From positions 1 through 39,963 of the IMG/VR virus record IMGVR_UViG_3300045119_000034: a stretch of 39,963 nt of DNA; one strand, given 5' to 3'. The position numbers and the translations under genes were made by a program. How positions within the stretch are numbered: position 1 is the first letter of the stretch; the number at the start of each line of letters is the position of its first letter. The DNA is from a virus. A model generated the notes under the pieces. That model ran no database searches and was not told where the DNA came from. It saw only the letters and a list, made by a program, of their open reading frames with translations. Shown here piece after piece: positions 1 through 39,963 of this stretch.

Positions 1-127
1 AGATTTTACCAGCAGGAGGCGTCCATGTATCTGAGGCAAAATGTGAACCAATATCATATAATATAGTCCCAAATGTAATCTTTGTAAAAGATGCATCCGG
101 TATGCCTGTCTGATCCGTTCCATTTTT
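1..127. repeat. 127-bp direct repeat of the window ends (circular-assembly overlap), left copy
   Basis: Bases 1-127 are identical to bases 39837-39963. The repeat lies inside a protein-coding gene, and the reading frame continues correctly when the two ends are joined with one copy removed. A length of 127 is a typical largest k-mer of short-read assemblers, so I read it as proof of a circular contig of about 39,836 bp. A true short terminal repeat is possible but less likely, because it would fall in the middle of the late operon. Confidence 0.95.
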
Positions 128-322
128 GTGAACGCTAAAAGACGGATGAGGAACGGCAACTGCTGCATCAACATAAGCAGTCGATGCAGCCTTTGTTGAA
201 TTGTCTCCTGGGCTTTGCGTTCCAACAATTATTCCAGTAGAAGTTGCTCCTGTCATAACAGGGCTTATCAATGTCGGCGCTACTTGAAAAACAAGCGCCC
301 CACTCCCTGTCTTATCAGTCAC
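1..322 (-). CDS. Short C1q-like tail-tip or fibre protein, N-terminal part (continues at 39836)
   Basis: Translation starts with GTG at 322-320, immediately after the TAG stop of the upstream nozzle-like gene (325-323), and runs off position 1. It resumes at 39836 and ends at 39568, giving 196 residues. The N-terminal part carries GDNSTKAASTAYVD (about residues 36-49), a sequence type common in the N-terminal segments of phage tail fibres. It is followed by a beta-rich segment with an FGTILYD and a TPPAG motif, as in C1q/TNF-like jelly-roll domains. The place right after the nozzle gene suggests a tail-tip or receptor-contact role. The fold is inferred from motif pattern only. Confidence 0.85.
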   Translation of the reverse strand, partial: MTDKTGSGALVFQVAPTLISPVMTGATSTGIIVGTQSPGDNSTKAASTAYVDAAVAVPHPSFSVHKNGTDQTGIPDASFTKITFGTILYDIGSHFASDTWTPPAGKI

Positions 323-1894
323 CTACAGAACGCCGCCACGTTCCATGAGAACATTAAACCCATCCATGCGCATAATTGAATCAGCCGTTGCGTTTGTGGA
401 CGATCTAAAATGTATGGAGGCGCATTGCCCTATTCCTGATATTGTCGTCCAATCCGCCGCTGTTCTGTTCTCAGTTGCATAAAAATCAGTATCATATAGT
501 GCCGCATCGTATAGCGCTGATGGAATTGAACTGACAACGGAAGTTCCCAAAACTGCATTATCCTTAAAGTCAGTTGAAACACCAACAGACGGGCGGCCAT
601 CTGAATCCGTTGTTACGATTGCCTGAATCATTGAAAGGGCTTTTAACTGGCCACGCGACTTAAAATAATTATATGCAGTTTGACCAATCGCATCGATTGC
701 AACACCGTTGTCAGAACTCCCGGTATCAGCATGATAGACAACGCCAGCATTTCCCCCAAAATAAAGATTGTCCTTAAATACAACCCAGCAGTTTGCATTC
801 ATTCCGATAAAACGGCACCAGGCCCCCGTTAATGTATTCATGACGTACTGATATTGCAGAGAACTCGCCGTAATAGGCACGTTCAATAACGCCATTACCC
901 CGCGAGGGTACGGCGTTAGTTGCCAGCCGAAATTTGCTTTATAGGACCGCGCAGAGTCATTCATGACATTGTTTATATTCGCAGTAATGGCTATTTCCTG
1001 CGATGCCCCACGATCAGTCATGATTGCTTTGGATAGCGGCAAAACTCCATCAATATTGATAAGCGCAACATCACCTGCGACTTTCGTAAAACAGCGATAA
1101 CCGATGGGCGGACCAACGTCATAAATACCAACAAGTGCCCATGTGCTTGACGATGACGGGTCAGTTCCTTGATACGTTATGATCTGACCCTGCGATGTAA
1201 GGAATACCGCGTAATCATCCGGTCCTAAACCGCCATCCCTTGTCCATGTTGCCATTGCAACAAGATAACCGCCGTTTGTGCAAAGTGCTCCCAGAGGAAA
1301 CTTCACAGCCGTTCCAGCTATGGAATTAACCGGCAAATAAGCCGCGTCCGTTGAATCCTTGATGATGAACCAAAGCCTGTTCTTGTGGATATTAACGTTG
1401 ATAAAATTTGTAGATGTTATTCCAGTCCCGGTTATTGTCGGAGTTGTCCAGGTCGTTCCGTCGAAGTTCTGCACAGCATCCACGCCATTGACCGCGACGA
1501 TGAAGTTACCGCCAGCAGTAGCAAAATTGACGTGCTGCCATCTGTTGCTTGTCAGAGACGTTACAGATTGCGAACCCGCACCTCCTGCCGTTACATCATA
1601 TATTTTGTTGTTCGCCGCTGCGAATAACTTTGATCCAGCCTCCGTTACGCCGTGATAATCCATAAGCGATTCAACAGGCCCCGTTCCCATTCCTGTCGCA
1701 TATGAAACATGACCGCGCCTAACGCGAACGTCAGCCGTTGATGGAAACCAGTTATCCAGAACAGGCGCGCGATCAGGCGGCATATTCTCAAGAGCAGATA
1801 CTGCATCCCAGCCGCCAACCGGAGGCGGAATAGAAGCGCCATCGGCTATCTGCGACCCGCGCGAGGTCTGTTTAACATGCAGGGGCGAACGCAT
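323..1894 (-). CDS. Podoviral tail nozzle / packaged-DNA stabilisation protein (P22 gp10-like role)
   Basis: A 523-aa protein that follows the tail adaptor gene and overlaps its stop by one base. It is rich in beta strands, with repeated short blade-like units of the type NKIYDV, NFDGTTW, GQIITY and NLYFGG spread over the length, as expected for the beta-propeller of the tail nozzle (P22 gp10, T7 gp12 class). An N-terminal PPPVGGWDAVSAL and DNWFPS segment is typical of such proteins in alphaproteobacterial podoviruses. It should form the hexameric outlet of the short tail and keep packaged DNA in place. The functional name comes from position plus fold pattern, not from a sequence search. Confidence 0.8.
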   Translation of the reverse strand: MRSPLHVKQTSRGSQIADGASIPPPVGGWDAVSALENMPPDRAPVLDNWFPSTADVRVRRGHVSYATGMGTGPVESLMDYHGVTEAGSKLFAAANNKIYDVTAGGAGSQSVTSLTSNRWQHVNFATAGGNFIVAVNGVDAVQNFDGTTWTTPTITGTGITSTNFINVNIHKNRLWFIIKDSTDAAYLPVNSIAGTAVKFPLGALCTNGGYLVAMATWTRDGGLGPDDYAVFLTSQGQIITYQGTDPSSSSTWALVGIYDVGPPIGYRCFTKVAGDVALINIDGVLPLSKAIMTDRGASQEIAITANINNVMNDSARSYKANFGWQLTPYPRGVMALLNVPITASSLQYQYVMNTLTGAWCRFIGMNANCWVVFKDNLYFGGNAGVVYHADTGSSDNGVAIDAIGQTAYNYFKSRGQLKALSMIQAIVTTDSDGRPSVGVSTDFKDNAVLGTSVVSSIPSALYDAALYDTDFYATENRTAADWTTISGIGQCASIHFRSSTNATADSIMRMDGFNVLMERGGVL

Positions 1895-2598
1895 TAAATC
1901 GTCCAGTTGCCTTCTGGAACATTGATATAGATCGGGTATTCGCTGCTGCCCGTCATATCTATAGACTGCCTTCCGCCGTCCGGGCTGAATATGTCATTTA
2001 ATGAATTTTCGTATGTTCTAAATTCCTCGCTATAATCCAGCCCCTTGGCTTTCAGAAACCGCCAAACAACACCGAGCCTTATAACTTCCTCATCAAGTAA
2101 TGCCGTATCGGTGTCGAGCGCCCAATCAGTCTGAGCAACCAATAATGCCGATTGGCACCATTTCGATGAGATGTATTCAAAATAAACGTTGTCACCGGCT
2201 TTGGGAGTCGGGAAAAACAAAATCTGACTGCCACGAATACGAAAGTAATTCCGCACGCCAACTGCGGCGGCGGCGGCTTTCCTGCGTTGCCATTCTTCCT
2301 CAGTAAGCGGGCCGCCGACTTGCCAGAACCTTGTTCTGTTCCACATTGTTCCGTTGATATATCGGTAGAAGTCAGGAGCAGCCGTTGTCAGCGTTGTTTG
2401 TATTTCAGTGGCAACGGTCGAGAATGTGACTTCCTTGGTCAATGCCTGCCAGTCAAATCTTCGCATTAGTTCGCGGCATTCAGTACGGCTCATCGCAAGA
2501 AGCTGTTTGGTCTGCAAATCACTCGCTGCAATAACAGCAGTAGGCTGCGCAATATTTAATTGATTGCAGGCCCCTGTGATGATTGTCAGAAGGCTCAT
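1894..2598 (-). CDS. Tail adaptor / head-completion protein (P22 gp4 / T7 gp11-like role)
   Basis: A 234-aa mostly helical protein with the conserved layout of podoviral adaptors: an N-terminal helical bundle with ECRELMRRFDW (about residues 40-50), a middle beta part with LYF- and W-rich segments including GPLTEEEWQRR and ILFFPTPKAGDNVYFEY, and a C-terminal segment with EEVIRLGVVWRFLKAKGLDY. These proteins bind the portal as a 12-subunit ring and receive the nozzle. The start overlaps the stop of the preceding gene by 4 bases and its end overlaps the nozzle gene by one base, so the three are translationally coupled. Confidence 0.8.
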   Translation of the reverse strand: MSLLTIITGACNQLNIAQPTAVIAASDLQTKQLLAMSRTECRELMRRFDWQALTKEVTFSTVATEIQTTLTTAAPDFYRYINGTMWNRTRFWQVGGPLTEEEWQRRKAAAAAVGVRNYFRIRGSQILFFPTPKAGDNVYFEYISSKWCQSALLVAQTDWALDTDTALLDEEVIRLGVVWRFLKAKGLDYSEEFRTYENSLNDIFSPDGGRQSIDMTGSSEYPIYINVPEGNWTI

Positions 2599-3191
2599 TG
2601 CGTATCGGCCTCTTTATTCTTTGGCTTTGGCCCGCGCTTTTTAGGCTGCAAAGCCTGGACAAGTGACGCCACACTATCCGCCAGTTTATCAATTCTTTCA
2701 TTGACTGCCGTAAGATCGGACGCGCCTGCATATTTCTCGGCTGGCACAGGACCAATTGTTGCAGCGGCCTTGGTAACGTAGTCTCTTATTTTGGCGTTTT
2801 CTTCCGCAATACGGTTTCCAAGCAGCTTGCGGGCTGCTTCTCGCTCAGTAAGAGCGCCATGACCCAATGACTGGACTTGGCCATCATTGAGTGCGGCTAG
2901 TTCCTCAAGCGTATGCACGTTATTGGAATAATAGTGATTGACCCTCAGTTCCTTAATCGAGGAAAGATCGGTCAAGGGAGTTCCGGTACGTGTTTTCTGC
3001 GGTTGCCCGTCGCAATAAGCATTCCACTCATCGCGATAATTCGCCATATGAACGGGTTTGACTTTATGGATCACAGTTTCTTTCGATCCAACGTAGGAAA
3101 TTTCGATAAAGTCCCTTCCATCCTCTTTGAAAAACCGCGCCTTCTGGTGAAGGACGGCAACCTCAGGCAACGTGAAATCCAGATTACTCAT
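2595..3191 (-). CDS. Conserved head-to-tail cluster protein with C-terminal KKRGPKPK tail
   Basis: A 198-aa protein. Residues 1-55 form a beta-rich start (FIEISYVGSKETVI). Residues about 70-120 resemble a helix-hairpin-helix type segment (TVE/TLEELAALNDGQVQSLGHGA), a sequence seen beside tail adaptors in other podoviruses. Residues 150-180 look like a coiled coil, and the last 20 residues are basic with an RGPKPK core like an AT-hook, which suggests DNA contact. It overlaps both neighbours by 4 bases. I do not know its exact role: head completion or DNA-exit binding are possible. Confidence 0.7.
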   Translation of the reverse strand: MSNLDFTLPEVAVLHQKARFFKEDGRDFIEISYVGSKETVIHKVKPVHMANYRDEWNAYCDGQPQKTRTGTPLTDLSSIKELRVNHYYSNNVHTLEELAALNDGQVQSLGHGALTEREAARKLLGNRIAEENAKIRDYVTKAAATIGPVPAEKYAGASDLTAVNERIDKLADSVASLVQALQPKKRGPKPKNKEADTQ

Positions 3192-4771
3192 GCAGTCATC
3201 TCCTTGGTGGCTGATAATGACTTGGATAATTCTGCTATGATTGTTTCGTAATCATCGGGACCAAATATCCAACGTCCGCGACCGTCAGGCTGATCGCCTT
3301 CCTTGCTTCCCCATTTTTCGTGAAACTCTTTTTCCGTCCACGGAATACCCTCCGTGACAAGCTTGAACACGATGTAGTTTGCAGACGTATATGGCAGGAT
3401 CATCATGGGGCCATTATTGACCCCAAGATTGGTTACTGCGCCTTCATAGAGTGCTAAACGCATATCAAGATCAAATGAAAATACATTTGCTTGCTGGCTT
3501 TCCGCATCAGGAATCCAGACGACTTCATACCCATTCTTTTCGATGAATTTTGCCGCTCTGCGCCATGCAAACTTATTGCTGTTTCTGGTAGGCCAATGCG
3601 ACGCCTCTCTTAGAGTAATCGTCATATATGGCTTTGATTGACGTCTTTTGATAAATTCTTTTGCGGCTGCCGTTGATCTTAGTATCGAGGTTGCCGATGC
3701 AGCATAACCATGTCCGTAATGGCGGGACGGATTGCGAATAGTATATCCATCAGGGAATATATTGTCGGAAACGACTGGACGCCTTGCTTTAAGAATTTCA
3801 ATATTCCTGATGCTTGGAAGCAACCGAGCCATGCCAACAATGACGCGGTAAAGCATCCCCTCACGCGCCCCGACATTGGGCGGAAGATCATCATGGCGAA
3901 ATCCGCCTATAGGCCCCGGTTGGATTGTCATGTCGATAAATTCGGCTCCGATTTCAAGTCGTCGTTTTTCGGCCTCACCAAGAAACGTCCCGAAGTCATA
4001 ACTTGTCGGGCAAAGCTGCAAATCCCAAACAGCATTTAATACTTTCGGGACATGCGCCATGCGATGAGCAATAAACGGAAGAAGGCCATCGCCAGCAACG
4101 TGAATAATTTTATCCTGTTCCGCGAAGGAAACGGCAATTGTCTGAAATTCCTCTGCCTGTATTGCCATCCAAGGAGCGCATTTGAATGAGCGGCCCTCCA
4201 CGGTTATTTCAATGACGTTCTCGCTATCATTAAGCGGCTGAGAGTATGCATGGTGCGCTTTATCCCGATAACTGGAATCAAACCCATAAAGATAAAACTC
4301 GCTGAACCCTGAAAATCCGGCAAGATAAAGCGCCTTCAGACCAACGGTCGTTCCAGTCGCCTCGCCGCCCAAATCATACATAATAACATTGCAGTCATTT
4401 AATTTATCAAACAGGCTTGGGTCACAGCTCACATGCAGAAAATAAGTGATTGCAAGATCATTTGTTAGAAACTCTATATTCTCGGGACGTGCATCAAGAA
4501 TAACATGGGCGTCAGGCTGGATGCCATGCGACTGTAAAAACTTATAAGTGTTGTTTGTTGCCCAAAGATGAAACCCGTTTTGTTTTCTTGCTTTGATTTC
4601 ATCAAGACATTCAACAAGAGAAGATCCGCCCCCGACAATCATAACCTTTTGGTCGTTTGGTTTTCCTGTAGAAAACCGCACTATATCCCTGCGTTGATTT
4701 ATTTTGGCATTACGCTCCTTAATTTCATCAACCGTATTGCAGACAAGTTCAAAGCTACCAACGATTGTCAT
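3188..4771 (-). CDS. DUF115 / MptE-like Rossmann enzyme with glycosyltransferase-like C-terminal domain
   Basis: I place the start at ATG 4771 (527 aa). The frame is open up to 4897, but that extension overlaps the upstream gene and its intrinsic terminator. Residues 42-52 contain a Gly-rich loop (VGGGSSL), followed by TNNTYKFL, GI.PD and VILDARPE, as in the DUF115 (6-hydroxymethylpterin pyrophosphokinase MptE-like, Maf-flagellin glycosylation) family. GFDSSY at about 163-168 is also typical. The C-terminal 170 residues (PYMTITLREA, R-S/N-K, GVNNGPM) resemble the nucleotide-sugar half of GT-B glycosyltransferases. It is separated from the coat and decoration genes by a terminator, so it is probably made in smaller amounts. 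Substrate unknown. Confidence 0.72.
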   Translation of the reverse strand: MTIVGSFELVCNTVDEIKERNAKINQRRDIVRFSTGKPNDQKVMIVGGGSSLVECLDEIKARKQNGFHLWATNNTYKFLQSHGIQPDAHVILDARPENIEFLTNDLAITYFLHVSCDPSLFDKLNDCNVIMYDLGGEATGTTVGLKALYLAGFSGFSEFYLYGFDSSYRDKAHHAYSQPLNDSENVIEITVEGRSFKCAPWMAIQAEEFQTIAVSFAEQDKIIHVAGDGLLPFIAHRMAHVPKVLNAVWDLQLCPTSYDFGTFLGEAEKRRLEIGAEFIDMTIQPGPIGGFRHDDLPPNVGAREGMLYRVIVGMARLLPSIRNIEILKARRPVVSDNIFPDGYTIRNPSRHYGHGYAASATSILRSTAAAKEFIKRRQSKPYMTITLREASHWPTRNSNKFAWRRAAKFIEKNGYEVVWIPDAESQQANVFSFDLDMRLALYEGAVTNLGVNNGPMMILPYTSANYIVFKLVTEGIPWTEKEFHEKWGSKEGDQPDGRGRWIFGPDDYETIIAELSKSLSATKEMTA

Positions 4772-4784
4772 GGTAATCCCATAG

Positions 4785-4812
4785 AAAAAGGCGGGGCATT
4801 TGCGCCCCGCCT
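4785..4812 (-). terminator. Intrinsic terminator after coat and decoration genes
   Basis: On the minus strand a perfect 9-bp stem (AGGCGGGGC / GCCCCGCCT, 4812-4804 with 4797-4789) and a 6-nt loop are followed by a run of five U. It starts 9 bp after the decoration gene stop and precedes the DUF115-type gene. It should reduce transcription past the highly expressed capsid genes. Confidence 0.9.
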
Positions 4813-4820
4813 CAATTTCA

Positions 4821-5321
4821 TCAAGTGATCTGGCTTTGCAGACTTGGACGATTGATAAGCGCAACAATCGTCGATGTCGTTGTCGTAACGGTTGCAAGGT
4901 TTGCCGACCGTGTATTCGTCAATTGCAGACCGGCAGAGGCTACCGCCTTCACACGTCCTGCCGTTGCTGAGAGGTACATCGCAACAGTCGGATTAAACTG
5001 CACGTTAGTTTTTAGGATCGTTGCCAGACCGCAAATCTGATACCACCCATAAGAGGCGGCAACGTTTGCAGCCATAGCAACCGCTATCGGCGTATCCTGT
5101 ACCGCTGTATTCGTCACCAACGTTGTCTGAAACGTTGTGGCGTTATAGCGGACAACAAGACCGGCAACAGTATTTACGACACCCAAAAGGTAGATAAATT
5201 CGCCGCTACCCAACGTTGGGTCTTTGGCTCTTACAATCTTACCTAATGGATGATTCTGCGTTGTTGAGATAGTCGTAATCGGCTGCAAACCGATTTCAGG
5301 TTCAGTGATTTTGTAGGTCAT
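4821..5321 (-). CDS. Putative head decoration protein
   Basis: A 166-aa protein directly after the major capsid gene, with a good ribosome site (AGGAG, 7 nt before ATG 5321). It is almost entirely small, Thr/Ala/Val-rich beta sequence with no charged helices, as in capsid decoration or stabilisation proteins. It is followed at once by a strong terminator, so it is likely co-expressed with the coat protein at high level. No catalytic motif is visible. Function inferred from place and composition. Confidence 0.65.
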   Translation of the reverse strand: MTYKITEPEIGLQPITTISTTQNHPLGKIVRAKDPTLGSGEFIYLLGVVNTVAGLVVRYNATTFQTTLVTNTAVQDTPIAVAMAANVAASYGWYQICGLATILKTNVQFNPTVAMYLSATAGRVKAVASAGLQLTNTRSANLATVTTTTSTIVALINRPSLQSQIT

Positions 5322-5333
5322 GTGCCATCTCCT

Positions 5334-6290
5334 TTAAGCGACGATGACGCCCTGACGGGCGCGGTTAGAGACGGTCATGTTTCCTGCCCACACGACGGGC
5401 ATAACCATCGCGTCCTGGTTCACGCTGGATTTCTCCCCGAGCGGTTTGAACTCGCGACCCTTGGCGGGGCGCAAGAACAGATAGTCCGTGTTGAGAAGAT
5501 ACATATGCGAGGCCGGGCATTGATCGTCGTAGATCACCGGGACATTCGACTGGTAGACAAGGTTGGTGAAGCCAACGCCTGCACCCTTGTCATCCGTGAA
5601 ACGCTGATTAGGCGTCAGGGATTCGAGGTAATACAGGTAGTAGATCGAGTCAGCAGGCATCATATCCGGCTTATCCGACCCACGGATCACGTTGATCCAT
5701 GCCGTGTTCATCGCGTGTTGGATCGTCGTAGCCGATGGAGTAACCGAGTTCACGGAGAAATCGTAAACGTAGTTTCTCCAAAACGTCTGAGCCGATCCAC
5801 TGATGCCGCCGACCGTATTGGTATTCACGTCAGCAACCAGCAACTGCAATCCGCCAAGTTCTTTCGATGAGGTCCCAGTGCCATCGGCATAGAGGCCGGT
5901 TGCAAGAGTATTCGTGAGAGACTTTTCGAGATTGCGGATACGCGATTTCAGGAGGTTGTGAATCGCCTCCTTGCCGCTGTTCTGCACTTCCTCAAGACCG
6001 TTGATGACAACGTTACCGGCCAACTGCTTGTAGTTGAACTCGGCAGCGGTGAAGGTGTCCTGAGCGGAGATGTCGAGCGTTTCCGCACCACTGTACCACA
6101 TTGTGGTGCCATTGGCAGCGTATTCGATCTCCTGCACGATGGTACGGCCAGTCGCCGTACGCTTGTTTCCCTTGCGGTTGATCTGCCGCAAAAGTGCGTT
6201 GTGGTTCGTTACGTTATCAGCGAGTTCACCACTATAGCCTTGTAGCGAAGTGGTGATGACGTCCGTAAAGGACGAGTTAGGCAAAGCCAT
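5334..6290 (-). CDS. Major capsid protein (HK97-fold type)
   Basis: A 318-aa protein downstream of the scaffold gene, with a GGAG ribosome site before ATG 6290. The sequence has the order expected of a podoviral coat protein: an N-terminal helix (SLQGYSGELADNVTNHNALL), an E-loop like stretch with GRTIVQEIEYAANGTTMWYSGAETL (quoted here in part), the spine helix (LLKSRIRNLEKSLTNTLATGL, about residues 112-132), and a beta-rich P/A-domain ending in RPAKGREFKPLGEKS. It is the main structural protein of the head. Confidence comes from context and general pattern. Confidence 0.85.
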   Translation of the reverse strand: MALPNSSFTDVITTSLQGYSGELADNVTNHNALLRQINRKGNKRTATGRTIVQEIEYAANGTTMWYSGAETLDISAQDTFTAAEFNYKQLAGNVVINGLEEVQNSGKEAIHNLLKSRIRNLEKSLTNTLATGLYADGTGTSSKELGGLQLLVADVNTNTVGGISGSAQTFWRNYVYDFSVNSVTPSATTIQHAMNTAWINVIRGSDKPDMMPADSIYYLYYLESLTPNQRFTDDKGAGVGFTNLVYQSNVPVIYDDQCPASHMYLLNTDYLFLRPAKGREFKPLGEKSSVNQDAMVMPVVWAGNMTVSNRARQGVIVA

Positions 6291-6319
6291 TTCGGCTTGC
6301 TCCTGTGTGGAGCACCGTC

Positions 6320-7462
6320 TTAGTCAATGCCTGCGCTTTCAAGTGCGTTAGAGAGGATCGCATCTAATCCTTTGACTTGACTCGCGCCCTTTGGAGAAAT
6401 CGAGGACGTTTTAACGGCAGAAGCCTTCTTGGCCTTCTCAACCGCCTCCTGACGTGCCTTTTCCGCATCCGCCGAAACGCGATTGCGCTCGGTTTCAACA
6501 GTTTGCTTATACAGTTCATCATCAAGACGAACTGCCTTACTATAGGCACTATCCCAGGTGTCGGCCTGATTGGTCGCGACCAATTGGATCATGGTTTTAG
6601 CCACCCGACCGAAGTGCGGGAATTTTGGCTGACCACTTTCATCCTTGATCTGACCTAAGGCGTCGAACTCAGCTTGCGCTCGTTGAGTCTCATCAATCTT
6701 TCGTTGCTCACCAATCTGCCGCAATTGCTGTTGCAGACCATTAACTGTCTGGTGCAATTGCAAAACGGCTGGATCGGGACCAGTCCCGTCAGCCCGTGGA
6801 GGAATACCCAAGGCATTTAGCAATTCAGGAATAGGCACTTGCCTATGCTGTACGAGGTAAGCGATAGCGTTGGCCCGCTGATTGGGATCACCAGACAGGA
6901 GGTTGGTTGCGACATTTCCAGACTCCGCAATGAATTGTTGCGGGGTCATATTCATGTGTCGCAGCAACGGGTCCAGTCTTTGGAACTCACCAATGACAGG
7001 CTCAATGCTCTTGCGCGTCTCGGCTACTTCTTGAGTTTTCCGTGTGTAATCAGCTTCCATTCCCTTGTACCGTTCGGCCACAATCTCTTGTGCCTCGCGC
7101 GGTAGCGCTGAGAACTTGGCTTTGTCCTCCGGTGACCATCTTTCAGGCGGCGCAATTGGCTGTATTTCTACAGGTTGCGCGATGGTGGCGGCGGGTTTTG
7201 CTTCGCCCTCGGCTGGTACGGCCTTGGCCGTGGCCTCAGGTTCGGCGGTTTTCTTCGATGCAAACTTGCCGTCAGCGGCGTGCGCGCGGCCAGTTTCATC
7301 AATCTTTAATTCATCGGCGGTTTTTTCAGGCGGTGCTTCTGTTTTCTCAGCGGCCTTTACAGGTTCTTCGCTGTAATTCTCCATCGCACCCGATATGACT
7401 TTATCCAGCGCATCGCCAGCAGGCTCAATTTCTTGAGGGCTGACAACTTCAACGTCAGGCAT
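6320..7462 (-). CDS. Capsid scaffolding protein
   Basis: A 380-aa acidic protein between the portal group and the coat gene, with an AAGGAG ribosome site. Residues 1-115 are low complexity (Ala, Glu, Pro, Lys). Residues about 105-180 contain WSPEDKAKFSALPREAQEIV followed by long helices. Residues 230-285 form a Gln-rich coiled coil, and the C terminus is helical and basic (EAVEKAKKASAVK). This is the normal build of scaffolds, which guide coat assembly and leave the prohead. No protease gene lies next to it, so it probably exits intact, as in P22. Confidence 0.85.
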   Translation of the reverse strand: MPDVEVVSPQEIEPAGDALDKVISGAMENYSEEPVKAAEKTEAPPEKTADELKIDETGRAHAADGKFASKKTAEPEATAKAVPAEGEAKPAATIAQPVEIQPIAPPERWSPEDKAKFSALPREAQEIVAERYKGMEADYTRKTQEVAETRKSIEPVIGEFQRLDPLLRHMNMTPQQFIAESGNVATNLLSGDPNQRANAIAYLVQHRQVPIPELLNALGIPPRADGTGPDPAVLQLHQTVNGLQQQLRQIGEQRKIDETQRAQAEFDALGQIKDESGQPKFPHFGRVAKTMIQLVATNQADTWDSAYSKAVRLDDELYKQTVETERNRVSADAEKARQEAVEKAKKASAVKTSSISPKGASQVKGLDAILSNALESAGID

Positions 7463-7476
7463 AGCAACTCCTTGTG

Positions 7477-7716
7477 TTATGAGGCTTTGAGAACGCTATC
7501 GAGCACCAGCGATGTCAGGCTATCGGTTAGAACCCGCTGATTGACGGTTGTACCGACCTGATGACTGCCGGTTGTAAATGTCACCTGAACGTTACGGCCT
7601 GGACCGACGACATTTTCGCCTGCCGTTGTGAATGAAGTAATGGTAGCACTCCCATCGGTGGCCGTGCCTGACCCGAGCTTGTTGCAGCCTTTGTAAACGT
7701 CACATGAAACCGTCAT
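7477..7716 (-). CDS. Small beta-rich structural-cluster protein
   Basis: A 79-aa protein between the portal-proximal small gene and the scaffold gene, with GGAG 8 nt before ATG 7716. It is Thr/Ser/Val-rich, predicted all-beta (FTTGSHQVGTTVNQRVLTDS), with two Cys near the N terminus. It overlaps the upstream gene by 4 bases. I do not recognise a family; a small head or tail accessory protein is the simplest reading. Confidence 0.65.
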   Translation of the reverse strand: MTVSCDVYKGCNKLGSGTATDGSATITSFTTAGENVVGPGRNVQVTFTTGSHQVGTTVNQRVLTDSLTSLVLDSVLKAS

Positions 7717-7955
7717 TGCTGTTCTCCATAGACCTTTGACCGCAATTGGCGGTGCAGCGTTGAGAAATCATTTCCAACCTGTTTGACGCCATTGGCCTGC
7801 TCATAAGCCCGCAAGCCGGAACGGGATGATATTTCCTTACCGTCCTGCGTCACGAATGGCGCAATGTCGGACATGGCATGAAAAACCCCGCTCGAAAGTG
7901 GCGGGGCTGAGGACTTTTCGACCAGTTGGCCGTTGCGCAGGACGTAAGTTGTCAA
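7713..7955 (-). CDS. Conserved small protein following the portal
   Basis: An 80-aa protein starting inside the last codons of the portal gene. The segment IAPFVTQDGKEISSRSGLR followed by YEQANGVKQVGND (about residues 31-63) is a pattern I have seen in small proteins next to portals of many phages; its function is unknown. Its coding sequence contains an intrinsic-terminator hairpin (7881-7906). Confidence 0.75.
   Translation of the reverse strand: MTTYVLRNGQLVEKSSAPPLSSGVFHAMSDIAPFVTQDGKEISSRSGLRAYEQANGVKQVGNDFSTLHRQLRSKVYGEQQ
7881..7906 (-). terminator. Intrinsic terminator-like hairpin inside the gene after the portal
   Basis: On the minus strand CCCCGC (7906-7901), a 9-nt loop and GCGGGG (7891-7886) are followed by five U (7885-7881). 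It lies within the 80-aa coding gene, between portal and scaffold. If it works, it acts only when the message is not covered by ribosomes or antiterminated. Confidence 0.65.
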
Positions 7956-10189
7956 TGCTGCTGTCTTTCCTGCGCTGCCTCTGCGCTCCTATCCAATGCT
8001 TCCATGGAATGTTCATGCGCGAGTTCGGTCGCACGTGTATCAAGCGAAGCCTCATGGTGTCGCTGCATAACGCCCAATTGCGCCGCGTGCTGATCGACCA
8101 GCATTTCCATGCCAAGCTTCTTGAATACCATCGCCATTTCTTCGCGCTGCAATTCAAGCTGTGCTGCCATCTTCTGCATTTCCTGCTGATGCTTCTGCTG
8201 AGCCAATTGCGCGGTTTGACCGGCTTTCTGTTGTGCTAATTGCGCAGTCAGATCGGCCTTCTGCTTATCGGCAGCAGCCTTAGCCTGCTCCGCTTGAACT
8301 TCAGGTGACGGCTTGGGTGGCTGCTGCGCTGCCTGTTTGGCAGCATCCTCAAGCTCATTCTTGGTCTGCTCGATAACATCTTCAAGCTGCCGTCCAGCCT
8401 TGAAGCCACGAACACCAAAGGCCAGCAATTCAAATGCCAAAGGCAATAGGTGCGGCTGTTGCGCAATGATTGGCGACCATGCCACCACAAATTCACTCAA
8501 GGATTTAAGCAATTCAACGCGGGACGCCTTCTCGGCCTCTGCGTCCTCGAATATCGTTGAGTCAGTTTCAACGTCTATCCGGTAGGACCGAAGCTTATCA
8601 TCCCGCATGATCTTAATCATGTCCTGCGTAATAATATCATCAATTGGCGGAGGCGGAGGAGGCGGTGGCTGAATTGGCGGTTGGCCGTTCATCTGACCAG
8701 GCATCCCGCCTTGAGGCATACCCTGCGGGGGCGGTTGCTGCGCCATCTGCTGCTGTTGCATGATCTGCTGCATGGCGACAGGATCAATGTATTTGAACCC
8801 GGTCATGTCAGCCAGTTTCTGCGGTTCAAAATGCTCTGCAATGATTTCGCACTTAATGCGCAGTGTGTCCCTGATCCATTTCTGGACCTTCTCCTGTCGT
8901 TTCTTGAGCCGACTTGCGCCAAAATGCGTCTTGATCTTCTGTGCGCCTAATGTCTCCTGCGGGTCGGTCGCGCCGCGCATGATGTCCGCAATTCCGCAAA
9001 CTTCATAAATTGTCTGCTTGCGCAGGTCCCGTTGTGTATGGAGTTCACCAAGAACCTTGGCTAGCATGCTTATATCTTCCGCCTGAAATGCCGCCGCCAA
9101 TCCTCCCTTGGATGACAACTCCGCATAATTCTTGACCGGGACAAATTCGTTATCGTTCGCCTTGGCTAACCGGGCCAGTTCCTTGAATGTCGCATCATAA
9201 ACCCCGCGCCGTTTAAGCGCCCGCGTCAGCCGGTCAATGCGGGACTCAATCTCATCTAATCCGTCAGCCTGATCTTTATAGATATTGAACTCAGGCACCG
9301 GAATAAGCGTATCGTTTGCCACGACCGATTGAAGCGGTTCGGCGTTCGGAAAGAACCCCTCTAACCCAAATGGGTCATCATCGGTTCTGCAAACCTTGTC
9401 AAAACCCGGAACAATCCAGATACGCTCACGTTCTGTCTTGTCAAATATTTCCCAAACCTCGGCACGTTTGAATGCATCCGATATTTTCGTATCGTTTGGA
9501 TCAGGCGACCAGTTAAGCGGAATATCCGCTATATCCTGCGCAGAAAGTTTTCCATCATCGTCACCTTCTGAACCAAAATTGTCTTTCAGGTCATCGCGGC
9601 TCATACGATGGCGAAATGCTTCCCATGTCACCTGGTCCCACGTCTTGGCAGGTTCATGTCTGAAATCATCCCAAGCAACGTACTCCTCGTACAAATCCTG
9701 CTTGGCGACATATTCCTTTTTATCTTCGCCCTCTGCCGTTTCGGCTTCATAGCAAACCCTGACAACACCACGGCCCGGTAACAGATAGTCGTCTATGGCG
9801 TGCTCGACCGCCTTTTCTGACTCATCGGCTTCCTGGCAATAGATAGCGGCTCGCTCGACAATCTCCGCAACCTGCCGCCCTACCGGGTCTTGATCGGCAA
9901 AGCGCCTGCGAATGTCAGGCTTCGCCATGCGGGCAAAGAGTGCAGCTTTCAATGTCTCCGTGTTAGAAAACAGAATATTGAACTTGCGATTATTAGAACT
10001 GGCTCGAACCTTTTCGTCAGTGCCCTTGTAACGCTTGATGACGCTCTTGCCGTCCTTGATCCAGTCCTTGTGATCCTTCTCGGACAGATCAAGCTGGCCC
10101 TGCCAATATTTAGCTTCGCCGCCAACGCCGCTTTCAGCCTCAGCACGGCTTTCAATGCTGGCGCTTTCGGCGCTAGTAGCGTCGACCAT
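7952..10189 (-). CDS. Portal protein (P22 gp1-type)
   Basis: A 745-aa protein, the usual size of P22-like portals. Residues 30-90 hold the N-terminal helical region (YWQGQLDLSEKDHKDWIKDG), and residues 150-420 the wing and clip region (LLPGRGVVRVCYE, EEYVAWDDFRHEPAKTWDQV). A Gln/Pro-rich insert with a run of nine prolines lies at about 475-525. The C terminus from about 600 is a long Gln/Ala-rich coiled coil expected to form the barrel. It should form the 12-subunit DNA channel at one capsid vertex. The ribosome site is weak (GAGAA 9 nt upstream of ATG), and a 270-bp gap precedes it. Confidence 0.88.
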   Translation of the reverse strand: MVDATSAESASIESRAEAESGVGGEAKYWQGQLDLSEKDHKDWIKDGKSVIKRYKGTDEKVRASSNNRKFNILFSNTETLKAALFARMAKPDIRRRFADQDPVGRQVAEIVERAAIYCQEADESEKAVEHAIDDYLLPGRGVVRVCYEAETAEGEDKKEYVAKQDLYEEYVAWDDFRHEPAKTWDQVTWEAFRHRMSRDDLKDNFGSEGDDDGKLSAQDIADIPLNWSPDPNDTKISDAFKRAEVWEIFDKTERERIWIVPGFDKVCRTDDDPFGLEGFFPNAEPLQSVVANDTLIPVPEFNIYKDQADGLDEIESRIDRLTRALKRRGVYDATFKELARLAKANDNEFVPVKNYAELSSKGGLAAAFQAEDISMLAKVLGELHTQRDLRKQTIYEVCGIADIMRGATDPQETLGAQKIKTHFGASRLKKRQEKVQKWIRDTLRIKCEIIAEHFEPQKLADMTGFKYIDPVAMQQIMQQQQMAQQPPPQGMPQGGMPGQMNGQPPIQPPPPPPPPIDDIITQDMIKIMRDDKLRSYRIDVETDSTIFEDAEAEKASRVELLKSLSEFVVAWSPIIAQQPHLLPLAFELLAFGVRGFKAGRQLEDVIEQTKNELEDAAKQAAQQPPKPSPEVQAEQAKAAADKQKADLTAQLAQQKAGQTAQLAQQKHQQEMQKMAAQLELQREEMAMVFKKLGMEMLVDQHAAQLGVMQRHHEASLDTRATELAHEHSMEALDRSAEAAQERQQH

Positions 10190-10458
10190 TTAGGATATTC
10201 TCATGTGGTTGTAGATACTTAGCTGCCGCCTTGCGTGGCATTCAACTTTGGCGTTTAATCGCCCGATCAGTCCTTAATCACCCAACAGCGCCCAAATGAT
10301 TTTCAAGTTACATAAACATGGCGGGGCCGGAATCTATACGATCACATTTGGCGATGTGATTTTAATTATCGATGCAGATGCCAACGGATATTTTGAATTG
10401 CCGTCACCACCAACCGATCTTCCACTTCACGCCTACGCCAGACGAGTAAAAATCCAGC
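10190..10458 (-). other. Intergenic gap upstream of the portal
   Basis: 269 bp with no minus-strand gene, unusual in this tightly packed late operon. A weak minus-strand promoter-like pair (TTGAAT, 18 nt, TAAGTA) can be seen, but it is not convincing. A plus-strand ORF (10296-10505) covers most of the gap. Confidence 0.4.
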
Positions 10459-10505
10459 CTATTGGGGGAATATCTGAAATCCGTAGAAGGTTTGGAACGG
10501 CGTAG
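10296..10505 (+). CDS. Possible small protein on the opposite strand of the late block
   Basis: A 69-aa ORF whose translation looks protein-like (FKLHKHGGAGIYTITFGDV, then a hydrophobic beta core and a basic C terminus). It fills the 10190-10458 gap and overlaps the end of the 860-aa gene by 47 bp on the other strand. There is no Shine-Dalgarno sequence before the ATG and no visible promoter. It is either a small reverse-strand gene or a chance ORF. Confidence 0.35.
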   Translation: MIFKLHKHGGAGIYTITFGDVILIIDADANGYFELPSPPTDLPLHAYARRVKIQPIGGISEIRRRFGTA

Positions 10506-13041
10506 AAAACGCATTATCGGGTAGCATTGCATAAGGGCCGCCGCCAGTCAGAAGGAAATGGCATGGGGTTGCCGAGTGCGGCAAAGCATTAAACCCAGGA
10601 TATGCTGGCTGGGTTCCCATAAATGCCCGAAACTGAGTGCGAATCATCTCTCTGCCGTAATTTGGTTGAGTGCTGTTTTTATAATCCAGAAGTAATTGAG
10701 CCAAATCAGCAGAAGCAGTTGCCGCACTAGGCGTGGTGACCCCAATCGTTGTGCATTGAACGGAGGTTGGGGCCACCGGAGACCATCCACCCTCATAACT
10801 CTCTACTTGCAGATTCGGCATCGTCGGTGTGAACCCAGCCCTCGCAGCGTCATAGCTTGCCGCCACCGTTTCCCACGGCATAAATACCTGCGATGCCGTG
10901 CCCATTATCGTGGCCCTGTCAAGAGCACCGACAGACTGCGTACCGGCCCCGCCACTTATTCCCGTCACAGCGGAACCGCCTGAAGTCAATGAAACTTTGA
11001 ATGTACTTCCTGACGGGCTAACGACAAAATAAACCGTGTTTAGAGATATTCCAGTAAAAATTGTGTCCGTTGTAGTAAACACAACCCTCTGACCTGAAGA
11101 ATAGTTCGTTCCGCTTATTGTAAATGTGTCGCCACCTCCGATGGTGACTGTCTGCGTATTAAGCGTACCCTGCCGAAAATCATTATCCATCAGCGCGAGG
11201 GCGGTAGCATGATCTGCCGCCAATCCGGTCTCGTAGAGATTGACTAGATTTTGCAGGAATGTTGCCTGCCCAATGTTTGATGTGCTGTAGAGTCCTAAAT
11301 CAGTCGCAAGGAAATTAGCGCCACCTGTATATGGCGCATATGAAATCGTATCAGCCAGATCAACCGGACGATTGGGGGCTGTATTATAACCGGGATCAAC
11401 ACCACCAACATATGCAAGATAGAGCGGGAAAGTCGCTCCGTTAAGCTGGCTACCTTCCAAAAGATTTGATTTCGTTGCAGACGTACTACCGAATGCCTGA
11501 AAGGCAATTACGTTATGCAGGGTGGAACGAGATCGCGTCGCCGTCCAGATCAGTGCAGCGCTCCCGTGTATCTGACGCGATCTTAGCCCTTGCCAACCCC
11601 ACCACGATTGGGCGCTTCCATCAGACCAACCCAATGCCCTTCCTCGAGATGCGGCCCAGAAGAATTGCGGAAAGGCATTATTCCATGTCTCGTTCCCTAA
11701 CTCGTTCCAAAAACCGGCGGAAAGATTGTCCCGTACATACGTTACTGTCCGCGTAACAAAATCATCATCCACCATATCCGGCCATGTATACCACAGCCCT
11801 GAATCGCTAATGTTTGATCTGGCTACGAGAACCTCGATTGGAGTCGATTGGGTAATTCCCCCACTCGTATATACCCAAAGTCCAGCCAGCGAATTATAAA
11901 CAAATGTTGCGTTGCTACCAGCCGCGATAGCCGTTGTCGGCGGTTCAACGCTGGTATTGTCCGCGATGAACTTGACGGGATAGCCAGTACCGGACACCGT
12001 TAGCGTCTGAGTTCCAATCTTGCCACCGGATGTGTATGCGTGGACAAACGGAACATTGATTGTGATATGCGTCCCATCATCTACCGTTAATATGGTCTGA
12101 AAACCATTCGCCTCCGTAGTCCCGACAACAAAGACAACCCATATTTGCTGAGACGGAGAGAGTGTGGCGCTTGAATTTACGGTTAGCTGAACATTCCCGC
12201 CGTTTGATACCGCACCAGAAATAGAAATCACCGTACTGGCGTTGGTAACTGTACCCTGAATAACCTGCCCGTCCGTAAGTGACGCCGGGGCATCAGTTGG
12301 CGCAGTCACCGTATAGGCGTCCGTGCCGCTTATTGTCCCGCCCCACGCCCCAGGAGGGAACTGTGTTGACTGCCATGAGAAGCTTGCCGGTGTATTGCGA
12401 TAATTCCATCGGCTTAAATTTGTGACTGTCCCGCCGTTGTGAGTTTCGCCCATTGCGCGATAGAATTTCGCCTGCGTTTTTTGCAGGAGGGCGGCATACT
12501 CTGGCATGTAATAACTGCTCCCGCCACCAGCATCATAGACCGCCTCATCGCTCGCACGGCATAGGCATATTTCCCCGGAACCACCATATGATCCAGGGTT
12601 GAACGTGAAACTAAGATTTCCAGGGTCTCCACCCCATGTAAAAACAAGACGGCAGGCATTACCAGCACTTCCGTTGACGTTGCGCGTTGCGCCAGAATTA
12701 GTGACTGTGCATCCAGAAGCACTAACCGTACTGATCGAGTTGTTGATATGAAGAACGGCTATGGTTCTTGTGGAGGGCCATTTTAACACCCATTGCGTAG
12801 AGCCGTTGTTGGTCGTTTGGTTCGCAAAAATAATGTTAAAACCAATGCTTGTGGTAATCGTTCCGTTCGGATACCCGTCAGCATCGAGCAGGGCCGGAGT
12901 ATCTCCGGCTCCAAATATGTAAGATGTGGCCGCCTTGAAAGCATTGATACAATGATTTGCGTCTGTTACTCCTGAAGACCCTCTTTCCAGATTGGTGGAC
13001 GCCGAATACTGTCCAGATTTATTCTGACCTGAAAACAGCAT
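10459..13041 (-). CDS. Virion-associated glycoside-hydrolase-like tail protein
   Basis: An 860-aa protein without a signal peptide. Residues 175-225 (YMPEYAALLQKTQAKFYRAM...) and 415-475 (WYTWPDMVDDDF, YVRDNL, WNELGNETWNN) match the start and the acid/base strand of clan-A glycosidases, where GNE-x-WN carries the proton donor (E451 here). Between them, residues 240-400 look like inserted beta-sandwich domains. The C-terminal third contains another beta insertion and returns to helical sequence. It most likely degrades or binds a host surface polysaccharide. Its gene lies between the terminase and portal genes, not with the fibre near 34 kb. Confidence 0.72.
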   Translation of the reverse strand: MLFSGQNKSGQYSASTNLERGSSGVTDANHCINAFKAATSYIFGAGDTPALLDADGYPNGTITTSIGFNIIFANQTTNNGSTQWVLKWPSTRTIAVLHINNSISTVSASGCTVTNSGATRNVNGSAGNACRLVFTWGGDPGNLSFTFNPGSYGGSGEICLCRASDEAVYDAGGGSSYYMPEYAALLQKTQAKFYRAMGETHNGGTVTNLSRWNYRNTPASFSWQSTQFPPGAWGGTISGTDAYTVTAPTDAPASLTDGQVIQGTVTNASTVISISGAVSNGGNVQLTVNSSATLSPSQQIWVVFVVGTTEANGFQTILTVDDGTHITINVPFVHAYTSGGKIGTQTLTVSGTGYPVKFIADNTSVEPPTTAIAAGSNATFVYNSLAGLWVYTSGGITQSTPIEVLVARSNISDSGLWYTWPDMVDDDFVTRTVTYVRDNLSAGFWNELGNETWNNAFPQFFWAASRGRALGWSDGSAQSWWGWQGLRSRQIHGSAALIWTATRSRSTLHNVIAFQAFGSTSATKSNLLEGSQLNGATFPLYLAYVGGVDPGYNTAPNRPVDLADTISYAPYTGGANFLATDLGLYSTSNIGQATFLQNLVNLYETGLAADHATALALMDNDFRQGTLNTQTVTIGGGDTFTISGTNYSSGQRVVFTTTDTIFTGISLNTVYFVVSPSGSTFKVSLTSGGSAVTGISGGAGTQSVGALDRATIMGTASQVFMPWETVAASYDAARAGFTPTMPNLQVESYEGGWSPVAPTSVQCTTIGVTTPSAATASADLAQLLLDYKNSTQPNYGREMIRTQFRAFMGTQPAYPGFNALPHSATPCHFLLTGGGPYAMLPDNAFSTPFQTFYGFQIFPQ

Positions 13042-13059
13042 TTAATCGCATTCCACGTT

Positions 13060-14130
13060 TTAGGCAATAATGTTCGAGCTTTGTGGCGCCGTGATTGTGG
13101 CAAGCGTATTGCTCCCCATGTCGAACGAATTTGTCGCCGTGACCCCGTTGGTTGTAAATGTTATGGTGTTTATGGAGGCCCAATTTATCATATTCCCCGC
13201 GCTGCTGAGCGCAACAGTCGCTGCCGTGCCGGTAAAGCTGCTGGGCATAATGCTTATAAGCCCTGTTTTTGATCCGCTCCAGTTTATCGCGCCCGTTATC
13301 GTGGTCGTTGTGGCGGTCTGAAATTGTAGACCAATTCCCGCCCCCGAAAGAGTCAGGTTTGCGATTGTTGGAGAACCCGTCATCAGCAATGACGACGATA
13401 GTGAGGGTGCGGAAACAAATGCTACCGTCAGTCCATTAAAATTCAAACTACCGCCAACAAATTGGCGCTGGCCCACCGTCGTCGGAGACATCGTTACGGT
13501 GGCCGTATTTGCTGTAATCGTAGCGCCAGTTCCTACAGTAAAATCCCAACTGCCTACACTGACGCAGGCAAGGGCAATCGCACTTGCGCCCATAGTAAGG
13601 ACGCGCGTATTTGAATTATTGCTCAATATATTTCCGGCACTAATGTTTTTGCTATTAGTATCCCATGTTCCATTTGTCAGTGTAATGCTTGCGTCGCTGC
13701 GAACGGCCATCGCATCCTGGTTCTGAAACGTACCGCCAACGCCGTTGAACGTTACGGCGCCTAGAGTTTTCCCGGCGGTTGTTATCAGCGTAGTTCCGCT
13801 AGTGCTCGTAAATGTTATCAGCCGCGCCGATGATGCCGGGGCAAACGTCATTCCGGCGACAAGTTTGAATAGCAGCGCGGAAACAGAAAGCGTTACTCCG
13901 TTCTGTACCAGCGTGCCGGCAAAAGGCGTCCCGCTGCCGCCCGTACCCGAACAATCCAGCGATGCAATGCTTATCGTCGTATCAATTGTAAATGTGCCAG
14001 AACTGTTGCTATCGAGAATAACGACATCGCCCGCGCCAATTCCTGAGCCGTCGCTCGCGCCGCCCGAAGATGCAGACCATGTGCCGGAAGCGCTCCAGTT
14101 ACCGCCAGCCCTGCCAAACCGCGTTGCCAT
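13060..14130 (-). CDS. Beta-helix-like virion surface protein
   Basis: A 356-aa protein that is almost wholly Thr, Ser, Ala, Gly, Asn and Ile. Short beta-strand units recur (ITLTNGTWDTNS, LTMGASAIAL, LNFNGLTV, IANLTLSGAG) as in right-handed beta-helices of autotransporter-like adhesins and phage appendages. The N terminus has GGNWSASGTWSASSGG, which fits the start of such proteins. It starts 2 bases after the stop of the upstream gene. Probably a virion decoration or fibre; the ligand is unknown. Confidence 0.65.
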   Translation of the reverse strand: MATRFGRAGGNWSASGTWSASSGGASDGSGIGAGDVVILDSNSSGTFTIDTTISIASLDCSGTGGSGTPFAGTLVQNGVTLSVSALLFKLVAGMTFAPASSARLITFTSTSGTTLITTAGKTLGAVTFNGVGGTFQNQDAMAVRSDASITLTNGTWDTNSKNISAGNILSNNSNTRVLTMGASAIALACVSVGSWDFTVGTGATITANTATVTMSPTTVGQRQFVGGSLNFNGLTVAFVSAPSLSSSLLMTGSPTIANLTLSGAGIGLQFQTATTTTITGAINWSGSKTGLISIMPSSFTGTAATVALSSAGNMINWASINTITFTTNGVTATNSFDMGSNTLATITAPQSSNIIA

Positions 14131-14132
14131 GA

Positions 14133-14813
14133 CTAGGCCGCCACGGTGTAATAGCTATAGCTGATATAAATAGCGCCACTGGTCGGACTGTCGCAGGTAA
14201 GGCGCAAATCCTCGCCGTCGGCACCTACCGCAATAATGCCGGAGCCATTGCCCTTCTGCTGCCCTCCGCCAGCCGCATAAATACCGTCCAAAACAATTCC
14301 AGCCGTTCCAGCCAATGAGGCGGCGGGAACATTGGCTGTACCAAACCCCACACGGACGGCGGCATTGACCGTGTTTCGCGCGTCACACACCGCCGAAATT
14401 TGCGTCAGTACAATTCTTGTCCCGGTGCTGACAGAAAGAAGTGCCGCGTCAGTTTGCGCACCGTCCGATGCAAGAACTTTGTTGTCGCGCGTAATAACCC
14501 CGATATTTCCGCCGATGCTGTAAAGACTGCCATTCGGGTCTAGGACAAGCGGGCTGGTCTGTGCGGTCGTATAGGAAACGGCGCCTTTGACAACCGCAGC
14601 CTGAATCAACGAGCCGGATTGACCTGATGTTGTTGACCCCTGTGCAATGGGCTGCAAAGTCGTTAATGACGAATTAAGGGTCGTCAACGACGTATTTACG
14701 TCCGTCAAATCCTTCAGCCCGCTACCGAGGATTTTGCTCACGGTCATAACCGTGCCGGTCTGTCCCGTATCTGGGACACCAGCGGTCCATGTAATTGTAG
14801 GAAGGTCAGCCAT
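14133..14813 (-). CDS. Putative head-fibre or tail appendage protein
   Basis: A 226-aa protein. Residues 30-60 are a short helical or coiled-coil segment with Leu/Thr repeats (LTTLNSSLTTLQ). Residues 75-226 are beta-rich and end in YISYSYYTVAA, a layout in which an N-terminal stalk carries a C-terminal beta domain. It is preceded with a 1-base gap by the Trp-heptad microprotein and followed by the beta-helix-like protein, so the three genes form a surface-protein group. Function inferred. Confidence 0.65.
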   Translation of the reverse strand: MADLPTITWTAGVPDTGQTGTVMTVSKILGSGLKDLTDVNTSLTTLNSSLTTLQPIAQGSTTSGQSGSLIQAAVVKGAVSYTTAQTSPLVLDPNGSLYSIGGNIGVITRDNKVLASDGAQTDAALLSVSTGTRIVLTQISAVCDARNTVNAAVRVGFGTANVPAASLAGTAGIVLDGIYAAGGGQQKGNGSGIIAVGADGEDLRLTCDSPTSGAIYISYSYYTVAA

Positions 14814-14814
14814 A

Positions 14815-14985
14815 TTAGAATCCTCTAATCAGCGTGCCGGGCGCGCTTGAACCGCCGCTCGGTGGTGGGCTATTGGGGAGTTGCTTCCACGGCAACGAAG
14901 TGTTGTTCCATGTGATGGACGTGCTTTTCCACGGATCAGCGGTGTTCTGCCAAGGCAGCGTAGTGTCGTTCCAGGTTTCAGCCAT
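14815..14985 (-). CDS. Trp-heptad microprotein (56 aa)
   Basis: Starts at ATG 14985, one base after the terminase TGA (TGAAATG), and stops one base before the next gene, so coupled translation is likely. Five tryptophans sit exactly seven residues apart (W5, W12, W19, W26, W33) in units of the form W-(N/Q/K)-x-T-x-x-(P/T). The remaining 20 residues are Pro/Gly/Ser-rich and end in TLIRGF. This regular spacing is the main evidence that it is a real protein. It may trimerise or bind the following surface proteins. I know of no firm function. Confidence 0.8.
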   Translation of the reverse strand: MAETWNDTTLPWQNTADPWKSTSITWNNTSLPWKQLPNSPPPSGGSSAPGTLIRGF

Positions 14986-14986
14986 T

Positions 14987-16471
14987 TCAGTCCTCGGCGC
15001 TTTCGCGCTCGTATTCAGAAATCATTTCATTGAGCGTGCGTGGCCGGACAAGTTCGGCTATTGCATCTTTGGGATTGGTTATTTCTTCAATCCAGGGCCG
15101 TGACATGCAGGCATAACGCCCTTCATCACCGGCATGATCTTCGCCGTCCGTATCGACATCTTCCGGCCTGTCTTGATCGTGCTGAAGCGCCGGAACCGTG
15201 CGGATGAAATCCTTGCAGGTTGAAAAGACGTACAGCATGGGACGGCCATCGCCATCGCCCTGCAATCGTCGGCGCATCTGGTCCCATCCGCCTAATGCAC
15301 CGAGCGTACCCACACGCCTGTTGTCAGCCCTGCGAAACCAGATTTGCCCTTGCGTGCAAGCCGCCATGCGTTCGGCAATAGATGGACCTCCATCGACCGT
15401 AAACGCAGAAGGATCAAGCACTCCGTAAGCTATGGTTTCCTTAGCCTCTCGCTGCTTGATGCCTTTGATGCCGAGTGCTTCGTCACCGTTTGCGACTTGT
15501 TCGGCTGTGAGTTTAAGCCCCACATTGGGCTTGCCGTCCGAGCCGTACCATTCGCGATATCGGATAATCGCGCCGCGCGGAATAATTCCATTGCCGGTGG
15601 AATAGTCCTCACCGGCCACAGTCCACCAACCCACGCTGAAAGGCTTTGCGCTGCCCCAATCCATCGACCTAAAGCGCATCCAATCGTCTGGGATAGCGAA
15701 AGGCTGGACGACATGCTTTTCATTGCTCCAGCAATCGAAGAATGCGCCTTCAATGACCGACCAGTCCCCGTCAAGCCATGCCTTGACTAATTCTGCTGAA
15801 CCGGAAGCACGCAACTGCTGGACGTAATCAGCGCCGAGATAGTGATTGTCGGATACCCGCGAAGGAATATAAACGCGATCAAGCCCACTCAATGCATCAC
15901 GGATGATCCGCCACCCCATAGGATGAGGGTCAATGTACCGAGATTTAACCCATTGATGGCCTGGTCCACCTGGATTGCCGGTTGCCCTAAATCCCACAGG
16001 AACGCCCGCTCCTGATCGGAGAGTGGCCATAAGTTTGAGGATTGGACGTTCGGATGGAAAGTTTCCGATTTCCTCGATGTAAAGCCGCGTGTACGAATGG
16101 CCTTGGTAGGCTTCCGCGTCTGCGTCTCTTTCAAGATAGGCAAACCTTAATCGCGCTCCGTTGGGAGCACGCCACATTTTTTCCTGTTCATGGTAGGTCC
16201 AGCCAAGCGGAGTATAGATCGCGCGGCTGCGCTCGATTGTCTCGATCAGTTCCGTCCGCTGGCGGCGGATCATCAAGCCAATGGCATTCTCGCCATAGCT
16301 GTCGGCGTGTTCCACGAAATCGCCTAGAACTCCGTCAGTCTTGCCGCCTCCCCGTGCGCCACCAAAGAAGATTTCAAAGACCGGACAGGCGATGAGTGCG
16401 GTCTGTGGGCCTGCCTGTGCTTCCCAGATTGTTATTGGATCGTTGGCTGTGGCGTGTGCTGCTTTTGCCAT
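14987..16471 (-). CDS. terL: Terminase large subunit
   Basis: A 494-aa packaging motor. The Walker A loop is GGARGGGKT (residues 37-45) and Walker B is RLYIEE (129-134). The nuclease half begins with SMDWG (D271) and continues with GVLDPSAF (D353), both acidic residues of the RNase H-like nuclease. It pumps DNA into the prohead through the portal and cuts the concatemer. It overlaps the small subunit gene by 40 bp in another frame. Headful packaging is likely by analogy with P22-type phages but cannot be read from the sequence. Confidence 0.95.
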   Translation of the reverse strand: MAKAAHATANDPITIWEAQAGPQTALIACPVFEIFFGGARGGGKTDGVLGDFVEHADSYGENAIGLMIRRQRTELIETIERSRAIYTPLGWTYHEQEKMWRAPNGARLRFAYLERDADAEAYQGHSYTRLYIEEIGNFPSERPILKLMATLRSGAGVPVGFRATGNPGGPGHQWVKSRYIDPHPMGWRIIRDALSGLDRVYIPSRVSDNHYLGADYVQQLRASGSAELVKAWLDGDWSVIEGAFFDCWSNEKHVVQPFAIPDDWMRFRSMDWGSAKPFSVGWWTVAGEDYSTGNGIIPRGAIIRYREWYGSDGKPNVGLKLTAEQVANGDEALGIKGIKQREAKETIAYGVLDPSAFTVDGGPSIAERMAACTQGQIWFRRADNRRVGTLGALGGWDQMRRRLQGDGDGRPMLYVFSTCKDFIRTVPALQHDQDRPEDVDTDGEDHAGDEGRYACMSRPWIEEITNPKDAIAELVRPRTLNEMISEYERESAED

Positions 16472-16746
16472 TGATCGGGTGATTGAGCCTTGTCGGGAAC
16501 GCGGGCGACGTAACGGACGGTTGTTTCTGATCTAACTTCAGCCGATGAAAGCTTGGGATGGATAAACGGAGCAACGGCCTTGGCGGCTTCAAAGCGCAGC
16601 TCTTCCGGCTTTTCAGTGTCACGCATAATGCGCAGCATGTATTCAAGAGGCGTCTCGCCAGATTCGGCTATTTCTCTGGCTCTAGCTACACTTGCCCTGT
16701 TTGGAACGCCCTTCTTGCGTCCACCAGTCTTGATGCCATATGCCAT
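16432..16746 (-). CDS. terS: Terminase small subunit
   Basis: A 104-aa protein directly upstream of and overlapping terL. Motifs GRKKGVPNRAS (about residues 9-19), PLEYMLRIMRD (33-43) and AAKAVAPFIHPKL (54-66) are typical of the small-terminase family common in alphaproteobacterial phages. It recognises the packaging start site and regulates TerL. The ribosome site is poor, and the 30 bp before the ATG are A-rich on the coding strand. Confidence 0.88.
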   Translation of the reverse strand: MAYGIKTGGRKKGVPNRASVARAREIAESGETPLEYMLRIMRDTEKPEELRFEAAKAVAPFIHPKLSSAEVRSETTVRYVARVPDKAQSPDQWQKQHTPQPTIQ

Positions 16747-16778
16747 CTATTTTTTATCTACTTTTGATTTTTTCGTGT

Positions 16779-16958
16779 CTACTTATTCACTCGCTTGGCG
16801 AAAGCTTCCGCAGCCTTGCGATAATTCTCAAATGCATATTTGGAACTGTCACCGTCTATTCGACTGACTGATCGAGCGTAAACCAAAGCTAAATCCCTGT
16901 TCCCGCGTGATAGCGCATCTCTACCGAGAAGTTGTAGAGCATCGCGGATTGTCGTCAT
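16779..16958 (-). CDS. Small helical protein upstream of terminase
   Basis: A 59-aa protein from ATG 16958 (the frame is open further to 17066, but that extension overlaps another gene and looks non-coding). Sequence such as MTTIRDALQLLGRDALSRGN and YRKAAEAFAKRVNK suggests two or three amphipathic helices. There is no strong Shine-Dalgarno site. It lies in the leader region of the late operon. Function unknown. Confidence 0.55.
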   Translation of the reverse strand: MTTIRDALQLLGRDALSRGNRDLALVYARSVSRIDGDSSKYAFENYRKAAEAFAKRVNK

Positions 16959-16980
16959 TTCAAGGAAAGCTTTGCCATGA

Positions 16981-17253
16981 CTAGGCCGCTGGCGGGCTAA
17001 CAACCGCTTGCAGACTAGCAGCAACCGCGTTGATCTTATCCGCAACACCCTGGATGGCCGGGTCATTCGCGGTATTGCCTGCGGCTACTTCCGCAGCCAG
17101 TGTCTGAATATCAGTAACCGCCGCCGCAATGACGGTTTCCAGATTGGCTTCTGCTGCCGTTAGGTTATCAAGTGCTGCCATGACGAACTCCTGCTGTTTG
17201 AGGATCAGGTCTATTTTCTGATCCAATGTGAGATGGTGATACCAGTGGGCCAT
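16981..17253 (-). CDS. Small coiled-coil protein
   Basis: Residues 25-85 are an Ala/Leu/Val-rich helix (AALDNLTAAEANLETVIAAA...). The frame opens at 17253 (90 aa), but ATG 17181 has a much better ribosome site (AGGAG, 6 nt upstream), which would give a 66-aa protein and a 14-bp overlap with the upstream small ORF. I list the long form and prefer the short start. Similar short coiled coils are found before terminases in related phages; the role is unknown. Confidence 0.65.
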   Translation of the reverse strand: MAHWYHHLTLDQKIDLILKQQEFVMAALDNLTAAEANLETVIAAAVTDIQTLAAEVAAGNTANDPAIQGVADKINAVAASLQAVVSPPAA

Positions 17254-17365
17254 TGCAGCCTTTCATCAGGACGACGATCCCGACTAGAAACTTAACGCGC
17301 TCCATGTCGCGGCGTTGCATCGCCAGCCTAATCATCTGGCGGTAGCGCGCGACGGTCTGGTCCAT
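17168..17365 (-). CDS. Small basic protein at the head of the late operon
   Basis: The frame is open from 17491, but its first part runs through an intrinsic terminator, so I start it at ATG 17365 (65 aa). It begins with a basic helix (TVARYRQMIRLAMQRRDMER) and a short hydrophobic stretch (VKFLVGIVVL). The start has no clear ribosome site and the C-terminal part overlaps the next gene, so this is tentative. Confidence 0.4.
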   Translation of the reverse strand: MDQTVARYRQMIRLAMQRRDMERVKFLVGIVVLMKGCNGPLVSPSHIGSENRPDPQTAGVRHGST

Positions 17366-17445
17366 GGCTTTATGGGGTTGCACGCCGGTTAGGGCATCGA
17401 GGGGATCGGTTACATAACCGGCGTGCTTCGCGGAAGGGTGGCCGC

Positions 17446-17482
17446 GAAAAGCAAAACCCGCCTCACGGTTTTGTGGGCGGGT
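17446..17482 (-). terminator. Intrinsic terminator close to the late promoter (tR'-like)
   Basis: On the minus strand ACCCGCC (17482-17476) pairs with GGCGGGT (17462-17456), and the loop is closed further by CAC/GTG. The U-rich tract TTTTGCTTTT follows. It begins about 14 nt after the predicted start of the late promoter at 17503-17530. It should stop late transcription until an antiterminator acts. Confidence 0.85.
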
Positions 17483-17502
17483 CGAAATCATTGATTGTCC
17501 GC

Positions 17503-17530
17503 ATCATAGGTGATTTGCCTGACAGGTCAA
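17503..17530 (-). promoter_or_regulatory. Late promoter (pR'-like)
   Basis: Minus strand -35 TTGACC (17530-17525), 16-nt spacer, -10 TATGAT (17508-17503), start expected near 17496. The -35 contains the stop codon of the DUF6456-like gene. The terminator at 17482-17446 follows directly and the whole late operon lies beyond it. Confidence 0.75.
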
Positions 17531-18072
17531 GTGAACGGCCGCTTTGGCTGTGCAAATCCCCAATGAATTGCCAAGGCTTCCAAACACTCCCGAAAGCGGC
17601 GACCGAAATAAGTTATTTCCCGCTCTCCCGTGTATCCCCACTGAGCAGCGACTTCAGAAATCGACCTACCCTCCCCGAGAATTTGGCAAACCAATTTTCC
17701 ACCATATTTTCCAAGCTCCTTGTAGGACTCGGCTAATTGCTTGAATGCGTCTATTTGCCTATCCGTCAGGAAATCCCGCATCATGCCGCCGTCTACAGCT
17801 TCTTTAGCCGGGTCAATCGCCTGAATAACTCCGATTGTTGAGCATTCGTGCAGTTTCTGCCATTTCCGACCTGCTTGATATTGGGCTTCGTCTATTTGGT
17901 TCCTGGAATGAAGCCAGCCGAGGGGATCATCCCGCAATGATCGCGTTATTTGGATTTTCTCGCCAGTTTCGGAATGCGGATCAGTGACAACCGCGATAGC
18001 GACCCGCGCGTTGTCGGTTAATTGCGGTTGCTGTGCCGGGATGTAGACCTTCTCTTGGTGATGCTTTCCCAT
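17527..18072 (-). CDS. DUF6456-like protein, candidate Q-type late regulator
   Basis: A 181-aa protein from ATG 18072, chosen for its strong ribosome site (GGAAGGAAG before ATG); the open frame to 18165 overlaps the DUF1376 gene. Residues about 44-62 (DPLGWLHSRNQIDEAQYQAG) and the C-terminal helical part with a helix-turn-helix-like ISEVAAQWGYTGEREITYFG then RRFRECLEALA match the DUF6456 type of alphaproteobacterial prophage proteins. It is the last gene before a promoter plus terminator that controls the late operon, the position of lambda Q. Antitermination or activation at that site is an inference. Confidence 0.7.
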   Translation of the reverse strand: MGKHHQEKVYIPAQQPQLTDNARVAIAVVTDPHSETGEKIQITRSLRDDPLGWLHSRNQIDEAQYQAGRKWQKLHECSTIGVIQAIDPAKEAVDGGMMRDFLTDRQIDAFKQLAESYKELGKYGGKLVCQILGEGRSISEVAAQWGYTGEREITYFGRRFRECLEALAIHWGFAQPKRPFT

Positions 18073-18091
18073 TTTCTTCCTTCCTCGGTTT

Positions 18092-18520
18092 CTACTTCCT
18101 TGGACGCGGCACCACATTAAGAAAATGCTTTGTGGGTAAGGGTGTGGGTGGCATTGCCACCGCATGACCTAACCTCTTGATTTCGTTATATTCAGACCAT
18201 CGTTTATTGGCTGCTTCCACTGACACTTGCACCCTACGGATGGCCTGAAGTGCCTCATCATCGGCGCGTTCATTCCGCAAGTAGCCGCCGTGAATGTAGA
18301 GCTTGCCAGCGTCGATCAACGCAGCCCGTATGCGTTTCCATCTGCGCGGATCACAGTTAAGCCAGACACAAATTTGTTTTGGGTCGTCTAAAACTCGGCC
18401 ATCGTTAATATAGATCAAATCCAAAATTACGTTGTACGCACCCTTTTCCTCAAGGGTTAAACCGATCATTCCGTGAAGTGCAGCCTTCGGATCGCGCTTG
18501 TACCATTTCAAAGTTCCCAT
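18092..18520 (-). CDS. DUF1376 (YdaU-like) replication-associated protein
   Basis: A 142-aa protein. WYKRDPKAALHGMIGLTLEE (residues 6-25) and GAYNVILDLIYINDGRVLDD are the hallmark of the DUF1376 family, winged-helix proteins found beside replication initiators in phages. The C-terminal part is basic and helical. It follows the DnaA-like gene by one base. It probably takes part in starting phage replication. No helicase or polymerase gene is present, so host proteins must be recruited. Confidence 0.8.
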   Translation of the reverse strand: MGTLKWYKRDPKAALHGMIGLTLEEKGAYNVILDLIYINDGRVLDDPKQICVWLNCDPRRWKRIRAALIDAGKLYIHGGYLRNERADDEALQAIRRVQVSVEAANKRWSEYNEIKRLGHAVAMPPTPLPTKHFLNVVPRPRK

Positions 18521-18521
18521 T

Positions 18522-19124
18522 TCATTTGCCTAAATAAATCGGCCTAGCCTTGCGATAGATCGGCTTTGGACAAACCCGGTGATGTGATTCCAGCGCCGCC
18601 GATACCCACTCACGCATTGGTGCGCCGGGATAAATGTTCGGTTTTATGTCCCTGAGAACCTTCGCCATCTTCTGAACTGCGTAAATCACGCTGCTGTGAT
18701 CGCGTCCGCCGAATTGCCGTCCAATGGTGGGGTAGCTGTGCCTGGTCAGGTGGTGCGCCAGCATCATCGCGATATGACGGGCTGCAACGACTTCCAATGA
18801 CCGGCGTATCGAATCTATGGCGTCAACAGAAACTCCAGTAATTCCGGCAACAGCAACCTTTATTCCTTGAATTGTGTAGGGTCTTTGTTGCTCCGGCAGA
18901 CCCATAAGCCGCCCTGACACAACGCCAGCTAGCTTTAGATCGGATAACAAATAATCCTGTTGGCAAACTGTTGGTTCTGGTTTTTCTTCTGGCCGAACCG
19001 TAGTTTTTCGATCTGGCTCTTTGAAAAACTGCTGACGGCGTAACCGCGCCCGTTCGGCAAGGCTTCTCACGTCCTCGGCGCTATTGCATTCCCGCAAATC
19101 GTGCCTTTGATTTTGTAAAATCAT
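18522..19124 (-). CDS. DnaA domain-IV-like DNA-binding protein
   Basis: A 200-aa protein. Residues about 92-160 match the C-terminal DNA-binding domain of DnaA: VAGITGVSVDAIDS, RRSLEVVAARHIAMMLAHHL and the signature FGGRDHSSVIYAV, which in DnaA contacts the DnaA box. The AAA+ part of DnaA is missing, and the N-terminal 80 residues are basic and disordered. It may bind DnaA-box-like sites to recruit or block host initiation. It starts inside the last codon of the upstream gene (4-base overlap). Confidence 0.9.
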   Translation of the reverse strand: MILQNQRHDLRECNSAEDVRSLAERARLRRQQFFKEPDRKTTVRPEEKPEPTVCQQDYLLSDLKLAGVVSGRLMGLPEQQRPYTIQGIKVAVAGITGVSVDAIDSIRRSLEVVAARHIAMMLAHHLTRHSYPTIGRQFGGRDHSSVIYAVQKMAKVLRDIKPNIYPGAPMREWVSAALESHHRVCPKPIYRKARPIYLGK

Positions 19125-19315
19125 GGCTGCCCCCGGAAATCACGAAGGGCTTGAAGGGCTATACGGGCGTTTTCCTGATAGGCGTGGGCAAAGCGCGGAT
19201 CGACAATCTTCATTTCACGCCATGATTTACCGCGTGAGTTCTTGAAACCCTCCTCGGCAAATCGGTTGCGGTAGAGTTGTTCAGCGATGAAGTCGATTAG
19301 GTTTTCTTCGGCCAC
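19121..19315 (-). CDS. Small helical hypothetical protein
   Basis: A 64-aa protein starting with GTG 19315, with AGGGG 8 nt upstream. It begins MAEENLIDFIAEQLYRNRF, followed by a segment rich in Arg and Trp and a final helix (ENARIALQALRDFRG). It overlaps the DnaA-like gene by 4 bases and is translationally coupled with it. No family recognised. Confidence 0.7.
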   Translation of the reverse strand: MAEENLIDFIAEQLYRNRFAEEGFKNSRGKSWREMKIVDPRFAHAYQENARIALQALRDFRGQP

Positions 19316-19403
19316 GGCTTATCCCCTCGGTTACACCCGAGCTAACGCCCTTAGAACCGCTCATAATGCGGTGAAAACACGCAGAAAATACAAAGGCTGA
19401 AAA

Positions 19404-19658
19404 CTACCGGCGAGTAATCTCGACAATTACCGCCGCAATCACGATTGCGGGCGGCTCGTACTCTCCTGAAAGCCATCGTTTAGCAGTGCGCTCATCCCGA
19501 CCCGAAATGTTCGCAAGGTGAGCAGCGGTCTTGTTCGGCCATAAAAGCCGCGCAACCGCAGCGAATTTGAGCGGAGGGACAAGCGTGTCCTTTTTAGGAT
19601 CGGGTTGTCCCTGGATTTCTCTGGTGATGATTTCGGAATTACCGAATGGTGAACGCAC
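19404..19658 (-). CDS. Small HTH-like regulator
   Basis: An 84-aa protein with a GTG start (19658) and a strong ribosome site (AGGGGG 5 nt upstream). Residues 31-70 (FAAVARLLWPNKTAAHLANI, then RDERTAKRWLSGEYEPPAIV) read as a helix-turn-helix in which TAAHLANISGRDERTAKRWL forms the two key helices. Third gene of the leftward early operon, after the Cro-like and winged-helix genes; a CII-like or other control role is possible. Confidence 0.72.
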   Translation of the reverse strand: MRSPFGNSEIITREIQGQPDPKKDTLVPPLKFAAVARLLWPNKTAAHLANISGRDERTAKRWLSGEYEPPAIVIAAVIVEITRR

Positions 19659-19704
19659 GACAACCCCCTACGCAGCACGCCACAAAATGTTTCTTGTCGA
19701 ACAA

Positions 19705-20013
19705 TCATCGAACTACCCATACAATCGCGCTTTTTCCGCTCGCATTGGCGCGGCGCAAACCCGAATCCATGATCTTGCCCATGCGCGCTAATTCAGACAC
19801 GCGCGGACGAATGGCTAAGACGCTTTCCCCAAGCCGATTGGCAACTTCATCCGCCGTTGCAGCCGAGGCCGTGATTTGCGTGAGAACGGCAGAGCGAAGG
19901 GCCACGGCGCGACTGCCAACGGCCTCGGCTGCGTCTTTGGATGTATCGCGGGCTTTAAACCCAGGCGTGTGCGGGTATCGCTCCGACCATGAAAGGGGGT
20001 CGAGGCGGCTCAT
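19705..20013 (-). CDS. Winged-helix-like DNA-binding protein
   Basis: A 102-aa protein. Residues 44-100 follow the winged-helix pattern: a helix (SAVLTQITASAATADEVANR), a recognition helix (ESVLAIRPRVSELARMG) and a wing ending IMDSGLRRANASGKSAIVWV. Such proteins in alphaproteobacterial prophages are annotated as MarR- or ArsR-like small regulators. It is separated from the Cro-like gene by a 118-bp AT-rich gap and has a GGGA ribosome site. Confidence 0.72.
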   Translation of the reverse strand: MSRLDPLSWSERYPHTPGFKARDTSKDAAEAVGSRAVALRSAVLTQITASAATADEVANRLGESVLAIRPRVSELARMGKIMDSGLRRANASGKSAIVWVVR

Positions 20014-20034
20014 GGATTATTCCCAATCGCAAAT

Positions 20035-20060
20035 ACAAATTTTACAACTTGAAATTTTGT
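20035..20060. promoter_or_regulatory. AT-rich imperfect inverted repeat before the winged-helix gene
   Basis: A 26-bp imperfect palindrome (ends ACAAA / TTTGT, 9 of 13 position pairs complementary) about 22 bp upstream of the start codon at 20013, in the only sizeable gap of the leftward early operon. A possible regulator or antitermination site. Weak evidence. Confidence 0.35.
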
Positions 20061-20131
20061 TTCACCGCCCGTTACAATCGAGGAGGGGCCAAAAACCGGG
20101 TGGAGGAAACGATGGGAATTGTGCTGAGTTT

Positions 20132-20344
20132 TCATGCGGCAGGAACCGTCAGGCCAAAAACAGCCGGATCGGCCTCCTTGCCGACCGCCCGCAAGGCATC
20201 CGTAAAGACCAAAAAATGTTCCGAAGGGATTTTGCGCCGCGCCTTCCAGTTGGAAGGAGCGTTAGCTGATTTAATACCCGCTAACTCACAGGCGGCAGAA
20301 GGGCCGCCAACGGCATCAATGATTTCAGCGACGGAATACAGCAT
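20132..20344 (-). CDS. Cro-like regulator
   Basis: A 70-aa protein, first gene of the leftward operon. YSVAEIIDAVGGPSAACELA (residues 3-22) then PSNWKARRKIPSEHF form a Cro-type helix-turn-helix (helix 2 GPSAACELAG, recognition helix SANAPSNWKARRK). It diverges from the HTH repressor gene, as cro does from cI. The promoter -10 lies so close that the mRNA should start at the ATG itself, so the message is predicted to be leaderless. It probably binds the same TCAC-N5-GTGA operators and shuts off repressor synthesis. Confidence 0.82.
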   Translation of the reverse strand: MLYSVAEIIDAVGGPSAACELAGIKSANAPSNWKARRKIPSEHFLVFTDALRAVGKEADPAVFGLTVPAA

Positions 20345-20350
20345 TCCGCC

Positions 20351-20379
20351 CTTATACTCACAGCCCGTGATGGTGTCAA
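20351..20379 (-). promoter_or_regulatory. Leftward early promoter (PR-like)
   Basis: Minus strand -35 TTGACA (20379-20374), 17-nt spacer, -10 TATAAG (20356-20351). The start is expected at about 20344, the A of the Cro-like ATG. The operator at 20358-20370 occupies the spacer, so bound repressor would exclude RNA polymerase. It is nearly identical in sequence to the rightward early promoter at 20778-20807. Confidence 0.88.
20358..20370. promoter_or_regulatory. Repressor operator in the leftward promoter (OR-like)
   Basis: TCACAGCCCGTGA, one of four matches to the 13-bp pattern TCAC-N5-GTGA in the immunity region. It lies between -35 and -10 of the leftward promoter and just in front of the divergent repressor gene. 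Confidence 0.88.
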
Positions 20380-20432
20380 TACCTCACAAATTGCGACTAG
20401 CAATCCTCCGTCCGGCGCGGGAATTTGGCCTT

Positions 20433-20711
20433 ATGGTCACAAAAGCCAAGACGCCCCAAAGACAGGAAGCTGCCCGTCTAGATAGGGTCCAGACAGCCCT
20501 AGAATTGACCAATGAGGCGTTGGCGGGGAAAATAGGCATCACCCCCCATGCATGGTCACAATATCGCACGGGTGCCCGTCCTATTAGCCGGGATGCCCTG
20601 CGTATGCTGCGGAAAGACTATGGAATTACGGCAGATTACATCATTTTTGACGATCCTAGCCGACTTCCGCAGGATGTTTATGCCAGAATAAGGCTCTCTG
20701 GCGCGGCCTAA
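20433..20711 (+). CDS. HTH repressor (cI-equivalent, single domain)
   Basis: A 92-aa XRE-type protein from ATG 20433; in-frame alternatives are ATG 20370 or GTG 20367, and none has a clear ribosome site. LTNEALAGKIGITPHAWSQY (about 28-47) plus RTGARPISRDALRMLRKDYG give a full helix-turn-helix fold. It lies between the two operator groups and is transcribed toward the integrase side, just as lambda cI is. There is no S24 peptidase or dimerisation domain, so it cannot self-cleave. Induction must work another way. That it is the prophage repressor is inferred from this layout. Confidence 0.82.
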   Translation: MVTKAKTPQRQEAARLDRVQTALELTNEALAGKIGITPHAWSQYRTGARPISRDALRMLRKDYGITADYIIFDDPSRLPQDVYARIRLSGAA

Positions 20712-20734
20712 ACTACCGTCACAATCCGACTTAT

Positions 20735-20747
20735 TCACAGCCTGTGA
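20735..20747. promoter_or_regulatory. Repressor operator, distal site of the rightward control region
   Basis: TCACAGCCTGTGA. Centre at 20741, 22 bp from the next site, so on the same face of the helix (two turns). Confidence 0.85.
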
Positions 20748-20756
20748 TGCTATCCG

Positions 20757-20769
20757 TCACGGGCTGTGA
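20757..20769. promoter_or_regulatory. Repressor operator, middle site of the rightward control region
   Basis: TCACGGGCTGTGA, the reverse complement of the leftward site. It lies just upstream of the -35 of the early promoter; its centre is 31 bp (three turns) from the promoter-embedded site. Confidence 0.87.
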
Positions 20770-20777
20770 TTTTGCTA

Positions 20778-20807
20778 TTGACAGCCATCACGGGTTGTGA
20801 GTATGGT
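20778..20807 (+). promoter_or_regulatory. Rightward early promoter (PL-like)
   Basis: -35 TTGACA (20778-20783), 18-nt spacer, -10 TATGGT (20802-20807), start near 20813-20814. The operator 20788-20800 fills the spacer. The first gene starts at 20833 with AGGAG. It should drive the whole rightward operon through integrase to 29.9 kb. Confidence 0.85.
20788..20800. promoter_or_regulatory. Repressor operator inside the rightward promoter
   Basis: TCACGGGTTGTGA, placed between -35 and -10 of the rightward early promoter in the same register as the operator in the leftward promoter. Confidence 0.87.
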
Positions 20808-20832
20808 GGTTTTACCAAATCAGGAGCCGCCC

Positions 20833-21012
20833 ATGAACGTCCAAATTCAGACCAAGCACCGCCCGAGTGGCCGTATCTACAATTCGGTCGATGAGATGAT
20901 GGACACGATCCTGGGACCAGCTCAGCACGACGCGCACATGAAGCCCTACCGCTGGCAGAAATACTGCCAAGACGTTTACGGCTTCACGCCGAAGCGCGCA
21001 TCCGAGAATTGA
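20833..21012 (+). CDS. First early rightward gene, small hypothetical
   Basis: A 59-aa protein from ATG 20833, chosen over the upstream ATG at 20797 because that one overlaps the promoter and operator and because AGGAG lies 7 nt before 20833. Features: YNSVDEMMDTILGPAQHDAH and a basic C-terminal part (YRWQKYCQDVYGFTPKR). As the first gene under repressor control it could be an early host-takeover factor. No family recognised. Confidence 0.68.
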   Translation: MNVQIQTKHRPSGRIYNSVDEMMDTILGPAQHDAHMKPYRWQKYCQDVYGFTPKRASEN

Positions 21013-21045
21013 TCCCCTACTAACGAGCAACCGGGAGATTTGAAA

Positions 21046-21171
21046 ATGTCTGCATACGAAATCGGATACGACGACGCCCTGCAAGGCAAGTCGATTTCAG
21101 CTTGCCCGTTCCACAAGCTTTCCGGTGAGGCGATAGCTTGGCGAAATGGCTGGCGGGATGCCCAATCATGA
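21046..21171 (+). CDS. RMF/CrpP-like microprotein
   Basis: A 41-aa protein with GGGAG 8 nt upstream. The order GYDDALQGKSISACPF followed by EAIAWRNGWRDA fits the ribosome-modulation-factor (RMF)/CrpP pattern of G-x-x-A-x-x-G, a CP(Y/F) turn and a closing W-x-x-GW-x-x-A. RMF dimerises and silences ribosomes; CrpP-like relatives occur on mobile elements. The exact function here is open. It overlaps the next gene by 4 bases (ATGA). Confidence 0.72.
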   Translation: MSAYEIGYDDALQGKSISACPFHKLSGEAIAWRNGWRDAQS

Positions 21172-21368
21172 AACGGAGTGAATGCCCCTGTTCGTGCCAC
21201 ACAACTGGGGCAATTCATTTTTCCCCATGTTGCGAAGATGACCAACCAACCAAAAATCAGATTATCGACGCCCTACATCAAGAGATAACGCAACGTGATC
21301 CAGATGACGGCCTAACTAAGCTTTTAGTTGACTGTTACCGAGCATTGACCAGCGAAACTAGCAACTGA
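21168..21368 (+). CDS. Cys/His-rich small protein
   Basis: A 66-aa protein from ATG 21168, overlapping the RMF-like stop. The N terminus CPCSCH followed nine residues later by CC (residues 6-22) is a likely zinc site. The rest is an acidic helix (NQIIDALHQEITQRDPDDGL, KLLVDCYRALTSE). No family recognised. Confidence 0.65.
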   Translation: MKRSECPCSCHTTGAIHFSPCCEDDQPTKNQIIDALHQEITQRDPDDGLTKLLVDCYRALTSETSN

Positions 21369-21408
21369 GCGCTAACACCTTAGCCTACGAGCAACCGGGA
21401 GATTTGAA

Positions 21409-21585
21409 ATGATCTACAGCAAGCTCACTCTCTGGATTTCCGATGACCAAAAGGTTTGGCACGCGCTGTCACATCCCGGAACCCGCGATCTTTCAATGGG
21501 TGTCTGCCCGAAGCCGGAACAGACAATCGCATGGGCCAAGTCGCACAACATGACGATTGAGGATAATCGCTCGGCGCTCGAATGA
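21409..21585 (+). CDS. Small hypothetical early protein
   Basis: A 58-aa protein starting at ATG 21409, behind a leader (21387-21408) that repeats almost exactly the one before the RMF-like gene. Begins MIYSKLTLWISDDQKVWHAL, with CPKPEQTIAWAKSHNMTIED later. The segment IAWAKSHNM suggests a helix after a beta hairpin. Stop overlaps a possible 36-aa ORF (ATGA). Function unknown. Confidence 0.62.
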   Translation: MIYSKLTLWISDDQKVWHALSHPGTRDLSMGVCPKPEQTIAWAKSHNMTIEDNRSALE

Positions 21586-21692
21586 AAAACGACTTAATGG
21601 CCTCGCCAGTCGCGAGCTTTCCATCCGCAGCGGTGGAAGTGACCAAACAGGTTGCGGCGAGGCCACCCCTAAATCGAGCAATTAGTTGTTAA
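21582..21692 (+). CDS. Possible 36-aa microprotein
   Basis: Starts in an ATGA overlap with the upstream gene. Sequence MKNDLMASPVASFPSAAVEV followed by a short basic tail. Composition is uninformative and there is no conserved motif. The coupling geometry is the only support. Confidence 0.35.
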   Translation: MKNDLMASPVASFPSAAVEVTKQVAARPPLNRAISC

Positions 21693-21714
21693 CACCTTAA
21701 CAAGGACCAACGCA

Positions 21715-21846
21715 GTGAAAGACATTGATGGCCACTACGACGAACATTTTCTAATTCGTGGCCTGATTTACGGCGCTGTCATTGCTGGAATGGCTTGGTG
21801 GTTTGGCTACTTGCTCGCAACGCAATCAATCATTGGATGGATGTGA
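21715..21846 (+). CDS. Single-TM microprotein
   Basis: A 43-aa protein, GTG start at 21715 with AAGGA upstream. The N terminus is polar and acidic (DIDGHYDEHF); residues 14-38 are one hydrophobic helix containing GAVIAGMAWWFGYLLA. TGATG overlap with the next gene. One of several tiny membrane proteins of the early operon; function unknown. Confidence 0.6.
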   Translation: MKDIDGHYDEHFLIRGLIYGAVIAGMAWWFGYLLATQSIIGWM

Positions 21847-22082
21847 TGACGATACGGGACCTTCGCATTCTTGAAACATGGCAAGAGACTTGTGACCCAA
21901 ACGCCATCGCGCGTCGGCTGTCCGATCTGACTGACGCCGTGGATGATCTAACCACGCTTTGCCAGAAACGTGTTGGCGTCCAGGAACTGCGAAAGAACCG
22001 TCCCGAGTTCATCGAAGCCTTGAAGAAAATGCACGATCTAGCGATTGAAACAATGCTAGTAAACAAGGGAGTAGCAGCGTGA
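21846..22082 (+). CDS. Small helical protein before ERF
   Basis: A 78-aa protein from ATG 21846 (TGATG overlap; the frame is open from 21795, but that part overlaps the TM gene). All-helical, with heptad-like leucines (RRLSDLTDAVDDLTTLCQKR). It ends in a GTGA overlap with the ERF gene. Probably an accessory of the recombination module. Confidence 0.68.
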   Translation: MTIRDLRILETWQETCDPNAIARRLSDLTDAVDDLTTLCQKRVGVQELRKNRPEFIEALKKMHDLAIETMLVNKGVAA

Positions 22083-22648
22083 CAGAAGCCAGCAAGATTG
22101 CCGACGCGCTTTGCAAAGCGCAGTCCATGATGAAATCCGCCAAGTTCAACCGGCGAAACCCGCATTTCAAGAACCAATATGCGGACCTGACATCAATCTT
22201 GGAAGCCATCCGCAAACCGCTTTGCGACAACGGCCTATCCGTCACACAGACCACGCAAATCAACGATCATGGCCTGGTTCTGTTGACGACGCTGCGCCAT
22301 TCCAGCGGGGAAACCATAGTTTCCGAATATCCACTTCCTATCGGCGGCAAGCCGCAGGAAATCGGATCGGCCCTCACCTACGCTCGCCGCTATTGCCTGT
22401 CGGCTATCGTGTGCCTGTCGGCTGATGAAGACGACGACGCGGAAATTGCTCAAAATGCAGAAGCCGGCGCAGTCATCAGCGACCAGCAAGCCGAAACGAT
22501 CCGGCAGATGCTTACTGAAACGAATGCAAACGCACCTGTGTTCCTGCAATACATCGGTGCGCCATCGGTCAGCGACATTCCGGCCAGCAAATACAGCCAA
22601 GCGATTGCCGCACTTGAGAAGAAAAAGAAAGCAGCGGTAGCAGCATGA
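22079..22648 (+). CDS. erf: ERF-family single-strand annealing recombinase
   Basis: A 189-aa protein with a GTG start overlapping the upstream gene. The N-terminal 125 residues fit the ERF family: ALCKAQSMMKSAKFNRRNPHF, FKNQYADLTSILEAIRKPL, then GLSVTQ, ETIVSEYPLPI and the signature GSALTYARRYCLSAIVCL followed by ADEDDDAE. The C terminus is a short helical tail. It pairs with the YqaJ exonuclease downstream, as lambda Bet pairs with Exo, to join and circularise phage DNA. Confidence 0.92.
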   Translation: MTEASKIADALCKAQSMMKSAKFNRRNPHFKNQYADLTSILEAIRKPLCDNGLSVTQTTQINDHGLVLLTTLRHSSGETIVSEYPLPIGGKPQEIGSALTYARRYCLSAIVCLSADEDDDAEIAQNAEAGAVISDQQAETIRQMLTETNANAPVFLQYIGAPSVSDIPASKYSQAIAALEKKKKAAVAA

Positions 22649-23274
22649 TTATCCAGGGATCACCCGAATGGTTCGCCTTGCGCATCGGCAAGGTCACAGC
22701 TTCGCGCGTTGCGGAGGTTACCGCCAAAACCAAAACAGGTTGGGGTGCCAGCCGGGCGAACTACATGGCCGAATTGATTGCGGAACGTCTCACTGGCGTT
22801 ACAGCCCCATCCTACACGAACGCGGCGATGCAATGGGGCACCGAGACAGAACCCCAGGCTCGCGCCGCCTATTCATTCCACACCAACGCGGACGTAACCG
22901 AGGTTGGATTTGTCGATCACGGCTCAATTCCGATGACTGGAGCATCCCCGGACGGATTGATTGGCGATGACGGATTGATCGAACTGAAATGCCCGAACAC
23001 GGCAACGCACATTGACACGCTGTTGGGCGATGAAATCGACGGCAAATACATCAAGCAGATGCAATGGCAGATGGCTTGTACGGGCCGAAAGTGGTGCGAT
23101 TTCGTCTCATTCGACCCGCGTATGCCGGAAACCATGCGACTGTTTATTCAGCGGGTAAACCGCGATGACGCCATGATTGCCCAACTGGAAAAAGACATTC
23201 TGCAATTCCTGGGCGAACTGGATTTCAAAGTGGAAAACCTTCGCAAGAGATACGAAAGGCAACAAGCTGCATGA
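22645..23274 (+). CDS. YqaJ-family (lambda Exo-like) exonuclease
   Basis: A 209-aa PD-(D/E)xK nuclease. WFALRIGKVTASR (9-21) is the family's opening helix, GASPDGLIGDDGLIELKCP (99-117) carries the catalytic D103, E113 and K115, and QMQWQMACTG (138-147) is the conserved Gln helix. It should degrade one strand from double-strand ends to supply substrate for the ERF protein. ATGA overlap with erf shows co-translation. Confidence 0.93.
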   Translation: MIIQGSPEWFALRIGKVTASRVAEVTAKTKTGWGASRANYMAELIAERLTGVTAPSYTNAAMQWGTETEPQARAAYSFHTNADVTEVGFVDHGSIPMTGASPDGLIGDDGLIELKCPNTATHIDTLLGDEIDGKYIKQMQWQMACTGRKWCDFVSFDPRMPETMRLFIQRVNRDDAMIAQLEKDILQFLGELDFKVENLRKRYERQQAA

Positions 23275-23582
23275 GCCAACCACTATCTGAGCAATTCCGA
23301 TTAGCTGCGAAAGAATGGGTTGAGGCCGATAGCGCAGCTAACATTCTTGAGGAAACCAAGAGTGCGGTTCTGTCTCAGATGATGGTGAAACTAGGCGATG
23401 TTCCGGTCAGCCGAGCAGAAATGCAAGTCAAGGCGTCCGGCGAATGGCTCGAACACATCACGAAAATGGTCAAGGCGCGAGAGACATCTAATCTTTTGAA
23501 GGTCAAGGTCGAATGGTTGCGGATGCGTCACAGCGAACAACAGTCTCAGGAAGCAACGGCGAGAGCCGAACGAAGGTTATGA
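23271..23582 (+). CDS. Conserved protein after exonuclease
   Basis: A 103-aa helical protein, ATGA overlaps at both ends. The segment VKASGEWLEHITKMVKARE followed by LLKVKVEWLRMRHSEQQSQE resembles small proteins that follow the Exo/ERF module in other alphaproteobacterial phages. It is probably an accessory of recombination; activity unknown. Confidence 0.72.
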   Translation: MSQPLSEQFRLAAKEWVEADSAANILEETKSAVLSQMMVKLGDVPVSRAEMQVKASGEWLEHITKMVKARETSNLLKVKVEWLRMRHSEQQSQEATARAERRL

Positions 23583-23911
23583 GACATGAATTTTCATCGC
23601 GCGTCAAAGCACAGGCGGCACTTCGGGCTAACGGCCATTGCGAAGAATGCACTCGTCGATTGCTCGCCGGAGATTTCCACTATGACCACGAAATCCCGGA
23701 TGCATTGGGCGGAACGAACACTCTGGAGAATTGCCGAGTTCTTTGTCGAAGCTGCCATGCATCAAAGACAACGAAGGTTGATGTCCCTCGTATTGCCAAA
23801 GCCAACCGGAATTTCAGGAAGGCTCGCGGTATTAGGCATCAATCACGCTTTCCAGGCGCGAGAACGTCACGCTGGAAGAAAAAGCTTAACGGCGAAGTCG
23901 TAGAACGATGA
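23579..23911 (+). CDS. HNH endonuclease
   Basis: A 110-aa protein from ATG 23579 (ATGA overlap; the frame opens earlier inside the upstream gene). It has CEEC (zinc knuckle, about residues 21-24), FHYDHEIPDALGG (the HNH first His region), NTLENCRVLC and CRSCHASKT, completing a Cys4 zinc site plus HNH core. A basic C-terminal tail follows. It may process DNA in recombination or packaging, or act as a small homing-type nuclease. It is not next to terminase, so a packaging role is less likely. Confidence 0.85.
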   Translation: MRHEFSSRVKAQAALRANGHCEECTRRLLAGDFHYDHEIPDALGGTNTLENCRVLCRSCHASKTTKVDVPRIAKANRNFRKARGIRHQSRFPGARTSRWKKKLNGEVVER

Positions 23912-24054
23912 ACATACCGCTCATCCCTTGGCCGTTTCTATTGTTGGCTGGATGGTATGAGCAGCAAAAGAGAATACGCGAGATGAAAGAACGAAACGAA
24001 AAATCTGACGATGAACGCAAGTCGGGACACAAACAACCAACCGGGACTTTTTGA
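23908..24054 (+). CDS. Membrane-anchored microprotein (48 aa)
   Basis: Starts in an ATGA overlap with the HNH gene. Residues 3-17 are hydrophobic with two prolines (IPLIPWPFLLLAGWY); the rest is a charged helix (EQQKRIREMKERNEKSDDER). This resembles a short N-anchored cytoplasmic peptide. Function unknown. Confidence 0.5.
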   Translation: MNIPLIPWPFLLLAGWYEQQKRIREMKERNEKSDDERKSGHKQPTGTF

Positions 24055-24061
24055 CAGATAT

Positions 24062-24829
24062 ATGAGCAACACCGAGAAACTATCTGAAACCATCACGGTC
24101 CATCTCGGGGACTGCAGAGAGATATTGCCAACACTCGGAACCCTTGATGCCATCGTTACTGATCCGCCCTATGGGATTGGAGAAAACGATAAAAAGGTAG
24201 CCTCGCGCGGTAAGTTGGCAACGCCGAAAGACTATGGTTCTTTTGAATGGGACAAAGAGCCTCCGCCATCATGGCTAATAGCTATGCTTCGCGAGATCAG
24301 CCGCTATCAAATTATTTTCGGCGGCAATTATTACACGCTGCCACCAACCTCTTGCTGGCTGGTTTGGGATAAAAAGAACGGCAATAATGATTTTGCCGAT
24401 TGCGAACTGGCGTGGACTAATTTGCCTAAGGCTGTGCGCCGCGTTGAATGGCTCTGGAATGGAATGATCCGTAAGGGATCGGATATTCGTGAGCATCCCA
24501 CGCAAAAGCCTCTTGGCGTCATAGCCTGGGCCCTAGATCAATTGCCCGAGGATGTGACGCAGATTTGCGACCCTTTCATGGGGTCAGGGACCACGGGAGT
24601 TGCGGCGGTCAATAAGGGCCTTTCATTCATCGGGATAGAGCGTGAGGTCAAATACTTTGACAGCGCGCGCCAGCGACTCTCTGAGGCGCTTAAGGCCCCT
24701 AAATTATTCGTCTCTGGCCCTAAGCCTGCAGAACAACTCGGGTGGGATGAAATGTGGGGAAAGCCATTCGACAAGCCGGAATTGGTTTGGGGGCCAGACA
24801 AAACCAACGACCCAATCATTACCGACTGA
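24062..24829 (+). CDS. DNA methyltransferase 1 (N6-adenine/N4-cytosine type)
   Basis: A 255-aa enzyme with motif IV DPPYG (about 34-38) before motif I DPFMGSGTTG (about 170-179), so the beta order of amino-methyltransferases. HPTQKP lies between them. I chose ATG 24062 because the distance to LGDCREILPTL then equals that of the paralog downstream; the frame also opens at 24011. It has a C-terminal tail of about 35 residues (QLGWDEMW, KPFDKPELVWGPDKTND) shared almost exactly with methyltransferase 2. No restriction enzyme gene is adjacent, so it is a solitary enzyme, probably for anti-restriction. Confidence 0.9.
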   Translation: MSNTEKLSETITVHLGDCREILPTLGTLDAIVTDPPYGIGENDKKVASRGKLATPKDYGSFEWDKEPPPSWLIAMLREISRYQIIFGGNYYTLPPTSCWLVWDKKNGNNDFADCELAWTNLPKAVRRVEWLWNGMIRKGSDIREHPTQKPLGVIAWALDQLPEDVTQICDPFMGSGTTGVAAVNKGLSFIGIEREVKYFDSARQRLSEALKAPKLFVSGPKPAEQLGWDEMWGKPFDKPELVWGPDKTNDPIITD

Positions 24830-24832
24830 TAT

Positions 24833-24886
24833 ATGAGCAACCCAGTGTTTCATAAACAGGGCACGAAGCGGCTCCATGCGCTATAA
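24833..24886 (+). CDS. 17-residue leader ORF between the methyltransferases
   Basis: ATG 24833 to TAA 24886, which touches the ATG of methyltransferase 2 with no gap (TAAATG). Its start context (gatatATGAGCAAC) copies that of methyltransferase 1 (24057-24070). It looks like the relic of the start of a duplicated gene, now placed as a coupling leader. Confidence 0.45.
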   Translation: MSNPVFHKQGTKRLHAL

Positions 24887-25660
24887 ATGATACGCACAGA
24901 AACCATAGCCGAAGGCGTGACGCTATATTTGGGCGATTGCCGCGAGATATTGCCGACACTTGCTCTCCATGATGTTCTTATAACCGACCCCCCCTATGGG
25001 ATCGGCTACGATACTGCTGGCCTACAGTCGGCAGGATCGCAGCAATTTCAGGCAATCGAGGGTGACGACAAGGAACCCGATCTTTCGGCCATATTTGCCC
25101 TTCCATGCCCAAAGGTAATTTTCGGCGCGAATAACTTCCCCAAACAGTTGCCGCATCGTGGGCGCTGGCTCTGTTGGGATAAGCGCGGCGGCATAGAAGC
25201 CGCCGATAGAATGCTTGGCTCTCCCTTTGAACTGGCTTGGGAGGACCGCACAAGTGGCTATGATCGAATTGTTAGACTGCTGCATGGTGGCACAGTAAAC
25301 GCCGATGGACATGGCATCCAGAGAGAACACCCGACGCAAAAACCAATAGAGCTAATGAAGCGCTGCATTCTTAATTTCAAGAAGGCTGACACAATCCTTG
25401 ATCCATTCATGGGGTCTGGAACAACTGGCGTAGCTGCGGTTCAACTCGGCAGAAAGTTCACCGGGATCGAGATAGAAAAGAATTACTTTGAAATAGCCTG
25501 TAAGCGCGTTCTAGCGGCGACGAAGCAGGGCGATCTTTTCATAGAAAAGCCCGCGCCAGCAAAACAGCTTGGGTGGGAAGAAATGTGGAAGAAGCCATTC
25601 GACAAGCCGGGGTTGGTCTGGGGACCGGACAAAACCAACGACCAAATCCTTAACGACTGA
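24887..25660 (+). CDS. DNA methyltransferase 2 (N6-adenine/N4-cytosine type)
   Basis: A 257-aa paralog of methyltransferase 1. DPPYGIGYD (34-42), EHPTQKP (147-153) and DPFMGSGTTG (172-181) are all present, so it is expected to be active. The core differs from methyltransferase 1 between the motifs, i.e. in the target-recognition part, which suggests a different recognition site. The last 35 residues are nearly the same in both. QGDLF (214-218) resembles a sliding-clamp binding peptide but is unproven. Confidence 0.9.
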   Translation: MIRTETIAEGVTLYLGDCREILPTLALHDVLITDPPYGIGYDTAGLQSAGSQQFQAIEGDDKEPDLSAIFALPCPKVIFGANNFPKQLPHRGRWLCWDKRGGIEAADRMLGSPFELAWEDRTSGYDRIVRLLHGGTVNADGHGIQREHPTQKPIELMKRCILNFKKADTILDPFMGSGTTGVAAVQLGRKFTGIEIEKNYFEIACKRVLAATKQGDLFIEKPAPAKQLGWEEMWKKPFDKPGLVWGPDKTNDQILND

Positions 25661-25675
25661 ACAACGAGGAACGTT

Positions 25676-25864
25676 ATGAAAAAGAAATCTAAACCTACCG
25701 AAGCCGAAAAGAAATGGGCGATTGAGCAGGCCATTAAGTGGCCCCAAATTCCTATGGGCTATGGTGCAGGCGGCGCAATCGGTGGCCTCGGTGGTGGTTT
25801 GTCATGGATGGATGCCGATGTAGTTGGCCGCGCTCAAAAGCTACTGACCTTCATTAAGGACTAG
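25676..25864 (+). CDS. Small Gly-rich hypothetical protein
   Basis: A 62-aa protein 15 bp after methyltransferase 2, with a GAGGAACG ribosome site. N terminus is basic and helical (KKKSKPTEAEKKWAIEQAIK); the middle has a Gly-rich loop (GYGAGGAIGGLGGGL); the end is a helix. No family recognised. Confidence 0.6.
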   Translation: MKKKSKPTEAEKKWAIEQAIKWPQIPMGYGAGGAIGGLGGGLSWMDADVVGRAQKLLTFIKD

Positions 25865-25871
25865 CTAACAA

Positions 25872-26219
25872 ATGACCGGCGACAATGACACCATCACCCT
25901 GAAGGATGCCGCGCAAAAGCACGGCTATTCGGTATGGACATTGCGCGCTGAAGCGTCACGCGGGCGCTTGACAATCTATAAGATCGGTAAGCGATACTAT
26001 ACGACGCCAGCCGACATTCGGGAGATGGTCGAAAAATGCCGCGTCGAGCTAAAGGGCCAAGGCTTTACCTTGATCCGAAGCGCAAGCAATGGGTCATCCG
26101 AGACGGACCGCGCTTCGTCCGCACTGGCTGCGGCAAGGGAGACAGCGGCGGGGCTGAAAAGGCACTCGCGCAATACATTGGACACAAGCACAAGCCCAAG
26201 GCATCGAGTGCGCCAATGA
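25872..26219 (+). CDS. xis: Excisionase-like DNA-binding protein
   Basis: A 115-aa protein. Residues 8-55 (ITLKDAAQKHGYSVWTLRAE, RGRLTIYKIGKRYYTT, DIREMVEKCR) are a MerR/excisionase winged helix: helix, turn, helix, a basic wing and a closing helix. It lies directly before integrase. The last 60 residues are read from the same DNA as the integrase N terminus in another frame and look unstructured. It should steer integrase toward excision. Confidence 0.85.
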   Translation: MTGDNDTITLKDAAQKHGYSVWTLRAEASRGRLTIYKIGKRYYTTPADIREMVEKCRVELKGQGFTLIRSASNGSSETDRASSALAAARETAAGLKRHSRNTLDTSTSPRHRVRQ

Positions 26220-27007
26220 TTGCGGATGTCCTCAACGTCTATAGCCAGGAAGTTGCAGCCCATAGGGCGAGCGCCAGCAACATAGGCTATCAGGTGGACG
26301 CGCTATTGAATTGGTGGGGAGAAAAGAATGTCGCGCAAATCTCAGCGAAAGCGTGTCGCGAGTATGCCGGCTCGAAAGCCGAGCAAGCGGCGGCGCAAGA
26401 CCTTAAAATCCTCAGGGCGGCGGTCAACCATTGGCACAGGGAGCACGGACCACTTGTATTTATCCCTTCTTTCTACACTCCGCCGCCTTCAGCCCCAAGG
26501 GAGCGTTGGTTATCACGTGGAGAGTGTGCGCGTCTTTTACAGGCGGCCAAACCCTACCCATATCTCAGACGTTTCATTGTCTTGGGGCTTTACACCGGAT
26601 CGCGCCCCGGAGTCATCCTCAAGCTCAAATGGATACAGGTTAATCTGCAATCCGGGATATTGGTTCGGACTCTGGCTAGACAAACGAAGAATAAAAAATC
26701 CCCCCCTGTCAAGCTTGGGCGTAGGGTCATTTCCCATTTACGCCGCTGGAAAAAATTAGACGGTAATACCGAATTTGTCTGCGGCGGCTATGATGATCCG
26801 CATGCCTCTTGGAAAAAAGTGGTGACAGCCGCGAAACTAGAGGGCGTCACCCGCCATACGCTGCGTCATACGCGGGCAACGTGGCTCATGCAGGCTGGCG
26901 TCCCGATCTGGGAGGCGGCTGGCCATTTAGGGATGACCACAAAGACGCTGGAAAGCGTTTACGGCAAGCACTCTCCGGACTTCCAGGAACACGCCGCGAA
27001 CATATAG
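26036..27007 (+). CDS. int: Tyrosine-recombinase integrase
   Basis: A 323-aa integrase. The N-terminal beta segment (RLYLDPKRKQWVIRDG) is the type seen in Rhizobiales integrases, then the SAM-like core-binding domain (about 55-140). The catalytic set is complete: R190 (GSRPG), a basic beta-hairpin with K218-K221, H274 and R277 (HTLRH), H297 (GHLGM) and Y309 (ESVYGKHSP). It integrates the phage into the host chromosome. Its start overlaps xis by 184 bp. Confidence 0.95.
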   Translation: MPRRAKGPRLYLDPKRKQWVIRDGPRFVRTGCGKGDSGGAEKALAQYIGHKHKPKASSAPMIADVLNVYSQEVAAHRASASNIGYQVDALLNWWGEKNVAQISAKACREYAGSKAEQAAAQDLKILRAAVNHWHREHGPLVFIPSFYTPPPSAPRERWLSRGECARLLQAAKPYPYLRRFIVLGLYTGSRPGVILKLKWIQVNLQSGILVRTLARQTKNKKSPPVKLGRRVISHLRRWKKLDGNTEFVCGGYDDPHASWKKVVTAAKLEGVTRHTLRHTRATWLMQAGVPIWEAAGHLGMTTKTLESVYGKHSPDFQEHAANI

Positions 27008-27008
27008 C

Positions 27009-27022
27009 TGTGCCACGGCACA
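27009..27022. repeat. Inverted repeat just after integrase (candidate att-region element)
   Basis: TGTGCC-AC-GGCACA directly downstream of the int stop, at the start of a 120-bp non-coding gap (27008-27127). Two further TGTGCC copies lie at about 27161 and 27172. The gap next to int is the most likely place for attP, but I see no tRNA 3' end or other sure core. Confidence 0.35.
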
Positions 27023-27127
27023 AATATAGGTGGAAATTAGCTAATAGTTTCAAACCCGGCTTGCTTCCACGCGATAAGGATAATAGGCTTAAGACCTTGA
27101 AAACACTAGACAGGACGGAGTGAACCG

Positions 27128-27343
27128 ATGGCGAACGAAGCGGGAAACAAAGTCAATATCTGTGCCGAAACTGTGCCAACGCTTTTCGGTTCCAAGCGTC
27201 CACGCATTTGGCTGCGTCGCTGCCGCCCTGAACATCGCCCGCTAGTGCGCGAATACATCCTGAACAAAGGAACGCAAGCCGAGGCGATCTCACTAGCCAA
27301 CCTGGAAGCGCTCTATGCGGGCGAGCCGGTAGCCGTTCCATGA
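27128..27343 (+). CDS. Small hypothetical protein after integrase
   Basis: A 71-aa protein with GGAG 9 nt before ATG 27128. Basic middle (RPRIWLRRCRPEHRPLVREY) and a helical end. ATGA overlap with the next microprotein. It is the first gene after the int gap and may be expressed from the early promoter. Function unknown. Confidence 0.62.
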   Translation: MANEAGNKVNICAETVPTLFGSKRPRIWLRRCRPEHRPLVREYILNKGTQAEAISLANLEALYAGEPVAVP

Positions 27344-27450
27344 TGGCTCACAAAACAGAACCGATGCCGTGGCTGGTTATGTGGGTGGCAATCGGAACGT
27401 TCTTTATCGGGCCAGCGATAATCGGCTGGCTGCTGCAGTGGGGTGGTTAG
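27340..27450 (+). CDS. Single-TM microprotein (36 aa)
   Basis: Double ATG start overlapping the previous stop. Residues 9-33 form a hydrophobic helix (MPWLVMWVAIGTFFIGPAII then GWLLQW). Followed after 2 bases by another tiny membrane ORF. Function unknown. Confidence 0.55.
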   Translation: MMAHKTEPMPWLVMWVAIGTFFIGPAIIGWLLQWGG

Positions 27451-27452
27451 CG

Positions 27453-27542
27453 ATGTTCTGGCCGATATTTATATACGGCCTCGTCTGCTACTTCAGCGGG
27501 GCAGGAGTGATGTGGTGGGCTACATCGCATATGCGCCATTAA
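27453..27542 (+). CDS. Single-TM microprotein (29 aa)
   Basis: ATG 27453, 2 bases after the previous TAG. One hydrophobic helix (FWPIFIYGLVCYFSGAGVMW) and a polar His/Arg end. Its pairing with the ORF just before it suggests a two-component membrane unit, but both are very short. Confidence 0.45.
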   Translation: MFWPIFIYGLVCYFSGAGVMWWATSHMRH

Positions 27543-27551
27543 GGGCTAACC

Positions 27552-27821
27552 ATGAAAAACTGTGCCGAATGTAAATTCTGCTGCTTCATCGACTACGGAT
27601 ATTCAAACTACACCGTGGAGGGGACAGAGTTTTATTGTGCCAAGAAACTGCATCCGGCTGGCCACTTTGATCGTTTCTACGGTGAAGATAAGCGATTGGA
27701 ATATGCCGAAACATGCGGAGGATTTGAGGCGGGTGAGGCGATTGACATGGACGTTGAGGAAGAGGGCCTACCGGACCTTTCGGAAGAGCAGAGAGAAATT
27801 TATCAAAGCGTTGAAAGTTAA
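27552..27821 (+). CDS. Conserved Cys-rich phage protein
   Basis: An 89-aa protein. CAECKFCCFIDYGYSNYTVE (4-23), then FYC and ETCGGFEAGEAIDMD (54-68), form a probable zinc site with two CxxC-type halves. The string DYGYSNYTV is a recurring mark of small Cys-rich phage proteins. The C terminus is very acidic. Role unknown. Confidence 0.75.
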   Translation: MKNCAECKFCCFIDYGYSNYTVEGTEFYCAKKLHPAGHFDRFYGEDKRLEYAETCGGFEAGEAIDMDVEEEGLPDLSEEQREIYQSVES

Positions 27822-27843
27822 CTGCGCCACAAGGAGCGACGCC

Positions 27844-27978
27844 ATGATTTGCAAAGCTTGTGACGGTAAGGGGTCTGTTCCATGCAAGACCGACAAGGAG
27901 GCTGAAAAGCAAAAGTCATGGGTGCGGCCATGCCCGACCTGTGGGGGCCGGGGCGAACTATCGACGCCCGGAAGCTAA
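27844..27978 (+). CDS. DnaJ-type zinc-finger microprotein
   Basis: A 44-aa protein with AAGGAG upstream. It is basically one DnaJ zinc module: CKACDGKGSVPC (3-14) and CPTCGGRG (31-38), two halves of CxxCxGxG type. Such one-domain proteins can act as small chaperone or RNA-binding factors. Stop abuts the next ATG. Confidence 0.7.
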   Translation: MICKACDGKGSVPCKTDKEAEKQKSWVRPCPTCGGRGELSTPGS

Positions 27979-28263
27979 ATGCCAAAAGAGGAAAAAATGA
28001 CCGTCAATCTGGTTTGCAGCAAATGCGGCTGCGAGAATGTAAAATGGTTTACAATGGTCGGTTGCGATAGGTGTTTTGATTTTGAGGTGACTCCTATGGA
28101 CAGAAACAAGGTTATCGAAGAATGCGCCTCAATCGTTGACGCAATTCTCAGAAAAGACGAGGAAACTGCTCACATCGATTCAGTCATGAGCGACTATGCC
28201 ACTTCTGGATATAGAAATGCACTGAGGACGGCCGCTGAAGCAATCCGAGCTCTTAAACGTTAA
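27979..28263 (+). CDS. Zinc-ribbon small protein
   Basis: A 94-aa protein; ATG 27997 (GAGGAA upstream) is a likely alternative start to 27979. N-terminal zinc ribbon CSKCGCENVKWFTMVGCDRC (13-32), followed by a helical domain with EECASIVDAILRKDEE and YRNALRTAAEAIRALKR. Resembles small regulatory or nuclease-accessory zinc ribbons. Last gene before the ORF-free stretch. Confidence 0.68.
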   Translation: MPKEEKMTVNLVCSKCGCENVKWFTMVGCDRCFDFEVTPMDRNKVIEECASIVDAILRKDEETAHIDSVMSDYATSGYRNALRTAAEAIRALKR

Positions 28264-28290
28264 CCGCCGCATAACGAAAGGAACACAAAT

Positions 28291-28571
28291 TCGCTGGATG
28301 GTAGGGAGGCGTCTCGCACCCGAGAGTATAGCGACAAACTCTGGAATAGGATTGACGGGGCATCTTTCCCCAGAACGCCGTGGCGGTTATCGGTTGCATC
28401 TTCGGATGCGCGAGACGGCCGAATCCAAAGCGGTGATTTCGGTGCCCAGGAAATTATAATGGCCCTACAACGCGAGTCTACGACTTTATGACGGTAATTG
28501 CCCTCGACCGGCCTCGCTCACGGTCCAAATTGATCAGTAGGCAATCCGTAAGCCGCCGAGGCGGGCCGTCG
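28291..28571 (+). ncRNA. Candidate structured RNA (ORF-free, hairpin-rich)
   Basis: The 327 bp between 28263 and 28591 have no ORF of 60 codons in any frame and no tiny ORF with a ribosome site. They fold into many helices: TCGCT/AGCGA (28291-28295 with 28330-28334) around TCTCG-CACC-CGAGA; GGATT/AATCC (28349-28353 with 28422-28426) enclosing GGGG/CCCC, CGCC/GGCG and a UUCG-capped GCATC/GATGC hairpin (28396-28409); AGTC-TAC-GACT; and a long GC stem 28504-28515 with 28557-28571. The plus strand is likelier, as all genes here run plus. No known family recognised. Confidence 0.5.
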
Positions 28572-28590
28572 CCAGACCAGGAGATTAAAT

Positions 28591-28740
28591 ATGGCGCATA
28601 GAGTTTGTCCTAGATGTGGTGAGAAAATCGAGCCTGGTAGCGTTATTGAGTTTGTTCGCGTGGAAATAGCTTGGTGGAATTTATGGCGCGGGCGCTTGCA
28701 ATGGGTACATGAAAACTGCCAACCGCATATTTGTGGCTAG
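28591..28740 (+). CDS. Zinc-binding microprotein (49 aa)
   Basis: ATG 28591 with AGGAG 7 nt upstream. CPRCGEKIEPG (6-16) and C(Q)PHIC (43-48) give four possible zinc ligands around a short beta hairpin (VIEFVRVEIAWWN). Similar to one-ribbon phage proteins. Function unknown. Confidence 0.6.
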   Translation: MAHRVCPRCGEKIEPGSVIEFVRVEIAWWNLWRGRLQWVHENCQPHICG

Positions 28741-28763
28741 ACTTGCGACAACGGGAGGATTTA

Positions 28764-28844
28764 ATGGCTGGTGCTAACTTCTTATTCCTTGCGGCTATCG
28801 TTTTGGTTCCGATCTTCGCCGTCTTTTGCGCGCTCTTGAAATAA
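28764..28844 (+). CDS. Single-TM micropeptide (26 aa)
   Basis: ATG 28764 with a strong ribosome site (GGGAGG 6 nt upstream). Nearly the whole peptide is a hydrophobic helix (ANFLFLAAIVLVPIFAVFCA) ending in LLK. The good ribosome site is the main support. Confidence 0.5.
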   Translation: MAGANFLFLAAIVLVPIFAVFCALLK

Positions 28845-28939
28845 TGGAAAACCGTGTCAAGCAAAATTTATTCGTCAATGATTTCGGAGCGAGATTGCCG
28901 CTAAGTCATTGATGGGATCGAAAGTGAGAAAAGTCAAAA

Positions 28940-28948
28940 TGCTATAAT
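28940..28948 (+). promoter_or_regulatory. Extended -10 promoter
   Basis: TGCTATAAT, a perfect -10 with the TG extension, no -35 needed. It lies 31 bp before the DUF6525-like gene, in a 134-bp non-coding gap. No operator overlaps it, so it could be active in the prophage. Confidence 0.6.
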
Positions 28949-28978
28949 GCCCTTGTCAGATGAAAAAAGGAGACTGAC

Positions 28979-29230
28979 ATGGGCAATTCGAAAGGCAGCT
29001 ATAGTTCAACAAAGGAAAATAGTTTCGCGGCTTATGAGAAGCTTCCCCCGTCAGCCAGGAAGGCGCTACAAGAGGCGGCCTTCGATTGGGCACCACAACC
29101 GATCAAGACCTACTGGACTAAGGGCCGTAAGGGTTTCAAGACCGGCAAGGACATTGCGGCTAGAGTTGCGGAGTGGGATGCGAAGCACATTGCGAGGGAT
29201 CGCAAGCGCGTTTGGAAAATCGAGGAGTAA
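28979..29230 (+). CDS. DUF6525-like small protein
   Basis: An 83-aa protein with AGGAG 7 nt upstream of ATG. GNSKGSYSSTKENSFAAYEK (2-21), LPPSARKALQEAAFDWAP (22-39) and IAARVAEWDAKHI agree with the DUF6525 type found in Rhizobiales genomes and phages. It has its own extended -10 promoter and no coupling to neighbours, which suggests a lysogeny-expressed cargo gene. Function unknown. Confidence 0.7.
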   Translation: MGNSKGSYSSTKENSFAAYEKLPPSARKALQEAAFDWAPQPIKTYWTKGRKGFKTGKDIAARVAEWDAKHIARDRKRVWKIEE

Positions 29231-29257
29231 GTGCAAGTCGTGTCGCTAATAACTTAT

Positions 29258-29312
29258 GGACGGAGTTGTACCGCGCAACTTTAAACCAACGGGAGGCAAT
29301 CCCGCCCCGTCC
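29258..29312 (+). other. Three-way-junction fold, tRNA-like outline
   Basis: GGACGG (29258-29263) pairs with CCGTCC (29307-29312). Inside are AGTTG-(7 nt)-CAACT and CGGGA-(5 nt)-TCCCG, and GCCA follows the outer stem. It looks like a tRNA lacking one arm, but there is no U33 and no T-loop sequence. A 29-codon ORF (29256-29345) covers the same bases. Confidence 0.3.
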
Positions 29313-29335
29313 GCCACATATCGGAAGGCAATAAC

Positions 29336-29431
29336 ATGCACCTAGAAAGAGCGGTGAACCAAGTGCTTCCAGTCTTTTTCTTGTTTGGATTTATCGCCGG
29401 GTTTCTCGTCGCATATGCCATATATCATTAG
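29336..29431 (+). CDS. Single-TM microprotein (31 aa)
   Basis: ATG 29336 with GGAAGG 9 nt upstream. N terminus HLERAVNQ, then a hydrophobic helix VLPVFFLFGFIAGFLVAYAI. Another of the tiny membrane proteins of the early operon. Confidence 0.5.
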   Translation: MHLERAVNQVLPVFFLFGFIAGFLVAYAIYH

Positions 29432-29442
29432 AGAACAAACGA

Positions 29443-29538
29443 ATGCAGGAAACGTCTTGGGCCGTCTCCGTTCGCGGCTGCGAGGACCACTTGACGTTTG
29501 GCAACCCGCCGGAGCGGCCTGCTGCTCATTCTAGGTAG
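29443..29538 (+). CDS. Possible 31-aa microprotein
   Basis: MQETSWAVSVRGCEDHLTFG then a Pro/Arg-rich end. It fills the gap between two genes and stops 3 bases before the next ATG. No ribosome site; doubtful. Confidence 0.3.
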   Translation: MQETSWAVSVRGCEDHLTFGNPPERPAAHSR

Positions 29539-29541
29539 ACA

Positions 29542-29871
29542 ATGACTGACATAATGGAAAGATTGCGGACGGTTGGTCAGGATGGAATGTCAACTGAAGT
29601 TGAAGAAACGATGCTTGAGGGGGCCGCCGAAATCGAGCGGCTGCGGGCGGCGCTAGACCCCGTGCGGCTTTTATCTGTAATTACAACTTGGAACAACACG
29701 CGCCAAATTATGCATTATAGCGATATTCTTAAGTTGGCCGGTCTTATCTCAAAGTCAGACGATGTTCAGCAGACAACGGATAAATGCCAGAAATGCGGTA
29801 CGGCATTAGATGGGGAAGTCGCGTTGGTGGGTGGCCAACTCTGGTGCCATTCTTGCGCGGATGGACGTTAA
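29542..29871 (+). CDS. Last rightward gene, Ead-like N terminus and zinc ribbon
   Basis: A 109-aa protein. The N-terminal helix with EGAAEIERLRAAL resembles the repeated EAA-IE-LR helix of early phage Ead/Ea22-type proteins. The C terminus has CQKCG and CHSC (about 82-105), a zinc ribbon. It is followed 13 bp later by the terminator that closes the rightward operon. Role unknown. Confidence 0.72.
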   Translation: MTDIMERLRTVGQDGMSTEVEETMLEGAAEIERLRAALDPVRLLSVITTWNNTRQIMHYSDILKLAGLISKSDDVQQTTDKCQKCGTALDGEVALVGGQLWCHSCADGR

Positions 29872-29883
29872 CATCACAACAAT

Positions 29884-29918
29884 AAAAAAGACCCCGCTGC
29901 CGGGAGGCGAGCGGGGTC
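29884..29918. terminator. Bidirectional terminator at the meeting point of early and late operons
   Basis: GACCCCGCT (29890-29898) and AGCGGGGTC (29910-29918), an 11-nt loop. On the minus strand it is followed by TTTTTT, so it ends the late operon; on the plus strand it is followed by TAAGTTT and can also stop the early operon. It sits between convergent genes. Confidence 0.9.
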
Positions 29919-29959
29919 TAAGTTTGGGAGGTACAAAAAGTACGCACTTTACAATCGGA

Positions 29960-30187
29960 TCACCTATGCGGGACTAAACTAAAACCTCCGCCTGTCAGGC
30001 ATCCAATCAATCCGAAGATGATATAGATGCACAGAATGGCGATGATTGCCCACAAGACGATATTAAGAATTTGCGCAATCAGCGGAACGCCAATCATCGG
30101 AATTAACAGTTTGATGATTGACCATATCGCCATGATGACGACGATATAAACGCAAAGCTGTTCTAGCCAGCCTAGCGAAAAGCACAT
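29960..30187 (-). CDS. Two-TM small membrane protein
   Basis: A 75-aa protein, last gene of the late operon, with GGAGG upstream. Two hydrophobic helices (about 8-30 and 36-62: LCVYIVVIMAIWSIIKLL and ILNIVLWAIIAILCIYII) and a short polar end. Size and place beside lysis genes allow a holin role, but several other membrane proteins compete for it. Confidence 0.65.
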   Translation of the reverse strand: MCFSLGWLEQLCVYIVVIMAIWSIIKLLIPMIGVPLIAQILNIVLWAIIAILCIYIIFGLIGCLTGGGFSLVPHR

Positions 30188-30220
30188 TTGAATCCTCCGA
30201 GGTTAAGATACTCGTTGCAA

Positions 30221-30334
30221 CTACAGTTCAAGTGAACTGCTTGGCGGAGGTTCCTTTTCTGTCTCGGGATAAGCAGACATCAGCGCGCAAATAACAATCA
30301 GTGCGAGCATGATGACCGTCAGAACGTCTTTCAC
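30221..30334 (-). CDS. Single-TM microprotein (37 aa)
   Basis: GTG start at 30334 in a GTGA overlap with the secreted-protein gene. Hydrophobic helix VLTVIMLALIVICALMSAY and an acidic Pro/Ser tail. Likely real because of the overlap geometry. Function unknown. Confidence 0.55.
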   Translation of the reverse strand: MKDVLTVIMLALIVICALMSAYPETEKEPPPSSSLEL

Positions 30335-30759
30335 TGGCTGGCAACGTGACTGGCGTGTGGGTCAACAACGCGATAACCTGACAAGCTTCTGACGTGAATG
30401 CGGGTTTGGTGGCCGCCACTGTTAGCGTCATAGACAGTCGCGTTTCCATTTCCATCGACGGCTTCAATAACCATCACATGATGGTTTCTCACAGCCGCCA
30501 TGCCTGGGGCTGGATTTGCTCTTGGAAACCTGAACCAGTTTGAAGCGAGATAAAGATTGCGGACGGGATGCCCGAATATCCGTACTGACGCACCACACCC
30601 ACAAAATGCAGTTCGTGGACAACCGGCAGGATGGGCAATAATACGCCCGTCATATTCATACGCTACGGAACGATGATGGTGGTATCGGTGTTTGGCTTGT
30701 GCAGGGGTCGCGAGCGTAGCAAGCAGGAAAGCGGCGAGTGCCGCCATGATGATCTTCAT
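30331..30759 (-). CDS. Secreted Cys/His protein of host type
   Basis: A 142-aa protein with a clear signal peptide (KIIMAALAAFLLATLATPA, cut after AQA at about 22). The mature part has HPAGCPRTAFCGCGASVRIF (43-62), then HHVMVIEA (93-100) and YDANSGGHQTRIHVRSL (110-126). The Cys followed by a distant His and a beta core looks like a small CHAP/NlpC-type fold. I know similar secreted proteins from Rhizobiales chromosomes, so this may be a gene taken from a host. It may change the periplasm or wall of the lysogen or aid lysis. Confidence 0.7.
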   Translation of the reverse strand: MKIIMAALAAFLLATLATPAQAKHRYHHHRSVAYEYDGRIIAHPAGCPRTAFCGCGASVRIFGHPVRNLYLASNWFRFPRANPAPGMAAVRNHHVMVIEAVDGNGNATVYDANSGGHQTRIHVRSLSGYRVVDPHASHVASQ

Positions 30760-30834
30760 GGTGTTTCTCCGTTTTGAATGCAGGCGTGCGCTCGCGCTAC
30801 CTCCAAGCGCGGTTATCAGGTCTAATTTTAGTGA

Positions 30835-31152
30835 TTAGCGGCGCGGACGCCGCTCTATGGCTTCTTTAATGTCGTGCAGCAGTTGCGTTTGCTTGCGGTT
30901 TTCTTCCGGTATGGAAGATTGAATTTCTACAATCCGATCCTGGTGGTTTTTAATATCCCGTAGAATATTGATTGCCATTGCCAACGGACCGTCAAAGAAC
31001 CATCGGGCTTCTTGCGGTAGAGTCTCGCCCGCTGATTTTCTGTCGCGCGTTCCGCGCCAGATTGCCAATGCTAGACCGCCTATGACCAGCAACGCCGCAG
31101 CAAATTGCAGGATAGGGAACGGTCCAAGATTATCGAACTGGTGATCGGGCAT
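30835..31152 (-). CDS. Single-TM protein with cytoplasmic coiled coil
   Basis: A 105-aa protein from ATG 31152; the longer open frame to 31341 is a shadow of the upstream gene. One TM (about 11-30, PILQFAAALLVIGGLALAIW), then a basic and helical tail (ILRDIKNHQDRIVEIQSSI ... IKEAIERRPRR). It overlaps the four-TM gene by 23 bp. A holin or antiholin function is possible. Confidence 0.65.
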   Translation of the reverse strand: MPDHQFDNLGPFPILQFAAALLVIGGLALAIWRGTRDRKSAGETLPQEARWFFDGPLAMAINILRDIKNHQDRIVEIQSSIPEENRKQTQLLHDIKEAIERRPRR

Positions 31153-31582
31153 CGCTGATAGCCCGGTAGGCCGAAACCAGTTCTCCAACAGTGAGCGCAA
31201 AATAAACCGGGATACCGGGAGACGGGATTCCTTTAACGTGAATGATAACGAATAAAGCAGCGCACATTTGGCCCCACATAAGCGAAGCCGCCCCTGCTCC
31301 CATTGCGCGTAATCGTGGTCCGTGTTCAGGCCAACTTCCATTGGCGATTAAAGCCGCTACGCGCATGGCACCGAACACAAGGAAGAAAATCCCCATATTT
31401 CCGGCACTGATCAGATTGAGCATGTAGCGGAATGAACTCGCCTGAATTGTCTCAGGCCATAAGGCAATTTCTATCGCAACGCCGAGCATGGCGCATGTCA
31501 TAACCCACTCAAAAAGCTTGTTTCTATAGAATGAGTCTATGTCGATCATATCGACGCCTAATGTTCCTGTCTGTGTTTGCAT
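31130..31582 (-). CDS. Multi-TM membrane protein of the lysis region
   Basis: A 150-aa protein (or 139 aa from ATG 31549). Three to four TM helices: LFEWVMTCAMLGVAIEIAL, NMGIFFLVFGAMRVAALIA, AASLMWGQMCAALFVIIHV and a weaker last one. It lies between Rz1 and the one-TM protein. A holin-type function is plausible from place; it does not match a holin class that I know. Confidence 0.68.
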   Translation of the reverse strand: MQTQTGTLGVDMIDIDSFYRNKLFEWVMTCAMLGVAIEIALWPETIQASSFRYMLNLISAGNMGIFFLVFGAMRVAALIANGSWPEHGPRLRAMGAGAASLMWGQMCAALFVIIHVKGIPSPGIPVYFALTVGELVSAYRAISDARSPVR

Positions 31583-31591
31583 TTGGCCCGA

Positions 31592-31939
31592 TTATTTCTT
31601 GATGTGCAGCCGTTGCCACCAATGCTTTTTGACCGGAGCAGGCGCTGCCGCATTAGACTTAACAGGCGGCAATGGCACTTGGTTCGATACCTTGACAACA
31701 GGACGCGCTTTAGGCCGTGACCATTTGCAGCCAGCTATTCCGGCTTCCTCTGTGTCGTCAATCCACGCCTGATCCTGCTTAGTTTTGCCCATAATGGCAT
31801 AGTCAGGCGGCGCGAATATTTTGCATTCGCCGCCTGAGACAGAAGCAGGAAGGCTACCCGCACACCCCGTCAACAACATTCCAAGTGCCGCCGCGAGCGC
31901 GACAGGCGCGAACTGTCTCAAGTGCTTTGTTTCGTTCAT
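31592..31939 (-). CDS. Rz1-like outer-membrane spanin lipoprotein
   Basis: A 115-aa protein whose start lies inside the Rz-like gene in another frame (86-bp overlap). Signal peptide with lipobox LLTGC (Cys26), then a Cys-containing middle (CKIFAPPDYAIM, IDDTEEAGIAGC) and a Pro/Ala-rich basic tail. It should sit in the outer membrane and pair with the inner-membrane spanin to fuse membranes in the last step of lysis. Confidence 0.85.
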   Translation of the reverse strand: MNETKHLRQFAPVALAAALGMLLTGCAGSLPASVSGGECKIFAPPDYAIMGKTKQDQAWIDDTEEAGIAGCKWSRPKARPVVKVSNQVPLPPVKSNAAAPAPVKKHWWQRLHIKK

Positions 31940-32102
31940 CTATGGCTCTCTGGTCTTGTGCTGCGATAGCGTGGATGGCTGCGTTCCAGCCATTGTTGTA
32001 ATAATGAACGCGCATATAGGCGTATAAGCTTCCGACAATCGCGATAACGGCGACAATCTCAGCGATGAATCGCCCAAGCGGCGTCAACAAAAATGCTGCC
32101 AT
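31854..32102 (-). CDS. Rz-like inner-membrane spanin
   Basis: An 82-aa protein with one N-terminal TM (FIAEIVAVIAIVGSLYAYM, about 12-30), followed by a periplasmic helix (AIHAIAAQDQRAIDERNKAL) and two Cys at the end. Starts one base after the endolysin stop and carries the Rz1 start inside. Classic spanin order. Confidence 0.83.
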   Translation of the reverse strand: MAAFLLTPLGRFIAEIVAVIAIVGSLYAYMRVHYYNNGWNAAIHAIAAQDQRAIDERNKALETVRACRARGGTWNVVDGVCG

Positions 32103-32103
32103 A

Positions 32104-33006
32104 TCAAGAACTCTCCGGGGGCCTGTGATTGTGCTGCCAAAACCAGACGAGCGCCCACATCACAACGATTAGAACGATAATCCCGACCACAAATTCAGGG
32201 CTGGTAATGATATGCAAAACACCATTCCAGAAACCGGGCTTCGGAACGGCCACGATCTGTTTTGTTGTGTCGATGACGTTGCCTGATTTATCGACAATGC
32301 TCGTTACCTTGTCGGCTATTTCATTCGGAGGTCCGACGATAGCTGATATTGTTTGACCAACGCCGAGAACGCCAGCGCCGGTTGCTGCTGCCGTACGTGC
32401 CGTAATAACTTTGGCTGGCGCGGGCGGCGGGTTAACGTCAGGTGTCGGAACCTCTGACGGGCTTTCCGTGTCGTGGCCGTCCGCTTGCGGTAAGTCCATT
32501 AAGCCGACCGGAGCGGCATCATCACCAGGGTCGCACGCCTCGAAATGCATCGGGTCCGTGCGCGATTTGTATCTGCCGCCCCAACGAAATCCTTGCTTAT
32601 CGAACGCATCAATAACGAACTGCGGCATCTTACCGCGTCCAGTATTAAAACCGTTATGATCCGGGTCTAGGTCAATCGCCGCGCCGAAGGCGTGGTTGCT
32701 CCATTTGGTCGAAGAACCACGAACCTTGCGCGGGTTATATGTCCCACCCGTGCTGGATACCCCGAGCTTGTCGAGTTTCGATTGATCCTGTCCGCAGGCG
32801 TCCCAAATATCATTCAATGCCGCCATCAAGGCGGGCGCGGCCTTTCGATGAAATGAAATGCTCTGGATCGGCTTGCCGTCATAATACATTTGGAACGGCG
32901 GGTGCACCTTGACGAGTTGCGCCGCTACACCGTTCGGTCCAGATGACCCAGGGTTTCCATAGAACGCGATCAGCGCCGATTGATTATCGGCAGGCCAACG
33001 GCTCAT
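32104..33006 (-). CDS. M15-type endolysin with C-terminal membrane anchor
   Basis: A 300-aa protein. The zinc peptidase part covers about residues 45-160: SNHAFGAAIDLD (103-114; H105 and D112 ligands) and DPMHFE (151-156; H154 ligand), as in VanY/L-Ala-D-Glu peptidases, which cut peptidoglycan stem peptides. A Pro-rich linker (about 175-200) leads to a C-terminal half ending in one strong TM helix (VVGIIVLIVVMWALVWFW, 273-290) and a basic tail. No N-terminal signal. A TM at the C terminus is unusual for an endolysin. ATGA overlap with the upstream microprotein. Confidence 0.88.
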   Translation of the reverse strand: MSRWPADNQSALIAFYGNPGSSGPNGVAAQLVKVHPPFQMYYDGKPIQSISFHRKAAPALMAALNDIWDACGQDQSKLDKLGVSSTGGTYNPRKVRGSSTKWSNHAFGAAIDLDPDHNGFNTGRGKMPQFVIDAFDKQGFRWGGRYKSRTDPMHFEACDPGDDAAPVGLMDLPQADGHDTESPSEVPTPDVNPPPAPAKVITARTAAATGAGVLGVGQTISAIVGPPNEIADKVTSIVDKSGNVIDTTKQIVAVPKPGFWNGVLHIITSPEFVVGIIVLIVVMWALVWFWQHNHRPPESS

Positions 33007-33119
33007 TGCGGGTTGACGTACTTATGATAAGCCGCAAGCACCCATCCCCAACCGTGCGTTATGACCACATATGTTACGATTGTTCCAGAAACGCCGATTA
33101 CAATTCCTGTGAGCATCAT
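33003..33119 (-). CDS. Single-TM microprotein before the endolysin (38 aa)
   Basis: Double ATG start (33119 and 33116) behind GAGGG. One hydrophobic helix (LTGIVIGVSGTIVTYVVIT) then GWGWVLAAYHKYVNPQ. The stop overlaps the endolysin ATG (ATGA). Its place directly before the endolysin makes it the smallest holin or pinholin candidate here. Confidence 0.68.
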   Translation of the reverse strand: MMLTGIVIGVSGTIVTYVVITHGWGWVLAAYHKYVNPQ

Positions 33120-33168
33120 TAGTCCCTCAATTAAGGTTGGTTTCGATAAAGACGCGCGTTTGACCGCA

Positions 33169-33711
33169 CTAGAACCAGATATTACGTAATTCTGTTTCGT
33201 CTGCCGCCATCTTGATTTTGTCTTTCAGTGCGTCCATGTCTGGTTCAAAAGAACCGCGAATCGAAAGATCGGTAGAGCGCCGTTTTTTTTCTTCCGTAAC
33301 GGCGTTCACGATATGACGCAGTTGAAGTGGCCTCGCCTTCTCAAGATCGACTGAAATAGGACCACCGTTATGCGACCGTCTCCACGCATCGCGGAACCAC
33401 CAATCATTCGGTATTTCTGAGGCGTCCCAAAGTTCGTGACAAAACCCGTTAAAGCAGTCACGGTCGCGCAATATCTCTAAAGCTTCGGCTGTAGTACAAC
33501 CGCCGAACTGAATAGCTCTTGCGTAGCGCCTGGCCGCGTCCTTTGGTACGCTGCGAGCAATCTGCCGCTCAATCTGTATGTCCATAAAGCCGCGCGGCTT
33601 ATCATCCCAGAATCCGCCGCAACTCATCCAAGTGAGTGCCCAATCTGTTGGTGTGCATATGGACACGCCGCCATCGCGGCGATTAAAAACAATTCTCTTA
33701 TTGATCGCCAT
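33169..33711 (-). CDS. Fibre-associated protein (tail-fibre assembly-like)
   Basis: A 180-aa protein from ATG 33711, overlapping the fibre stop by 14 bp (the frame is open to 33732). GGVSICTPTDWALTWMSCGG (14-33) and PNDWWFRDAWRRSHNGGPIS (101-120) are patterns I recognise from small proteins that follow fibre genes in other phages. It probably helps to fold or attach the fibre; no enzyme motif is seen. Confidence 0.68.
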   Translation of the reverse strand: MAINKRIVFNRRDGGVSICTPTDWALTWMSCGGFWDDKPRGFMDIQIERQIARSVPKDAARRYARAIQFGGCTTAEALEILRDRDCFNGFCHELWDASEIPNDWWFRDAWRRSHNGGPISVDLEKARPLQLRHIVNAVTEEKKRRSTDLSIRGSFEPDMDALKDKIKMAADETELRNIWF

Positions 33712-34699
33712 AGCAAGATAATGCCGTGGCACTCGATGCCGCCGCTCCGCTATTTGTATTAAACATCAAAACGCGAACCGTCCCCGCCGCAAGACCTGTT
33801 GACGGATCGGTGTTTGCGCTAATGTTGCTGGCAATCGACGCCGAAACAACCGAGCAAAAGTTTGAGGTTGAGAAATCTGTTCCAATCGTAACATCCATAA
33901 TGCCGGTCCCGGTATTTGTCGTGCTGGTTATATTATAGGAAGTTACAACGGCGTTTGATGAGTTGGCTTTTAGCCAGCATTTTGCAGCAGATGGATGAAA
34001 TTGCTGCACTCCTGGGTTTACGGCAAGCGTTGTGGATGCACCGGGAGAAGCCGCCGTTCCCTGATCCGACTTTGCAGCCATAATACCGGAGATGCCGCCG
34101 GATAATGTTGATAGTCCTGTTACGTTCAACGTACCCGCAACAACGGTATTGCCGCTGGATGCCGCCACAGTGAACTTGTTGGTATTGACCGCAACATCAC
34201 TCGTAACACCAAGCGTTCCCGCTACCGTTGTATTTCCGCTTGCTGCTGTGACGTTGAATTTGTTGGTGTTAACCGCAACATCGCCGGTAACTCCGAGAGT
34301 ACCGGCCACAACAGAATTACCGCTGGATGCAGCTACCGTAAATTTGCTGGTATTGATTGCAAAATCTGACGTAGAGGATAAAGTTCCTGTTACACCAAGG
34401 CCAGCCGTCCCAATATCGAGAACCTTTGCCCCATTAACACCAAGTCCGATATTGTTTGCGCCAATATGATAAAGCCCTGTATCAAGATCGGAGCTGAATG
34501 AATAAGCGGGCGCTGCTACAGAACCAGCCGCACCCTTCATCTGACCTGTTATTGTGGTCTGTCCATCAGCGGCCACACTATTGGTAATCTCCGTCCCAAT
34601 ATCTGCATAGTTTTGGTTATGTTCCGATGACTTGATAGACGCGCCAGGAGTTAGGGCAGCGTTTATGATAGACATCGTTCCGGAGCCATTGCGTGACAT
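33698..34699 (-). CDS. Tail fibre protein with 28-residue repeats
   Basis: A 333-aa protein. Residues 60-100 (AYSFSSDLDTGLYHIGANNI then GVNGAKVLDIG) are a common tail-fibre motif. Residues 112-195 are three exact-length repeats of 28 residues (DVAVNTNKFTVAASSGNTVV...GTLGVTG). The C-terminal 110 residues form a separate beta domain with a few Cys, likely the receptor tip. The gene is insulated by a terminator upstream and followed by a chaperone-like gene. Confidence 0.82.
   Translation of the reverse strand: MSRNGSGTMSIINAALTPGASIKSSEHNQNYADIGTEITNSVAADGQTTITGQMKGAAGSVAAPAYSFSSDLDTGLYHIGANNIGLGVNGAKVLDIGTAGLGVTGTLSSTSDFAINTSKFTVAASSGNSVVAGTLGVTGDVAVNTNKFNVTAASGNTTVAGTLGVTSDVAVNTNKFTVAASSGNTVVAGTLNVTGLSTLSGGISGIMAAKSDQGTAASPGASTTLAVNPGVQQFHPSAAKCWLKANSSNAVVTSYNITSTTNTGTGIMDVTIGTDFSTSNFCSVVSASIASNISANTDPSTGLAAGTVRVLMFNTNSGAAASSATALSCYGDQ
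34115..34366 (-). repeat. Three tandem 84-bp repeats in the fibre gene
   Basis: Codons 112-139, 140-167 and 168-195 of the fibre gene: three adjacent 84-bp units each coding for (D)(F/V)A(I/V)NT(S/N)KF...VAGTL(G/N)VT. Such repeats can lengthen or shorten the shaft by slippage. Confidence 0.85.
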
Positions 34700-34718
34700 T
34701 CATGTATCCTTTAGAATG

Positions 34719-34743
34719 CAAAAACCCGCCACGGAGGGCGGGT
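34719..34743 (-). terminator. Intrinsic terminator between ejection genes and fibre gene
   Basis: Minus strand ACCCGCC (34743-34737), loop of 6, GGCGGGT (34730-34724), then TTTT. It follows the stop at 34768 by 24 bp and precedes the fibre start at 34699. The stem sequence equals that of the tR'-like terminator at 17.45 kb. Confidence 0.9.
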
Positions 34744-34767
34744 ATTATGCCGTTTTTATTTCTGGTT

Positions 34768-36420
34768 TTAGTCTTTTACTTTATTCCAGAGCCATTGTTG
34801 GTTTTGATTGGCGGCTGCTGGCATTACGCCTCCACCAAGCATCTGAGACGCGCCGCCCTGATTCGCAGCGAGTATCGCCGCTATTCTCTGGATAGCGTTG
34901 AGTTTTGGTGGGGCTGAAGCGATAGCAGCGGCGGCAGGAGAATTTCTGCGCAATAATTCCGACAACTGTTGTGCTGATCGTTCCCTGCCAACGCCTGCGG
35001 CCAATTTCAGTTTATCGCCAAGAGAACGCGCGGCCCATGAACCTGTCGCAGCCCCGATGTAGGGATGGCCAACGGCAGTCCCCACTCCAAGCCCAAGCGT
35101 TCCACCGATGACCTGACCTGGTATTCCAGCAATTCTATTTCCCCACCTGCGAAACGTCTGCGCATTATTGCTGCGGCCTAAAACGTTTTCCAGTGCTGCA
35201 AATTCTTGCGGTGTGTAATTATAGGCCTTCGCGCCATTGTTCAGCAAAAGCGGTTTCATCTTTTGCATGATTGTGTTTCCCACATTCATGCCAGAATTTG
35301 CCGTGTTAGCCGAAATCTCCGCGTTGTCTAAAATCGTGGCTAGTTGGCTTGCTTTGTGCAATTGCACAAAGTCTTTATTGCCTGTCTTTATATGAGGTAG
35401 AGCACTGCTAATGTCGCCAGCGAGTACGGATGATTGCGGAAGTCCTGCGAACTTCTCATCAATCAGATGCCTTGCGCGTTGTGCTGCCCATGCCTGCGCT
35501 GTCGGATGTCCTATTGCATCAACTTCAGCCCCAATCGGACCCAAGAGAGCTTTTGTGCGCTGGAGATCAGTATACGTTGCCGGACGCCCCATAGCAGACG
35601 GGGTATCAAGGTCTTTAAGCGTTTTATAAACGAGAGGCGCACCAGTCGGCGCAGTTGGCCTAATTCCGTTAGCCATGTCACCTGAGTTCAAATCCTGAAC
35701 GACAATCTTTTTGATGTCAGAAAATGCTTCAGGTTTGATTTGCAGGCCGGACACGTCAGGATGATTTAACTCGGCTTTCCCATGCGCTTCTATTTGAGCA
35801 AGAGTCGGCGCTGGTGCAGTCGTTGTTGTCGGTCTAAATCCTATTGGCGATGCACTACGCGGAGCCATACCAGCAAGCGACGTATCGAAGTTCTGCTTTG
35901 CGGTATCGTACATTTCCTGCGGGTTATCTTTAGCCGCAAGCTGAGGATTTATGTATGTGCCTGCCAAATGCTCCAGATCGGCCATCCCATGACCGATGAC
36001 TGACTTGCCAGTGCCATATAATGCTGTCGCTGGCGTTGCAGCAGACAAGGCGGCAATTCCTACTCCTGGAATGTCAGATAGGGCTTTTCCGGTATCGGCT
36101 ACTTGAGAAATACCTTGCCCCATGCCTTGCATAAAAGTCGGGGCAGCGGCTTGCTCCGCATAAGCCTTGTGTCTTGCTTCCGAAAACGGGTTTAGTTGGT
36201 CCCCAATACGTCCAGCCGCAGCCTTACCGTAATCATAAAGGCTTTGATAGCTTGATCCGATTTCCTTTGGAATATCGGTAAAACCAGCCCATGTCTGTGA
36301 CTGTGCTTGCGGTACGGGCTGACCTGTGGCCTGACTCATTGCGCCATGAATGGTGTCCGCGTCAGTACCATCCGGGAAATTGACTACAATCCCATTTGGA
36401 CCGTTTACTGTAATCGGCAT
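34768..36420 (-). CDS. Ejection (internal virion) protein, third of the set
   Basis: A 550-aa protein. The N-terminal 35 residues (MPITVNGPNGIVVNFPDGTD) are the short beta domain seen at the start of many podoviral internal proteins. The middle is Ala/Gly-rich and helical, and a Gly-rich amphipathic stretch (IPGQVIGGTLGLGVGTAVGH, about 450-470) could insert into membranes. No catalytic motif is found. It should be ejected with the DNA to form part of the trans-envelope channel. TAATG overlap with the SleB protein gene. Confidence 0.8.
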   Translation of the reverse strand: MPITVNGPNGIVVNFPDGTDADTIHGAMSQATGQPVPQAQSQTWAGFTDIPKEIGSSYQSLYDYGKAAAGRIGDQLNPFSEARHKAYAEQAAAPTFMQGMGQGISQVADTGKALSDIPGVGIAALSAATPATALYGTGKSVIGHGMADLEHLAGTYINPQLAAKDNPQEMYDTAKQNFDTSLAGMAPRSASPIGFRPTTTTAPAPTLAQIEAHGKAELNHPDVSGLQIKPEAFSDIKKIVVQDLNSGDMANGIRPTAPTGAPLVYKTLKDLDTPSAMGRPATYTDLQRTKALLGPIGAEVDAIGHPTAQAWAAQRARHLIDEKFAGLPQSSVLAGDISSALPHIKTGNKDFVQLHKASQLATILDNAEISANTANSGMNVGNTIMQKMKPLLLNNGAKAYNYTPQEFAALENVLGRSNNAQTFRRWGNRIAGIPGQVIGGTLGLGVGTAVGHPYIGAATGSWAARSLGDKLKLAAGVGRERSAQQLSELLRRNSPAAAAIASAPPKLNAIQRIAAILAANQGGASQMLGGGVMPAAANQNQQWLWNKVKD

Positions 36421-38159
36421 TATCGTGGCACCAGTTGGCCGTTAGACCAATCGTATGTCCCGCTCTTTAATGGAGCCGGAGCCGCAACGGCAGCACCACG
36501 TTGTGATGGCGCTCCTGTTTGAATTGCGCCGGGGGCTGGAGTACCGTACTTTTGCTTTAGCCGCGCTATTGTAATCGCTGTTTGTTTTGGATCACCAACA
36601 TCAAGGATGAGTTGTTTCTTGAAATCAGCAATAGCTTCCGGCGATACAGGACGTCCGGTTGGACTCGCTGCCTTTCGTTCTTCTTCATATGCTTGTCCAG
36701 CGGCATTCCTGATTGCTTCAAATTTAGCTTGCAGATTGGCAGCAGGAGTGCCGGGAACTATCGCAGCCTGACTTGCTAGTTGACCTGTTTTTGGTATCCA
36801 CCCTCCGGGAGCGGTCAAATCCTTTTCAGCATCATCGAGAAGCAATGGGAAGCGTTGTTTAAGTTCATCACCTGAACTTGTCAGGCCGCCAGTTTTAATA
36901 GACCTCTGAGCAGCGGCAAGCTTGGCTTCTTCCTCAGCGCCAGCCTTTTCAGCCGCCACCCTATTCAGTTCAGGTGCTGCCGCGACGTTTGCCCGGTTAG
37001 TCCCTGTAGTAGTTCCTTCAGCCTCGGAAGCCTTCAATGCTCCAACACGTCCGGCCATGCCTGGATCACTTGAACGGCGAATTTCACCAGTGGCAGAATT
37101 GACCAACGCCATAGAGCCGTCAGGCTGCTGGACTGGTTTCCACTCTCCGCTTAATTGCTTGGTGACAACGCCCTGCAACATGGTGGATGCCGCACGCTTG
37201 GCATAAATGCTCGCGTTTGGATCGCGAATGGTGCTGATGAGTTGTTGCACTCCGGGGTTCTGTGGCAAGCCTTGCTGCTGCGGAATTTGTGGTGCAGGTT
37301 GCCCTCCCGCCATGACTTGCGGCGGCGGCGGTTGTGACGGCGCGGAACTATCAGGTGATGGGATTGGCCCAGCAAGCTGCGTCGGCTGTCCGGGGGCACC
37401 CCCATAGAAACGGTGCTCCCCAATATCAAGCGCAGGACCCCTCGCCCATGATGGCACTGACCTGCCGAGTGCGGCCTGTGCTGTAGGCGAATAAAATGAT
37501 GTCGCACCATTCGTCGGATCATTAGCGCCGGTATATGCCTGATCTACAATTCCGCCGAGGCGATTGTATTCTGGACTTCCAGCCGGGAGTGAAAGCATCC
37601 GTGCTTTCGCTTGTATATTATTCCAAGGCTCGAATTGGTTTTTAGCCAAGACAACGCCTGGAACAGTATCGCCGCCAAATCCACCATTAACCGCGCGGTT
37701 GCGAATTACGTTTGCAACACCAAGTGCTGATTTTCCGGGGTCCTCGCCATAAATAGTACGGATAGCCAAGTCTCTTGCCTGACCTGATGGCGGGTCTAAT
37801 GGGCTTGGCTCGTTCTCCCTATAAATCTTATCCGTAACGTTATTTCCCATTGGCTGTGCGGTCTGAACGGTAGATTGAGGCAATGAAGCATTAGGCGAAC
37901 CGCCTCCAGCCAATCTAGCCAACATGTCTCCTTGAGCATTGATGCCCTGCATTTCCTCTTTATCGGCCTGACCAACCATATAACCGCCAGCCGCGCCTTG
38001 CAGCGCACGGGCTATAGCTCCGATGGCATTCGCCTTGGTCGGTGATCCGTCCCCGGCCTGCTGCATCAACCCATAAGCATAACGACGACGCGCTGCTATT
38101 GCCTCGGGAGACAGCCCACCATAAGACGCATCGGTATATGGGTTCTGATAGTCAGCCAT
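36420..38159 (-). CDS. Ejection protein with SleB-type cell-wall hydrolase domain
   Basis: A 579-aa protein. Residues 128-252 are a Hydrolase_2/SleB domain: RTIYGEDPGKSALGVANVI (E139 catalytic), NRAVNGG, NQFEPWN, GATSFYSPTA and WARGPALDIGEHRFYG. The rest is a Pro/Gln-rich linker (270-300) and a long helical part (about 370-540). As a virion protein it would open the peptidoglycan for DNA entry. Overlaps the next ejection gene by TAATG. Confidence 0.87.
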   Translation of the reverse strand: MADYQNPYTDASYGGLSPEAIAARRRYAYGLMQQAGDGSPTKANAIGAIARALQGAAGGYMVGQADKEEMQGINAQGDMLARLAGGGSPNASLPQSTVQTAQPMGNNVTDKIYRENEPSPLDPPSGQARDLAIRTIYGEDPGKSALGVANVIRNRAVNGGFGGDTVPGVVLAKNQFEPWNNIQAKARMLSLPAGSPEYNRLGGIVDQAYTGANDPTNGATSFYSPTAQAALGRSVPSWARGPALDIGEHRFYGGAPGQPTQLAGPIPSPDSSAPSQPPPPQVMAGGQPAPQIPQQQGLPQNPGVQQLISTIRDPNASIYAKRAASTMLQGVVTKQLSGEWKPVQQPDGSMALVNSATGEIRRSSDPGMAGRVGALKASEAEGTTTGTNRANVAAAPELNRVAAEKAGAEEEAKLAAAQRSIKTGGLTSSGDELKQRFPLLLDDAEKDLTAPGGWIPKTGQLASQAAIVPGTPAANLQAKFEAIRNAAGQAYEEERKAASPTGRPVSPEAIADFKKQLILDVGDPKQTAITIARLKQKYGTPAPGAIQTGAPSQRGAAVAAPAPLKSGTYDWSNGQLVPR

Positions 38160-38160
38160 T

Positions 38161-39147
38161 CTATGCCCCGATCAATGCGGAATAGTTGACCATGAGATAA
38201 CCGTCAGGATGCATAGCAACAGCAGACGGCATAACCTTGATAACCTCATCGGCCATCACGCCCTGCTGTCGCGCCCCATCAAGCATGTATTCGTATAGCG
38301 GAAGATCATAAACCGTTGTTCCAATCCGCTTTATATTCGATTTCAGGCGACGATCAGATTTTCCCCACCCTCCAAGCGCCAGACCGCCAACCGTTCCAGC
38401 CGCTGAACCGAGTGCGCCATAAATCGCATTGGCCTGACCCATCCGCGCATTGTAGGTATTCATGTCGGCATTGTTCGCCATATTGTACGCACCAACCACA
38501 TCCGTTGGAGCCACATTGGTCTGCGGTGTTCCGACAAAGTTAGGCTGCGATACCTGACTTCCACTCATCAATGCTGATATTTCATTGAGTGGTTGATTGC
38601 GCTGTGTGAGCGCTTCCTGTGTTGCCTGCCCACGATCAGCCAGCAATGCAGAATTATAGGAATTGTCCCGCTGCATTCCAAAATCACGCATGGCATTCGT
38701 ATAGGCTTCCGAGCCTTGCTGAATGCCCTGATTTGCGAGTAGCGTATTAAGTGATGCTGACCGCTGATCCCATACAGGGTCTAGTAACTTTTTCTGAATA
38801 TCGTCTTGCTGAGTGCTGGTTGCTGCATTCAAATCCCAAGGAGTACCTAAAATTCCGCCAACCTTAGCAGACTGATCAACTCCAATTTGACCTAGAGTCT
38901 TTTGTGTTTGAGTATTCAAATCCATTAGCTTTTGTTGATCAGGAGAGAGAGTTGTCGTCGCAGTATAATGCGGTGTCCCGTCGCTCCAGTTTGCGCCCTG
39001 CGTATATGACAGGTTCCCGTAAGGCGTAACCTGATCTGTGGAATTAAGTCCCGTCTGCACAATAGCCGTTGCTTTGTTGCTCGCGGCTTCCGCATTTGCG
39101 ACTGCTACGGGATCAGCTGCGGGAGGCGGCGACGGAGTGCTCGGCAT
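38161..39147 (-). CDS. Ejection protein with mini S74 (intramolecular chaperone) domain
   Basis: A 328-aa protein. Residues 1-245 are helical, Gln/Asn/Ala-rich, as in the first podoviral ejection protein. A Gly-rich turn (TVGGLALGGWG) leads to SDRRLKSNI (264-272), GVMADEV (296-302) and MPSAVAMHPDGYLMVNYSAL, the pattern of Peptidase_S74 domains. Ser264 and Lys269 have the spacing of the catalytic Ser-Lys pair. At about 65 residues it is shorter than the domains on endosialidases. Whether it cleaves itself is open. Confidence 0.82.
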   Translation of the reverse strand: MPSTPSPPPAADPVAVANAEAASNKATAIVQTGLNSTDQVTPYGNLSYTQGANWSDGTPHYTATTTLSPDQQKLMDLNTQTQKTLGQIGVDQSAKVGGILGTPWDLNAATSTQQDDIQKKLLDPVWDQRSASLNTLLANQGIQQGSEAYTNAMRDFGMQRDNSYNSALLADRGQATQEALTQRNQPLNEISALMSGSQVSQPNFVGTPQTNVAPTDVVGAYNMANNADMNTYNARMGQANAIYGALGSAAGTVGGLALGGWGKSDRRLKSNIKRIGTTVYDLPLYEYMLDGARQQGVMADEVIKVMPSAVAMHPDGYLMVNYSALIGA

Positions 39148-39148
39148 T

Positions 39149-39568
39149 TTATTTCATCCATTTCAGCGCTGCATCCCGATCCATTCGGAATACAATCGCA
39201 TCGTCTTTGCGTTCTGGCCCGTAGTAGTGTTTTAACGTGGCCTCGAACTTGAAACCGATCTTCGGAAGCATTCTCAAAAGCCGCTTATTCGATCTGTGAG
39301 GCTTTGCCGTCAGTCGAATGACTTTGACCTGATCGAATACATAGCGAAACGCCTCACGCATCGTCTGCCGTGTCATGCGGCCAACAATATGAATTTCCAG
39401 ATTTGAGCCGGTGTAATCGTTGAATATAGCCGCAGACTTTAATCCACCAGGATCAGACCAACCCATTGCAGAATACGAACCAAACACAGGCTTGCCGGAT
39501 ATAGCGCCAAACCATTCAGCTATCGTCACACCAATATCATCCTGGTGCGTTCCGCTAAATAATTGCAC
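39149..39568 (-). CDS. GNAT-type acetyltransferase-like protein of podovirus tail cluster
   Basis: A 139-aa protein with a GTG start (39568) sharing one base with the previous TAG. Pattern of a GNAT fold: a beta sheet (KSAAIFNDYTGSNLEIHIVG), a helix (TMREAFRYVFDQV), VIRLTAKPHRSNKRLLRMLP (acetyl-CoA loop region) and IGFKFEATLKHYYG near the end. Such genes commonly stand before ejection proteins in podoviruses. The substrate is unknown. Confidence 0.82.
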   Translation of the reverse strand: MQLFSGTHQDDIGVTIAEWFGAISGKPVFGSYSAMGWSDPGGLKSAAIFNDYTGSNLEIHIVGRMTRQTMREAFRYVFDQVKVIRLTAKPHRSNKRLLRMLPKIGFKFEATLKHYYGPERKDDAIVFRMDRDAALKWMK

Positions 39569-39963
39569 TAGCTTCCAATCCAGTGACCCATGAAATAACT
39601 GTTCTGTGCTGATCCAGAAACTGTTCCGGTGCTCGCGGATGTATCAATGTAAACTCTAAGATCGTATGCATCGCTGCCGCTCGCAACGTCCTCAATGGTA
39701 ATCATAGCTGACGCGGCATTCGCTGCGGCTGCGAACCAATTCCCCTGCTTAAAATCGCTTCCGTTCTTATAAACTGCAACCGCTATAAGATTTCCTGCCG
39801 GAAATGTCCCGCTGCACAGCGCCTGGCCCGTTAGGAAGATTTTACCAGCAGGAGGCGTCCATGTATCTGAGGCAAAATGTGAACCAATATCATATAATAT
39901 AGTCCCAAATGTAATCTTTGTAAAAGATGCATCCGGTATGCCTGTCTGATCCGTTCCATTTTT
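39568..39963 (-). CDS. Short C1q-like tail-tip or fibre protein, C-terminal part
   Basis: Remainder of the gene that starts at 322. On the circular genome the frame passes from 1 to 39836 and ends at TAG 39570-39568; bases 39837-39963 are the second copy of 1-127. This part encodes the last 89 unique residues, a beta-rich jelly-roll-like domain (FLTGQALCSGTFPAGNLIAV, AYDLRVYIDTSAS) ending in YFMGHWIGS. The stop overlaps the GTG start of the GNAT gene by one base. Confidence 0.85.
   Translation of the reverse strand, partial: KNGTDQTGIPDASFTKITFGTILYDIGSHFASDTWTPPAGKIFLTGQALCSGTFPAGNLIAVAVYKNGSDFKQGNWFAAAANAASAMITIEDVASGSDAYDLRVYIDTSASTGTVSGSAQNSYFMGHWIGS
39837..39963. repeat. 127-bp direct repeat of the window ends, right copy
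   Basis: Identical to bases 1-127; see the left copy. One copy must be removed to obtain the circular sequence. Confidence 0.95.

Follow-up and report, generated by a model that had tools for sequence, protein, structure and literature searches.

Genomic setting

The DNA analysed here, a stretch of 39,963 nt referred to as the window, is the IMG/VR virus record IMGVR_UViG_3300045119_000034. The phage is temperate, with Erf/RecE recombination genes, two methyltransferase genes and an integrase gene (26036-27007); its capsid/lysis region is encoded on the other strand. Integrase relatives indicate Rhizobiales hosts. The methyltransferase genes are adjacent (24011-24829 and 24887-25660) and match the same PHROG families, and they are likely a duplication or a pair of different specificity. 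The segment 27043-27182, just past the integrase gene, is conserved in three integrase relatives (L002-L004), while in another (L006) a matching stretch is separated from the integrase gene by about 2.5 kb more; the segment may be attP or the border of a cargo region.

Two copies (W1 and W2) of a short conserved element were found in one gene cluster (Table 1), each in front of a small open reading frame. The product encoded behind W1 gave weak zinc-ribbon matches in Pfam and PHROG, below the cut-off, and has a relative at a separate locus (L035); the frame behind W2 has an in-frame coding signal of +6.0 bits. Both these genes (28591-28740 and 29542-29871) encode small CxxC zinc-ribbon-like proteins, whereas the gene behind the third copy, in another phage (locus L036), does not. 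At 29880-29910, between convergent gene sets, the minus strand carries terminator-like hairpins with T runs, and this region folds stably on both strands.

Table 1. Positions of the two element copies, their helices and the neighbouring open frames in the window
Feature	Position	Strand	Basis or remark
Motif copy W1, pseudoknot RNA	28496..28568	+	blastn to L036, covariance model R2, descriptor match
W1 P1, 5' strand AUUGCC	28497..28502	+	pairs with 28540-28545
W1 P1, 3' strand GGCAAU	28540..28545	+	
W1 hairpin P2, GACCG (28506-28510) / CGGUC (28521-28525), 10-nt loop	28506..28525	+	
W1 pseudoknot strand CCUCG in P2 loop	28512..28516	+	pairs with 28557-28561
W1 pseudoknot partner CGAGG	28557..28561	+	
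W1 GNRA-like turn C-GUAA-G, between P1 and 3' strand	28547..28552	+	
W1 optional hairpin CCGC-CGAG-GCGG	28553..28564	+	invariant in 3/3 copies, so no covariation test
Motif copy W2	29450..29521	+	covariance model R1, descriptor match
W2 P1, 5' strand AAACGUC	29450..29456	+	pairs with 29493-29499 GACGUUU
W2 pseudoknot strand CUCCG	29466..29470	+	pairs with 29510-29514 CGGAG
75-codon open frame without ATG/GTG/TTG	28264-28490	+	stop ends 6 nt before W1
53-aa ATG ORF	28298-28459		no coding signal
37-aa ATG ORF	28488-28601		no coding signal
Shine-Dalgarno-like AGGAG of gene behind W1	28579..28583	+	sequence
ORF behind W1, 49 aa, zinc-ribbon-like	28591..28740	+	starts 22 nt past motif
ORF behind W2, 109 aa, C-terminal CxxC...CxxC	29542..29871	+	starts 20 nt past motif

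Folding of the region 28264-28590

In the first-pass annotation, the stretch 28291-28571 had been proposed as one large multi-junction non-coding RNA of no recognised family. The individual helices named in its support are present: the UUCG-capped hairpin GCATC-TTCG-GATGC lies at 28396-28409, a single hairpin and the only cUUCGg hairpin (stem of at least 4 bp) in the window, and the complementary segments GGATT/AATCC and TCGCT/AGCGA also occur. The supposed richness in complementary segments is not beyond chance, since 28291-28571 contains 49 five-bp complementary pairs as compared with 38.5 +/- 8.1 in shuffled sequences and 42.2 +/- 10.3 in other 281-nt windows. The folding check against shuffled sequences, proposed together with that annotation, gave no excess stability for 28264-28590, the z-score of the minimum free energy being +1.37 on the plus strand (93 of 100 shuffles folded at least as well) and +0.69 on the minus strand. 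In a scan of 1330 windows of 120 nt, the region ranked as relatively unstructured for this phage; the largest stability excess (z about -4 to -5.3) was observed for the windows 20701-20820, 5041-5160, 6901-7020 and 19501-19620. No match to Rfam 15 was detected at the gathering threshold in the entire window, nor at E<=5 for this stretch, and tRNA/tmRNA and other known RNA families also gave no match for it. Its 5' two thirds have no homolog. On folding energy and helix counts, a large non-coding RNA over the entire stretch was thus dropped. What the annotation anticipated in kind, a structured phage RNA without a family assignment, is present: W1, a pseudoknot of only 73 nt at the 3' edge, which resembles an mRNA leader more than a free-standing RNA. 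The helices that define W1 differ from those that had been named.

A 10-nt perfect inverted repeat, likely a chance occurrence, was noticed between 28333-28342 and 28600-28609, the latter corresponding to codons 4-7 of the downstream gene. No direct repeat family was found within 28200-28650.

Identification of three copies of the element

IMG/VR was scanned by peptide pattern with each open frame of the stretch as a query. A single match was obtained, through the 3'-most frame (65% identity over 26 residues), to L036, which is part of a 46.7-kb viral contig. On the DNA level, L036 contains a 70-nt stretch that is 82% identical to 28499-28568 and includes an invariant 24-mer; blastn of W1 against L036:2997-3069 gave an E-value of 3e-13 in that locus. 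No protein matches with E<=1e-3 were detected between the window and the compared 22 kb of the L036 record, and, as judged from the parts compared, the two phages are unrelated. A second short similarity between these otherwise unrelated phages is a 29-bp stretch of 93% identity, shared by 29626-29654 of the window (inside the gene behind W2) and L036:4776-4804.

A covariance model, R1, was constructed from W1 and L036; it contains the helices P1 and P2 only, and not the pseudoknot helix. Applied to the window and related loci, R1 detected the second window copy, W2 (29448-29523), with 36 bits and E 7e-6 in 233 kb, and with the filters off at E 1.3e-6 in the window, these E-values being rough owing to a short calibration. 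With the filters off, W1 scored 88.6 bits with the covariance model R2. W2 is only 51% identical to W1, yet every helix is kept. It is located about 950 nt from W1 on the same strand, in a gap of 110 nt between two same-strand ORFs with room for the motif only.

Architecture of the element

In each copy, the hairpin P2 lies inside P1, a linker of 14 nt separating the P2 and P1 strands, and a further helix is formed between the P2 loop and a strand located 3' of P1. Since this last helix crosses P1, the element is a pseudoknot. The ungapped alignment of L036 to W1 gives P1 as GGUGUC/GACACU and P2 as GGCCG/CGGCC, while P2 of W2 is GGCCG/CGGCU. The GNRA-like turn after P1 reads C-GUAA-G in W1 and L036 and G-GCAA-C in W2, the closing pair being swapped. 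A GAYCA string ahead of the P1 3' strand and an invariant CCGC....GCGG are common to the copies.

CCG/CGG blocks occur four times in the element, so that P2 and the 3' hairpin can swap strands, forming a long rod around the CCUCG/CGAGG helix. Energy minimisation without pseudoknots prefers such alternative rod-like folds. This accounts for standard folding showing nothing unusual here; a structured RNA can escape minimum-free-energy tests when its key pairing is a pseudoknot.

Covariation and specificity of the structure

Comparison of W1 with L036 revealed three pairs changed on both sides, but this two-copy test is weak, its level being reached by 3% of column shuffles in one test and by 76/500 in another. 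In the three-row alignment (W1, L036 and W2), which was fitted to P1 and P2, 98% of the cells pair and 7 of the 17 pairs change on both sides, a level of covariation reached by 0/500 shuffles, with 0-1 for slid controls. The double-sided changes include four of the seven pairs of P1 across the three copies and an A-U to G-C change in P2, which also shows one G-C/G-U pair. For the pseudoknot helix, CCUCG/CGAGG in W1 is replaced by CUCCG/CGGAG in W2, two pairs being changed on both sides. As this helix is absent from R1, and yet is double-changed in the copy that R1 detected, it was counted in favour of the pseudoknot. The G-U pairs assign the element to the plus strand, on which the neighbouring genes are also encoded.

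A structure-only descriptor (6-bp P1, 5-bp P2 and 5-bp pseudoknot helix with fixed spacings) matched W1 and W2 only in the window, with 16/16 and 15/16 Watson-Crick pairs, respectively. The minus strand gave no match, and neither did 40 shuffled versions of the window. The structure of the element, of which only three instances in two phages are known, is well supported by sequence comparison.

Search for further copies and related families

No further copy was detected by blastn of 50,697 phage records with W1 and W2 as queries, and no fourth instance by a plasmid search with W1. Covariance-model searches of 385 and 393 alphaproteobacterial genomes gave no accepted further copy. The bacterial matches obtained (L049-L053 and L075) scored 24-34 bits, about the chance expectation over that many genomes, and the best of the order search (L075) overlies genes on the other strand, without the pseudoknot pairing. 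Searches of phiCbK, CcrPW, ppBjS10J-1, RHph_I3_18 and additional records of phages and viruses were negative for the motif; for phiLM21, 16-3 and PBC5, where the initial 50 kb were covered, the result was the same. The zinc-ribbon relative L035 is without the motif, and the integrase relatives L002-L011 are without this cassette.

Rfam gave no match at W1 up to E 5-10, and the matches at L036 and W2 were weak and to unrelated families; none of the copies thus has a meaningful match to an Rfam family, including tmRNA, RNase P, 6S, GOLLD, ROOL, ribozymes and riboswitches. No description of this motif was recognised in the open-access literature.

Open frames upstream of W1

The stretch had also been described as empty in all frames. 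This is correct for ORFs of at least 60 aa, none of which exists in 28264-28590, but not for shorter ones, which include ATG ORFs of 53 aa and 37 aa and the 75-codon open frame (Table 1). Coding scores by a codon model and a phase-specific Markov model were ambiguous to poor in any frame, none being convincing; neighbouring ORFs that are probably real are equally short, and some real-looking short neighbours likewise score poorly. Homologs of the open frame 28264-28490 were sought and not found. DNA matches of the stretch to Rhizobiales genomes were chance matches of 20-50 nt to GC-rich pieces.

The segment 28264-28490 may be a short, unusual or decayed gene, or a spacer. We lean slightly against the first of these, a short gene with an unusual start or a remnant of one, by which the order gene, motif, gene would be the same as at W2. 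A strong Shine-Dalgarno-like AAAGGA (28277-28282) follows the previous stop codon and is itself followed by ATT (28289), CTG (28294) or ATG (28298) as possible starts, and the open frame ends 6 nt ahead of W1, just as W2 starts about 20 nt past a stop codon; a coding signal is, however, absent in every frame of the segment, as are homologs. A short gene at this place is compatible with the leader pseudoknot proposed below.

Proposed function

Comparison of the three copies fixes not only the pairing and the strand but also the position of the element. The distance from the motif end to the ATG is 22 nt for W1, 23 nt for L036 and 20 nt for W2, on the coding strand in all three, and W1 and the L036 copy are followed closely by a Shine-Dalgarno-like sequence and the ATG. 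The genes behind the three copies are non-homologous, with no obvious common pathway. In L036 the gene encodes what we take to be a DUF6197-like protein and is followed by a terminase small subunit gene. The constant spacing of 20-23 nt, together with the unrelated genes behind, suggests an action in cis on translation initiation or on the stability of the downstream message.

Based on these features, we consider that 28496-28568 is probably a cis-acting 5' mRNA leader pseudoknot that controls translation initiation. We infer that it would be transcribed as the 5' leader of gene 28591 and that the leader RNA would then fold with P1 enclosing P2 and with the P2 loop paired to the strand 3' of P1. 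W2 would serve gene 29542 in the same way, and the third copy the DUF6197-like gene near the terminase genes of the L036 phage. A phage or host protein would bind the pseudoknot, as gp32 does in T4; alternatively, an equilibrium between the pseudoknot and the rod would set the access of ribosomes. The downstream genes gave no hint of a riboswitch ligand.

That the element is a real structured RNA with a role other than in translation appears unlikely to us. It might then be a transcription antiterminator read by RNA polymerase, as in the case of HK022 put, or a place in a polycistronic message where the RNA cleaves itself or is processed by an RNase, or it might make up the body of a small RNA acting in trans. 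Having two copies of about 73 nt, the phage does resemble HK022 with its two put RNAs of about 70 nt (PMC9378689), pseudoknots are common in ribozymes, and W1 and W2 share a strand within a single gene cluster. Antitermination, processing or a small RNA would, however, not need the narrow spacing of 20-23 nt to the start codon. Moreover, only 950 nt of one cluster separate W1 from W2, promoter-like sites adjoining the copies were not found on the plus strand, and Rfam gave no match to ribozymes of the HDV-like, hammerhead and other families.

It is very improbable that the element is the 3' domain of one large structured RNA spanning 28291-28571: 28264-28490 lacks a convincing coding frame and L036 likewise has no clear same-strand ORF just upstream of its motif copy, but W2 stands alone in its 110-nt gap, and the 200 nt upstream of W1 have no homolog, fold no better than shuffled sequences and form helices at the chance level. 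Equally slight is the probability that the similarity between W1 and L036 reflects not an RNA structure but conservation of a short peptide, a binding site in double-stranded DNA, or chance: the first match to L036 was obtained with a translated frame, in which several of the W1/L036 differences are synonymous, but W2 alters most of the peptide frame while keeping all helices, DNA inverted repeats do not account for crossing helices, the shared 24-nt block is identical at every codon position, and the covariance-model and descriptor statistics are far from chance. A shared peptide as the source of the L036 match was rejected, as W2 retains the helices and loses the frame.

Comparison with known systems

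For the leader pseudoknot favoured here, the closest formal likeness is the leader of T4 gene 32, a phage mRNA leader that also carries a pseudoknot ahead of the start codon, where binding represses translation (PMC3014915). The T4 pseudoknot consists of two helices, is located 67 nt upstream of one gene and is followed by an A+U-rich tract. In contrast, the element described here has a third helix and a spacing of 20-23 nt and precedes several unrelated genes, the products of which (zinc-ribbon-like, 109-aa and DUF6197-like) are not recognisable as gp32 but may include autoregulators of another kind.

The SAS/ESAS elements of Cluster K mycobacteriophages are likewise repeated immediately upstream of the start codons of genes of different families (PMC3203893). 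The ESAS inverted repeats vary in ways that argue against RNA pairing, and the authors favour a DNA site (PMC3203893), whereas the changes among the copies of the present element support RNA pairing and a pseudoknot. ESAS consists of 17-bp inverted repeats beside the 13-bp SAS, and no 13-bp repeat of the SAS type accompanies the present element.

The putL and putR sites of phage HK022 are two related structured RNAs of about 70 nt per phage that act within the transcript (PMC9378689). Each put RNA forms two stem-loops downstream of early promoters, and no pseudoknot is mentioned in that paper. Unlike the present element, which differs in topology, put has no fixed relation to a start codon.

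GOLLD and ROOL resemble the element in being structured phage RNAs, but they are several hundred nt long, as compared with 73 nt here, and neither family matches in Rfam. HDV-like ribozymes, which also gave no Rfam match, form a nested double pseudoknot with a catalytic C, in which the P2 and P1 strands join directly, whereas a 14-nt linker separates these strands in the present element.

To our knowledge, essentially one case of a phage pseudoknot leader that controls translation is known. A broader proposal, which we regard as tentative and rather doubtful, is that the three copies represent a new family of phage leader pseudoknots, each genome using them in front of several unrelated genes, in which a loop-loop pairing between two hairpins would convert, through the CCG/CGG exchange, into the one long rod. 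This two-state switch would respond to a factor of the phage or the host and control translation of the gene that starts 20-23 nt further on. If true, the element would be a portable module of translation control, reused before different genes and in different phages.
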